Below, in pieces: positions 1 through 64,000 of a stretch of 64,000 nucleotides of DNA. The translations under genes were made by a program, and so were the position numbers. The first letter of the stretch is position 1; each line of letters starts with the position of its first letter. The DNA lies in the NCBI GenBank assembly GCA_021432605.1, contig MU271149.1, forward strand, positions 1,364,001 to 1,428,000, given 5' to 3'. The DNA comes from Coniochaeta sp. PMI_546. Lineage: Eukaryota; Ascomycota; Sordariomycetes; Coniochaetales; Coniochaetaceae. The notes under the pieces are model-generated. The model made no database searches, was not told the DNA's origin, and was given only the letters and a program-made list of their open reading frames with translations.

Positions 1-1131
1 AAGGTCCTGAGCCCCGCGTTCTCTGACAAGTCCCTCCGCGACCAGGAGCCGCTCATCCGCCAGTACGTCGACCTGCTGGTGCAGCGGCTGACAGAGCGCA
101 AAGACGAACCCGTTGACCTCTGGGCATGGCTAAACTACACTACGTTCGACCTAATCGGCGACCTGACCTTTGGCGAGCCGTTTGGCTGTCTCCAGGAAGC
201 CAAGTTTCACCCTTGGATTGCCTTCGTCTTCAGCCGCCTGAAGATGATGATGTACGGACAGATCATGATTACCCTCGGCGCCATTGGAACCTTTATCACC
301 CTCCTCGTCCCGAAGCGTGTCAAGAACGAAGCCCTTGACCACATCGCCTTCACCAAAGCCAAGGTCAACGGCCGACTTGAGCGTCAAACCCAGCGGCCCG
401 ACTTTATGTCACAGATTCTTAGCCAGACGGCCATCGGATCCAAGCAGAAACTCGACGGCACCGGCATCTCCGAGCCGGAACTATATGCTGACTCCAACAT
501 CCTCATCATGGCCGGCTCCGAGACCTCTGCTACCCTCATGGCGGCACTTTTCTACCACCTTCTCGTCACACCACGAGCTCTCAGTCGTCTAACACATGAG
601 ATTCGCGCAACCTTCCCACGCGAGTCAGACATCAACTTCCAGTCCGTCTCGCGCTCGTCCTACCTCCTAGCCGTCATCAACGAAGGACTTCGGAGCCACC
701 CTCCGCTGCCTGTAGGCATCTCCCGCGTGACCCGTCCTGAAGGCGCCATGATCGACGGGCACTTCGTGACTGGCGGGGTGGCCGTGCATGTCCCGCACTG
801 GGCTTGCTACCACAACAGCAAGAACTTCCGGGATGCGTACGAATTTGTGCCCGAGAGGTGGCTGGAGGATGACGCTGCCGCCGCTGAGCGGTACAAGGAT
901 GACAACAAGGCTGCGTTCCAGCCGTTTAGTATTGGCAATCGGAACTGTCTTGGTCGCAGCCTGGCTATCATGGAGACACGGCTGATTCTGACGCGGTTGT
1001 TGTGGAATTTTGATATTGAGCTTATGCCTGAGAGTTCCAACTGGGCGCATCAGAAGGTGTTTATGCTTTACGAGAAGAAGCCTATGTGGGTTCGGGTTAC
1101 GCCTGTTAAGAGGGACGGGGTCGAAACTTGA
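1..1131 (+). CDS. cytochrome P450 monooxygenase, 3' part (5' end outside window)
   Basis: The frame is open from base 1 and starts mid-protein, so the N-terminal membrane anchor and first part of the fold lie outside the window. About 376 residues remain. They hold the I-helix oxygen-binding segment AGSETSAT (near 511), the K-helix ExxR motif EGLR (682-693), a PERW segment, and the heme loop FSIGNRNCLG whose cysteine ligand codon is at 946-948. All diagnostic P450 residues are intact. The overall look is that of fungal class II enzymes related to isotrichodermin C-15 hydroxylase-type P450s, which oxidise secondary metabolites at the ER membrane. The substrate cannot be read from sequence. The next gene is a convergent DUF1772 protein, a family that also occurs in fungal metabolite clusters, so this may be the edge of such a cluster. 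Confidence 0.95.
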   Translation, partial: KVLSPAFSDKSLRDQEPLIRQYVDLLVQRLTERKDEPVDLWAWLNYTTFDLIGDLTFGEPFGCLQEAKFHPWIAFVFSRLKMMMYGQIMITLGAIGTFITLLVPKRVKNEALDHIAFTKAKVNGRLERQTQRPDFMSQILSQTAIGSKQKLDGTGISEPELYADSNILIMAGSETSATLMAALFYHLLVTPRALSRLTHEIRATFPRESDINFQSVSRSSYLLAVINEGLRSHPPLPVGISRVTRPEGAMIDGHFVTGGVAVHVPHWACYHNSKNFRDAYEFVPERWLEDDAAAAERYKDDNKAAFQPFSIGNRNCLGRSLAIMETRLILTRLLWNFDIELMPESSNWAHQKVFMLYEKKPMWVRVTPVKRDGVET

Positions 1132-1763
1132 ATGGAATAGGGGATGGCATCGAGTCTTGGTGTTCAAGTCAAAGGGTGGCAGGCCTGTGAGGCTGGACTC
1201 TGCGACTGTTTCGGTTCGGCTGTTGCAGCGGTGGGTCAGGACATGAGGCCTGGAGTTGTGGCGAACTGTCTACTAGAAGGGCGAGTCTTTGGTGGTAGAG
1301 GACATTTTCGTTCACATTGCCCTCTCTTGTCGTTTTGCAAAGCGCTTGTCGCCGTATATTCTCTAATCGTGAGAGTGACTCGAGACGGGAAGTTCTGCGC
1401 ATTGGCCGGGAGATCTTCCAGACGTGGTGAGCGGACCGCCACATGATAGGGCCCCCTTCCCCCGGAAGAGATGTCTGGACACCGAATGGCTGATCTGTCC
1501 GTTCGATTCCTGTCTGAAGTCCGTTCCTTGCTTTCACTTTCCATCTTCCCCGTCCTTTTCTTAGAATGCAAAGCTCGTCTTCGTCTTACAAAATTGATAG
1601 CTGCGTTTCTTTATATCATGTCCATGTTCGACTTGAGGCCTCGCACGTATAATGGCCTTTCCAGTGCTCTTAAATTACCACGCGAACCATGGCGGATATT
1701 AGCGTTCACTGTTATGGTCATAGAGAATCATCATAGCCATCTGACTTCGCACCCGACAAGACA
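1132..1763. other. intergenic, convergent 3' ends
   Basis: This 632-bp gap separates the 3' ends of the P450 and the DUF1772 gene. I see only short overlapping frames with no recognisable protein. Confidence 0.5.
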
Positions 1764-2270
1764 TCAACGGCCACCAAGCAAGGCCGCCAACCCAGCCAAC
1801 CCAGCACCAGTAACCATACCGACGCGCCCCAAATTTAGCACGCCCCAGTGATCAACCAAATACTTTGTCGTCTCCTCCTTCCTTAAGAGCACCTCATCCG
1901 CCTCATCCATGACACTCACGGCTGCCGTCTTTTCTTCGAGCTCCCGCTCCGTCGGCGTCATGATTAACTTAGTATAGAGGCCTGGGCTGAGACAGAGAGC
2001 AGCCGCTAACACATACAGCTTCGCTCTGGTGCCAGAAGCGCGTGATGTATAGGCGAGGAGGATGTACGGGATGCCCACGAGGACCGGCACCACGCCGGAG
2101 AAGAACAGTCGGCTAGACCGGAGGAGAATAGACCACTGCCGAAGAAGTGAGAGGTTGGTGGGCGATTCCAAGATGAGAGCTACTCCTATTGATGAGAAAG
2201 ACAATGCGATGCCGGCGAGGATACCGGTGCTGAAGACTGTGGCGCCTTGCACGCCGCGGATGGAGGCCAT
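1764..2270 (-). CDS. DUF1772 family integral membrane protein (anthrone oxygenase-like)
   Basis: This is a single-exon frame of 168 residues starting at a proper ATG. It has about four hydrophobic segments: residues about 10-32 (STGILAGIALSFSSIGVALI), about 55-73 (LFFSGVVPVLVGIPYILLAY), about 83-101 and a C-terminal stretch ending GLAGLAALLGG. A conserved PTN turn follows the first segment, and a charged loop (TPTERELEEK, later KEETTKYLVDHWG) precedes the last. This layout and length fit DUF1772. Some members act as anthrone oxygenases beside polyketide synthases, but most are uncharacterised, so oxygenase activity is only a possibility. It faces the P450 tail to tail. Its 5' end opens onto a 2.5-kb gap before the Zn2Cys6 regulator. 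Confidence 0.8.
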   Translation of the reverse strand: MASIRGVQGATVFSTGILAGIALSFSSIGVALILESPTNLSLLRQWSILLRSSRLFFSGVVPVLVGIPYILLAYTSRASGTRAKLYVLAAALCLSPGLYTKLIMTPTERELEEKTAAVSVMDEADEVLLRKEETTKYLVDHWGVLNLGRVGMVTGAGLAGLAALLGGR

Positions 2271-4828
2271 TGTGATGCCTTTAATCGTTGATGGTGTTAT
2301 TTTTCAGGGAAGTAACTGCTCTTCTCTCCTTTAGTCAAATCTAGACAGAGAAAGATATTTCACGTTATGGCTTGACTTTGTCGGTTGATTGATCAATCGA
2401 CAGTTGAAGTGGAGTTGGGGTTGCGTGGAACCGAGGCGAGGTCATGCGAGCGGAGCATCTGATCACTTGACTGAGCTCCATGCTAAAAGCTTAAATGTGC
2501 TTCCTCTAAGGCAAATCTTCCTCATCTCATCGATATTAGTTAATTTTTGAGTTCCTGTGATTGAGCAGGTCGGATGTACTTGGCTATAGTCATGCATTGT
2601 TATGACCTATGTTCATTACTATCGCGGAGCTGTTTCCAGGGCACTAACACTAAAGCCTCGGCTTCTTTCCCATGACCGTAACAATGTGACGACCTTTGCA
2701 TATCATTTTTCACCTCCTCACACAGAAGAACTATGCTTATGAATGCTTGGTGGCCTTGATTTATAGCTGCGGACAGGACGTGAGTATTGCAGCATCTTGG
2801 AGGTTGGATTTGATCTTTTCAGAGTCTTGGAGCGATTTTACGAATGCTTCGTCGACGATTTGGGTCGATGCGCTCGCAGGCAGGACTACCTTAGTTACCT
2901 GCATGGTTGCGCAAGGCAGTTCGCAAGACCGGTGTCGTAGGCCTGTGTGCTTGGATCTGCCTTCGCCAGTGCAAGGAAGCCTGGCGACAGTCATATGCGT
3001 CGAGGAGGCAGCTTTCGAGAGATAGGTCCTGCCATGAAGATCTTGAATGTTAGGTTTCACGGGTTGACTAGACGTCTAAATCCTAGAAGGAACTTGACTA
3101 AATCGGTATGAAGAGGCCACCGCTATGAAGAGATGACGTTCGCCGAATAGGTTCACCGAGTAGACAATCCTGTGCATCCCCTTGTATCAGATCTAGACCT
3201 GTGTGAAAGGACGAAAAGTCGGACTCACTAATGTTATTCTTCCATACCCAGCGCAGTGTGATCTGCTTCGAGCCCTCCGCCTGGTCGTATCCTGCTTCTC
3301 AAAGTGGCATTGGGTCTGTCACCCTGCAGAAGTGCTTTCATGACTGCGTCGTGCCCTTCGAAAACGGGATGATGTAAAGGTGTGAATCAACGTAAGTTGG
3401 AAGGTTCCCACCCGGTCCAAGCAGTTCACATCAACCTCACACCGACTAAGCCTCGAAACGATACCAAGGGGTAATGCGAACAGTTGAAGAGACGAGTTTG
3501 TGATCGAGAAGAAACGGTAAAGCAATGAACGCTACTTCTTAATTGTTTCTGTCGAAACCAAAATATGGTGGCTTATGCGAGAAAAGGGTAGTGGTCAAGC
3601 GCGTTGTCCACGTGTTTCATCCTGTGCTCGTACTCATTTGCGTAGATCGGGCCAATATCAGAGCTTCCGAAAGAAACGAAGCGGAGATACGTGAGGCAAG
3701 TCGAGGCCATTGCCTGTTGTGCATTTTTGGGCATCAGCCATGACTACAACGTCCAAGAGCTGTTGGGTTATGTCCCCTGCGTGAATGTGCGACCACTTCG
3801 CAGCTGGAACTTCCCTCGTATAGTACTCCTGCTTTGCATCCCACTGCCAGAGCCTTAGTCGTCGCTCCCTCAGGACGATCGCAAGGCACTTATTGTATCA
3901 AAAAAAGGGCAGCAGTCATGGAGCGCCAGGCTTTTGGCTCAGATGCTCAAACACACCTGTCGGATCTACGAACGGCTGAGCAACAGAGGTAGACGAGAAT
4001 TCGGAATATGGCATAGGGGCTGTCTGAGTAAGCTTCTGGACTGCGATTGACTCTCGATGGAGATTCCATACACGACGGCTTCCTAGCTCCAGGTTGTTCG
4101 AAGGCGACCTCGCCCTTCATTCTAGTCACTACGGCATAGGACATGGACGGATCGTGCTGTCTTGGCTCAGGCGATCTCAGCGAGCCGCGTATCAGAGCCC
4201 TTGAGGAAGACACATTCGTTGCAGTCGATGCCATCATGCAGCGGCCCTCCGTGATGATCCTCGAGCTGAAGGTGATCGAGCGTGCTCGGTATTGATTGTG
4301 AAAATTTGATAAAGTTCTCAGTACAGTGAAAGCAGAGCCTGATGAAGCTCCACTAAGGAGAGCCAGTCAAAACCAATCTATATCACAGTACAAGACAGGT
4401 GAGAGACTTCCCAGACGTCGAATCCATATTCACCTCCGAAGGCAGGATCGACCCTTGAAGATCTCTAGATCCGCCCGAGATTCGAAGGGTCCCAGTACCC
4501 ACAAATGCCCCACTACAGAATCCCTCTCAACCAATCAGAGGCCCTCATGCTCATTCCCGCCAGTTGCCTAGTTCACCGCAAAAGGCAGAATTCGCACCTC
4601 GCCCGTTTTTGCGCCATCGCATTTTTCCCCGCACTCCGCAGATCGGATTTCCCTTCGCTCTCTTGCTGTCAACTCACACAACCAAGACACCGCGAGACCG
4701 GACCACCAAGTCTTAAGCAGCCGTCCATTGCTCGCTAACACGGGACATCTGTGCTGCCGCCGGAAGAAACAGGAGCGTGCCGGAAGCCCGCCCTCTGCAT
4801 ATCACCTCCCCTTCCCCGCTACCCGTAC
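2271..4828. other. intergenic region, no gene seen
   Basis: This 2.5-kb region lies between the 5' ends of two divergent genes and probably holds both promoters and leaders. The short frames inside look random. One copy of the 10-mer ACTACCTTAG lies at 2885-2894. Confidence 0.4.
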
Positions 4829-7241
4829 ATGGATAGTCCCGCACTTGTCGGACCCGGAGGGGCGGCTTCGCTAAGCCCGACCAGCCCTGTGAGCATTCGC
4901 AGCATAGGCGCCGCAAATGGGGGTCTAAAGAGGAAGAGGAGTGCCGGAGGCGTCGTCAGCGCCATCGACAGCAGTCCGGGCAGTATTGGCGATGAGAATG
5001 ACATTGGCGAGCATCATGACAGGAAGAGACAACCCGGCGTAAAGAGGGCTTGTAACGAGTGTCGCCAGCAAAAAGTGAGTCATGCCGTATCACCAACCAC
5101 CACCACCTACGCTTGTCGCGTTCAACAACCAAATCCTGGTTTTGACTTGTGTAAATCACCGATTGCCTGGACAATGAGCTAATTATATCGTGTTCAATCG
5201 ATAGTTGCGATGCGATGTCGTACAAGAACCCTTCCAGAGCTGCTCGAGGTGCAACCGCCTCAAGCTCGATTGTAAGATCGAGTCCAACTTCAAACGCGTT
5301 GGAAAGCGCTCCAAGCATGCAGAGATGGAGAAAGAGATCGACAAGCTTCGCCGCGCCGTGCACAGCGCAAAGGCGCAGGGCTTTGTCTTCGAGGAGCCTG
5401 AAGATGACGGCCACTCGCAGCTGCATTCTCCCGTCGTCAACAGCGTTTACACACACACCAGGAACCCGTCCCTGATGGGCTCGGACGAGGCCGTTTCTTC
5501 GCTACTACATCTAAAGCGCGGTGGTTCCTACGCCATGCCTCGCATTGCTCGGGAATTAGAAGACATCAGACTCACAGAGGAAGCCGAACGCCAGTTGTTC
5601 GAGGAGTTCTTCACATACTATCACCCATTCTTGCCATTCCTTAACCCCTCTCAGACCCCTGACCAGTACTATCAGCAACTGAACCTGCTGTACTGGGCCA
5701 TAATATCGGTGGCTGCTCGTCGCTACGCCGCTGATCCTACATTCCTCACACAGCTATCCGGCCCCTTGACAAGGCTACTATGGCAAACCATTGGCGACGT
5801 TCCACAGAGTTACTATGCTGTCAAGGCTATGTGCCTTTTATGTACATGGCCTCTTCCCACAAGCACATCGGCCTCGGACCCTACACACATACTCGGCGGG
5901 GTGATGATGAAGACAGCGACTGGCATTGGCCTTCACCGGCCAAATCACATCAACGACTTCTCTCGGGTTGCCTTGGACCTAAACACAGAGCAGTTGCACG
6001 ACAGAGTGAAGACGTGGGCTGTCTGCAACATCGTTGCGCAGACGATCGGCACAGGATATGGGCAGCCAGCCTCAACGCTATACGACTGGACTCTGGCTGT
6101 ACGTCCAGGCGATTCAGGTCCTTTGGCACTGACGCCGGAGCTGGAAGCAAGATTGCAGATTGAGCGGTTCTGTGACAAGGTCTCAAAAGAGATGTACAGT
6201 AACGCGAGTGATCCGAGAGGCGTCGCTGGTGACGAACATCGGGCCATGCTCATGAGGGTGTACCGCAGAGAGTTTGGCGAGCTTCAAGCCTCCATTCTCT
6301 CACAAAACTTGCCGCCATTCGTGATCCTGCATCTCAGAGCAGCGGGCCTTCACCTGCGGCTTGCCGGATTCTTCGACTCCAGTACGACGCCTGGATATAT
6401 GGACGATCTCATGGGCCTCTGGCGCGCGACCGTCAGTTTCCTTGACTATATACTTGATGGTGACTCGAAGTACGGCGATGGCCGGATAGGAGGGGAATAT
6501 TTCCTCACCTATGCAACGAACTACATCCAGCAGATGCTGGTAGCTGCAGGGTTCGCCCTGCTCAAGCTTTTAAGGTCATTCTTTGCCAAGTCTGTCGATT
6601 TTGATCGTGGCCGGACTCTCTTCCATCGGACGGTCCAGGCCATCAGAACAACCAGTGTGGTCCAGAACGACTTGAACTGGCGCCTTGCGGAGCTCATGGT
6701 GCAGATATGGAACGGTGCCCGTATGGACAATAGCAGTCGAGGCTCTTTCCACGGGGACGACAACGCCGATATCGACGACAGCCTCCAACTCAAGGTCCGG
6801 TGTCGACATAGCATGAGTCTCGTGTTCGACTCGATCTGGCACTGGAGAGAAGAATATCAAGCTAGGGGTCGCGGTACACTCGATGGTAAGTCGGACCCGA
6901 AGTTTCTTGTATCCAGCTCTAAGCTAAGAAAATATCCCTTGGTAGCCCTCAAACAACCTACAAATCCTGATTCGGCTAATGAATCATCAGCGTCCTCTAC
7001 TCATTTGGATAGCACGCTGATGCCGCCGAACCACAACATGGCGCCGAGTATGAACATTGCCACGTCCAACGGCGCGCTTACACCGAGTGCCGCCAGCGGG
7101 CTGGCAGGTAACGGACAAGGGAGCTCTGTGCTGGGAATGAATTATGATAATAGTTACGATGTTTGGGATCCCCAACACTGGATGCTGGATGGACTGCTGG
7201 ACTTCAACTACGCCTTCGTACCACCGCTTGAGGGATCCTAG
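4829..7241 (+). CDS. Zn2Cys6 fungal transcription factor, Leu3/War1-like
   Basis: The proposed exons are 4829-5074 and 5205-7241, with a 130-nt intron (GTGAGT..TAG). A further in-frame 60-nt intron at 6886-6945 (GTAAG..TAG, with CTAAG inside) is likely. The protein is about 740 residues with that intron removed, or 760 with it retained. The ATG at 4829 is the first in frame; the open frame upstream has none. The first intron splits the zinc cluster. After splicing it reads C-x2-C-x6-C and C-x2-C-x6-C around residues 73-103, followed by a basic linker and a short coiled coil (EMEKEIDKLRRAV), the usual dimer element. The middle region (YYHPFLPFLNPSQTPDQYY, then an ISVAARRYA helix) resembles the middle-homology region of Leu3/War1-type regulators. 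A low-complexity Ser/Asn/Pro tail ends in an acidic/aromatic segment that could activate transcription. The target genes are unknown. Confidence 0.9.
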
Positions 7242-10200
7242 GAGATCTGACCATGCGTCGAGGAGTTTCGGATGGGATGAGATGATGAGAGCAAAAAAAA
7301 AAAACCAAAAGGGCCGAATGAAGCCCAACCTGTGGGAGAAGGGCATGTTTGGCGAAGCATGCGTGGGGTGGATGGGATCGGGCTGGACTGGCTCACACTG
7401 TCAGATTGTTTGAAGCACAGGCGATGCCACGGCGAATACCCATTTACATTTTTACCTTGCTTTTATGGCATGCGAACATGTCAAGGTGGTGGCACAAATG
7501 GCTAGGCGAGAGCGCGTTTCAGATGTGTGCAAACATCAAATATAATTATTGCTTGTCGCACAACAGTCGAAGCGATAGGACATTGCAGTTTTCGAATCTC
7601 TGTCTCCCAATCAGGTCTGTGCCTTCGCCTACGATGGATATAATTCTTGTCCCTAGTTGTGTGACTTCAATTCCTCGGTGCCGAGATGCATCCCGGAGAA
7701 AAGCTGGAGGTCGGTTACCTGCCGCATCTGAGGTGGACGGCCCTTGGTTGGGGTATCTGGACGAGCTCCTTCGTGTGTTTTCGCTTGGTGTGTCAGTCTC
7801 GAATATCACCGGATCTCGTATCCGCAAGTTTGAGGTGTCTTCACATAGGTCAAACTCGATTCGACGTCAAGCATATCATGGGCGCTTGCATGATCGACTC
7901 GCGGTCACTCCGAGGACGATATACCCTGTTGCGGAACAGCAACCTTCTGGAAGCAATGATGGAATGATTTGGTTCGGTAGCTTGACGCCTCCATTCTATT
8001 ATTGTGATACGCATCGCACCTCTTGACATGCTTAGCGTCCGCCACAAGCGTGATGGAGAGGAGGTGCGTTGCAGCAAAGGGTCACGCGAGGCAAGCAAGT
8101 TTGCTTTTTGTTCTTTGCGCTATTGATCACAAACTACCGCAAACAGAAGGCACTCTAAGGAAATACCACATTGCGGCCTTCAAGCCGCAAGACGGGAGAT
8201 GAGGTTGCTTGACTCGTGTTGTTTCTGCAAATGAACTACCTTAGAAATGACACCCTGGCTAACAGATGTCGTTCTGGCACTTCTTTGAGCGCGCCAGTGT
8301 CCCTCGCAGCCGCGGATCGCAGTTAGTATTGTGAAGACGGTGTTGGTGCATTCTGGCAGCCCCATTCCTACGGCACGGCTCGTAGTCGATTGTGACGAGA
8401 TGGGGACACGGTGTTTCCAACTGTAGGATTGGAAAGGCATACTTGTGTCTAAGATGGTAAGCTATGTTGTTGGACGACTTAAGATGAAACAGCACTTAGC
8501 ATCTAGTCTCCTGTTCTCTCCATCAGCACCGCACGTCACTGGTAGCGACTTTTCTTCCACGTTCGCGACACACCGGCTCGCGTGACCCGGGAGGCCGGTC
8601 GTCGGCTCGGCGCGTAGATATGGTTGTTGGTATCTGGCACTGCAGCGAGCTGGCCTGCCCGGGGCTACTAGGCCAACGTTGAGCCTGGCCGGTGGTCGTG
8701 AGAGCACCAATAAATTCTGGTGATAGCCATTAGCGTAACGGTCATGATGTAACGCAAGGCAGATGATGCGTAGGAGAACATCTCGTCCGAGGACAGGCGC
8801 AAGAACTAGGGCGTGCCCATGGCCGCGGAAAGCGCCGTCATGGCCGTGACCGTCGTTCTCTGGGCATCTCTGGGGATACTCATGACAGAAGTCCCTTCGA
8901 AGGTCTGCGGATGTACCGTGAACTCTCTGGGAATGTATCGACGCACTAGATAGGAGGCAACAGGCAGATCGGCAATAACAGACGGGAGCTATAGAACTTC
9001 ACATGCTTTCTTCGCCCTGCGAGAGAGTGCTCCCACGTTCTCAGTGGCCGCAATACCGAGATCATGAACCAAACCGCTGGAGTCCGTCTGCAAGTCCATT
9101 TGCGGATGATGTCGACTGCCTGATCTGCCTCAGCTATCCAGAAATCGACGGCCGGCACCAGACGACCAGGCAGTAGCGTCGGCGCCAGCCATCGCTCGGA
9201 CAAGGCTGTGCAACTACACAGGAGACAAATGAGGAAGTCTGGATAATTGCACTGCAAATTCCGAACCGTCAAAGGGGAAAGAGGCTGTGCTCTGTCGCCG
9301 ATGTTGCGGAGACGAGGCAAGAGTCGACACGGCAGTATCCCGGGCCGGCACAACGGGCCAGGCATGTGAGGCGGAGTTCACCAAAATGGCCGGCCCCCAA
9401 TGCGGCCCGCACTGAATACAGCCCCACCATATGTTCGGTGATCCAGTCAACGACGTGTAGTCTGAATGCGTCTCTAGAAGAAACACAGACTTTCTTCGTT
9501 TCGTCACATGAGACGAAGTATCTCCTTTTTGCTGCTTTTTGCCTATTGCTACCTCATCGTTGCCCGTCGAATGACGGAGTGACCCGGAGCTGGCCGCCGA
9601 AGTAGTGGCCGCCCTGCCTTGCCGGTGATGATGCTCCTTACGGTCTGGTCAATTGAGGACTCATAACGACTAAGGGGCTATTCGGCTGAATATCATAGTT
9701 TCGGGATGCTAGAGTGTCACGGTGTGTTCGCCGGTCCCGGCCGCGTGCAAAGGCAGGGTATCTCTAGGCTGGCAAACCTGGCTGTACAGGAGTGGAGCGA
9801 CGGTGACTTCTCACCTCGCCAACGATGGACCTCGCACATGTGGGAGCCTCATACTCAGTTGTCTGTCTCCTTGGCGATGTTCTTGCTAGGAACAGGGAGT
9901 AGTAGACCTGAAGCAGCGAGTACGGATGTTGGAGGTATGTGTGCAACCGCGTTCACACGACCACACAATCTCGTCCATGCAAGACACACACACCGACGAA
10001 CTGCCGTTAGTGCGGTATTTTGACGGACAGCAAAGTCACTTAAGCTACTTGCACACAATCAATGTCTAGTGCAGGTAGGGGAGGGCTGCAGGGGGCTGCT
10101 GGCCCGCTTCGAATCAAGGTGTCTGCTCAGATGCCGTACTGTCTGCCCGTTGTGGAAGCTGGGCAAGGGCGCGATGTGGCGCACATCCTGTTCAGCCCAT

Positions 10201-13200
10201 CCACCATCGTACCTTTCTAACCCCTGACATAGGGCATGCATTTCCATCTGTCCAACGGAAGAAGAGAGGACGTGCCTACCCTGGTATCGTGCAGTGGCAT
10301 CTGTCCACTACCTGAGGGGATGACACGAACGAAGCATGCAGGCGTGGCAAAAGCACACAAGAACCCCCTTGACGTGCTTACCTTTGAGGAGCAGAAACAC
10401 TAGTGTGCTGGACTTCCATTGGCGAGACGCCCCAGCACCGGTTGATGAGAAGGCAGTATTGGCGTTTACGAGCCAACAGGCCGCCCTATTTCATGCGGGA
10501 CTCTAACCAGTGCTCCCTACGGTCGATTACACGAACCGGTGAGCGACGGGGTTGAGATACCCACCGGCAGAGCTATTCGAACACCAATGGCGATGCTGAA
10601 CGGCTGTTGGCAAGAAGGAGGGTAGAGTTCAGGCAGTTTTCACCGTGTCCACCTGCGAGTGCCATGGTGTCGATGGGCAGATGCGGTATCGGTATGGACC
10701 GTTGGTACTAGTGGAAACTTGACCGTTTTGCCGCACCAGTATGGTGTGTGGCCGTTGTTTCCCCAACTGGTCACGTACATGCCGGTTGAGGGGGAGGGCA
10801 GCAGTTGGAGGCGAGTGGCAAGTGGAACAGCGGAGGTAAGTTGAGGAGATGACTCCCGCCTAGCCGAGTGTGAACATCGATATCCCGATCCAGAGTCTTT
10901 CGCAGGATCATCACGGCGGCGGGCAGGTCGGGACCGTCGCCTCCACATGCGGTCCCGGTACTTTCGCGCATGACATCAAAATAAAACCGCCCGGACCTGG
11001 AAAGTTGGGTTTTTGTGAAGGAGCTTAGAGACTTGAAACACATATCACTCATCATCAGTGCAAAAGTCCGAGCAGACATTTCTTATGACGATGTTGTGAA
11101 ACAAAGCTCTGCCTGGGACACGGTGGTTCAAGAGTAGAAGCTCGGTTGTTTGTTTGCGATTCAGCCAGGAGCAAGATATTCTGACTCTCCCAGTAGGGTC
11201 TCGGCCGAAGTTACCAGTTAGCGTCTCAAGCGTAGTTAGGAGCCAACTATGATGAACTGTTCTTTGCGGGAGTCAGTTTCCAGCAGGGACGCATGCGACC
11301 ACCATATGTTCTCTATGGTATTGCATTCAGAAAGCCACAAGTTTGGTGAGCTTTGTCTGTTTGTGCCACCGGCTTGCATTTACTATAGGGCATGAAAATT
11401 CCCGAAATTAGTAGAACCTAGTGATGCAAGTGCAAGCGCAAGAAGCACAGCAATGCGCCAGGCGTCTAAAGAACAAGACGTTGGAGCTTGGCAGGGAAGA
11501 TAAACCACGACGATTGACACGACCTGCTCTAGTGAAGGCGAGTACGAGGTACCTCTATCCGGATCTGTACTGTAGCATCACACGCCAGACGTGAGTGCTC
11601 GCTGTACGTTATGTATGAGCAGTTGCAAACGGGGATCCAGTCCCGCTGCAAGTTATGCTCGTGTGCACGGCACAGTCAACGACATAGCTTGGTTTCTGCA
11701 TCTCGTACCGACGCAAGGGGCACCTTGGGAGAGCTAACGGCCGTGTAGGACAGGAAATCACGTCGGCCGTTTTTTTCTACGTGCCGCACCTCCCGGTTAC
11801 CAGGGGATTGTGATGGCAGTCTAGCCAAATTACATGACCATGAACTGTGTCAAGAACCGTAGACGAGCAGTACGGCGCTTAAAGCATTGTGCAATTTGAT
11901 GGACGGACCCAAGAGTCTGGGAGAGGTTACCTCGTAGGCATCGTCACTAATGCCAATCCAGTCATCGGTACGTCGCGGTAAACCATTGTCCACACGTTGC
12001 TTACTAGCCCGACTTGAGGAGGTCTGACAACGGCTCAGCTCGGCTGCCGAGGGAGATCTGCAAAGAGGACAGGGCGCCGCATCCTGCAAGGCCCTTCTGT
12101 AAGTAACAGTCGCGCCAGCGGACTCTGCAGCCCTGGTGTTGCGGGAGCGCTTAACAGTGCCAGCCCGTTAGTTGAGATCGTTTGTTGGCGACCTACTTCT
12201 CCTCTTTGTTGCCAACAACATGTCTCTAGTCCGGGGTGGCGTGGGTCATATGAGCTGATGCGATCGAGTTGCAGTGAAGAAGCCGTGAGATAGACGCGGC
12301 TGATGGAGAAAAGAAGTGTGCATTCGCGTGTCTTTGCAGTTTGGGCCCCCTTGAGGCTCTAGAAGCAGCAAGGGCCAATCGATGGTCCCGAAAAATGCGA
12401 GTCGGGCGCTTCGCTGCAGTATCTCAAACTCCAGAGGCTGCAGCCGACTGGCCGGCCCTATCAGGCTAGTTGTTGAGCTCTTGGTTTGTGAGGTGTCATC
12501 GGCTCAAGCTCGGAGTCGGTCGACGGGTTGGGAATGCCGATGAGAGATGTGACAATGTGGAGTAGTTTTCTTTTTCGACGCGCTGCTGTTCCGCGATTGT
12601 GCATTCTGGTTGCCATCCAAAATGACGATTACATGCCTGGAGAAGAAAGGATGGGTCGTCATTTTTGGGGGCAGACGCCAGAAGCAACCGTGATGCATCG
12701 GCCGGAAAGGGAGCTGCCGCAGTGACGGACCAGAAGAAGTCGCAGAACCGATCAAAGAGGCTTGACGTGGTCCAATTAGGGAAGAAAGCCTCGAGAGTGA
12801 GGCAAGGGTGGCACAGCCAGCCCGGCTTGGGTGGTCGAACAGGGAAAGGTGGCAGATGTCTCAGATCAAATTGTGCAAAGCTAACCTATGATGCAATTGA
12901 TCTTCCACATGTTCAAGCAGAAGTCGAGTGCAATGTGTAAAAGAAAGCTCAACACGCGATGCTGTATTGGTCATAGCAGGAGGTCGTAGATACTACAATG
13001 GGCGTAGTGAACTCATTAAACCCCCGCTGACACGATGTATTGCGACCTGTCCCGGAACCTCCCCGTTACTCTCCCCGTCCCTGGTGCTGTTGGCTGTGGA
13101 GCGAGTTGTTGCTGCGAGCGATCGTCATGCAGCCAATAAGAGCCTCAGGTAAGCGCGCTTTACGGAGTCTGAAGAAGTGACTTCTCGGACGCTTCACACT

Positions 13201-16200
13201 GTTAGGCGGGCGAGGGGCAGTCACACCAAATCTGCTCGCGATTCAATAAGCCCACTAACAGGCTTAGCAAAAGCTACAAGGCGGGTCAAGACAGGACCAG
13301 GCAGAATAACGTTAGTGGGTTGCTAGAAACGGTAAGAGCGACCCGACTGAATGGTAACACTTCTGATTGGCGCTTCTGGACCCGCTTGCTCCATGCGAAT
13401 TGACTCGAGGATGCCCCGCTGTTTTCCTTGACAGCTCGCGTTTCTTCCGCACTTCGATCTCTGCCATCAAACGTTACTCTGCCCCTCTGCGCTTTTAGCG
13501 TTGCCGGTTCTGTTAAGATTGACGATGATAAGATTGCATTGCTTCTCAAAATAACTCACATGCTTTCTCTCTCTTTCCTTGAACCTCTGGAGCGACTGAG
13601 GGGGAGTGCCACTGTGGGGACGACCGTCTTGGTCGAGACGAAGTACAGGATTGATGCCGAAAGAATAACTGTCATCCTGTCTGCGATCTGCTCTTAATTG
13701 TCAGATGTCTGCCGTCGACGAGATTTGGCAGATCTCCGCACCGAGCCGTGGTCTCCGCACACTCCCGCACCATAAGAGCAAACAGATCTACCTGGGATGA
13801 TGGGCTTGGCTGGCAGTTTTACCACGGTTCCCTGCTCGCTATTTGTACTGCTGTTCGTTTCGATGCGCAATGCGGCCTATAACTGACAAATGTGCGATCA
13901 TGCGTGCTGTCACTGCCCATCAAAGATGCACCTTCCGCTACTTGACCGTCCCCAAGGATCGGTCTCCAAGCTGGGGTCGACTTCATCCTGTCCGCCAATC
14001 TAGATATCTTCAAAATACTTCACCATCGCAATCAGCAATGAAAAGGCTGCCGCAACCCTCAGTTTCCCTGTTTGCCATCATAACACGATTAGCTGAGGTA
14101 CCTCTCACCATTGGATACCCATGCCATACTGTCGCATTCCATAATCCACCGTTTTCCTGTCAATCACAGGCATTCAGGGAACGCCTGGGAATGGACGTGG
14201 CGCTGCGTGTTTCATCCACACCATCGGCGCTGGCCCATCCAAGATGGCCATCCTGCATTTCCAGCGAACCGATCTTCTCTAATTTGAATTATTCTGGTGC
14301 GAGCATCGCTGCAATGTGCTACACGCTTCTTTCCGGGTAATGGAAGAGAACTTCATGCCAATTGCGATTTGTGGTTTGCAAAATTATCCATTATGGCCGT
14401 GAAGCACCAAGAAACTGCGGCTGCCTGGCTACATTTCCGTGGCCAGGCTCGGCCTCTTCAACGCACGCGGGGTCGGCCGACCCGCGGCCCTCGCCCCGTC
14501 TTTGTCTGTGGCTCATCCTTTCCGCTGCCATTTTCAGTCACAAAAAAAAAGAGAGGAAGAAATAAACATCCACAAAATGGGGGTGGTAGTCCATATGGAT
14601 GATGCAACCGCGGCGGCTATCCGCTTACGGTTGGTGCGGACGATCGTCTGAGATGCTACCGCCGTGAAGTCTAGACAACTCGAAGTCTCGAACAGGGTGG
14701 TGCTCGGTAGCGTTGTTCATGAAGGAATTTCACCGATGAGCCCTTGAGCTGTCCACTTGACGAAACACGTCCAGTACTCCCCTCATCTGTAGGTAGTGTT
14801 GTGGGCATGATGGTGATGTAGGACGGAAGGGATGTACCCTACCTTAGGTACTTTGTACATGACGGGGCTCCGAACCGTTTGAACTACGTCTTTGGAGAAC
14901 CGTAACGTCCACTCACAGTCTGGGCAAGGATATGCATCGTCTGATGGATGCCTTTTCCTTTCACAGACCCCTGGTGGCTACCTGTGTACGTTCTTTTTTC
15001 ACACCCGCCAGAACCCCACACCCCCTTGTTTCCATGCTTCTCCCTTGTCGACATTCTGATCGATAGATCCTGGCCCTGTCAGGTTGTCTTTACCACAGTA
15101 GTTCGGTGCCAAAACACCCTCCAGCACACTACACGCCTGGCTCTCCGATATCCCGCCTCATCCATCTGCTGCTTCCCCGGTTCCCTGCCGTCAAGTATCA
15201 GGCTCCACACCCACGGTGCCACTTGTTCCTCTGCATTAATATATTATGGAATTGCTCTGGAGATCACCAGCACCCAGATCATACCCTAGAGACATGCCTA
15301 GTCCGTTCTTTTAGTCTCCGATCTACCTGACCCAACCCTGCCAGGTACTTGGATAGTATGTCTTTTGTATGGCAATCACCGCTCCCCCCTCCCATTCGTT
15401 TGTCGACGACTCGAAGGCCCCGGCGCTGCCCGTCACCGTCGTAGTCAAATACCATCCTCAAAGCACCTCGTCTCGTCTCATTGCGGCTTCAGATCCGTGA
15501 TTCTCGACATCGTGACAGGAACTGTCATCTATGCCTCATCCCGCATTCTCTCGTCCACTTTCCCAATATCTTCCCTCCCATCATCCCCTTCGTAGGTCGC
15601 AACGGCTGTCTTCCACAGAGAACAAGGTATATCGAGCATTGGTCTTCCTCACCTTCAGGGGCCAGAAACCGAGGGCAGCCTTTTCCATCGCCTCACAATC
15701 CACGGCGGACAGTCATATCAACAGACGAGGTGGTAGAGTCCAGGCAGCTGACCCGCACCTGTTGGACCTACCTCCTTGCTAGCCGGCCTGACAATATTAC
15801 GACGTTAAACATTCTCTGTACCCGCAGCCCTAGAGGGAAAACAGCCACGTCTACCATCGGCAACGCTTGCAATATCCATCATCGTATGCAGAGTCAAGAG
15901 TCGCGGGCGGCTAGCTCATGCAACGAGGTACATACCTTTCCACCCCAGTCAAGGCAGGGGCCCGCACTGGTCGACCGTGCCGAGGCCTTCTGCTTGTCAA
16001 GGTAGATCGAAAGAGGCTTGTACCGGTTTTAACAAGTAACAGGGTATCCACCTACATACTGGTGTTCTACAGACTCTACCTACCTTATCCCCCCAGGCAC
16101 ATCGCACCCGTTTCCGGCTCCACCGCACCACAATCAACCATTTACAACTACATATCCCAGTCGTATAATAGTCCCTACCTCCCCTCAACGTGTGCTCTTG

Positions 16201-16370
16201 GTAAGGCTCTCTTCTGCCCTCTCCCTACCTGCCCCACCCCTGCCCTCTGCCGACCACTTTAGCAGGCCAGAGGCAGACTGGATACTAGAGACATTGGGAG
16301 AATCACTTCCAGCATATAACTCTCCTCACATTCGCCCCTCGGTCGCTTGCTACACCATTGACGCGACTAA
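7242..16370. other. 9-kb gene-poor interval
   Basis: I found no gene I can support here. The first few hundred bases after 7241, with an A-rich run near 7294, are probably the 3' UTR of the regulator. Base composition looks ordinary rather than AT-rich. Frames longer than 100 codons exist but show no recognisable motifs. A minus-strand frame at 8946-9365 has a vaguely protein-like middle but is too weak to call. The last 1.4 kb (about 14950-16370) is strongly pyrimidine-rich and is probably the leader and promoter of the next gene. Confidence 0.4.
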
Positions 16371-18352
16371 ATGTCCATAGACAGACGGAAGCATCAACAT
16401 ATAGCACTGGCCGATATCCTCGTCGACCAGGCCCAGTACAACTCAGAGTCGGACTCAGAGGTCCCCAAACCAGATCGCATGCAGATCCACATCGACATGC
16501 CCAAAACCAAGTACCTAAACGCACCTCACCCAAACAGTATTACGAGTACCGGCTCGGGTGGTCCTCAATCTACTACGGCTACCTACCAGGAGATGACCCC
16601 TTTCAGTACGGTAAGTTTGACACGCGACATACTGTATTCGCCTGCGAATCGATACCTCTTCGATGCAGGACAAGAACCAAAGACATTATGTCCGCTCACC
16701 ACGATACAGGTCTCTTCTTTCAACTTCCCAGCGACAGCAGACGCCAGTCTTTTAACACCAATATCTAGCGCCGGGTCTCCACCAATACACCAGAGAGTAT
16801 CAACAAAAGGCACCATGAGGGCATACCATCGGTCACAGGCCTCCAGCAATGCTCAGCAGCCGACTCCCCCAAGCACATCTACCGGCGTGTACTACCCTCC
16901 CTACGACCTATCCTCCTCAAGCCAGTCTCCTTCTCCGCTGACAGTCCACCCACACGCCACTGAAATCAACATGACCCCCTACATGAGACAGTCTCCTAAC
17001 CACATGCACGGGCACCCGTCGCCAAAGGACGATGTTCCGCCTCCCAGCAACCCCTACCTTGGCCATTACACGGTGTCGTGCGACGAGTCGGATATGTCCA
17101 ATTCTTTCCGTGACTATCCAAACTTCAACGAAGTGGACCAGGTTGACCCATCAATCTTTGCTCGGGGACCAGGCGGCCAGGTGTCACATATGCATCCACA
17201 CATGATGACCACGAGTGCGGGCCCGGCTCCTATTCTAGCGCACCCGGATCCAATCCACTACCGCATGCAGATGGCTCCACGAGCGGGCGAGATAGAAGAC
17301 CTACGGCATACCGATGTACTGACCATGGGCCACCCTGGGCAGCCGCCATATCAGTCGCAGCGCGTGACAACCGCCTCGCGCCGAAAGCCGAGAGTCAAGA
17401 AGGAACCTTCTGTGCAAAAACGACCCGCCTCACGCCCACTCGCTCAACAAACTTTGCGGGCCATGGGGGCACTAGGCCAAGACAACGACGCCGAGTCCCT
17501 TGGCGAGGGAACCGAAGCTGTGGTACTGAGTGACAAGTGCGAAGACGATGCGCGGTTCATCTTCGAAACACGCATAAATCTAGTCAAGTCTGGCATGAAA
17601 GGCAAGGGTATGTGGGAGGAAATCAGTAGGAAATACGAGGAAGTCTACGGCCAGCGTCTAGAGAAAGCGACACTACAGATGAGGCTCACGCGGACTTTTG
17701 CCAAACATGCCATCTGGCCCGAGAAAGAAGTGAGTGTTCATCCCGCAATCGTTCCACTGACCTGCACACGAGAAAGCAAACGAGCGCTAACATCTCTACT
17801 CAGATTGAGCGGCTCAAGGAAGCGTTCGACTACGTTGAAAAGGAACGTTATAAGTCCATCCTGGACCGCATGAAGCAGATCGGCGGTGGGCAATGCTGGA
17901 GCTGGACCCCACAGCTCATCGAGGCCAAGCTCATCGACTTGGGTTATGAAGAGGCAAATATCGACGAGAAGACTAATACCCGGAAGAGGAGACGCCTCGC
18001 CCGCCGCAGACGCGCGGCTGCAGCCCAGCAGAATCCGTCGCTCTTACACGGGGGTGAAACCTGGACCAACGCACTTGGGCTCCATCATGGTGCTATGCAT
18101 GCCCCTATCCACCACGACAACGAGGATTCGGAGGACATGATTCCCAACTACACCCCGGACCAGCGGGACAGCTACATCGAGGAGGTGGTCAGTAGAATCA
18201 AGCCTGAACAGGAGGATTCGTCACCAGATCCGGACATGATGGACGTCTCGTACCAAAGGAACGAGGACAACAGGGACCAGTCACACCACCAAAATACCCG
18301 GGTAGCCAAGCAGGCAGTCGAGCACCTCATGCTGAATGGAATACGCATGTAG
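16371..18352 (+). CDS. large nuclear-looking conserved fungal protein, putative transcription regulator
   Basis: The proposed exons are 16371-16610, 16710-17729 and 17804-18352, giving 602 residues. The second intron (GTGAGT..CAG, 74 nt) is needed to keep frame. The first (GTAAGT..CAG, 99 nt, phase 0) is inferred from good splice sites inside an open frame. The first 350 residues are Pro/Ser/His/Met-rich and look disordered. A basic patch (RRKPRVKKEP) could be a nuclear signal. A conserved-looking helical block of about 120 residues then follows: acidic start KCEDDARFIFETR, then KGKGMWEEISRKYEEVYG, an IWPEKE segment across the intron, and a GGGQCWSWTPQLIEAKLIDLG motif. It ends with an RKRRRLARRRR cluster and an acidic tail. 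The KGMWEEI.RKY pattern is reminiscent of Myb/SANT-like folds, but I do not recognise the family and assign no function. It sits behind a long pyrimidine-rich leader. Confidence 0.75.
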
Positions 18353-21300
18353 CACTTAGCTGCGCGCAACAATACGAACCATCTTGGGCTTGGGGGAAAG
18401 ATCAGATAATGTGCTCACGCAGCCACGGATTGGGGAAAACAGAGCTTGGACTCTACAAACGGCGCCTCTCCTTTACCAGCCGATCTTTTTCTATCACGGG
18501 CAAGTCCCGACAGTAGGGTTGGAGTTCGCAAAGGGGGAATTCATGGGGAATCGCGCAAAGAGGCGCGATGTGAGAGATATCACTTTTTGTTATGTTTTCT
18601 TCCGTCTGTTTTCTTTACTATATCCACTCGAGCCATGCAGCGCCGTTGCTATGGCAGAGCCACACTCCTTCTAGCTTAACTCTTATATTCGCGATGCTAG
18701 AGAAAACCAATACCATAGCATGCAATGCCGAACGAAGCTTCTTCGCACTGAAACGAGGGAGCTCGGAATGCGTCTAGAGTCTCGCGAAGCAATATCGATG
18801 GCTACCTGGATTTACGCACGTTTGTGCCGCCGTGACACAGATGCCTTGCGCGTCGAGTCAAGCAATCTGGCAGCTCGACCTTCTTAGACGACGCCCAATT
18901 AGCTCACGCGTCGCAATATTGAGGTATTGCCCTGTCAAACCGCGAAAGTCGATACACCAGCCAGGCAGCAAACATCCCTCCCTGGGCCCTTGGGAACCAA
19001 GTGTGCCTCGCGGCCAAGCCCCTCCGGGACAAAGAAAAGATAGATCAGTCCGACGTCATGCCTCTTGCCCGGTTATCCCGATTTCATGATCCTATTCTGA
19101 GCGACGGCTGCCTTCCGGTGCGTCAGCACTGCCTCCCCTGGCGCAATCGTGAAGTATGCAAGGGCTATACCGGTCACTGACCGGATCTCGTACTAATTTA
19201 TGCACAGCGGCAGTAGGGACGTGAATACACCAGATGCACGCCCGTCAAAAGAATGGTCGGCCAAGTGTTTGTGGGGGGGTGGTAGTTCGGCAAGTCGACG
19301 CGAGCACTGCCTCCTTCGGCCCGGGTTGCGGATAGACGTATTCTCTGGGAGATGGGAAGGGAGGTAGAACACACGTGGCTGATCCCGTGACGACATGCTT
19401 TCTGCACCGAGCCACTTGGCTGGTTACAGATGGGAAGAGCACGGGGAGTTACTCGGTTGCTAGGCTACTGGGACGATGTGGATGGGGTTACACTTGAGTC
19501 GCGGTCGATCTGGTCTGCAGATGTTGAAACACTGAGGAGGTACGACATTGCACCTAAGCTGAAAGAGATGAGGGGAGGGGGGTGTATGAATGCAGGAGAT
19601 ATGTCAAATCTTGATATTTGCATTTGATGGGGTTGCTGTGTCAAATGTCTGCGAAGAACTGACAAATCCCGGTGCTTGGATACAGGTCAGTTTGTTCTGT
19701 AGTTTGTTCTGTTTCAGGGTCTGATGTACGCAGAGTTGCCGGATGGCGGGAAATTGTAGGGAGGGCGGAAAGCTCAGGTTTGTTTGGGTTCAATCTGGTC
19801 TAACGTTTGGGTCTCCCTCTCTCCGAGACGCACGCACAATTTGACACAATGAGAATGACACTACATGCGACGAGCAAACTGATGCGATCTTGTCACCGGT
19901 CCCGTGCCAAATGTGTCTTGCGGAATCGCGGCTACTTTCAGTGCAGACCCTGCCGCTCAGGCCATCCATCGCCTAAGTCTGCAAGGATACAAAAGTGCCA
20001 TGCCGTCCAAGGGGAGCGGACGTGCCCGTGAAAGGATGCAGTGCGCTTGTCTTCCGCGCTCCATCCCAGCCCTATTCTCGGTGATCAGACGAGGGGAACA
20101 ACGGTTGAGGCGCGTCTGAGATTGGTCACCGGGAGGAACCACAGTAACCACCACCGGGTTGAACAGTCAACAAATAGGCTGTTTCTCTCGATATTGCAGC
20201 GCGCGTTCGTCCCGGTGGCCTAAATTCAACGGTGACTGAGCCACCTGCCGCGCAGTCCAGGGCTTTGTTCAGACGAGAAACCCGTCACCGACAGTCTGGT
20301 TCAGACGAAATTGTACTATCGGCGCGTTAAAGCAGTTATGTCGGGAGAGTGCCGTAGAGTACTTGGTCAAGACTCTTTGTAAGGTGTTATGCACTACGAT
20401 TATGACCGGGATGTCCGTAGGGACCGTTCCGGGACCGAGTATAGTGATTGGTGTCGAGGGGTCGCGTCTACGATAGATCTGGACTGCCGTCGAATTTTGA
20501 CGACGAAGAGTCCCAAGGTATAATGACTTCACCTAGGTGGCTCCCTTACGGATGACGATGTGATCGGTCGAGCGGTCGGTTTTAGTCCCAGAAAATGCGC
20601 AACAGGAACGGTACACCAATGATAGGCTTGAGACTGCACCTTCCCGACCACCGGTAAATATTGGATCACATCCAGCAGCTCCTCCATAATTGCCGGCAAG
20701 TTTTAAGCTTGTTCAAAGAAGTCCCCGGCCTTCCTTCGGGGACAACCCCCTGAATCGTACTGAGGCTCCCTACCAACTGCGCCGCGGAAGCTCATCAGCA
20801 ATGGAAACGAGAGAAGTTCGAGGCGGGAAGCAACGTGGCAACGTCAACTTCGGAGCCACCTCGTCTGTTCGTCCAGGTCTGTTGGCGGACCCTGACCATA
20901 ACGCCGTACTTTGGTTGCTAGGATACTCCTAGGTAGAGCCAGACTGCAGCCGCATTCGATCACATGCATTTGCGAGTTCGCGTGACTGAACATGCTTGCA
21001 GGCTCGTCAATAGTGTCCGCTTAACGAGTGTAAAGATGAGATAGGTCCATGACACCCCTGAGTATCCAGGAGGTGGACAACTCGTATCGCCGACACGGTT
21101 AAGAAGCTAGCGAAGCATAACGGCCGAAAGCGACTTATAGGCAGCTCCACGAATACAGCTTGTGCAACAGACTTTCTTGACTAACAGAGGCTAGGCATAG
21201 AAAGTACCCTGCCACTAGCGGGGGTCTCCTTGCATTGATCAGTGACCAGTGATCACTCGATACGGTAGAGAGAAACGTCACTGTTGGTTTAGAGAGCAAA

Positions 21301-22875
21301 CATTTCATTAGCGCAAAACTGAGCTTTGATCGAAAAGGTCATGCAGACTGGCTAAGCTGATGTCTGGCACCTTCTCGATCAAGGCTGATGGCGGAGAATA
21401 AGTCTTAGCGTGACGTGCTCGAAACAAGGGCCTGCCTGTACCGATCTACAGAGCGATGGTCAGGATGCGCTGTCTACGGAGGGGGGCATGTGTTTGAGCC
21501 AGAGAATGGAATCTTGATGTCCACAGACTGGCAGGCGAGTCCATCTGCAGTCGACCAACAGACAAACTTTAGAGACTCGGGCATGTACCATGTACGGGCC
21601 GTTCAGATCAGAGTATTCTGAGAAGTACTGAGTACTTTGTCAACCAAGGGAATGCTGAAGATCTGTGCCACAGTGTCACGCGTTAACCACACCCATCATC
21701 GACCATTGTGAGCTTCTCCCTGGCTTCTGACGACTGTCGATGATATTTCGGCAATATCTGAGGAAAATGAGTGCATCGAAGGCGACCGAGACGGCCCACC
21801 GGTCATTGGTCGCCAGTTCCGGGAGAACTGAGTCAGGCCATCACCATGTCTCCGACTCGACGCTTGGTAATCTTGAAGACTGTCTTGAACGTTCAAGACA
21901 AATCCTTTGGTCTCCTTTGCATGAGCTTGACCATGAAGGATAGCCTTGCTGGAGCCAAGCACCGCGTATTGCACCCATGATCGAGTCCAGCGCATGTGTT
22001 CGTGTAATGTCGAATACATACAGCCTTTTCACGCCGCCGTCATGCCTTCATCCAATGGAGAAAGTCGGCCACGCTCGATTTACAAGCCTGGAGACGGGAA
22101 ATGACCGCTCGACAGACATGGGTGCGTTGCAATGGAGCCTACAAAGCATATGCCAGTATACATTCCTAGGTTTTGGCCAGCAGGAAGCGCCTTGCCTCTG
22201 ATGAGTATACGTCAGTAGGAATTGTCGTCCTTGTGAACAGCAGGGAATGATCGAAGATGCGTCAGCAGGTACGGGCCCTTGTTTCAGAAGTGCCAAACGA
22301 GCGGTCGTCGTTGGCATTTGAACGTACATAGTGTTGTCGATGTGAAAGCTGAGTCGACGTCACATCGGGAAATGTAGGTACGGACCGTGACGAGGACCAT
22401 GGCTTGAAGTAAAAATAGGGTTCCTGTCGACATTGTGCATCCCTTACCTCCAGCCTTACCGGAGGAAAGTTCGTATCCGTCAAGTATGCCGGCGTGTCTT
22501 CCGCTCCCATCATCACATGGCACTCTGATGGCGTCGTGGTTCTTTCATGGGTTGAACCTACTGTACCACCGCCTGTGCAGGAGCCACAATCGCCCCACAT
22601 TATCCTTTGTGACAGGGGCAATTAAGGTATGCACTAGCCCAAAATGGACTTTGGTGCCCCGCCACAATGTGGGCAAGTGGCTTGTTGAACGGAAGTCGTC
22701 CGAAAGATGACAACATCGCAACTTTGTAAGACGAAACTACCTTAAGGTAGCTGCACTTGCCGCCCGCGAGCAACAAGAGAAAGAACGAGTTTCCGTTTCT
22801 CCTTACGGTCTCATCCCTTGCTTGACCACATGCGACGCATGCAGTACTCCATTTTTAGGATCCGGTGATCCATGG
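18353..22875. other. 4.5-kb gene-poor interval
   Basis: The first 300 bases are probably the 3' UTR of the preceding gene. Only short unconvincing frames follow. A perfect palindrome CTACCTTAAGGTAG lies at 22737-22750, about 125 bp upstream of the mannosidase start. Confidence 0.4.
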
Positions 22876-25800
22876 ATGCCACTAGCCATGGGCCGGTGCT
22901 CATCGGTTGGTCACGGCTCCAGGCGCATCTCGAGCTTCGAACACGAAGAGGCGCTTGTTTCTCATCGCCGCGCATGCCTTCCGATCAACGCTTGGCTCCT
23001 TCTGACCCTGCTTCTGTTGTCGTTATGGCCTGCGGATGTACTGGCGATGCGGCCAGGCCGCATCGCCCAGCTTCGACAGGAGACGGTCGAGATGTTCTAT
23101 CATGGCTATGACAACTACATGAACATTGCGTTTCCTGAGGATGAGGTACGTTACACACAATGTCTCAACAGCCTCGGATCCGTTACGCTTATCTTGCGAA
23201 AGCCATTCTAACCCTATTGTCCATCTGCAGTTACGACCAGTATCATGTGTTCCATTAAGTCGAGATGCTCAGAATCCGAACAATGTGGCACTCAACGATG
23301 TCCTAGGCAATTACTCCTTAACGCTCATCGACAGCTTGTCTACCCTTGCCATTCTTGCATCTGCACCCCCTGATACTCGTGGCACGGGGCCCAAAGCGTT
23401 GCGAGATTTCCAGGACGGCGTGGCTGCGTTAGTAGAACAGTATGGCGACGGGCGCCCTGGACAATCAGGACAAGGCCTACGTGGCAGGGGATTTGACGTG
23501 GACAGCAAAGTCCAGGTCTTTGAAACAGTCATTCGTGGTGTCGGAGGGCTCTTGAGTGCCCATCTATTTGCCATCGGGGAGTTGCCCATCAGTGGCTACA
23601 GTCCACCAAAGGGGAGCGGCGGTTCTCTTGAGGAGCGACCCATTGCTTGGCCAAATGGCCTCAGATACGACGGCCAACTGCTTCGGCTGGCCCTTGATCT
23701 GGCACAAAGGCTTCTACCGGCGTTCTACACCACCACCGGGATGCCATACCCTCGAGTCAACCTCAAACACGGCATACCCTTCTACGCAAACTCGCCACTG
23801 CATGAAGTCTATGACTCTTATGTTGGCTCTGATGGAGCTCCTGAGATCACAGAGACGTGCAGTGCCGGTGCAGGGTCTCTCGTACTCGAGTTCACGGTGC
23901 TGAGCAGGTTGACCGGTGACACAAGGTTTGAGCAGCTCGCCAAACGAGCATTCTGGGCCGTCTGGTCGAGGAAGAGCCAGATCGGTCTTATCGGCGCTGG
24001 AGTCGACGCCGAGCACGGCCAGTGGATTGGTGCCTACTCTGTGATAGGTGCTGGCGCTGACAGTTTCTTTGAGTATGCTCTCAAGACTCATATCTTACTG
24101 TCCGGGCACGACTTGCCGAATCGTACGTCGTACAGGACAGACATAGGAGAGCACTGGCTAGATCCAAACAGTCTCTTTCCGCCATTGAGTGACGAAGAAA
24201 ACTCGCCTGATACATTTCTTCGGGCATGGCATCATGCCCATGCCGCGGTAAAGCGCCACCTGTATACCGCCAAAGACCATCCTCACTACGTCAATGTTAA
24301 TCTCTGGACCGGTTCCTTTGCGTCAAACTGGATCGATAGTCTGGGAGCATTCTACGCGGGTCTTCTTACCATTGCTGGTGAGGTTGAGGAAGCGATCGAG
24401 ACCAACCTGCTCTATACTGCTATCTGGACGAAATACTCCGCACTGCCCGAGCGTTGGTCATTGAAAGACAAGGGTGTGGAAGGTGGACTCGGGTGGTGGC
24501 CGCTGCGGCCCGAGTTCATCGAATCCACTTATCATCTATATCGCGCTACGAAGGATCCATGGTATCTTTACGTCGGCGAGATGGTTCTTCGTGATATTAC
24601 TAGACGTTGCTGGACCCCGTGCGGGTGGGCTGGTCTTCAGAACGTCCTCGACGGCGAGAAGTCAGACCGGATGGAAAGCTTCTTCCTCGGAGAGACTGCT
24701 AAGTACATGTATCTGCTGTTCGACGACCTCCATCCATTGAACTCACTGGATTCTGCTTACGTATTCACCACGGAGGGCCATCCCCTTATCATACCACGAA
24801 GACTACACACGCCAAAGAAGCCAGTCAAATCGCACATCTCGCCAGAAGCGAAAAGCAAGGAGCTCGCCACGTATGACGATGACGAGGAAGAGGAAGACTT
24901 CACCACCACCTGTCCACTGCCCCCTAAGCCTCACCCTCTTACATATTCTGCCACCGCTGCACGGCCAGATATTTACCATGCTGCTCGACTTCTTGATTTA
25001 CATATGACGCCCAACTATAACGTAAAAGCTATTTCTGGCAATCCACTTACGAGCCAGCATCTGGCAAGGTCTAATCATACCTTATTCCCTTGGACGCTTC
25101 CCGCCGAACTACTTCCAAATGACGGCATTTGCTCGAAAGTCTACAGCCCGGTGGAAATGACACTCGAATTCGCCAATACAGGCGGCCAAACGGTTGGCGG
25201 TAGCGCCTTCAACTTCATGCTTGGATCGCAGAACTTGGAGCGGCTGAGCCCAGATCGGATTCGGGTCACCAGCCTCTCCGGTCTGAAGATGGTCTTCGGT
25301 CTTGAAGAAGGCGAGGATCCCTCGTGGCGCCTCAACAAAGTGAACGGCGTTCCGCTTGGTCGTGACGAGTTTGTCGTCATGGACCGGTCCATCTTGGCCG
25401 AGGTCTCGGATCAGAGGTTCAACCTCGTGCGAGACCCTGTGATCATCAAGTTGCAACATCTTCACCGCATCGACGTGTCCAAGAGCCACAATGACACCGA
25501 AGACGAGACTCCTAGTGACTACAATTCTGAGTACACGCCCGACGAGGACTCGGTTGCTGCTCTCGCAATAGAGTCATTCAACGACTCGGCCAACCACTCT
25601 ACAACATCCCGCGTGAATGAGCTCGGCTCGCTTGTCAAGTCCATTCTAAAACAGGTCATCTCGTCCCTCGACCTGCAGCTTCCGCCAGTCGCAACTCCTG
25701 GTCCGGGTATGACTGCTCTGCCAGTCGAGCTGCCCTACAACCTCGTCATCAATCAGACCGCTGTGATGCCTACCGGACCGGGGGCGGCGCCTCTACCTTC

Positions 25801-26326
25801 CATCGAAGTACCGCCAGGGCTACACGTGCCTGAGTTCGGTCCCGTACCACCGACTGTCTTTCCGTGGATGACCGTATACGCGGCCGGCGATGCCTGCGGA
25901 CCAGAGCCACTCCCGGACGAGGCGCCGCGCGACCACCAAGTCATCGTGATTCGGCGTGGTGGATGCTCGTTCGGCGAAAAGCTAGCCAACATTCCCGCCT
26001 TTGTGCCGGACTTCCGCTCACTGCAGCTTGTTGTCATCGTTTCGGATGAAGAGGAAATCGGCCCGGACTACAAGGGCTACACCGAAGTCGCCGGCGGCCG
26101 GGGTCATATTGTCCGGCCGCTACTGGAGGAGCCGCAGCGGACGCCTAAGGGTGTACTCCGGAGAAACCCTATAGCAATGGTTATGGTGGGTGGAGGAGAT
26201 TTGGCTTATCATCAACTTGCCATGGCAGACCAAGTTGGGATTACGAGGAGGTACTATGTTGAGAGCCAAGGTGTGAGGGTGAGGAACCTGATTGTTGATG
26301 ATGGTGATGCTGGAGAGAATATATAG
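22876..26326 (+). CDS. mnl1: ER degradation-enhancing alpha-mannosidase-like protein (GH47 with PA domain)
   Basis: The exons are 22876-23145 and 23231-26326, with an 85-nt intron (GTACGT..CAG) that joins FPEDE to LRPVSC, a block typical of EDEM proteins. The product is 1121 residues. A hydrophobic signal or anchor (LLLTLLLLSLWP) lies at about residues 40-51. The GH47 domain follows, with GNYSLTLIDSLSTLAIL, the acidic catalytic region FFEYALKTHILL and the LRPEFIEST motif, to about residue 600. A protease-associated domain follows near residues 960-1060 (RRGGCSFGEKL). This order matches yeast Mnl1/Htm1 and mammalian EDEM. Those proteins trim mannose from misfolded glycoproteins in the ER lumen and so mark them for ERAD. 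A 22888 ATG is an alternative start. A charged Asp/Glu linker sits near residues 640-650. No key residue looks lost. Confidence 0.92.
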
Positions 26327-26597
26327 TCACGAATTTCCTAGTCTTTCTAGTATTCATGAGGAGGGGAGGGCTTCCAGAAAGGGAGGCGTCCCGCTTCCTG
26401 TACATAGCATGTATGACCTCTGTGTACATGAGAATGAAAATACTGCTCCGAACTCCGGAGCTCGCTCGTATTGTCTCTATCACTATATCTGTATCTGTCT
26501 ATGTCTCTAGACTATGGCTCGCCACCAATTTTGCATACTCCTCTCAACGTGAAAAATGATCTAACCCATGCTACCTAGGCAGCGACAAGAATCTCTC

Positions 26598-27522
26598 TCA
26601 TCCACTCTCCTCCTTCCCCGGCTCGACGTCATACGAGACCTTGCTCTTCCCCTTTGCCCTACTGATCTTCCGAATCACCACCTTCCCTACATTCCCAGTG
26701 GTGGGCAAATGCGTGCCACCGCACGGATAAGCGCCCAGGCCCTCCACCTCCACGACGCGAAACAAGTCCTCCCCCTCGGGCAGGTCGGCCACTCCGTCGA
26801 GCCCAGACATGCACCTCTCCTTGACGGTCTGCGCGTCCCACCACCGCACGTGCACGGGCACGTCGGAGGCGACCAGCTCGTCCACCTTGGCCTGGATGGC
26901 ATCCTTGTGCTCGCCCGCTATCGAGCCGCCGAACTCGACCCACGCGCTGCCGGGGGCGTGGTTCGCTTTCAGCTCTGTCACGGCGCCGATCACGCCCTCC
27001 AGCTTGCGGACGGCGATGCTGGCCAGATGGCCTGCCGTGTGCAGGCGGGAGTGGTAATTCCTGGTCGCGTTGTCGATCTTGAGGATGACGGACTGGGATT
27101 CCTGGAAGAGTGGTGCAGCGGTCTCGGACGTTGCTGAGCACGTGCCTGCGCGGCAGCCGGCGTGGAGGATGCGACCGTTAGGAAGCTTGCGGACTAGGTT
27201 CACGTCTAGTTGGAGGTCGGGGTTGTCCTCTGCTGTAATGGTGCCGCGGTCAGAGGGCTGGCCGCCCCCTTGGGGGTGGAATATGGTCTCCTTGGTCGCG
27301 ACGGCTCCGTCGCTGGTGTCTAGCACGGTTTTGAAGAGACTGCGCTCTGCTTCCCCTAGAGTAGTCAGGGGATGCCAGGAGACGACGCTCGTTACCAGCT
27401 CGCGCAATGCGGCGTCGTGCTGGTACCGAGCTACTGTGCGCGCTGTAGATGCCTGGGTAGCGATGTCAGCAGATGCTCCAGAGTGTATGCCCTTCGCGCT
27501 CGGAGGATGATAAAGGTACCAT
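26598..27522 (-). CDS. AlaX-type alanyl-tRNA editing protein (trans-editing hydrolase)
   Basis: The proposed coding exons are 27522-27520 (the ATG alone) and 27452-26598, giving 285 residues. The long frame has no in-frame ATG before the conserved core. A 67-nt intron (27453-27519, GTACCT..CCCAG, with a CTGAC branch point) puts an ATG exactly in phase, so the protein begins MASTARTVARYQHDAALREL. The fold is that of the second additional domain of AlaRS/ThrRS. It has a GGGQPSD.G substrate loop, the metal-binding HSRLHTAGH motif, and the second metal motif CGGTH near residue 250. All zinc ligands are present. Such free-standing proteins hydrolyse Ser-tRNA(Ala) or Gly-tRNA(Ala) in the cytosol. 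The gene is convergent with the mannosidase gene. Confidence 0.85.
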
Positions 27523-28115
27523 TCTTTTCCAGATATTCACCAGAGATTGTCTGTTCTACACAGCTCTAAGGATGCTACCGCGTCGTTTTTAATATCTTTT
27601 TGTTTTATTTTTTCTCTCCTATTGTATTTCGTTTCGCGCGCCTTCACGCTAACATTTCGGATTTAAGCGTCATTGCCACGGGCGGATTTGCCCCATCCCC
27701 ATGTCAATGTGAAGGGCGCATTTCCAGTGATGGAACTCTAGAGAATTTACTATTCAGCCTGGATTTGGCGAGGTCTGAAATCGCGAATCATCATGTTCGA
27801 GGGTAGAAAAGGTCCCTGCAAGGATTTATGTGGTTCCTGCCTTACATTTCATGAAGCCAGTGGGTTCGGGAGAATAACTGTCTGGTCTAATCTCATTGTC
27901 CCTTCTACTGCACACCAGTGTAAGCAACACGTTCAGTGATGCTTTCATCATGTAGAAGGACATCGATCATTAGATGCCTTGGGTTCTGTGCTTCCTCCGC
28001 CTTGCTCCAGCATCGCAAGACAACCAGTTAACAAGCGTACTAACTCCTGACAGAATCGGCGATCTTCCCAATATGATAGTAAGCCGGGCACCAGAAATCC
28101 CTGGTCGGTGTCTGA
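27523..28115. other. intergenic region
   Basis: This is the promoter side of the AlaX gene and the 3' side of the degenerate gene. T-rich runs near 27587-27620 could belong to the AlaX promoter. No gene seen. Confidence 0.4.
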
Positions 28116-29867
28116 CTAGTAGTTGTCCATGTCCCTCCTCTTGAACATTCGATAGCTCATATTCGTCCGGATTTGCTGTTCAGGATGGGACAACCATTCC
28201 AAGAGTGACAAAATTTGCTGCGTTCCGCCGACGTCAGGCAACAGTGTAGCTGAGGCAGGTAACTTGCGCCAATACACTCCATCCAGCATGCGTCTGAAAT
28301 GTGCGACCCAGTTACTCCGTGATGTTGGAGCGATACAGGCGGTATAGTGCTCGCCCTTCCCTAGAAGAGCTTGCTCTACCAAGAGTCGCAGTGTTTTGAA
28401 GTTCGGTAGGATTCTATCCGAGTCGTCTGCCTCGATGGTGAAGCCGTAGTTCCGTTTCGGTCGAAGTACGAGCATGAGATGCTAGATTCTCTCGAGCCTG
28501 GCGTCAATAAGGGTCTGCTTCAGGAGGTCTGATTTTCGCGAAAAGATCAATACAGAAGACATCCTCGCAGTTAATCCCGCCCAGTGCCTCCTCGAACGAG
28601 TCGAGATGTCAGAAGAAGGTTCTGCTGGTCCTTGGAACTAGCTTCGCTATCCCTGTTCGCGATTGCTTATATATCTGCGGACGCGTTGTGGCTTCCATTT
28701 ATGTCTTCAAACTGCTCTTCGTCTTGGTTCTCGTTGTCCTCACCTCCAGAAACCTCGCTGTCATCTTCAAGCCCATCTTCTGAGTCTGACTGGAAGTCCA
28801 CTTCGAGTCCGAGGCCCATACATCCTGGGGAAAGAAATTGTACCAGCAGGAACGAACGAGAAAAGCCGGCCTTTCTAGGATGTCGAACACGGTTGTTGTA
28901 GGGAGGCTAAGACGGTAGATCTGTATCTTCCTCGGCTTCTAGCATTTCCGAGTCCGCTGTACATCTGTAATACGCTGGGAAGCACATTAGTATACTGCCC
29001 TTTGCGTAGTCTTCCACGCCTCGACGCGGTGAGAAACCTGCTCAGATATTACCTTGCAGTAGCAATCTTCCCAGTAGTGATGACCCATTACCCGCTGCAG
29101 GGACGTTCGCAGGGACTCCGAAGCAATACCCGGCCTCGTCGTGGTCCTCAACATCACCCGTACACCTCTCAGGCCTGCAAGCCGGGGTTTCCCCCCTCTT
29201 GCTTGTGGCACTTCTGCCCTCGGCCTTGCGAATTGGAGAATTCAGCTTGTGTCGATATGGAAAATATACCGTGTTGAGCCCCCTGAATCTGTTAGCCACG
29301 TGGATAACGGCATGTGAGGGTCATGGGCAGCTAAGATCATCAGAAGAGTGAGACTTTGAAGAGATGGTACGCAGGAGTGTCGGTGGTACCTGTCTTCAAC
29401 ACAGTTGTCGCAAACACACTTCAGCCTTTCGATGAGGCGCAACTTACTGTGAAAAGTCAAGTTGTCTAATGCAAATCTGCCTGTGTTCGTGGTATGGGTG
29501 GGGTGGGTAGTCGGACCCAGTAGCCTAGGCTGCCAGGATGAGTTGTTGGGTTCTCATCGATGATTGCATTATTCTTGCAAAGACATCTGCAATATCTGCT
29601 TGTTAACGGGACGAGGTTGCGCTCAAGTAGCAGTGTGGATTCTCTATGTAGAGTAGCGAATTGCCGATATCTTGGTCGGACCCTCCATAGCGAGATACGC
29701 GATATCGACCTGTCCCAAACCCAACGTCTATATGCTGCCACCCTCTCCAGGCCCTGTAAACCATCCCAAGTCCTTTTGATATCCGTAACGCCTTGAAGTG
29801 CAAAGATTATGGCCGTAGCTCCACCAGTTGAATTAGTGTGGAGCGGAAACAAGCTGCTCCACGACAT
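28116..29867 (-). pseudogene. degenerate F-box-like fungal gene
   Basis: Protein-like pieces occur in order on this strand but do not join cleanly. An ATG at 29867 opens a 133-residue frame with a plausible conserved block (ATAIIFALQGVTDIKRTW, then AAYRRWVWDRS and SLWRVRPRYRQF). Further pieces lie near 29440 (RLIERLKCVCDNCVEDR) and 29290-29042, with credible introns between them. An acidic stretch lies near 28830-28690. The last part, NYGFTIEADDSDRILPNFKTL, is open at 28475-28116. Just upstream of that piece, matching frames shift from CEDVFCIDLFAKI to LLKQTLIDARLERI, and a TAG then separates LERI from HLMLVLRP. I read these as a frameshift plus a nonsense mutation. A heavily spliced live gene is the alternative. 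The relation to F-box-like proteins is a weak inference from general appearance. Confidence 0.45.
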
Positions 29868-30081
29868 GGCCGTTGGGCGTCATCCCAAAGCAACAGCAAG
29901 AAACCAGAAAACTCAATCCTGCTCAGACTGAACCGATTGTGGATCATAGGCCGATATTCCCGTATCAACCACATGATCGATCGACCCGAAAGTCTAGATT
30001 AGGCGTGTTCATCATACCTGCCTTCATTGGACGTTTGCAAAGGTTGTAAGAATAATGACGAGATAATATGCAGCGGAATGT

Positions 30082-30952
30082 TCAATCATCGGTCTCGAGG
30101 AGGGTGACGGTAGGCACTCCGTCAAGCTTGTCGCGGCCCTTGAGGAATGGAATCTCAAGCATGAAGAGATAACCCATGAGGTCGCCTCCGAGCTGCTTCA
30201 CGAGCGAACCAGCAGCAGCAGCGGATCCACCTAAGTCATGTATGTTAGCTTTGTATTCCTCGAGATATTAAAGTTCAGACTGTTTGAGCTCAGAGAGAGA
30301 GAGGTCTCGGGAAAATACAACAATGCGATAAAATAAAAATCCATAGTACGGAAGCGATAACGGAGATAACAGATTTTGTCCCGCAGTTCGATGTCTTACC
30401 TGTAGCGATGATATCGTCCACAACCAAGACCTTCTGGCCGGACTTGATGGCACCCTCTTGCATCTGGAAGAAATCCTGACCATACTCCTTCTCGTACGTG
30501 GCAGTCACACAAGGTCCGGGGAGCTTGCCCTGCTTGCGCACAGGGACAAAGCTTGCGCCGAGCTGCAGGGCAAGCTGGGGCCCGAAGAGGAAGCCACGAG
30601 CGTCCAGGCCTACTACGACATCGGGCTTGACGCCGAACTCAAGAACTTGAAGCTCGAGAGCGCGGAGAAGGGCCTTGTGGGTGGCGGGATCTTGAAAGAT
30701 GGGCAGGATGTCGATGAAGTTGATGCCGGGGATTGGGAAGTCGGGAAAGCGACGAAGGGCGGCAAGCAGGTTTATCTTTGTACTGGCGAGTTCGGAGGCA
30801 CTGGCGGTGGAGGAGGCGGGCTGTCGTCCCGAGGCATCTTGTGTGCTAGCCTTGCTGCTGGCCAGGATAGCGGCTTCGGATGTGGTGAGGGCAGCTGGCT
30901 GTTCGGAGCTGGTCGAGACCTGCGGCGTGGACTGGCTGGAGGTTGAGGTCAT
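30082..30952 (-). CDS. apt1: adenine phosphoribosyltransferase with N-terminal Ser/Thr/Ala extension
   Basis: The exons are 30952-30400 and 30230-30082, with a 169-nt intron (GTAAG..TTAG). The product is 233 residues. The enzyme makes AMP from adenine and PRPP in purine salvage. The core starts near residue 60 (LAALRRFPDFPIPGINFIDILPIF) and carries the GLDARGFLFGP segment. The PRPP-binding loop VLVVDDIIATGGSAAAAG is split by the intron inside the GG pair and is restored by splicing. The usual length is about 180-200 residues. The extra N-terminal 60 residues are Ser/Thr/Ala/Gln-rich, contain no second Met, and look disordered. The last exon ends with the usual hydrophobic strand and LLE. The call is firm; the role of the extension is unknown. 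Confidence 0.95.
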
Positions 30953-33900
30953 GTTGGGGAGGGAAGAGGGGAGGGAGGAGAGGAGAGGGAGAAAAGGCTC
31001 TCTCGTAATCTAAGATAGTAAAGTAGAGAAGGTTGGTGCCACAGGCAAGGCACTTGCTTTGTTTGGAGAGGGGTGTGAGCACGAAAGGCTTGGGTGTACG
31101 TTGTGAAGGGAGAAAACAACGTCGAGAAGGCAGGAGTGTTCGGATACGGTGCGCAACTTTGGATGAGAAAAAAAAAAGCAATCGGTGCAATCGGCCCCTT
31201 GTCAGGATAAGAGTCAGAAGCTAAGACGGTTGGGAGTGGGGTCCCGTCAAATTCACGGTTCAGGTTTTCTCTCTCGGGCCACACCGATCCTCTACACTAC
31301 ACGTAAATGGAGATTCGGGAGCAAGATGGTGTGGTGTCGAGGGGTCTTGTCACCATCGTTCACGCGCTCTGGGGCTTACTTTTCCAAGGCTGATACCGCC
31401 ATTCCGCCATTACTGGCGACGCAGAGATAACACGGAGGGACTAGCTTACCTGTACTACCTTACTTCAGCTTATCTGCACACTCCCCCCAACCCAGTCCTG
31501 CTGGAGGTTGCTAGCCGCACTCCTGCCTGAAATCGCATTTTCCCTCCTGAAGTAGGAAACGCATAATCCAGGCTCACCGCTATCGCTTGCGGAGAACACA
31601 GTGCGCTGAGGGCTTTCTTCGACGTTTCGTCGTCCTCGCTTCTGTCACTTCCGAGACATGTCAAGAAGCGTGGTCTCATGCATAAGAGTGGTCCAGATCG
31701 ATCCTGGACCGGGCTTGTCATTGTCACCCGGATAGCATGGCGGTGTAATAGCAAATGGTAAACCGTCGACGAGGCAGGTGGACTGGTGGGATAAAGATGA
31801 AAACCCATTACCCCACCATGCCACTCTCCCGAATAGTGCAAGCTAAGCCTGCACCCACTTTAAACAGGTTGCGATAGCGGGGCATTTCTTCAGACGCGCT
31901 CAGTACACTACAGATACAACAACACAGTTATCTTGGCACGCTCCTGACTCGAGGCGTTTTGGACACGGGGCGATTTACGATTTGAAAGACGCTGGAGTTG
32001 ACAAACATGCAATCCCAGAGTGATAGCTACTCAAGGCTCTGATGTCATATACCTAGTCTTAATATTCACAATCAGGCCCAGTATGGGCTGAAGTCCGATC
32101 CTGCTGCTGCATGCATCATGTAAATGTACTGTATATGTACATGTAGATGTAGCTGCAGCTGCACACTGCTGCAGCCCCTTCCCAAAAGCATTGTGTTCCG
32201 TAAGGCTTCCAGAAAACACCGACCAAGTTGCGATTGGCGTGAGCTCTTGCCTTGCTTTACCAGAGCTGGGCAATCTTTCCGCGGTGCAAGGGAACAGGGG
32301 CCTATCTTTTCGCCAGCCTCCTTCCCCGGATTTGCAAGGAAGATGGCGTTCTGAGGGCTCTGTCAGGCGTCAGTCTAGTAGGCGTCAAGCTAGTACGTAG
32401 GTGTACCTTGGTGCTCACAGCTAATGTACGTTGGGCATCTATCTGACCTTTGAAGTCTCGTCCGAGACCCTCCGCCCTAAGAATACCTAAGGCACAGAGC
32501 GTTGAAGCAATCGCTCGGCAGAAACACACCATATGTCACCTTCCTCTTCCTGAAGACGTAAGCCCACAGCACTTTATCAAGACGTCAACAAAACCTGCGG
32601 CCCCAATTAACAGTCGGCCAATTCAGGCGGCCCATCAGACCACAACCTTGGACTTGAAGGCCCCAAACCCCCACCGCAACACAGGCACGGTTCGACTTCG
32701 CACATGTCCAATTACGAATGCTGGGTGGTCTGTCTAACCAGATGGCGTCACGCCGATGCCTGCTCAGTCGACACTTTGCGGTGCTTCCGACACCCGGCTA
32801 TCCAGACGTAATGGTTATTGCCTCGAACGTTCACACGGCTCCTCCTTTTCTTCTTGTTTCAGTGCCCCAACAGAAACGAGTGCTGCCCTCTACGAGACGA
32901 ACGAGTCGGAATGCATCAATTCACTCGCCTCGGAGCAATATAGAGGGTCTTGGTGTTTCGGTTAGACCAACAGAGTGCAAGCACTGTCCGCTTGGCGAAG
33001 TACAGCCATCCAAGCCCTGGTGAACACCATTTCACACCGTCAATAGGCATGTCAGCAAATATCTCAGGCCCAGGTCGAATCATATCAACTCGTGGTACAG
33101 ACACACGCCTACAACCCCCACGCACGGCTGCTTAACACAGGTAATTGCATTTAACGGCACACCAGTGGCGTAATCATTTATCCCAACATCTGGACCTTAC
33201 CACAGCCAAGCAGGCGTACTTCTTTGCCGAGGCCGGTGTTCCTGTCTTCGACCTGTATTACACAACATGTGTACGAAGCAGACGAGCTGCCTTGTACTGA
33301 TCCAGTGAGAGACTAATAATCGTCCCAAAAACTTGAGCAAACTATGCGTACTGCAAGGTCGATTTACCTTCACAGCTGCACGAAATCGTATCTCAGTTAA
33401 GGCTCGTACCGGAGATGCCCAAAGACCAGCTCTGACTTAGATTGACTCTTCGCCATCAGACGAAGAGAGGCAATGTGCTCTGCCGGGCCGTACTTCCAGC
33501 ACGCACCGAGCTGGATACCTTGAGATAACGCTGCCTGATTTGGGACTCGGGCAAGCCGTCATGATTTTGACAAGCCGCTTCGCTGCTGAGCACATCTGCT
33601 TGCGCAGATGTTGCACCCTGACAACACCACCAGGCCCGTCAGCCAGCGACTGAAAGATGAGAAGCCGCGTAAGTCACCTCTGAATTCGCGCAGTATAGGG
33701 TAACCGTTTCGCGATTCGCACCTACATTGGCAGCGGATATTCCCCAGCAAATAGCTTATGCTCCATACGCTTCGCTTTGCTTGAGAACATCCGCCGAGAA
33801 CAACATTGGATCGCCATGCTGGAAATTTTAATCCTCCTTTGTTAGGCCCCTGGGACTTAGGCTACAGCGCAAATGCACATCAATCATAGCTAAAGGTGTA

Positions 33901-35433
33901 AGTTGATCACCTATCGACTCGCCCTGTCCAACGACTGCATGCCGCATCTTGCAGCAGCCCATCTTGGCCCCCCTCTTCACATGAAAGGCAGTAAGCCATA
34001 CTGCAGCGTCCAGATACAAGATCTGCTGCATTAGCGTAGCATATCTTCCATGTATCTCTCCGAGATTCACGGCCTGCATACTATGCGCAGTATGTCTATC
34101 TGATATCAGCGCCGCAATCTAGATCGATGTTGTCGGCAGGATCTCCGGTTGCCTCCGGCCCGCCGACGGAGAGAAACGTTGACTTCTTTCACTATCTAGT
34201 CTACGGAAATTGAAACGTGAATGTTCTTGCGTGGGAGACAACTTGTCATTACATGTGCCTATCTATTACAGGTTGGCATTTGACTTCATCAACACAGAGG
34301 TGTGTGCCTACATAGCCCGAATCAACGAACTACCCGCACATTTGTGTTTAGACCTAGTCGACACTGGTCAACAGCGCTAGGAAGAATCGATTCAGTAGAC
34401 GTAATAACGTCGTCGGGTCTAAGACATATCCTTCTGTGCGCTACAACAAGTGTCCTACGAAGACACGCCGTGGAGCTACAGGACTCTCAGATGGTCCGCC
34501 CAGAGATCGAACAGTCAGGGGTCGGAGACTATAGAAGCACACACGGAGGTAGAGAATCAATGCGACAGTCTCAAATCAGGGCTATAGGATATTCTACGTG
34601 GATGTTGAATCGAGGATGTCGACCGCAACCAAGTCTTCTCGAGCCTTCTTTCGGATCGGCAGCAATCTCATAACCGGGACATCCTGCAACGCCGGATGGA
34701 AGTTATGTCCCAAGAATGGCTGACTCCAGTTCAGGTCTCGTGTATGCTTGGATTTCTATGAGTTGCAGTACTGATGAAGATACTCACCAGTGACTCCCAC
34801 TGGCCAAGGCCATCTTGCCCAATTTTGGAGTCAATTTCTCATGACAAGGCGTCTTAGTCAACAGAAGATTTGGAATGTGACTGGGCTAACCTGGAGCTGC
34901 TTCTAAGGAACTCTGCCCAAACCCATCCTCAATCCAGATATACACATCTACCACAATGGATAACTGCGCAATATCTTGAGCGGGCCCTGATAAAAGCTTG
35001 TCGTCGACAACGGCAAAGGAAGACGATTCGAGACCCTCTGGCCTAGTGTTGTCCGCAAACTTCGAAGCCTTTTTGGACTATGCTCTTGTCATTGCCGAGA
35101 CGATCAGTTCGATATTCGAGGACAATGCGCGAGGACAAGGAACTCACCCACAATGACCTTGTACGATCTGTCAGTTGCCAGTTCCTATCAAGGGCATGCT
35201 TTCACCACTGTCCGGCTTATTGATGTCTGTTCAGGCGCATGATGCGTCTATAGCATCCACTGAACCATTAAAGCTCCTTGCCTGTCCCATAAGATGCCCG
35301 CAGATGATCTTCATACGTCTAATCTCAGCTTTTCTTACCGAACAACAGTCTTACCTTCATCCTATCAACATCCATCGTGACAACCACTATCTACACCACT
35401 TGAGGTGCACCCTGATATTAGTTTCCACCAGCC
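30953..35433. other. 4.5-kb gene-poor interval
   Basis: The first few hundred bases are the APRT leader and promoter, which is very pyrimidine-rich on the minus strand (30955-31010). The rest has only short frames without motifs. A small simple repeat of alternating TGTA/CTGCAG character lies near 32120-32175. I cannot support a gene here. Confidence 0.4.
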
Positions 35434-36178
35434 ATGCCATCCGGATCGTACACTAGTTGTGATGACTATCTGGCAGACGGCGGTAGGTATATCCAGATGG
35501 CAACCACCACCGCTAACCCATTCGAGTGTCAGGTGGACGAATTCGATAACGAACCACACCCAGACAACAACAGGGGAATTCCACCTCGGAATTACACCAG
35601 CGGCGGTGTAGATCCCTTCAGATACTAGGTTGGCCATTTCGACGACGAGGCGCAATTAGCTGATAGAAGGGTAGACCGAACTCGAGCAACCGCTAGCAAT
35701 CGGGTTGACCCCTTTCAATATGAAGTTGAGGAGTTCCCAAGTGGGAGTACACCTGCCCGTCGGATACCCACGAATTCCAGCTTCAACGATCCATTCCGAT
35801 ATCAGGTGAGCGACTTCTCCGCGCAACGATGCTGCCTCCCCTGCGCAAGCGCGCAGGAGCCGGGATGATCCCCTGTTATATCAGGACCACAGATTCCTAT
35901 CCCCAATGTCCCCTTGGACCCCCAGGGACCGTGGACGGGTCTTCCCGCCACGGGAACTGCCCGCAGATGAGGAGCAAGCGATGCTTCGCGACCTTGACGA
36001 CCCTCCGCCCGCTATCGCGGGATGGAACAACAACTCTCGCCCTCATTATCAGCAACCCAAAGTTGACGACGAAGGATGGCAGGTTCCGCCCCGGAAGCGC
36101 AACGAGTGGGATGTCGATCCGTTCCCTGCTTATCGTCCGGTTAGGGATGGCGAGGCACCGCCTCCGTACGAGCCCTGA
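35434..36178 (+). CDS. small repeat protein with DPF-x-Y motifs and a C-terminal PPPY (intact if spliced, otherwise a pseudogene)
   Basis: Read without splicing, the frame from the ATG at 35434 hits a TAG at 35626 and later a frameshift. Two candidate introns remove both: 35533-35628 (96 nt, CAG/GTGGAC..CTAG) and 35806-35884 (79 nt, CAG/GTGAGC..TCAG). The spliced product would be 189 residues. The unspliced sequence shows a recurring unit of about 25-32 residues: NPFECQVDEF, DPFRY-stop-VGHF, DPFQYEVEEF, DPFRYQVSDF. Both candidate introns begin at the same codon of this unit. The C-terminal half is acidic and Pro-rich (PPPAIAGWNNN, EWDVDPFPAY) and ends in PPPYEP, a PPxY motif of the kind bound by WW domains. 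I do not recognise the family. Either the gene is live and has lost repeats to splicing, or it is decaying. Confidence 0.4.
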
Positions 36179-37243
36179 CTAACATTGACAAAGGTCTTTT
36201 CTCTGTACAGGCCTGCGATACGGTGAGCGAAACCAGGGGTAAGGTAAGTGTACGACAAGAGAAGGTAAGGAAGTAAAATGGCATGGAACATAGCTCCACA
36301 AACAAGCATAGATCAGTAATCAAGGTACACAGGTAAGACAACCAGGCATAGACGGTAGTTTGATGTCGGAGTATAGAGTTAATAGACGGGCTTCCCTATG
36401 CAACCATGTCCGCCACGTATTCCCCTTCTTGTTGTATTGGCAAGAATGTTGACTTTGACCAAGGTGCCAATAGAATCCTCCCTTCCTAACTACAGTTCAA
36501 CTTGGTGTTACCACCCTGGTGGCGATACACTCACCATGTCACGAAGCTCAGTAGCTCGTCAAACACGATGATAGTTTCTCCGTGATGCCTGGCATATTGG
36601 AAATCGCCCGTACACTCAGGGCAAAAGTCAGTATCCTTAGGGGATCAGACACAACCTCAAGTCCAGGGGCAAAGCAAGAGTGGGGTTGGCCCTAAAGCTC
36701 TAGTGCGATCGAGACATTAGATCAGCGGCTCGTCCCTGAACTAGCCCCGCACAACCCATGGTCCCTGACATGCTACGCCATTCGGAGTTCCTGGATTCAA
36801 GCTCTCAGAACACACGTCTGACAAAGAGGGCGTCGAATCGCAATAATATCGGACACAAAGGAAAAAATGGAGCCAGAACCCCTACCTGATGATGTCAATT
36901 GGCGGTGGGTTAGAAATGTAAGAAGAATTGATACAGGTGGCTCTCTACTTTTCTCCAATTCAAGGTAACTGCCTGCCTCCTGACGTCAAGGTTGACCAAC
37001 ATCCCGCCTTCGGCAGTTATCGTTGTCGTGTTTGGCTCTTAGTTCATGGTTATCAGAGAGGGACCTCATGTCCAGCAACTATGGTTTGGAACCTTCGAAA
37101 CTGTGTTTGATCCTGAAGTCCTGGGAGGACGATAGATGCTTCAGCGTGTGCAAGCAGTGACGACATTTGCCCCTTGAATGACAGAGTCCTCGTCTCTGAG
37201 TTTCGCCTACGATCAAGGATAGCCGAAGCATCGCGTCCGCAAC
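36179..37243. other. intergenic region
   Basis: This 1-kb region lies between the repeat protein and the Gde1-like gene. No gene seen; it probably holds the Gde1-like promoter. Confidence 0.4.
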
Positions 37244-40200
37244 ATGAGGTTCGGGTATAACTTCCATCGGCGTATTACACCAGAATGGCACCGGCGATAT
37301 GTTGACTACAACCTACTGAAGCAGCTAGCCAAGCATCGGAAGGATGGTAGGATTTAGGATTACTAGTCCTTGATTTTACAGATGCTGACACAAATGCAGG
37401 GCTTAAAGTCTATGACAAGTTGCAAGACAGTCTGCAGATGTTGGAGTCGTTCTTTACGTTACGAATAGAGATCTTGCGCACCTCAGAGTCAGAACTATGC
37501 GACTTGTTCGGCTTGGACGTTGCGTCTTCAAGAATCCCAGATGCCGCGCAGATTTGTCCATTCGAGCTGACGCTGCTCCTTGAGGCTTTCCAGGAGTTCC
37601 AACAAGACTGGAGAAAGCTTCACTGGTTCGTAAGGGTCAATACCGATGCAGTGGACAGAATAATCGAAAAGCTTGGGCGACGCGAACAAGTAGACAGCGC
37701 GTCTTACCGCAACATTGGCTCTCGATGGCAATCCCTGCGGGAAGAATGGAAGAACGAACTCTCTCGAGGCCTCGAACGGCTCAGAGTGTTGATCACTGAT
37801 GTCACGGACGGTCTTGCTTCTCCGCGGCGAGGAAGAGGGACGTCCTTGTATCTCGCCCGAGCTTTTCTTCCACGTCCTTGGTCCGTGCCAGTCACCGACG
37901 AGGTCATCCAAGCCGTGCAGAGAGGCGACTTTAACTTCGTCATTAAGGCACTGGGTTTCCAGGGTCATGTGTCCAAGCTATCCGAAAGAAAGCTGCAAGC
38001 TCTAGCTGCCGACCTGTTGAGGTTCTCAGTCATGCTTAGGCCTGAGCAGGCCAAGGAAATTTGCAACCTATTATCCTCACCCGAGGGGTTTCTCATCGAG
38101 CACCAAGTGGTCAAATGGGCAATTCTGACAATGGGCCGAAGACAGAAGGCGGACACCAGCCGCGAGGCAATGCCTCATCGGCAACATCACGCCGCGATAA
38201 CGCTTCAGCCTCTAAGGGATATTCTGAATGCATGTACACGACAACTCCCTGAAATGCTCCTGACGGAAGACCGTCTTGGTCGACTGCCGGGCCACTACGC
38301 CGCTATGTATGATGTGCCCGGCAATGGATTCTGCAGCATGTTCTTGCCACATGAGCCCGATAATCATGCAAATGCCGTATCGGACGCCCCTCAGACCTTG
38401 GTTGCATCTCAAATCGCGGACTGGTCCCGACGCTTGAGGCGAGACTTAGGCTCGGAAGTGCTAGAATCAACAGACATTGAAGGATTGACGCCACTACATA
38501 TGGCTGTTATGGCAGACCACCCTAAGACTGTGGCCGATATGGTATGCACTATTCGAGATGAGTATGCCATTCGTGGGATTTCCTACGAAGAGGGGGGACT
38601 TGCTCAGATTGCACGGGAGCTAGTCCCTATGGCGCTGATGAATCGAATCAAGGTCGAGAACGTAGACGAAGACGTTTTCACTCATCTGATTAGATTGACA
38701 GGCGTGTATGCCGGTTGTCACGCAGCACTTACTGTAGCTGTTCAAGCAGGCTATACCGAAGCCACGTCATTTCTGTTCCAGGACTCCATTCTATCACGGA
38801 TATATAAGACAGACCATGGGCCCGAAAACGTCGAATACGAATTTGCCGACGAGAGAGGTTGGACTCCTTTGTTCCACGCATGCGCTTGGGGCAAGTATGA
38901 CGTTGTCAAGCGTCTTCTCGATTTTGGTGGCTGCAGTCAAATTAGGACTGACCACCTTGGCTGGACTGCAAAGGAGCACGCAGCACTCAATGGTCATCTC
39001 GCCGTTGCAAACCTGTTCGAGCCCTCCGGGCTACATGATATGACCGATGGACCTGTACGAGTTCCAGCACGGAGGATCGCCCAACCGAGGCTCCATTGCG
39101 CTGAAGGCGAGAGAATCATCATCGCCACTCTGGGTACCGAGCGTGTGCACGATGTGGTGACCGAAGTCAACCTGTCCTACTGCTCTTCAGTATATACACC
39201 TGGAAGTTACGACGGAGTGGCGTACACTTTGGAGGTTTCAGCGCCGGGAACTACGGCTCAGCCCCGAGTTGTCCGACTGCCCATATTAGATGACCAGATC
39301 AACGAGCCGTTTGTCTTCCCTATCCCTGCCGCAGTCGAGCCACGACTAGTGTTCAGGATTATCCGCCAAGGAGCCGTAGGGCAGGACATTATGGTGGGCA
39401 GTGGTACTGCTCTGTTAGAGGGCAATAACAGGCAATTGGGCGCCGGACGCCAGAGCCTCATCCGAGAGCAGACAATTCCTATTCTCAACAGGGATACCAT
39501 GGCCGTGGCAGGCACTGTGACTTTCACGTTCCTGGTCGCGAACCACTTTCCACACTTGCAGACTCCTCGTAAGGTAGACATTACACGCAAAGCTGGTGAT
39601 CCACCAGGCCTGATCGGCCACAGAGGCCTGGGACAGAACCTGAAGACGCATAAGTACCTCCAAATCGGCGAGAACACAGTCGAGTCCTTCGTCTCAGCAG
39701 CCAAGCTTGGCGCATCGTTTGTGGAGTTTGACGTCCAAGTCACAAAAGACCACGAGGCAGTGATCTTCCACGACTTCTCGCTAAGCGAATCGGGGACGGA
39801 TGTTCCCGTTCACGACCTAACGCTGGACCAGTTCATGTACGCCAGCAACATCCAGTCCCCCCACGGCAACCCCTTATCAGTCCTCGGGCCGGTCCATGCT
39901 CGCGATATTGAGCCAAGCAGACAACGGTCCCGTTCCGGAGGCCGCCATTTCGAAGCCGGGGCAATTCAGATCCGAGACAGGATGAAGCACACCGTCGACT
40001 TCAAGCTGAAGGGGTTCAAGCCTAATACTCGTGGTGATTTCATCCAGGACTCGTTCGCCACGCTCAGAGAGCTTCTTGTCCAGGTACCAGAACATGTCGG
40101 CATGGACATTGAGATCAGTTTGTCCCCTCACCATAATCAAGTCCACGACCTAGTGGGGAACTAACGAGTGACAGAGTACCCTCGCCTCCATGAAGCTACA

Positions 40201-40741
40201 GCCGCAGGCGTCGCCCCGATCGGAATTGATCTGAACACCTTCGTTGACGTCGCCCTAAAGGCAATCCATCACCACGGCGGGCATCGGCCAATCATCCTCT
40301 CGTCCTTCACGCCCGAGATTTGCATGCTACTCTCTGTAAAGCAGAAGGCCTATCCTGTGTTCTTCATCACGAACGCCGGCAAGGTCCCAATGTCGGACAT
40401 GGAACGTCGCGCCGCAAGCGTGCAAGTCGCGGTGCGATTTGCGCAGAAATGGAATCTCGCCGGCGTGGTCTTTGCATGCGAGCCGATGCTGCTTTGTCCG
40501 CGGCTGGTTGGGTATGTGAAGAACAGGGGGTTGCTGTGCGCTACATATGGAACGCTCAATAATGTGCCGGAGAATGTCAAGGTAAGTCCCGGGTGTTGGA
40601 TGGGGAGAGAGCATAACGGGGGAGACTGCTGACATGTTCCTGATACGATAGATTCAGGCCGAAGCTGGAGTGGATATCATTATAGCCGATCGAGTAGGCC
40701 TGATCGCAAAGTCTCTGGCTGCAATTCCGGCCCCGAAGTAG
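37244..40741 (+). CDS. gde1: SPX-ankyrin-GDPD protein, glycerophosphocholine phosphodiesterase of Gde1 type
   Basis: The exons are 37244-37346, 37400-40117, 40175-40581 and 40652-40741, giving 1105 residues. The introns are short (53, 57 and 70 nt); the second has a CTAAC branch point. Exon 1 starts MRFGYNFHRRITPEW, a typical SPX start, and continues LKVYDKLQ, then DWRKLHWFVRVN. The SPX domain (residues 1 to about 120) senses inositol pyrophosphate. Ankyrin-like repeats occupy about 370-580 (GLTPLHMAVMADHPKTV, GWTPLFHACAWGKYDVVKRLL). The GDPD domain (about 770-1095) keeps the catalytic GHRGLGQN, GENTVESF, FVEFDVQ and HDF residues and ends DIIIADRVGLIAKSL. Gde1 hydrolyses glycerophosphocholine to choline and glycerol-3-phosphate. 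Pho81/NUC-2 shares this architecture but, as I recall, has a degenerate catalytic site. The intact residues here favour Gde1. Confidence 0.9.
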
Positions 40742-41065
40742 GGTCCCATCTTCGGCATATCACATTCGAGGTACACATATCAAAGTTCCAGCGTGGCGGT
40801 TCAACCCTTCGCAGTTGTGTTCCGAGGTGCACTGTCACAGGACAACGACCTGTCGAATCAAGATCAGGGTATGAAGCTTTGATAGAGTATCCTTGATTTC
40901 TTCCAGACGACAACTTCGATCAAGTGAATTCGTCGGAAGCATTCGTAGTGCGTGCGTGCTGAAGAGTCGGTGCCACCAGGACAATGGACTTACACTTATC
41001 CTTCTCTAAGCTGAGCTCTTCCTAAGCGGGCAGCAAGAAGCAAAAGTGATTTCCGCAAAAGAAAT
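40742..41065. other. intergenic region
   Basis: This holds the 3' UTR of the Gde1-like gene and the flank of tRNA-Ser. Nothing else seen. Confidence 0.4.
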
Positions 41066-41157
41066 CGTCGAGGACAGGATTCGAACCTGCGCGTCCGAAG
41101 ACACGGCCTGAACTGCGAGATAGCAGGGCCGCCCGTTAACCACTCCGGCACCTAGAC
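41066..41157 (-). tRNA. tRNA-Ser (anticodon GCT) with an intron
   Basis: On the minus strand the acceptor GTCTAGG pairs with CCTCGAC except for one T-C mismatch at position 4-69. The D-arm is CCG/CGG around a GTGG loop. The anticodon stem CGGCC/GGCCG encloses CT-GCT-A, followed by an intron of about 11 nt. The long variable arm (GTGTC-TTCG-GACGC) marks a class II tRNA. The T-arm is GCAGG-TTCGAAT-CCTGT. Discriminator G and anticodon GCT give serine (AGC/AGU codons). The acceptor mismatch may mean a slightly degenerate copy. Confidence 0.88.
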
Positions 41158-41477
41158 TGTAGGAATACTTGTGATGACGCACACCTGCTTCTGGCTCCAT
41201 GTTGCATCTGCCACATGTGCGGGATCCAGATCGGGCACGGTGGGTAGGACATGACTCGAGCTCCGTTTCCTATTTGGAGCTTGGTTCGGATCCCTTCGCA
41301 GCGAAATCGAGGCGGAGCGACTTTCTGGGTGAAGGAGAGGTATCTCCCTGATTGACGGACAGCCAAGGCAGCTTACGATCCGGGATATCTTTTTAGCAAG
41401 TGGATGTGACAAGGAGTTACCAACAGGCAAGAGTCCTACACTAACGACTTCAAAGGCGCGAGGCAAAAAAGGACAAA

Positions 41478-41530
41478 ACGTACAACACCAGGGATTCCCC
41501 GGTGGTCACCCACCCGAGTACTAGTCTGGC
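41478..41530 (-). rRNA. 5S rRNA-like 3' fragment (probable pseudogene)
   Basis: The minus strand carries TAGTACTCGGGTGGGTGACC followed by ACCGGGGAATCCCTGGTGTT and GTACGT. This closely matches the 3' third of fungal 5S rRNA, including the GGGTGGGTGACCACC block. The expected 5' two-thirds is not recognisable upstream (towards 41600). It is therefore a truncated or highly diverged copy, or a 5S-derived element, rather than a working gene. Dispersed 5S copies and pseudogenes are normal in Sordariomycetes. Confidence 0.7.
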
Positions 41531-42254
41531 GATCATAAATATTGCCTACTGGATCTTGGAGGTCCAAAAATGGCAGCCTCAGATCTCGACAGCTCTCGCT
41601 GTATGCGGCCACCCCGTTTTGGTGTATCCGTGACACATGCAATTCACGATAAGACTGCGCCCCGTTTAAATGGCCGACGTGTCCATCCAGCATGCATTAT
41701 GGGCTTGGGGTAGCAGGCGCGTCAAAACGGCTCGGATGAAGGACTGCCAGCTGCCACGTTGACTCGCTGGCATTGGTGCAGTAGGAAGCACGTCAAAACC
41801 TGAAGCAGGAGAGCCCACCTTCGTATATCCGATCCTTGCTTCAGCCTTCCCGGTGTGTTCCTGGCTTTGAAGCTGTGGTGTTGCTCTGACTCGTGTCGAG
41901 ATATAATATCCTCCCTCTCTACTTCCTCGCCGCCACTACCGCCACTACATCGAAGTCGGACGGCTGCAAAGTCGTTGAGGTGCCACGGCGTTTGGATGAT
42001 CCTCCTCGGAAGCTTCGATGCCGAGATACAATATTGTATCTCGTAGCGGCCGTGAGCCCCTTCGAGCCCAGGCTGCGCTCAATTAGAGATCCGACACTCG
42101 TGGTAAAGAAGTCCGACGCATGTGGGCAAAATCCGCCGGCAGAAGCAGCATTGCGTCGACCTGCCTGGACCGGTACTCAGTGCACTGAGGACTGTTGCTG
42201 GTGAACGAGGTCTGTGATCAGGGCGGTCAAGACCCAAATGAAGTCGACGAGGTT

Positions 42255-42535
42255 GAGTCCCTAGCTGGCTGCCCAAGGACCTGGAACTGGCGCGCTGTTG
42301 TTCTCTCCGCGCGAAGCCCAGTAAAGTCGAAATGATTGGGTGCCCCGGTGGTTGTCGAGGAATCGGGCCTGACTATGTTGATGTCCACGTCGGGCCGGGG
42401 GCCCGATAAAGTCGAAATGATTGGGTGCCCAGCTGGCCCTCCGAGTAACAGGAGGCGTGCTGGGCCTTGTCGTGGTTGGTGCCTAGCTGGCACCTCCGTG
42501 GACCAGGAGGAGTGCTAGGCGTTGTCAACCATACC
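42255..42535. repeat. degenerate tandem repeat block
   Basis: The 24-mer TAAAGTCGAAATGATTGGGTGCCC's two copies start at 42322 and 42407 and are identical, 85 bp apart. The second copy runs into a pair of imperfect 54-bp units (about 42428 and 42482) sharing AGCTGG, CTCCG, CAGGAG and GTGCT-GGC-TTGTC segments. A related CTAGCTGG segment occurs at 42261. No frame is clearly conserved across the units. Confidence 0.7.
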
Positions 42536-42613
42536 GTTTGCAGTGGAGAATTGCCAGATGTCTTAGCATGCCGTAACGCGAACTCGATCAGCAGATGGCC
42601 TCTAGTGGATTGC

Positions 42614-43006
42614 CTAGCCCTCGTACGTGATCCCCGTCAAAGGCGCATGATGAGGAATGGGTGGCAGGGCGATCAGAGGTACGGGGCCATGGAGAGGGTG
42701 TATTGTCGCTGCTGATCTATCCGGAGGGTGAAGCACCTCTTGCAACTTCGAGTACCAAGTCGGGTACTTCCTCTTGTACCAATGTTCGACATGGGAGGTC
42801 AGGACGGCGCAGACTATCCATAGACCGAAATCGAGTGCCCATTTGCCGGGTTCCTTGCCATGGTACAAGAGGAGAAGTCCAAGAGGGAGATACTTACCCA
42901 GGGCAGCAAAGATACCTTTGGCTGCAAACGGCGGCAAGAGATCCAACAGACAACGGAGTATAGAAAAAACACAAAAACGCGCTGAGGCCCCGAGGCGGCA
43001 GCCCAT
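42614..43006 (-). CDS. small hydrophobic protein, unknown function
   Basis: The frame starts at the ATG at 43006 and encodes 130 residues. It contains two or three likely membrane segments: a Cys/Leu-rich stretch (FCVFSILRCLLDLLPPF), a second (LGKYLPLGLLLLYHG) and a third (ALDFGLWIVCAVLTSHV). These are followed by a charged WYKRKYPTWYSKLQEVL segment and a Pro/His-rich tail. I do not recognise the family. The sustained hydrophobic pattern and sensible charge distribution support real coding, but a chance frame cannot be excluded. The next membrane protein downstream (43742) is on the opposite strand, so the two are divergent across about 735 bp. Confidence 0.45.
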   Translation of the reverse strand: MGCRLGASARFCVFSILRCLLDLLPPFAAKGIFAALGKYLPLGLLLLYHGKEPGKWALDFGLWIVCAVLTSHVEHWYKRKYPTWYSKLQEVLHPPDRSAATIHPLHGPVPLIALPPIPHHAPLTGITYEG

Positions 43007-43741
43007 ATGGTAAAGTATGGAGAATAACGCTATAGTAGGCTGTTGGATCGAGATCGTAGGTCGGTTATAGGGAGAAGAAAAGGAGAAGATTCGAGCGAAT
43101 GGCACTGTAGGGAGGTTATTTATCTCTGGTCGAGTTCCATTGTCAACATGGAAAGAGCTATTGCTCTCGTGAAGGGGCAGCCGTCATCGCGTTACACATA
43201 TTAGAAGGCAAGTCCTCTTGATGATGTCTCCATCTTACTATAGGTGGTACGCTCCAGCAGCTATCTGGAACCCGTGGACCATCCGAAGCTTACATGTGCT
43301 GCATAGAAGCACTCAGGCACTCGGAGTCAAGGACACCTCATATGCCTTGGTAAATAAATATCCCCCTGGCAGTCAGAGAAAGACCACGGCTTCAACCCAG
43401 GAGATTAGGTTTCACTGGGAAGGACAGAACCAAGGAGTCAGATATAGTTTCCCTGCCTTCTACTTAAGGTTACCAGATACCTAAGGTACCTTAGGTAACG
43501 TTAATGACCAACGCTGCGGAGTCCGGAGGGGTACAAAATCCAGCAGCTCGCGCGGTCAGAGCCTATAATTTTATTCCCTTTCCCTCCGACCAAAACTTCC
43601 GTTCCTCAGTCTTCACCACCAGCATTTTTCAACATCAAGTTTGCCGACACCAGCAAGACCTTTTCAACATCAGCAATTCCCGACATCAAAGAAGCCAACC
43701 TTAGGAAATTGCTTGCCGCCGCCTCAGCTCTTGCCTCCATT
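43007..43741. other. divergent intergenic region with a 20-bp palindrome
   Basis: This region lies between two divergent membrane-protein genes. A perfect 20-bp palindrome TACCTAAGGTACCTTAGGTA lies at 43478-43497, about 245 bp upstream of the plus-strand start. It may be a regulatory site or one member of the dispersed palindrome family. Confidence 0.5.
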
Positions 43742-44581
43742 ATGGCAGCTGCAAAACTGCCAATGTTCACCGACAATAAATCTCATCAACAATACAACCC
43801 GGATACCAGAATTCACAAAATAATCAGTTATACCAGACCGAAAGAAGTTCTTGTCCAGGTGGTCTCGGCGTGTATTACACTGAGCACCTTCATCCTCTTT
43901 CTCAACACATCTACTCTGGATTTCTGGACCGTCCATAGCAGTCCGTCAACCGCCTGGGCTATCACACCACTGCTCATCTACCCCCTCCTACCATCGCGAG
44001 GGCTGTTCTCCATTCCCTGCGAGGTCTTCCTTATCTGGCCAACCGTACTCGGGATTCTATACCATTTCGGCTCGATGATCCTGGATTCTATCAACGAACA
44101 ACTCCCGTCACACCCATGGCAATTTTGGCAGCCCCCGCTGATGTGGTTGACCCTGCTGGCCGGCTGTGACATGCTTTCCTCAAAACGACGAGGGCGTGAG
44201 TCGGCCAAAGAGAAGAACTTCAAAACGAGCTCAGACGAAGCCACGTATTGGCTGCTCCACGTTCCGGTCCTTACCTGGGTGATAGTCCCCTGCTTCCGGA
44301 ATCTCGCGGACGAAGCAGACTGGCGGTGGTTCGGCGTCCGCCTGCTACTCCTCTTGGTATACGTACGGGCATATATCGGAGTCGCGCACATCTTGAACAA
44401 GAGAATAATTCGACCTGGCGTGTGGCGTTTCGCATCGCGCCGGATATCCAGCTGGACATGGCTTCCCCAGAACGGTGCCGAGAGAGATTTCCAGCCCGTC
44501 GGGGGCAAGGTGCTCGCGGGTTGGGTGCTGGCTATGCCTTTCGTGCTGACAGTGATTATGGCGATTCGGTGGTCTGTATGA
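43742..44581 (+). CDS. multi-pass membrane protein, unknown function
   Basis: The ATG at 43742 is the first ATG in the frame and gives 279 residues in one exon. There are about six hydrophobic segments: VVSACITLSTFILFLN near residue 45, AWAITPLLIYPLL near 75, VFLIWPTVLGILYHFG near 100, LMWLTLLAGC near 130, VPVLTWVIVPCF near 175, RLLLLLVYVRAYIGVAHIL near 200, and a C-terminal GWVLAMPFVLTVIMAI. Loops carry KR-rich clusters (SSKRRGRESAKEKNFK). No catalytic or transport signature is visible. It resembles uncharacterised fungal integral membrane proteins. Composition and length support a real gene. Confidence 0.65.
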   Translation: MAAAKLPMFTDNKSHQQYNPDTRIHKIISYTRPKEVLVQVVSACITLSTFILFLNTSTLDFWTVHSSPSTAWAITPLLIYPLLPSRGLFSIPCEVFLIWPTVLGILYHFGSMILDSINEQLPSHPWQFWQPPLMWLTLLAGCDMLSSKRRGRESAKEKNFKTSSDEATYWLLHVPVLTWVIVPCFRNLADEADWRWFGVRLLLLLVYVRAYIGVAHILNKRIIRPGVWRFASRRISSWTWLPQNGAERDFQPVGGKVLAGWVLAMPFVLTVIMAIRWSV

Positions 44582-46559
44582 ATTGTGGGATGTGCGCCTT
44601 GGAGGCTGTGGAAACAACAAGTACATAATGAGATCGGGGGATGTTGTTGATGGCTGGACCGAGCTTGAGCTCCGGGTGGGAGGAACAACGGAAGGACGGG
44701 GGCTAGTGACATGGGGATCACGGTTCAAGGGTTTAAGAGAACAAGAAGGTCGAGGAAGGCCACGTGGGCAGGACCTTGGGGGACTTCAGCTACGAGGGAA
44801 GGACTAAGGACGGGACATGGACTCCACACCTGGGCAGAAGATGGCGCTCTCAAGATCAAAAATACCACACCTTCTCACCACTTTTTAGCTTATATACCTA
44901 GTATGTGACTTGGAAGACTAACTTTTCTACATTTCTAGATTCCTGAACTGTGTGGAAATGCCTTGATCTGCCTGATTAGGCATAGTACAGGGACATGCAC
45001 GCCAAACACGTCTGGCACGTTCGCCCTAGAGGACTCGCGTGCCTGTCCTGTCGGCGGTGGGGGGGCATCTCGACTAGTCTCATATCAGAAACAAGGGACA
45101 GGCACGATAGAGATATCTCTCCATACACCACCCTGGAATGTCAACCTGGGAGATCACTCAAGTCGTGTGAAAGGACTCGATCACTCAAGTCGTGTGAAAG
45201 GACTCGAGCGTCGCGAGGCGAGCGGCGCGGGCCGTCCCGCCCGAACCCCACATTGGTGTGACTTAACCCCTGAAGCACCGTGGACCCTAACCCTTCCCAC
45301 GAAACTCAGGTTAAGGTAACTGACACTGTTGATTGAGCTCGCCTTGGGCTAACAGCGTTGGGTTTGCGACGGGATAAGGTACAGTAACTACCTTAGTTGG
45401 GAAAGGACTCAGCGAATCGCACACACGGCTAACCGCCGATACGTGGCACAGCAGCAGCGCTCTAAAACATGTGACACAGCAGCCGCATAGAGAAGGGAGA
45501 GAACCGAGCAACTGGTCGGATTCATTACGTTCCTCATACTGACGCGGCGGTCACGAGCGTTTCATGAATCCCGCTTCATGCTCGGTGCCCGTAGCACCTG
45601 AACAGGTTCACGCCCCAAGAGGGTGGCGAGGGGCCCAAGCAGGCGTCGAAGGCTTAATTACGGAGCCTTGGGGACCTGCGCCGGCTTTACGGGCCGCCTC
45701 TGTGGATAAAATTTACTGGGCTGTATTTTCGCTCCGCCAGCTGCCAAAGCTTCCTGCCACCCACTTTGGGACCTTGACGGCCCTGGCAGACTCACTTTGC
45801 GCGCCCTGCATGCAGATATGCCTACAGATCTGTATCAAGCCAATTCAACATTTTCTACATCTTCGAGAGGAGCGTCCTTAGCGGCAAGAATAGTACGGCC
45901 CCGAGCTGTCTCTTGTCCGGCGTAGAATGTGGAACCCACGGCTCGGGGTGGTGATCCTGCCGGTGATGCGCATCCTCAATTCGGACTCGAAGCGGACGAG
46001 TAGTGAAGAAGACGGCCGGAGACGTTGAGTAAGAAGCCGAAATAGTAGGCAATTGTATACAATGGAAATAACTGCGGAAATCGAGGAGTTGAGGCCGGAT
46101 ACGTTCTGGATAAAACGAGGTGGTTTTGGCTGATAATTAATGGTATTGTATGACCCAAATCTGATTTGCCCAGTAACGATGCTTCATGTCTCGATATACT
46201 TCAGGGACGTTTAGTATTAACATTAGTGTGATAAACCGCAAAGCTATATATGTCTAATCTAGAAAACCGTGTAGAATAAGGGGGTATCATGCTCGCTTAG
46301 TCCAACTTCTCTTGCGACTTCTCTATGCCATGTGAGCAGGGGGTGTCTTGCATAATGTGACCTGAACAGCAACACCCCTTCCATCCTGCGCTCAATCAAC
46401 TAAGGCGTTTGTCCTCCGAAAGATGTCCTAGGTCCGACGTGGCACCGGTATGAACTAACCCCAATCTTGCGCCAGGACCATAAACAAATCTTTCAAGGTC
46501 CACCTCTCGCTCGCTTGCTCGTCGGAATGCTCCTCTCCTCTCGTTATCGTCAATGACCC
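44582..46559. other. 2-kb intergenic region with a 27-bp tandem duplication
   Basis: I see no gene here. A 27-bp unit starting TCACTCAAGTCG is perfectly duplicated at 45154-45180 and 45181-45207. One copy of ACTACCTTAG is at 45387-45396. The flanking genes are convergent. Confidence 0.5.
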
Positions 46560-48470
46560 TCACCGGAACTGCAGCCTAATAATCGAGAAGATCATGTTCT
46601 GCAACACATGCAACATGACCGCAACGCTAGTTGGCAGCAGCTCCGGCCACACCGCCAGATCCAGCTTGCCCTCGGTGACAACGCTGACACCATAGATCCA
46701 CTGAATCAATCCCGCCACCACGAAACTCGCCACCAGCTCGCACGCCCAGGTGATAGACGAGGCATAGAAAGTCAGCCCAAAGTTGTACACGTCGTCGCCG
46801 GTACCCTCGTCGTCGTCAAAGGCGAAGTACGGGTAGACGTCCTTGTTCGCGCCGAAGTGCAGCACCACCACGCTGCCCAGGAAGGCGAGCATGCTGGCGT
46901 TCTCGGCCAGGAAGCGGATGAAGACGTTGCGCACGCACATCTTCTGGTAGGAGCCGTAGGTCTGGCCGTTCAGGCCCGTGACGGCGAGGAACCAGTGCAG
47001 CGGGGCGGACATGAGCAGGGGCGTGACGATGATCAGGCTCGTGCTGGAGAGCACCTGCAGGAGGATGAACTGGCTCGGGCTGCGGAGCCGGGCGTACAGG
47101 GCGCGGACGTAGGTGTGGTAGGTCAGCATGAAGTACAGCTTGAAGATCCAGCTGAGCGGGTAGCTGCCCACCCTCTCGCCTTCGTTGCCGCCCAGGATCC
47201 AGCCCGTCAGGCCGTCGAGGAGGTAGACTGTCAGGATCCAGCCGTAGACGTAGACTATGGTCTCGAGGTTGTTGTGCGGTAGGGTGCGGAGGTAGATCTC
47301 GGCGTAGGCTTCTCCTATCACGTACGCGAGGAGACCGACGAAGAGGGCGATGCAGAACCACACGAAGCGGACGAAGGATGCGGGCAGCCATCGCCGTCGC
47401 AGCCTCACGGGGAGGGAGACGGGACGGGTCGACTCGTCGAAGGTTAGGGCGGATGGGTCCAGGTTCGGATCGAACGAGCCGCTGTTGAGGCCTGCTCGGC
47501 GGCGCGATTCGCGGCGGGAGATGGTGTCGGGGTCGCCTGTCCACCAAGAGGATGTAAAGATGCGTTGCGTTTCGGAGAGGCTATGACGGAGGCCGAGGTG
47601 CCGCTCATTGGTCGTTAGGATGCCGAAGGCGGTGAGGACGGGTATGGCCATGATGACGAAGGTCCAGGAGATCCAAGCGGTGTTGTGAACCGTAAGCCAG
47701 CGGGTTTCGGGGATGAGGTATATCGGTATCGGTGCAGCGAGCGAGAGCACGGCAATGGCGGTGATAGTGACGGGAAAGCCCAGGGACTGCGGCCACCAGT
47801 TGAGGCTGTAGAGGTTAAAGACTTTGGTTATCCACATCAAGGCAGTGAAGTTGTAGAAGCCGTAGTATACGAAGAGGAAGAACCAGAAGTTGACTTGAAC
47901 TCGCGGCTCTCCGTGTGCGGGCACTCGGTGCCCGACGTGTCCGGGGTTATGGGGATCGTCTGGAGCATCGTCGTTGTCGTCCGGCAACGGGTACTGCGGG
48001 AACGGGATGGCACACCATGCCACGGCCATCAGTGCCGGAAACACGACTAGAACAGTCCACCTCGTCCACCAGACATCCACTAGCCTCTTGACAACTACGG
48101 CTTTGGGCGTGACGAACGTGTCCTCCGCCCTCTTCCAGAGCCTCCTGCTCCACCAGGCAAGTCTTGCCCACCGCCCATCGTCGGCATAGTATTCGGCCTC
48201 GTCGTCGGTGTCGTCATCTTCCTGGTCTTCTAGTTCGGCTGTCAGGAGTGCACCATAACCGATGTGCACACTACCACGGTAACCCGCCGACAGTAGGCTG
48301 AGCTGCGCTGCGCTAGTCGACCGTGACCGTCGAGGCGAGAGTCCAGAGGGTCCTGGTTGTTGCGGGCGCGGAACGGCGCGGAATCGGCCGAGGAGAGGGG
48401 AGGCTTCGGCGGCATTCAGACGTGCTTGGTTGGTTTCGGAGCCTTGTTGGAATGAGAAAAAGTTGGGCAT
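46560..48470 (-). CDS. large multi-pass membrane protein, unknown function
   Basis: The first in-frame ATG is at 48470, giving 636 residues in one exon. The first 150 residues are polar, with a Ser/Arg/Pro-rich stretch and then an acidic run (ELEDQEDDDTDDEAEYY). About ten hydrophobic segments follow, for example WTVLVVFPALMAVAWC, NFWFFLFVYYGFYNFTALMW, FPVTITAIAVLSLAAPIPIY, WFCIALFVGLLAYVIGEAYA and FILLQVLSSTSLIIVTPLLM, ending in LHVLQNMIFSIIRLQ. A loop of about 90 residues between the fourth and fifth segments is Arg/Ser-rich. The aromatic pattern and absence of a transporter signature leave the function open. It looks like a conserved fungal membrane protein of the endomembrane system, which is inference only. 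Confidence 0.85.
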   Translation of the reverse strand: MPNFFSFQQGSETNQARLNAAEASPLLGRFRAVPRPQQPGPSGLSPRRSRSTSAAQLSLLSAGYRGSVHIGYGALLTAELEDQEDDDTDDEAEYYADDGRWARLAWWSRRLWKRAEDTFVTPKAVVVKRLVDVWWTRWTVLVVFPALMAVAWCAIPFPQYPLPDDNDDAPDDPHNPGHVGHRVPAHGEPRVQVNFWFFLFVYYGFYNFTALMWITKVFNLYSLNWWPQSLGFPVTITAIAVLSLAAPIPIYLIPETRWLTVHNTAWISWTFVIMAIPVLTAFGILTTNERHLGLRHSLSETQRIFTSSWWTGDPDTISRRESRRRAGLNSGSFDPNLDPSALTFDESTRPVSLPVRLRRRWLPASFVRFVWFCIALFVGLLAYVIGEAYAEIYLRTLPHNNLETIVYVYGWILTVYLLDGLTGWILGGNEGERVGSYPLSWIFKLYFMLTYHTYVRALYARLRSPSQFILLQVLSSTSLIIVTPLLMSAPLHWFLAVTGLNGQTYGSYQKMCVRNVFIRFLAENASMLAFLGSVVVLHFGANKDVYPYFAFDDDEGTGDDVYNFGLTFYASSITWACELVASFVVAGLIQWIYGVSVVTEGKLDLAVWPELLPTSVAVMLHVLQNMIFSIIRLQFR

Positions 48471-49071
48471 CGCGAAGAGCACCCGCCGTCTATCGTTCCG
48501 CCGCGCCGATGGGGCCTGATTCGCGTAGGTGTCGCAACGGATCAAAGAAGAGCAGAAGGCCGTCGCTCGGCTTAGCTCCTCTTAGCGCCTTCTCATGACC
48601 TTGACGTGCGTGTTTGACTGTCGAGCGGTGCCTGATTGTATGTACAGGTGGATGGCAGGATCGCTCGATGACGGAGGAAGATGATGAAGTTGGGTTGAAA
48701 TGCAGGGACCCGAGATACCCGCTGCTGTAGTGGAGTCGTTAGTGGGTGGCAGGTGGGCACACGGGCCGTTCAGGTACCAATCTTACAGGGATGCACCTGG
48801 GGTTAACACGCTTCAGATGGTTGTCTCACCACACCAGCTTCGAATTAAATTCAGGTACACTTCTGACGTGCAAGGAGATTTCTTGAAATAGTATGATGCT
48901 CAGAGATAAAAACTACACTGCATGCATGGAATCGTGAACCTTAACCAAGAGCGAACTCCGCTCATCCGAGCAAATACCGGCCTATACTCTCCAGGCGACA
49001 ATACGCGGTATATCATATATCTTGTCGCAAGGCACCTCGAGCACCTGTTGCAGGATCTCGTCTGCAACAGA
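48471..49071. other. intergenic region
   Basis: This is the promoter side of the membrane protein and the 3' side of Pex2. No further gene seen. Confidence 0.4.
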
Positions 49072-50538
49072 CTATTCTGCCATATCCTCGCCTATCTCGT
49101 CTTCCTCTTCCTCGTACGCCTCCGAGTCCGAGTCACTGGACGAGTTCCGGTCGAGATCTCTGCTTTCCGCAGCCAGATCGACCGTGCTCTCCTCTGGCAC
49201 CTCGACAAGCACCTTCGAGCTCTCTTCACCCTCTCCGTACTCGGAAGTCGAGCTCTTGACATCTTCCGCGAAGCCAACCGTCTTCGTCTTGGGCGACTTC
49301 TTCGGAGACTCGAGCACATCGCCGTTCCACGGCCTACACTCCTTGACCGTCTCGCCGCAGCGGAGACACGTCCAGCCCTCGCCTTCCTCGCGCTCTATCC
49401 GCGTGGCGAGGCAGACGAAGCAGTAAACACATCCGCACGGTATCGCCTCGTAAGGGTTCGTGATATCCGTCTGTGCCGAGCCGACAACCCCCCCGGCACC
49501 GCCAGCTGCCGCGGCAAGGATCTCGTTCTCACTCGTCGCCGAGTTCTGGTCCTGGTAGCATATAGCACATGTCCGTTCCGGTAGAAATGCGTATTCGCCT
49601 TTCTTCTCGCCGTCGTCGCGATCTGCGCCCGTGCTCATGATATCTTTCGTCTTCCTCCATGTTCGGGTAAGCCACCTCCGCCACCTGTTGATCCCGACAA
49701 GGGGTAAGACGAAGAGTAAGAATTCCGTGAATGCGTGCCAGACGAGCTGCCTGTTTAGATACTCGAACGAGACTTCCCTGCTGACTTGGCTGGTGGGCGG
49801 CGCCAACCTCATCCGCAGTATCCTGTCCAAGAGGGTCCTGTAGCGCCCGTGTAGAAGGAAGACAAGGAACGATCCAAATGCCGCCGCTGCATGCACAGTC
49901 GAGACCGTCGACGAAAGCCGTGACAGCTTTTGCACAGTTGGGTTCGGCTCGTCAAATCCGTTATCCTGATCCAGCAACCAATTCTCCCACTTGGTCCATG
50001 CATATCTCCCACCGACTGTGACCATGCCGTAAATAGATTTCTGCCATTTGCTCGGCGCTACCAACACGGACCCATCTCGTCTCGCATCAGTGTATTTCAA
50101 ATTCTGCAGCGCAGCACCGTAGGTCGCGTCGTGGTCCCATATCGTAAGCTTGAACAGCACAGCCCGCAGCGCGAGCAGTATCTCCGCCTCCCAGTCATCC
50201 TTTATCGTGCTGCCCTGTCCGCCGACTCCGCCAAAGTACTTTAGGGCATCGCCGACCTGCCCTTGTAGTAGGCTTACCAGCTCTTCATCCAGCAACTCGG
50301 CGTCGACTTGGCCGACGCGGAAGGCGGGGCGGGTGCCTTCGCGGGAGGAGATGGTGTCCCAGAGAGACAGGGTCGAGTTCCCTAGTCGGCGTAGTAGGGG
50401 GGACTGCGTGGCTGCTATGCGTGCGCGCAGCTGCGAGGCGGATTGTTGCGCGGCGAGAGCGGCTTGGGCTTCGGCATCGCGAGCTTGGCGGCGGGCGGCA
50501 AGGCGCTGCTGCGCTTGCGCGAAGGTGCTGTTGCTCAT
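49072..50538 (-). CDS. pex2: peroxin Pex2, RING-finger ubiquitin ligase of the peroxisome import machinery
   Basis: The first in-frame ATG is at 50538 and gives 488 residues in one exon. The start (MSNSTFAQAQQRLAARRQAR) is helical and Ala/Arg-rich. The Pex2-Pex12 domain follows, with TLSLWDTISSREGTRPAFRVGQVDAELLDEELVSLL split by natural breaks and hydrophobic segments near residues 230-250 and 300-320. The RING lies at about residues 340-400, with CAIC, the PCGCVYCFVC block and a distal CLRCG. Pex2, Pex10 and Pex12 form the membrane ligase that ubiquitinates the receptor Pex5 for recycling. An acidic Ser/Glu-rich tail of about 80 residues follows the RING and is longer than in yeast Pex2. An inserted Ala/Gly stretch lies inside the RING between the first and second cysteine pairs. 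Confidence 0.93.
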   Translation of the reverse strand: MSNSTFAQAQQRLAARRQARDAEAQAALAAQQSASQLRARIAATQSPLLRRLGNSTLSLWDTISSREGTRPAFRVGQVDAELLDEELVSLLQGQVGDALKYFGGVGGQGSTIKDDWEAEILLALRAVLFKLTIWDHDATYGAALQNLKYTDARRDGSVLVAPSKWQKSIYGMVTVGGRYAWTKWENWLLDQDNGFDEPNPTVQKLSRLSSTVSTVHAAAAFGSFLVFLLHGRYRTLLDRILRMRLAPPTSQVSREVSFEYLNRQLVWHAFTEFLLFVLPLVGINRWRRWLTRTWRKTKDIMSTGADRDDGEKKGEYAFLPERTCAICYQDQNSATSENEILAAAAGGAGGVVGSAQTDITNPYEAIPCGCVYCFVCLATRIEREEGEGWTCLRCGETVKECRPWNGDVLESPKKSPKTKTVGFAEDVKSSTSEYGEGEESSKVLVEVPEESTVDLAAESRDLDRNSSSDSDSEAYEEEEDEIGEDMAE

Positions 50539-51196
50539 GTTGGGGAGGGAAGCATTTGGTATGCTCACGAAGGTCGTACATGCATCGTAGGGGTTGTGAT
50601 CTATCACCCGAGTCTGGACACTGGCGAATCCAAACTAGAGCGTTGCTGCAAGTGCTCGGCAACAGGAGTGGTGTCATGGAGGGAAAGAGCCGAGGTTGAA
50701 TTCGAGGGAGCAGCTCCAGCTTGTGGCGTCGCAGGAAGCTCGGTCCACGTCTGGGGCTTAAGGTACTCTGCAGTACCGCGGTACCTTTCACATGTGCCCC
50801 ACCTTTTGTGGTTCATGCTGATTAGGAAAGCGACACACGGAGTTCCTTCCGTCCCTCAACATTGCCTTGCGTGTTGAGAAATGGTATCTCCTGTCATCAC
50901 ATACAGACGAGGTGCTAGAATTGCGGCATCTTTCTCGTGTGCCAAATGTCTGGACTCTAATCATGTCATGATCAAGATTATAAGAGCCCGTACAAGCTCT
51001 GCTAGAGGCAAACCGCTGCACATGCGCTTACACGTCAGCATCTTAGTGTATCCTATATCAAATTAGTCCATCAGATCAGCGAATACGGACAACACAACGG
51101 TAAGACGAGCGATAAGTTGACAGAACCGATGTTGAAACTTTATTCAAAACTCATATTTCCCTCGGGCAACAACCATCATAATCTCTACACTTCTGA
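50539..51196. other. intergenic region
   Basis: This is the Pex2 promoter side and the aldehyde dehydrogenase 3' UTR. A short palindrome GTACCGCGGTAC is at 50773-50784. No gene seen. Confidence 0.4.
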
Positions 51197-52720
51197 CTAG
51201 TACTTGAATGTAACCGTCTTCGTCCTCACCCACTCATGGAGTCCGATGGCGTTGAACCTTCCATAGCCGCTCGACTTGGCACCACCATGTGGCAGGGCGC
51301 TCTCATCGTGGATAGTCATGCTGTTGATATGCACCGCCCCAGTCTCTATCTCCTTCGCAAACCTCAATCCCCTCCTCAGGTCCTCGGTGAAGACGGCTGA
51401 TGTGAGACCGTACTCGGTGTCGTTCGCAATCCTCAGTGCCTCTTCCTCCGTCTCGATATCGAACAGCGAGACTGTCGGTCCGAAGCTCTCCGTCTGGTAG
51501 ATATCCATGTCCTCGTTGACCCCAGAGATGACAATCGGCCGCATGCGCGTCTTGGTAGACTCCTCCACGTCAACACTGCCGTACACCACCTTGGCACCCT
51601 TGGATATAGCGTCCCGCATGAGTTTCTTGTTCTTCTCCACGGACGGCGCATGGATCAGCACCGGCGCGTCCTGGTCGCCCCCGAAGATCTGGTCGATCGC
51701 CCCCTTGAACTTCTCCTCGAACGCGGCCCGCACCTTCTTGTGCACGAGGATCCGCTCGGTCGACATGCACACCTGGCCCGAGTTGAAGAAGGCGCCGATC
51801 GCGCACCACTTGGCCGCGTTGTCCAGGTCCGCGTCCTCCCACACGATGGCCGGCGCCTTGCCGCCCAGCTCGAGGAGGACGGGCTTCAGGTGCTCGCCCG
51901 CGAGCTTGCCGATGATGCGCCCCACCGGCGTGCTGCCGGTGAAGTTAATCTTCTTGATCACCGGGTTGGCGATCAGGCTCCTCGTGATCTCGGCCGCGGC
52001 CGAAGGCTCGTGGACGAGCATGTTCAGCACGCCGGCCGGCAGACCGGCTTCATGGAAGACGGAGCAGATGGCCCACATCACCCGGGGGCTGAGTTCGGAA
52101 GCTTTGAGGACGGCTGTGTTGCCTGCGGCGATGGGGAAGATGACTGAGCGCGCGCCGAGGATGTACGGTGCGTTCCTGAACACTGTTAGTCCCGGACTGC
52201 TTAGATCATATCGAGGTAGGAAGTAGTAAAGCGCTTACCAAGGAGCAATCGCCAGAATCACACCGAACGGCTCCCTGAGAACCAGAGCACCTGTGTTCTC
52301 ATCCTCGGTCGCAGGGAAGGATCCCTCGAGTCCCGCAATGCGACCGGCGACATCGATGATCAGATCCTTTGCTACGTTGATGTTGAACTGCGCCCATCCT
52401 TCTGACGCACCCGTCTCGGCCATCATGTAACCGACGAGTTCCGCCCTCCTCTTCTCCATGATCTCAGCGGCCTTGAGAAAGATGTCCCTGCGCGTCTTCG
52501 GGAGTGCCCTCCGCCATGTCAGGAAAGCCTTGGCTGCCGCATCGACCGCTGCTTGCACCTCGGTGCTTGTTGCAGCGCCGCACTGGTGGACGACCTTGAG
52601 GGTAGCTGGCGAGGTCACGTCGAACTTCTTCGCTGGGTGGATCTCTTCGCCGTTAATGAAGAAAGGAACAGAGTAGCTGGCGCCATTTGCCTGGCCGGCT
52701 TCATTGTTGTCGGAAACCAT
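51197..52720 (-). CDS. NAD(P)-dependent aldehyde dehydrogenase, salicylaldehyde/vanillin dehydrogenase-like
   Basis: The exons are 52720-52239 and 52175-51197, with a 63-nt intron (GTAAGC..TTCAG) that splits the Trp of the APWNAP motif. The product is 486 residues, the normal length for the superfamily. Recognisable parts are the cofactor-binding NFTGSTPVGR, the general base Glu in LLELGGKAP (about residue 263) and the nucleophile Cys in FFNSGQVCMSTER (about residue 297). The C-terminal ESFGP and HGGAKSSGYGR blocks are also present. The enzyme oxidises an aldehyde to the acid. The similarity I see is to the group acting on aromatic aldehydes, but the substrate is not established. No targeting signal is obvious, so it is probably cytosolic. 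Confidence 0.95.
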
Positions 52721-53900
52721 CCTTGCTGTTGCTTTTGTCCTGACACTTTCAAATTTCTCTCCTGCCTCGGAGAGCTTTTTAATTCTAGGAAGTCAGTCAA
52801 GGTGCTGGGAATGTGAAGGAGTAGAGGGAGAGAGAAGGTCCCATCAACGCCTCGCGCAAGTGGAATCGATGATGAGCGTCTTTGGTCATATACGCGTGGA
52901 TCGCTACCCGCATGGCCAGGACTTTTACCCCATATCGGAGTTATCACCAACCGGGATTACCAACCGCTCTCCAAAAAGGGCAGAGCAGATCCCCGCATGG
53001 CGGGAAGTGGGCATGATTTAGCTTACCTTGGGGGCTGCAGCGGTACCTTGGCGTTGGTTTGGTTGCCGACTTGTACTGGAAGCTTTTACAAAGTCCGAAA
53101 CGTCGAGGGTGTCGATTCTCGTCCGTGATGCGAAGGCACTGTAACCCTGTTTTGTGATCCTGCGCGTATGCTTTGTGATCAACAACCTCTACCACTGACT
53201 GTCCTAACAGTAGGAGGCTACAATGGGACTCCGACAGAAGCTGCAGATCAAGCCAGCGGCGAGAGTTCCCAACTTCGACGTCAAATGGACCCAAAAGACA
53301 ACTAGAGTCCAGAGGCTAAGGCAGGTGGAAATGCGGGGCTTCCGGCGGGGCGGTTCGGCATCTGTTCGAGGCATCGGCTTCTTGTCGCCGGGAGCTTCCC
53401 GGCAGATACCCCACTTCCGGAAGAACGTTTCTTAATCCAATGGCGGGCCTCGGAACGGTCCTGGGTTACGAAGCCGACTTCATCCGTGTCACTACCTAAG
53501 GTAGTCTAAGCAGGAGAAGGAGCATTCGTCACTGACAATAGCAGGAGGCTTAGTGAGCTGGGAAGAAAGATGTTTGACAGCGCTTCTTCTCTACTACGTG
53601 ATGTCTTGGAGATCCAGGCGCTATGCTAATCCCCCGGCACCAAGCCTCGGACTTCAATGTTGCATTCCTCTATCACTCTGAGGCCAAGTCTGTCATCGTG
53701 TTGCCCATGTCAGATGTCTCCCAGGTCTATTTATGTCTTCCAATCCTCAGTTTTCCATGTCGGTTCCATGTCCGAGTCCATGTTTCTGTCCTCCCCGTCT
53801 GCTTCGCCCATATCTGTGTCTGCGGTCGAGCTTCCCGGTTCTCTGAAGGCTGTGGTACAATTAGCTAGAGTCTCCCCAATCAATGACAGCCTGATCTCAT
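52721..53900. other. intergenic region
   Basis: This is upstream of the aldehyde dehydrogenase. It includes the palindrome-family element ACTACCTAAGGTAGT at 53491-53505. No gene supported. Confidence 0.4.
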
Positions 53901-54553
53901 TTACTCACCCGGAGAACGCGGTTGATTTGTGTCTTCCTGATCCGGGAAGAGTCTCGTCCACAGCTCATCCCATGCCAGAACGTCGTCCTCCAATACGCCG
54001 TCCCCGATGCCATCCTCGACATCGAGGTCACGGTGGCTGATTTCACACCAATCCTCGCGTCGAATATGTGCACGCAAAGCATCCTCGGTGCGGAAATCTT
54101 GACGGCATCGGAAACAGAAAGTGAATTTGCGCGCATGGGTAAACTTGATATGACACCTGCCAGTACACACCACGTCAGCCACTCTGCCTGGAGCTTTGCT
54201 TACGGCAGCTGAAGATTGGTGATAGCCTACAGGAGGTCCTCCATATCCTCGAATCCAGCGAGAGCGCAGTCCGGGTAATCTTGTTCGTTGAATCGGTCAG
54301 GGTTGCGTTTGCGGTAGGGGCAGCTGTACCCATGAGTTGAACGGCGCTCTGCCGTGTCTCCTTGAGCTATGCTTGGCAACCAACCTGGTACTCTTGATGC
54401 AATAGACGGTCCACCATGACCAGAGGCTAGTGCGGAGGCGGATCCGCCCGTGGTCGGAGCCTTGGAGTTGGCACTATCCGAGTTGACACGTTCAGAGTCG
54501 GCATCTTCGGACTCTGTGCCGTCACTATGGGAGTTATTGGGTTCGCGAGACAT
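53901..54553 (-). CDS. small double-zinc-finger protein, paralog A
   Basis: The exons are 54553-54231 and 54156-53901, with a 74-nt intron (GTAGGC..GGCAG, phase 2). The product is 192 residues. A Ser/Asp-rich N-terminus of about 85 residues leads to the module HGYSCPYRKRNPDRF. The metal-ligand pattern is C-x17-C-x13-H-x4-H, then C-x2-C-x12-H-x6-C. The tail has AWDELWTRLFPD and ends near RSPG. The same spacing occurs in the two genes to the right, and the intron falls just before the first His in all three. The pattern resembles the expanded Pezizomycotina C2H2-like family, in which a CP[YF].KR.P block is followed by a second finger and a W..L..LFP tail. The function is unknown; nucleic-acid or protein binding through zinc is likely. 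A TATAAAG lies about 145 bp upstream. Confidence 0.8.
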
Positions 54554-55599
54554 CGGTATAATATCGCGATTTGCTTGTCGGAGAACTATACTGATCCCTA
54601 TTTGGATGGCAGTGATGGTTCCCGTGTGAAGATGAGTTGAACAATGGGTTTGCCTGTTATGACAGCAAGATCGGACTGGGCACGCACATTGAACTGCTTT
54701 ATAAATGGATAGTATCACATTTCATGGTCAGAGTCTACACAACTGGTCATAATGACAAAGAACAAACGTACTATCTAGCAGTGACGTATGGTGATGGGCC
54801 CATTGTTCTTTGAATGCTCTTTCCACTTGTAGCCCACTGTCGGTTGGAGGGATCTGAAAATCATGGAATGGACATGTTGTAGCGGATACATGTTTAGGAT
54901 TGCAATGAAATGTGGACGTAATGCTCTTGCTCACAATCCACGGTCAAGTACGATTGATTTCAGTTGAGATACCAAATCATTCAAACCACTCTCAATTTCC
55001 ACGCGGTCTTCGATAGTCAGTCCCAGCTGCCCATCCCCTGAGGCTAGCGTTTGACACTGTCCATCAAGTGTTGTCTCTGATACAGCCCTCGCGTTCAGGC
55101 CGCTCAGTGACGCTCGATCAATTCCAGCTGCTGGTTATCTGGGCTGGTTGCCATTCTTAGCAGATCTCTTTGCCCAAAACGCGTGCGGTGGGATCGAATG
55201 AGTGTCTCTAGGCGAGCTTCGTGAGTCGCAAATGGCGTACTCTGCGTGAGTCCCCTAGATGAGCTACTTCTCGATTTGAGGGACTCTGCGTGAGTGTGCC
55301 GCTTGCCGTGCTCTCAACGGGATGAACTGTAGCTTATGGCTCTGGCTCGTCGGAAATCGAGAGCTAGTAATAAACATCGACTTAGCGAGTACCGTCGACG
55401 ACGATCTACAAGACGGACAATGTGTGGTACTTGATTCAGAACCCTACTGGATCAAGCAGTCCAATTGTCGTCTTCATATTCGCAGACTTATAAAATGTAA
55501 CTCTCCATCTCCCAGGCAGGCCACTACCCTTTGCCACAACCACCAGATATTCCTAACACCAATTCCATTGTCGTTCGCGAGGTTCTCAAAAACATCATA
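54554..55599. promoter_or_regulatory. shared divergent promoter region of paralogs A and B
   Basis: This 1.05-kb region lies between two divergent paralogs. TATA-like boxes are found at 54697-54703 (minus strand, for A) and 55489-55495 (TATAAAA, for B), each about 110-150 bp from its ATG. No gene seen inside. Confidence 0.5.
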
Positions 55600-56116
55600 A
55601 TGTCGGAAACTCTAGGCCAGGGGCACCAAGAGGAGACGCCTCCTCCCGAAGGATATGGCTGCCCGTACCGTAAATGCTACCCGCATCTCTTCACTGTCGA
55701 GGAGTACCCAACGTGTGCACACACGGCCTTCCCGACGATGGGAGCTCTGAAGTAAGATGCAGTCATTCCCTCCTCAATGCTGACCACACTCGGGACAAAG
55801 TCGGCTCATACTTACGTCTAGGACTCATATCGCGACATACCACAATGGTAGTCACGTGTGCCACTTGTGCGGTACCCCCCTCAGCGACGTACGTGCAGCA
55901 AGCCTGCATTTCTACGCCACGCGCGGTCACTGTAATGACGGTCATCCGGCGCCGACGATACCTGGCCGGCGGGAGATGGACCCGCTTGTTGCTGAGTCGT
56001 GGCAACATCTTTGGGCGCGAATTTTCGGACACACCCCTTATGCGGATCAGCCAATGTCCCCCGGTAACGAAAACCATAATATCAAGAGTATACGGAAGCT
56101 AGAGCTGACGGTGTGA
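55600..56116 (+). CDS. small double-zinc-finger protein, paralog B
   Basis: The exons are 55600-55751 and 55822-56116, with a 70-nt intron (GTAAGA..TCTAG, phase 2). The product is 148 residues. The N-terminus is short (about 17 residues) and the module begins EGYGCPYRKCYPHLF. The ligands are C-x17-C-x13-H-x4-H, then C-x2-C-x12-H-x7-C. After the second finger the tail has SWQHLWARIF and MSPG, matching A and C. The first-finger block YPHLFTVEEYP is more diverged than in A and C, and an extra Cys follows CPYRK. The gene is plus-strand and tandem with C. The function is unknown. Confidence 0.8.
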
Positions 56117-56773
56117 CCCAGGATTCCGAGCTCCAGAGTAGAAGGATATTAGATCTAGGCTTCGACTTGATGACATGGCGATGAGGCACAGACACTTGTA
56201 ATACTTTTGGAAGGATCTAGAGATTTGATCTCGGCCGGAGGGAGGGCGACATTGATCATTGAATTTTGGAATAGGGGCTATGCGTGTAACATAGAGCAAG
56301 AATAGCCTTACTGATAGACAGAATCGAAAGTCTGATGACATGACCATCAAGCCCCAGTGACGTACGGCCATTGGTTTCAGTGAATAGAACCTGCTGGAAG
56401 CAGTAAGATATAATGAAATCTAAGGCGCATTTGAGGAGGATCTAGTCATGCTAAACACCCCTTCTCTCACATGCCTTTCTAGAACACAATGCCAGGTTCG
56501 CTGTGTGAATGTGCCGACTCAATCAGTGAGTGCCAACTCCTAATCAAACAGACAGCCAGAACAACCAAGGATTGAACAATCGGAGATGGGCGATATTTGG
56601 AACAAAACTACCGTGATTCAACAAGCAGCCGGTAGCCACCCATTGTGAAATTGGTATATATAGCGCTGGCCTTCACCTCTCCTGCCGCCTTGACCCTCTC
56701 GCCCAAGCCAAGCTCAAGTCAAACTCAGAAACAACAACATCCGTAACTCGAGCCTAATTTTCAATACCTCACG
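56117..56773. promoter_or_regulatory. promoter region of paralog C
   Basis: A strong TATATATA box lies at 56655-56662, about 110 bp upstream of the paralog C ATG, with a C-rich stretch just downstream. No gene seen in the rest. Confidence 0.5.
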
Positions 56774-57298
56774 ATGAGCACCAGATCTGCGAGGCAGCCT
56801 CCTCCTCAAGGATACAGCTGCCCTTACCGAAAGTTCAACCCGGACCACTTCAACGAAAATGACTACCTGGAATGCGCCAGATCATCTTTCCGGACGATAC
56901 AGGACGTCAAGTAAGATCCTGGCTCCTGCGCTCTCCAAGCCGCATGACGCCGTGTCTAATAAGATGGCCTGTTTAGACAGCACATCGCAATTTTTCACCG
57001 CCAGTCCGCCAACAGCTGCGTAAATTGCGCAGAGCCTTTCGCAACAGAGCAGGAGTTGACGGCACATCTTTCGCTTCCCACCGAGAAACTATGCACATTC
57101 ATGACACCCGGGGAGGAGATGATGTTTGGCGGATACGAGCGGCTTGTTACGCCGAAGTCGGAATCCTGGAGGTCCCTCTGGGCAAAGCTCTTCGGCAGAG
57201 CTGAACGACCCAAGTCTCCCGGTGGGTATAGAATCACCGCCTTGCGTTCACGAGGACTTCTCACTGACTGTATCTTGGTAGCGTTCCGAGAGCCGTGA
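56774..57298 (+). CDS. small double-zinc-finger protein, paralog C
   Basis: The exons are 56774-56910 and 56977-57298, with a 66-nt intron (GTAAGA..TTTAG, phase 2). The product is 152 residues, or 132 if an in-frame 60-nt intron at 57222-57281 (GTGGGT..GGTAG, with CTCACTGAC inside) is removed. The module starts QGYSCPYRKFNPDHF. The ligands are C-x17-C-x13-H-x4-H, then C-x2-C-x12-H-x8-C. The tail carries SWRSLWAKLF and KSPGG. The first finger is closer to A than to B. A TATATATA box sits about 110 bp upstream. The intron position relative to the first His is the same as in A and B. The function is unknown. Confidence 0.8.
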
Positions 57299-57644
57299 TT
57301 TCAGGACTGGACGATATGGTGCCAGGAGAGGTGCTTTCGACGATCAAATAGACCCCGATCTACGAGTCTCGGAAACAAGATACTGGCTAGGACATATTGA
57401 ATGTTTGATGCCTCTTGCCTCTTCAACACGAACAAGTGAATAATCGAGAAGTCTAATCAAGCCGATCGAGAACGTGATGTGATACGAAGCAAAATTCTCG
57501 AAGAAGAGGCCCGGAGTAGCGCCCTAACCCCTATTGTAGACCTTGTTCCTCTGACCTCGCCCCTTCGAGGGTCCTTGCCAGCTGAAATGTGTCCAGTCCC
57601 GTGTCTTCCCCAGACTGGCAGCTGCCCGTCAAACACGAATTTAT
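57299..57644. other. intergenic region
   Basis: This is a convergent 3' region between paralog C and the Gly/Ser/Tyr-rich gene. No gene seen. Confidence 0.4.
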
Positions 57645-58288
57645 TCATTTTCCAATCCCCAAACTACCGGAGCCGCTGGTGCTGCCCGAAGTGCGAAACG
57701 TGCTACCAGTCCCGGAGCTGGAAGAGCTGTTGCCACTGCTCCGTGAGTTATACACCGCAATATTGATGTAGGTATTGTTGCTGTTATTGCTGTAGCTGGC
57801 TGGATAGTCTGCTGCGCCTCCATGATCCTTATTGCTTTGGGTGTCTCCGTTCGGGGTACCGTAACTGACTAGAGTGTCTGCCGCGCCTCCGTCGCCGTCG
57901 TTGCAGGAAGCCTTCCCGTTAGACATGCTGTAGCTGGGTGGTCTAGTATAGACGGCGCCTCCTCTCCCATCATTGTAGTAGGTGCTGCCGTCTGGATTTG
58001 AGTAGTAATAGGAACCGTCACTAGTGGCTGTCAGTTATCCGTCGTGCGAGGTATGCCTCAGCCTGTAGGACATTGCTTGAGGACTGATGGGCGTATGCTT
58101 ATTTACCTGTTGGAGTAGTGATACGAGTTTTGGTTTGCGGCGCTGGGTCCGTAGTCTCTCGTGTAGTAGTGGTTCCCCTGTCATGTCAATGTCAACAAGA
58201 TCCTGGCTCAGCCTGTCCTTGATGAGCTGGGCGCTCTTACATCTCGGTTGGTGCCGTGGCTCTCGTAGGCAAAGCCTCTGCCCGACAT
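57645..58288 (-). CDS. small Gly/Ser/Tyr/Asn-rich protein, long paralog
   Basis: The proposed exons are 58288-58241 (48 nt), 58177-58107 (71 nt) and 58020-57645, giving 164 residues. It starts MSGRGFAYESHGTNRD and continues GNHYYTRDYGPSAANQNSYH, then DGSYYYSNPDGSTYYN across the second intron. The next gene to the right on the same strand has the same three-exon plan, with the first two exons identical in length. The C-terminal exon is longer here and contains an imperfect repeat of a GGA-x2-Y unit (NDGRGGAVYTRP, NDGDGGAADTLVSY, KDHGGAADYPASYS) before a Ser/Gly-rich end. No signal peptide or enzyme motif is visible. The family looks like a conserved small fungal protein of unknown role. The three small exons make it easy to miss by frame length alone. 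Confidence 0.75.
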
Positions 58289-58914
58289 TGATTCTGTTGG
58301 TAGGGAGTCTAGGTGGTAGAGTAGTGGCGTCGACTGCCAAGCATGCGCTCACAGGGTATGGACTCACGACGACGATGAAGAAGATAAAGAATAAGTTGGA
58401 GTCAGCTTGGGACACGGTGTTTGTTATAGCAATGGCCAGCAACCCAGCACAAGCTATGCGGGGATTTAACTTTTCAACGGAGCTGGAGCTCAAACTCAGT
58501 TGACTTGACATCGGTTGTCAGAGTACCGGGGGCTGCATATACTATGTCTCAGACGCCTCGGTGCCAGTCGTCTGAACTTCAGAACAGCTTGGCATAACCC
58601 TGATACCGGGGTTCAGCTCTGTTTGCATATATCCCCTTCCATCACTTGTAATAATGTACTCACTGTTGAAGGCAAAAGAAACCGACCACTAAGTCTAGCC
58701 GGTTGTGGTGAATGAGATTACCGTCCGTCGTCAGAAGTGGATTTATGAAGGCCTGTTCATTACTCTGTGCTAATGCCATGTCTAAGCTACGGCCCGGAGA
58801 CGGCGAGACAGCCTCTTGAAGCAGACCGATCGCATTTTCTCCAGCATGAACACCCTCCTTTTGTGGTCCTCACAGCCATGTTGTCCACCCTAGCACTGTT
58901 TCCTAACCGACCAC
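58289..58914. other. spacer between the tandem Gly/Ser/Tyr paralogs
   Basis: This 626-bp spacer is the 3' flank of the short paralog and the promoter side of the long one. No gene supported. Confidence 0.4.
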
Positions 58915-59333
58915 TCACTTCTGTGAGCCAGAGCCGCCAGAGCCACCGCTGCTGCTTCCGGATGTGGAGGAAGAGTTACCTCCGCTGGGCGGGGTGTACG
59001 TCGCACTACCGGCACCATTATTGTAGTAGGTGCTTCCGTTGGGGTTGGAATAGTAGTATGAGCCGTCGCTGCGAGTTGTTTAGCTATTAGTGCTGATTCG
59101 GAGGGCCAAACGACTTTGTGCATTGGGGTAACAAGGCGGGCAAAGGTGAGATGCTGCTTACGAGTTGGAGTAGTGGTATGAGTTGGAATTAGCCGCACCG
59201 CTGCCATAGTCTCTGGCGCAGTAGTGGTTGCCCTGTGGCGTTTACTTAGTTACGAATACTCAAGCTGGGTCGCTCAAATACTGACCTGGCTGTTGGTGCC
59301 GGAGCTCTTGTAGGAGTATTCTTTGCCGGACAT
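58915..59333 (-). CDS. small Gly/Ser/Tyr/Asn-rich protein, short paralog
   Basis: The proposed exons are 59333-59286 (48 nt), 59232-59162 (71 nt) and 59068-58915 (154 nt), giving 90 residues. It starts MSGKEYSYKSSGTNSQ, continues GNHYCARDYGSGAANSNSYH and DGSYYYSNPNGSTYYN, and ends in a Ser/Gly-rich tail closing GSQK. The introns are 53 nt (GTCAGT..CACAG) and 93 nt (GTAAGC..CGCAG). The protein is hydrophilic, aromatic and disordered-looking, with a single Cys. A TATATAAG box lies at 59469-59476, about 140 bp upstream. The Y-rich block NSYHYSN-DGSYYYSNP-GSTYYN is shared with the neighbour. I recall similar small proteins in other filamentous fungi, but their function is unknown to me. Confidence 0.8.
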
Positions 59334-59738
59334 TTTGTCTGTGTGCAAGGCAGTTGAAAGAAGTTGCAGTGATTGGCGGTGAGAGCAAAGTACCGGGAGT
59401 ATTTGTTGGTGAACCAAGCAGGATGTTAAGAAGGGAAGAAAGGAAGAGAGGTGGTGGGAAAAGAGGTGCTTATATAGCCAAGCAGGAGGCGGGGAAGGCA
59501 GGCTTTTGGGTTTCGTATTCACCTTCCTCAGCTCACTTGAGAAAGAACAAAGGGTGAGAGAATGGTGACAGGGACATGCGACGGTATCGGAGCAAACGTC
59601 CGGGAAGGTGCAACAGGAACGCCACTCGGTGAGTTGGCATACCAGAATTGGTCTTGATCCTCAATCTTGGGTCAAACGGCATGACGCTCGTCTATATGCA
59701 TTGTTGCTAAATCTTGTCTATCAATGAAGCACACCGCT
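59334..59738. promoter_or_regulatory. promoter of the short Gly/Ser/Tyr gene and 3' flank of thioredoxin reductase
   Basis: This region contains the TATATAAG at 59469-59476 on the minus strand. Nothing else recognised. Confidence 0.45.
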
Positions 59739-60858
59739 CTACAGATTGCCCTTCTTGGCGTCTACCTCGGACTCCGGCAGGTCCTCTAGTGATTCTAGGT
59801 ACTTCTCCGCTTCTAGGGCAGCCATGCATCCAGATCCTGTCGAAAGCGTTAGTGACATGCTTGGTTGACAGGGGTAGCCACGGGAACTTACCTGCGCTGG
59901 TGATAGCTTGCCTATACCGCTTATCTTGGACGTCGCCAGCAGCAAACACACCCTCAACGCTCGTGAGTGTGGTGCCAGGCTTGGTCAAGATATATCCCTC
60001 CGCATCCGTGTCGACCTGTCCCCGTACAAGGGTAGTCGCAGGCTCGTGGCCAATGGCGTAGAACAGACCGTTTGCATCCAGCGTCTCTTGCTCGCCTGTG
60101 ACGACGTTCTTTATGACCATGTGGCTCATCAGTCCCTTATCATCGCCCTTGACCTCCACGCCAACAGTGTTGAACCGGACGGTAACCTTGGGGCTGTTGA
60201 GCAACCTCCTCGCCATGATGGTGCTCGCCCTCAGCTTGTCTTTCCGGACAAGCACGGTGACGTGGCTTCCGTACTTGGTCAGGAACATAGCCTCCTCTGC
60301 TGCGGAATCACCTCCGCCGATGACGACCAAGGGCTTGTTGCGGTAGATCGGCACGGCACCGTCGCACACGGCGCAAGCCGAGATACCGTTCTGCCAGTAC
60401 TTGTCCTCGCCAAGCAGTCCCAATCTTTTCGCGGATGCGCCGGTGGCAATGATGACCGCGTCGGCCGTATGCTCCTCCTCTGGGTTCCACTCGGTCGAGT
60501 ACTTGAAGGGCCGCGAAGTGACGTCGAGTTTCGCGACCGTCTCAGATATGATTTCGGTGCCGAAGCGCTCGGACTGTTTCCGCATGCGCTCCATGAGCTC
60601 CTGGCCCATTATGCCGTCGGGGAAGCCGGGGAAGTTCTCGACGTCGGTTGTGGTTGTGAGCTGACCGCCGGCAGCGATGCCGTTGGCCATGAAGCCCTCG
60701 TACAGAACGGCTGCAGACGGAGAAAACTGTTAGCTTTTGCATGGTTAAGTCTGTCCAGGACTTGATTGCTGCTTACGCTTCACTTCGGCGCGGGCCAGGT
60801 AGACGGCCGCCGTGTGGGCGGCCGGGCCGGAGCCGATGATGACGATTTTGCTATGCAT
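59739..60858 (-). CDS. trr1: thioredoxin reductase (NADPH, low-molecular-weight type)
   Basis: The exons are 60858-60777, 60710-59892 and 59836-59739, with introns of 66 and 55 nt. The product is 332 residues from the first AUG. It reduces thioredoxin with NADPH through FAD and a redox disulfide. The sequence shows the FAD-binding [18 protein letters not shown], the ATGASAKRL segment, the active-site CAVC, the NADPH-binding [13 protein letters not shown] and the C-terminal FAD motif [19 protein letters not shown], which is split by the second intron. The length matches fungal and bacterial enzymes. The same frame stays open for 57 codons upstream of the AUG, back to a TAA at 61030-61032. That extension is rich in Arg, Ala and Ser and resembles a mitochondrial presequence, but has no AUG. 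See findings. Confidence 0.95.
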
Positions 60859-61029
60859 GCTCCTCTTCCCAAGGGACTGGAGCTCGCTGGGGCGGGTTGT
60901 GTTTTGCTTGAAAGCGGTTGCTATCGCGGCGACTGAGAGACCAGATGCGCCGGCGCGAAGGGTGTGTCTAAACTTTGAGGAAAACAGCGTGGCGGTTTTG
61001 TGGTGACAACAGCTTGCAAGAATAGCCGG
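60859..61029 (-). other. in-frame 5' extension of thioredoxin reductase, presequence-like
   Basis: There are 57 open codons between a TAA and the reductase AUG. The translation includes SSKFRHTLRAGASGLSVAA and ends SLGKRS. It has eight Lys/Arg, several His and one acidic residue. Near-cognate starts are ATT (61021-61023), ACG (60988-60990) and CTG (60985-60987). The CTG has A at -3. Confidence 0.5.
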
Positions 61030-61650
61030 TTAACTTTCTTAAATATGTCTATATGCACGGGGTTTTCATCGAGTCCGGCGCAAGACTAAAAAGGCGGGAT
61101 TTCTAATCGTTTTTTTGACGCGACTGTGGAGGAACGATTCCAAATTTCGGACCCGGCTTGTCATCGCAGACGATCGGGGACAGCCGTCGAACATTTTCAG
61201 ATCCGCTGCAGGGGTCCAAGATCGAGAGCCCTGCATCCAATGGCTGAATAAGCAGCCAGAGACCCTCGGTGTCAGGTGTCACCCTACTCAGGCTACTGTG
61301 TATACAGTACCTCGATCGCCGACAGACGTCCGACAACTCATGATATCCACGTGTAGTATACCTTTCTCATGCGAATAACCACGTGTTTCTCCCTGTTGCC
61401 TTCTCATGGACATGGTAACGAGCACGAAGTATAAAGTTACGTCCGATACTTCCACTTTCTTCCTCCAACCACACCCACTCACCGTACCCGTAGTGGACCA
61501 CCATGTGCACATGCGGGATCATCCAGATCCATGAATTGGAGACCACACGAGTCGTAGTGCATCAGAAATACCCTCCCTGCCTCCCTACATTCATATGGCG
61601 CGCCGACCGCCTCCAGCACCACGGAAGCATATGCATTTGTCTCCATCGTG
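61030..61650. other. intergenic region
   Basis: This lies upstream of thioredoxin reductase and of the tRNA-Thr gene. No gene seen. Confidence 0.4.
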
Positions 61651-61741
61651 GCCCGCTTAGCTCAGTGGTAGAGCGCATCACTAGTAACCCCTGGACAACC
61701 AGGACATGATGAGGTCGCCAGTTCAATTCTGGTAGCGGGCA
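61651..61741 (+). tRNA. tRNA-Thr (anticodon AGT) with an intron
   Basis: The acceptor GCCCGCT pairs with AGCGGGC, with discriminator A. The D-arm is AGCTCAGTGGTAGAGC. The anticodon stem CATCA/TGATG encloses CT-AGT-A, then an intron of about 19 nt that can itself fold (CCTGG..CCAGG). The T-arm is CCAGTTCAATTCTGG. Anticodon AGT reads ACU/ACC codons after inosine modification. Confidence 0.93.
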
Positions 61742-62051
61742 TGGCTCTCCGTTGCGAGAGTACCGTTTTGACGATTGTAACAGTTTTGCTGTGTTGTGTG
61801 GTGCCAGTTATGTCCTCGCCCCTAGTAAGCTGGTGTGTCAATCAGTCGGTCCACCATGTAGGAAATTTTTAGCAGTTGTGCAAAGGACGCCACACTGGAC
61901 AGACGATTAGGGGGAAAAATAAATGAACTGTCTGCGTGTCACGTTTAAACAATGCCAGTTTTGAGAGAACAAGACAGATTTCCGCATGTACTCTCATTGT
62001 TGTCTGTGATTAATCAGCAAAAGAGTCAATATTGAGACAAAACCAAAACAA
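61742..62051. other. spacer between two tRNA genes
   Basis: This 310-bp spacer is AT-richer than its surroundings and shows no gene. Confidence 0.4.
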
Positions 62052-62164
62052 TGAGAAGAGTGGGATTCGAACCCACGCCCCTTTCGAGACTACGAGTCGG
62101 GATGTGCACCCAGAATTGGATCTCAACCTGAACGTAGCGCCTTAGACCGCTCGGCCATCTTCCC
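62052..62164 (-). tRNA. tRNA-Leu (anticodon CAG) with an intron
   Basis: On the minus strand the acceptor GGGAAGA pairs with TCTTCTC (one G-T), with discriminator A. The D-arm is GGCCGAGCGGTCTAAGGC, typical of leucine tRNAs. The anticodon stem CTACG/CGTAG encloses TT-CAG-G followed by an intron of about 32 nt. The variable arm is TCTC-GAAA-GGGG and the T-arm GTGGG-TTCGAAT-CCCAC. It lies 211 bp upstream of the Swp1 start on the opposite strand. Confidence 0.92.
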
Positions 62165-62375
62165 GTTCCATGCTGCTGCCGTCCGTTAATGCGGCCTGTA
62201 GCGCGACAGACTGGTCCAAGCTCGGGGTTTCAGAGCTTTTCCCCACGTAATCTGTCTTGGCGTGGATCTGCCAGGAACAAGTGTTCTTTGGACTGTCGCA
62301 AGCTTCAGCCTCGTCTTGCAACAATTACCGTTGTTGCACCTCCCACAGCAGCGCAACAACCACGCCACAGCAACG

Positions 62376-63428
62376 ATGCATTTCTCCAAGTCGCTCCTTT
62401 CTGCAGCTCTGCTTTTGGCAGCTGGTGTTGCTGAGGCAGCATCATCGTGGAGCTTCGACGAGGGAACTGTCGCCGTTGTCTCCAAAAAAGCCGGCGACGG
62501 ATTGAAGGAGAAGTAAGCTGTCCTCAATCACTCCAAGTTATTTTCTTGAAACGTAGTTGCTGACACAGCTGCTAGGCTCAACCCCAAGAAGCCTCTCTCG
62601 AAGCCAGTCACTTTCGGCAACTCGGATACCATCAAGATCACCCTCACGGCGAAGGACAATGGCAAGGGCAAGCGCCCGCACCAGGCCTTCGTGGTCCTCA
62701 AGGACGTCGACTCGGGACTCGAGGCACCTTTCCCACTGACGACCAAGGATACCGGCAAGGCAGTCGGCCAGATCGTTCGTGTCACTGTGCCGCACCACAT
62801 CACACAATGTCCAAAGCTAACCAGCCCACAGTCTCAGAAGGACATCCCCGTCCAGCTCCTCCTCGCAACGAAGCCCCTCCAAGCCTCCATCGTCATCGGT
62901 TCTTTCGGCTCGGCACAGGGCCTGAACTCGCATCTCTTCGACCTCGCCGTCCAGCTCGACCCTAACGTGCCGGCGCCTGCCTACGAGAAACCGATCCGCT
63001 ACGGCAAGCAGCCCGAGATCCATCACATCTTCAAGGCGGACCCCAAGAGCCCGCCCAAGATCATCTCCCTGGTCTTTGCGCTGGCAGTCGTGGCTACCGT
63101 GCCGGCTCTGTTCCTTGGCGTAAGTGCAGTGTCTTGAGAAATGGATTATCCTTCTGCAATGGTTAGACTAACTCGACGTGCAATCCAGTGGTTCTCCCTC
63201 GGCGCCAACCTCGACCATCTCGCGACGGCCCTCGGAAAGGCTCCTCTGTCGCACGCCGCCTTCCTTGGCTCCATTGTTGCCATGGAATTCGTCTTCTTCC
63301 TCTACTACAGCACCTGGAACCTCTTCCAGGTCCTCCCCGTCATCGCCGTCGTCGGAGCTGTCACTGTTCTCAGCGGAACCAAGGCTCTTGGAGAGGTACA
63401 GGCCAGGCGCCTGGCTGGGCAGCGATAG
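62376..63428 (+). CDS. swp1: oligosaccharyltransferase subunit Swp1 (ribophorin II family)
   Basis: The exons are 62376-62512, 62576-63119 and 63189-63428, giving 306 residues. The N-terminus (MHFSKSLLSAALLLAAGVAEA) is a cleavable signal peptide. A lumenal beta-rich domain of about 190 residues follows (PVTFGNSDTIKITLTAKDN, FVVLKDVDSGLEAPF, QASIVIGSFGSAQGL). The C-terminal part has three membrane segments: SLVFALAVVATVPALFLG, HAAFLGSIVAMEFVFFLYY and VLPVIAVVGAVTVLSG. The second intron falls between the first and second. This is the ribophorin II C-terminal layout. Swp1 forms a subcomplex with Wbp1 and Ost2 in the ER oligosaccharyltransferase that transfers the glycan to Asn. The splice sites are standard (GTAAGC..CTAG; GTAAGT..CCAG). 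Confidence 0.93.
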
Positions 63429-63831
63429 GAGAGCAAGAGTGGAGATCGAGTTGCATCAGCTGGTAGATTGATCTGTTTGCAAGCAAGCGCGGGAGCGAAT
63501 TGAGTGACGGTTGGTGCTCCGGGGCAGGCAATGTCTTCTGTATATTACCGGGCGGCCTTCGAGGCACATGGCTGGCTAAAACGGAATGCAAAAAGCGTCC
63601 ATTACCACTCGCTGGCGCCATGAACGAGCCTCTCCGTGTGGTTCCTGTTGGAAACCCTAGTTCCAGTGATCCTGCCTGTGTCTAACTCTAAATGCTAGAT
63701 CCATCGTACAATCAACGCCGGTCCAACCCGGCCCAAAGACATACCCGAACAGCAGATGTATCAGTTCTTGTACACCATAATCGCGAGTATATCGTCCCTC
63801 AAACGCTATGCAAAAAAAAACATCATTACTA
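63429..63831. other. intergenic, convergent 3' ends
   Basis: This is the 3' flank of Swp1 and of the gene running off the right edge. An A-run lies near 63811-63820. No gene seen. Confidence 0.4.
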
Positions 63832-64000
63832 TCACCTTAACTCCATCTCTTCGTCCGGCCGGTCAGGCTTCCCCCTATTCAGCCGCCGATACCCCCTCCG
63901 TATCCGCCAAAGACGTCTCGCAAGTTTGAGCGCCAGAAAACCCAGACCCCATATGCTCCCCAAGATCAAGCCGACGTACAGCAACATTAACAGCACATGA
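63832..64000 (-). CDS. C-terminal part of a membrane protein (5' end outside window)
   Basis: A minus-strand frame is open from the window edge to a TGA at 63832-63834. It encodes at least 55 residues: a hydrophobic segment (MLLYVGLILGSIWGLGFLAL), then a strongly basic stretch (LARRLWRIRRGYRRLNRGK), then a polar acidic tail (PDRPDEEMELR). This is the typical end of a protein with a membrane span followed by positive charges on the cytosolic side. There is no AUG far enough upstream in the window to make a complete protein, so the gene must continue beyond base 64000. The family is not recognised. Confidence 0.55.
   Translation of the reverse strand, partial: HVLLMLLYVGLILGSIWGLGFLALKLARRLWRIRRGYRRLNRGKPDRPDEEMELR

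Follow-up and report, generated by a model that had tools for sequence, protein, structure and literature searches.

Three small clustered Cys/His-module genes in Coniochaeta sp. PMI_546 look like shortened members of a larger fungal zinc-finger family

The genes described here belong to what we take to be a widespread Pezizomycotina family annotated as 'C2H2-type domain-containing protein', whose members follow the pattern CP[YF].K..P ... HRVKEHLYRRH ... C..C ... LFP ... SPY. The open-licence PMC literature, as far as searched, does not name this family. More broadly, C2H2-like genes are one of three transcription-factor families expanding in fungi (PMC5415576), and the present family is not named in the parts of that article consulted. 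C2H2 fingers are also found within NLRs, with 34 such Sordariales proteins described in the consulted part of a second study (PMC12258605).

To place a new locus against this background, we analyzed a stretch of 64,000 nucleotides from Coniochaeta sp. PMI_546 (hereafter the window; C7:1364001-1428000 of a 33.48 Mb genome in 24 contigs). A first-pass annotation of the window had singled out three small paralogs, A, B, and C, as a local gene family and the best candidate for an undescribed system. That observation was mostly right, apart from one wrong end motif and the local scope given to the family. A, B, and C almost certainly belong to a larger family of fungal zinc-finger genes, and their cluster looks less like a new system than like shortened local representatives of a gene family that already exists.

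Gene models and corrected C-terminal ends

Gene models for A, B, and C were spliced by script from the genomic sequence and are predictions (Table 1). All three splice in frame, one on the minus strand and two on the plus strand, as originally proposed. In all three, codon usage ranked the true frame first among the six, at scores of 0.015-0.042 per codon versus 0.08-0.23 in six confident window ORFs. TATA-like boxes had been placed about 110-150 bp upstream, and we located one ahead of each start codon within that range. As background, about 1-3% of 60-bp stretches here contain a TATAWA.

Table 1. Predicted genes, introns, and upstream elements of the cluster, in window coordinates
Feature	Coordinates	Strand	Details
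Gene A	53731..54553	-	ATG 54553; exons 54553-54231, 54156-53909, 53849-53731; 229 aa; in-frame splicing
Gene A intron 1	54157..54230	-	74 nt, phase 2; position family-wide
Gene A intron 2	53850..53908	-	phase 1, right after Ser-Pro; overlooked in the first-pass annotation
Gene A TATA-like box	54696..54703	-	-150 from ATG
Gene B	55600..56141	+	ATG 55600; exons 55600-55751, 55822-56063, 56122-56141; 137 aa; in-frame splicing
Gene B intron 1	55752..55821	+	70 nt, phase 2
Gene B intron 2	56064..56121	+	phase 1, right after Ser-Pro
Gene B TATA-like box	55489..55496	+	-111 from ATG
Gene C	56774..57298	+	ATG 56774; exons 56774-56910, 56977-57221, 57282-57298; 132 aa; in-frame splicing
Gene C intron 1	56911..56976	+	66 nt, phase 2
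Gene C intron 2	57222..57281	+	60 nt, phase 1, right after Ser-Pro
Gene C TATA-like box	56655..56662	+	-119 from ATG

The phase 2 intron reported near the first His was recovered in all three genes at the identical codon, two codons ahead of that residue. In gene B, its branch-like CTGAC lies 42 nt before the intron end, more distant than in A and C. The C-terminal ends required correction. A proposed 'SPG' terminus resulted from reading through a second intron in all three genes and was rejected. This intron is bounded by GT..AG, spans 58-60 nt, and carries a CTRAY-like site 15-18 nt before its end. Exon 3 continues in frame with near-identical residues, reading SPAFREPGSS... in A, SPGFRAPE-stop in B, and SPAFREP-stop in C, for a consensus of SP-[AG]-F-R-[EA]-P across the Ser-Pro junction. 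In gene C, the intron had been taken as coding because it is in frame and stop-free. Including exon 3 moves the end of gene A to 53731, beyond the interval 53901..57298, and that of gene B to 56141. As intron 2 sites were chosen by eye, in window genes and distant paralogs alike, the agreement of exon 3 residues serves as support and not as a blind test.

The corrected models differ in how much sequence surrounds the module. Gene B has 20 residues ahead of the first Cys and gene C has 15, followed by 6 and 5 residues beyond SP, respectively; both are domain-only. Gene A is not strictly domain-only, as it keeps sizeable extensions of 77 residues N-terminal of the module and 39 after SP, the latter forming an acidic tail.

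A Cys/His module shared across the genome

The ligand spacing described in the first-pass annotation was an exact fit in A, B, and C: C-x17-C-x13-H-x4-H for site 1, and C-x2-C-x12-H-x(6-8)-C for site 2. Within the aligned core, 30 of 115 ungapped columns were invariant, including all eight C/H columns (hypergeometric P ~1e-5, treating columns as independent). Codon positions 1 and 2 were more conserved than position 3 in every pair (identity at positions 1/2/3 of aligned codons: A-B, 45/55/35%; A-C, 51/60/40%; B-C, 60/53/30%), indicating conservation at the protein level. This agrees with the earlier suggestion of paralogs whose metal ligands are under selection. We infer that each protein holds two zinc ions via its eight ligands. 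The two-zinc fold is stated conditionally because the C-x17-C loop is unusually long and no Pfam zinc-finger model passed its cut-off. The W..LW..LF segment may form a helix that serves as a binding face.

Genome searches were performed with A, B, and C and with the domains of C22, C1:875, and C6 as queries. These revealed at least nine further loci encoding the module (C22:262464, C1:4054439, C1:875423, C14:333575, C6:862381, C18:282753, C18:280637, C7:261053, and C4:707338), located on six other contigs and at one position 1.16 Mb off on the window's own contig. For example, C22 matched A at E 1.4e-12, C at 1.2e-15, and B at 1.3e-8. Matches to C18:280 (E 0.017) and C4 (E 0.24) were weak in single-query searches. 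In leave-one-out profile searches, the nine non-window members were all recovered, none of them at an E value above 6.9e-17.

Profiles built entirely outside the window also found A, B, and C, in line with their description as small free-standing versions of the CP[YF].K..P family. Against 1704 window ORF pieces and the three spliced proteins, the profile from all nine non-window members recovered C at 5e-19, A at 3e-18, and B at 3.8e-8. Removal of the two nearest relatives left a profile of the seven most distant members, which still recovered C (4.6e-14), A (1.9e-11), and B (2.8e-4). No further copies or remnants were detected in the window below E 0.01 with the family profile in six frames. 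A weak match at 51306-51569 (E 0.016-0.08) falls within an aldehyde dehydrogenase ORF, but in a different frame, and was dismissed as chance, and one at 31013-31201 (E 0.93-0.97) was also taken as chance.

Alignment of the 12 members showed a common module. Site 1 reads C-x(12-17)-C-x13-H-x4-H; C4 alone departs from this, with x14 in place of x13. Site 2 reads C-x2-C-x12-H in all but C18:280, which has x11. The ligands are followed by a W..[LIVM][WYF]..[LI]F segment and then a Ser/Thr-Pro or Pro end. Cys/His positions were expected to be conserved in homologs; this held for the last Cys in 11 of 12 rows, where it lies 5-8 residues on, but not in C4:707, which is without it. Larger members have open frames of 857, 430, and 385 aa, and the C1:4054 frame extends hundreds of residues to either side of the module. 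The long region found beyond exon 2 in such members is absent from B and C, and A has only its 39 residues there. We take the short region after SP in B and C as truncation and not as a defining feature of the family.

Introns were shared as widely as the ligands. Intron 1 agreed in codon and phase across nine of 12 rows (A, B, C, C1:4054, C6, C18:282, C18:280, C7:261, and C4); C22, C1:875, and C14 lack it, their frames being uninterrupted. A search restricted to phase-2 sites, covering six genes, gave a single solution in each. Intron 2, in phase 1 after Ser/Thr-Pro, was present in seven of 12 rows (A, B, C, C6, C18:282, C7:261, and C4) and displaced one codon later in C1:4054, while the frames of C22, C1:875, C14, and C18:280 read through. 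Most simply, both introns are ancestral to the family and were lost in some members. As both are common to family loci elsewhere, the introns shared by A, B, and C were inherited and did not arise locally. The exact spacing and the shared intron had been read as hallmarks of a local family; instead, spacing and both introns belong to a genome-wide one, and intron 1 recurs in six of the nine other loci. We therefore reject the proposal of a local undescribed system, as its ligand spacing and introns are common to six other contigs and C7:261.

The cluster nonetheless has a history of its own. In a family tree (12 rows, 135 columns), A, B, and C formed one branch with support of 87/89, joined next by the intronless C22 ORF (87/88). 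The branch uniting these four with C1:4054 reached 98/99 and was the sole one above the program's own threshold. Support for the cluster branch is thus moderate. Details of the tree are unsure owing to several long branches, namely those of C18:280, C4, C7:261, and B (3.02), which is the most diverged of the three copies and has the longest branch among them. A search for DNA repeats joining the copies (minimum 25 nt) returned only one, of 73 nt at 79% between A and C, which makes recent duplication unlikely. The best fit is an old local duplication after which flanking sequence was lost. We consider it probable that A, B, and C are divergent, truncated family members derived from such a duplication of an intron-bearing ancestor.

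Possible roles and the HET neighbourhood

Judged from sequence, A, B, and C are most likely domain-only zinc modules that would either bind the larger paralogs' partners or compete with them. The isolated module would bind the same partner, whether protein or DNA, as the module within the larger paralogs. The small proteins could then modulate or compete with those paralogs in the manner of microproteins. That they act as competitors is a prediction we hold tentatively.

A doubtful alternative is that the three proteins work alone as small transcription regulators, binding DNA via two fingers independently of the larger paralogs. The C-x2-C-x12-H-x(n)-C arrangement is similar to a C2H2/C2HC finger, and an RKR run is present in A and in the C22 domain. 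Weak zinc-finger matches point in the same direction. We scanned nine family members against Pfam: A, B, and C (as first models, with intron 2 still in) and the six larger members other than C14, C18:280, and C4. The best zinc-finger E values were 0.015 for A and 0.0087 for C, with sub-cut-off matches for C1:4054 (zf-C2H2, 0.001) and C7:261 (zf-C2H2_4, 7.5e-4). However, no model exceeded its cut-off on any of the nine. The zf-C2H2 model (PF00096) scored 14.8 bits for A and 10.9 for C, compared to a cut-off of 25.2, and was not listed for B, for which a single match (E 1.1) was listed. Net charges of -23 for A, -4 for B, and +2 for C, together with the absence of basic runs from B and C, also argue against this reading, as does the C-x17-C loop, which differs from the loop of a classic DNA-binding finger. 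DNA binding would be possible for these proteins, but is not favoured by their charge or by the long loop.

Having been linked to self/non-self responses in the first-pass annotation, the family was also compared with the distribution of HET and NACHT genes. Genome-wide, 87 HET and 16 NACHT matches were identified, none of either within the window. The HET matches, together with short GT..AG introns, are marks of a filamentous fungus. The cluster lies ~13 kb from a HET match past the window's end and 98.6 kb from the nearest NACHT match. For nine independent family loci, the nearest HET match was at a median of 23.4 kb, and six of the nine had one at 35 kb or less, a cut set after the distances were known. 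Among 5000 draws of random positions on the same contigs, the family median was reached in 0.28%, and at least six within 35 kb in 0.24%. Control families were more distant: Zn_clus (146 loci; median 158 kb; 22% within 35 kb; Fisher P 0.007), APH (29 loci; median 120 kb; 4 within 35 kb; Fisher P 0.005, rank test P 0.014), and P450 (68 loci; median 68 kb; 19 within 35 kb; Fisher P 0.03, rank test P 0.04). Family loci are nearer to HET genes than random sites (P ~0.003), which with n=9 is suggestive only.

Two readings build on this proximity. It is unlikely, in our estimate, that the cluster is one of microproteins in a narrower sense, with three genes reduced nearly to one double-zinc module and constrained as modulators of HET-neighbouring paralogs. 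Less plausible still is a place for the cluster in the fungal non-self/HET defence repertoire, where the module would serve for recognition or as a decoy. Besides the distances, this is suggested by C1:4054, the nearest intron-bearing relative, which adjoins an 871-aa ORF with a HET domain, and by the C2H2 fingers of Sordariales NLRs, as reported in the consulted part of PMC12258605. Against it, the sample is small and its 35-kb cut post hoc, the P450 contrast is marginal, and three of nine loci lie more than 115 kb from a HET match (C1:875, C22, and C6, at 117-217 kb), including the nearest tree relative. HET genes may mark variable compartments generally, and the proximity may reflect shared residence in these. 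A general NACHT link was not seen, with one of nine loci within 25 kb of a NACHT match. Of the earlier self/non-self proposal, a weakly suggestive HET proximity stands.

Finally, decay of full-length members into pseudogenes is a highly improbable explanation for A, B, and C: although flanking regions are lost, pairwise identity is low, and codon-usage scores are under those of the confident ORFs, the genes retain six GT..AG introns, three open frames, all 24 ligand residues, TATA boxes, and higher conservation at codon positions 1-2 than at 3.

Comparison with known systems

The module sits at 12 or more places in this genome, yet no Pfam model over its cut-off covers it in the members scanned. 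NCBIfam, which is built for bacteria and archaea, gave no match for A, B, or C, and a PDB search with the distant C6 member as query gave no relative below E 0.1. The two conserved introns offer a simple rule to correct gene models across the family.

Classical C2H2 fingers (PF00096 and PF13894) are similar at the second site, C-x2-C-x12-H-x(n)-[H/C]. A, B, and C differ from these in falling below the Pfam cut-off, in having Cys as the final ligand, and in the 17-residue loop of site 1. Likeness to the C2H2-bearing fungal NLRs in the consulted part of PMC12258605 is by description only, as both involve a fungal C2H2 module, possibly in non-self proteins. Unlike those NLRs, A, B, and C had no NACHT, NB-ARC, or HET domain up to E 5 (Pfam, first models).

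With the CP[YF].K..P family of Pezizomycotina, A, B, and C share the ligand spacing, the CP[YF] start, the W..[LIVM][WYF]..[LI]F segment, and the Pro end. Most members of this family in the same genome also carry both introns at the codons and phases found in A, B, and C. The three genes stand apart in being short (132-229 aa) and grouped in a single cluster. Their C-x17-C contrasts with x12 to x15 in the seven more distant members, and their SP-[AG]-F-R with PY at the corresponding position in five of these. The C22:262464 ORF (857 aa), the nearest tree relative outside the cluster, has the same C-x17-C-x13-H-x4-H spacing, and its SPDFVPP is the counterpart of SPAFREP. It differs from A, B, and C in its long open frame, which is without both introns.

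The small versions represent the minimal unit of the module, in which two metal sites are accompanied by a Trp/Leu-Phe segment and Ser-Pro. As they define this unit, the three proteins would be well suited to a first structure determination and a partner screen. In comparison to microproteins, a single domain homologous to that of a larger paralog is clear in B and C, and in A this domain is accompanied by 77 and 39 flanking residues.

Family members outside the cluster

On contig C18, two further members of the double-zinc-finger family are oriented alike at a distance of about 2 kb from each other. The family thus has a local pair outside the cluster of genes A, B and C as well. The closest larger relative of these genes, an 857-aa ORF on contig C22 (L011/L057), lacks both family introns. 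Their absence could reflect either retroposition or exact intron loss.

Coordinates of the features described
Feature	Location	Orientation or position
C18 family pair	L060 (G000:C18:277500-287000), about 2889-5674	same orientation
C1:4054 relative and 871-aa HET ORF	L058 (G000:C1:4050000-4059500), 3828-8752	one strand for both
HET-domain gene	G000:C7:1432738-1434811 (L065:4738-6811)	outside window, right side
Tyr/Asn/Gly/Ser-rich frames	window 57645-59660	minus strand

Frames downstream of gene C

Directly downstream of gene C are two adjacent small reading frames rich in Tyr, Asn, Gly and Ser. A Pfam scan of two ORF pieces of this pair returned zero matches. Three blocks common to both frames, spaced by ~1050 bp, share 71-80% DNA identity: the pair is a tandem duplication.

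HET-domain neighbors

Among the relatives that carry introns, the C1:4054 family member is the one nearest to the cluster, and the ORF that follows it on the same strand, 871 aa long, has a HET domain. A HET-domain gene, possibly split into two exons, also lies immediately past the right end of the window, adjoining an ORF that by eye alone resembles an amidase.
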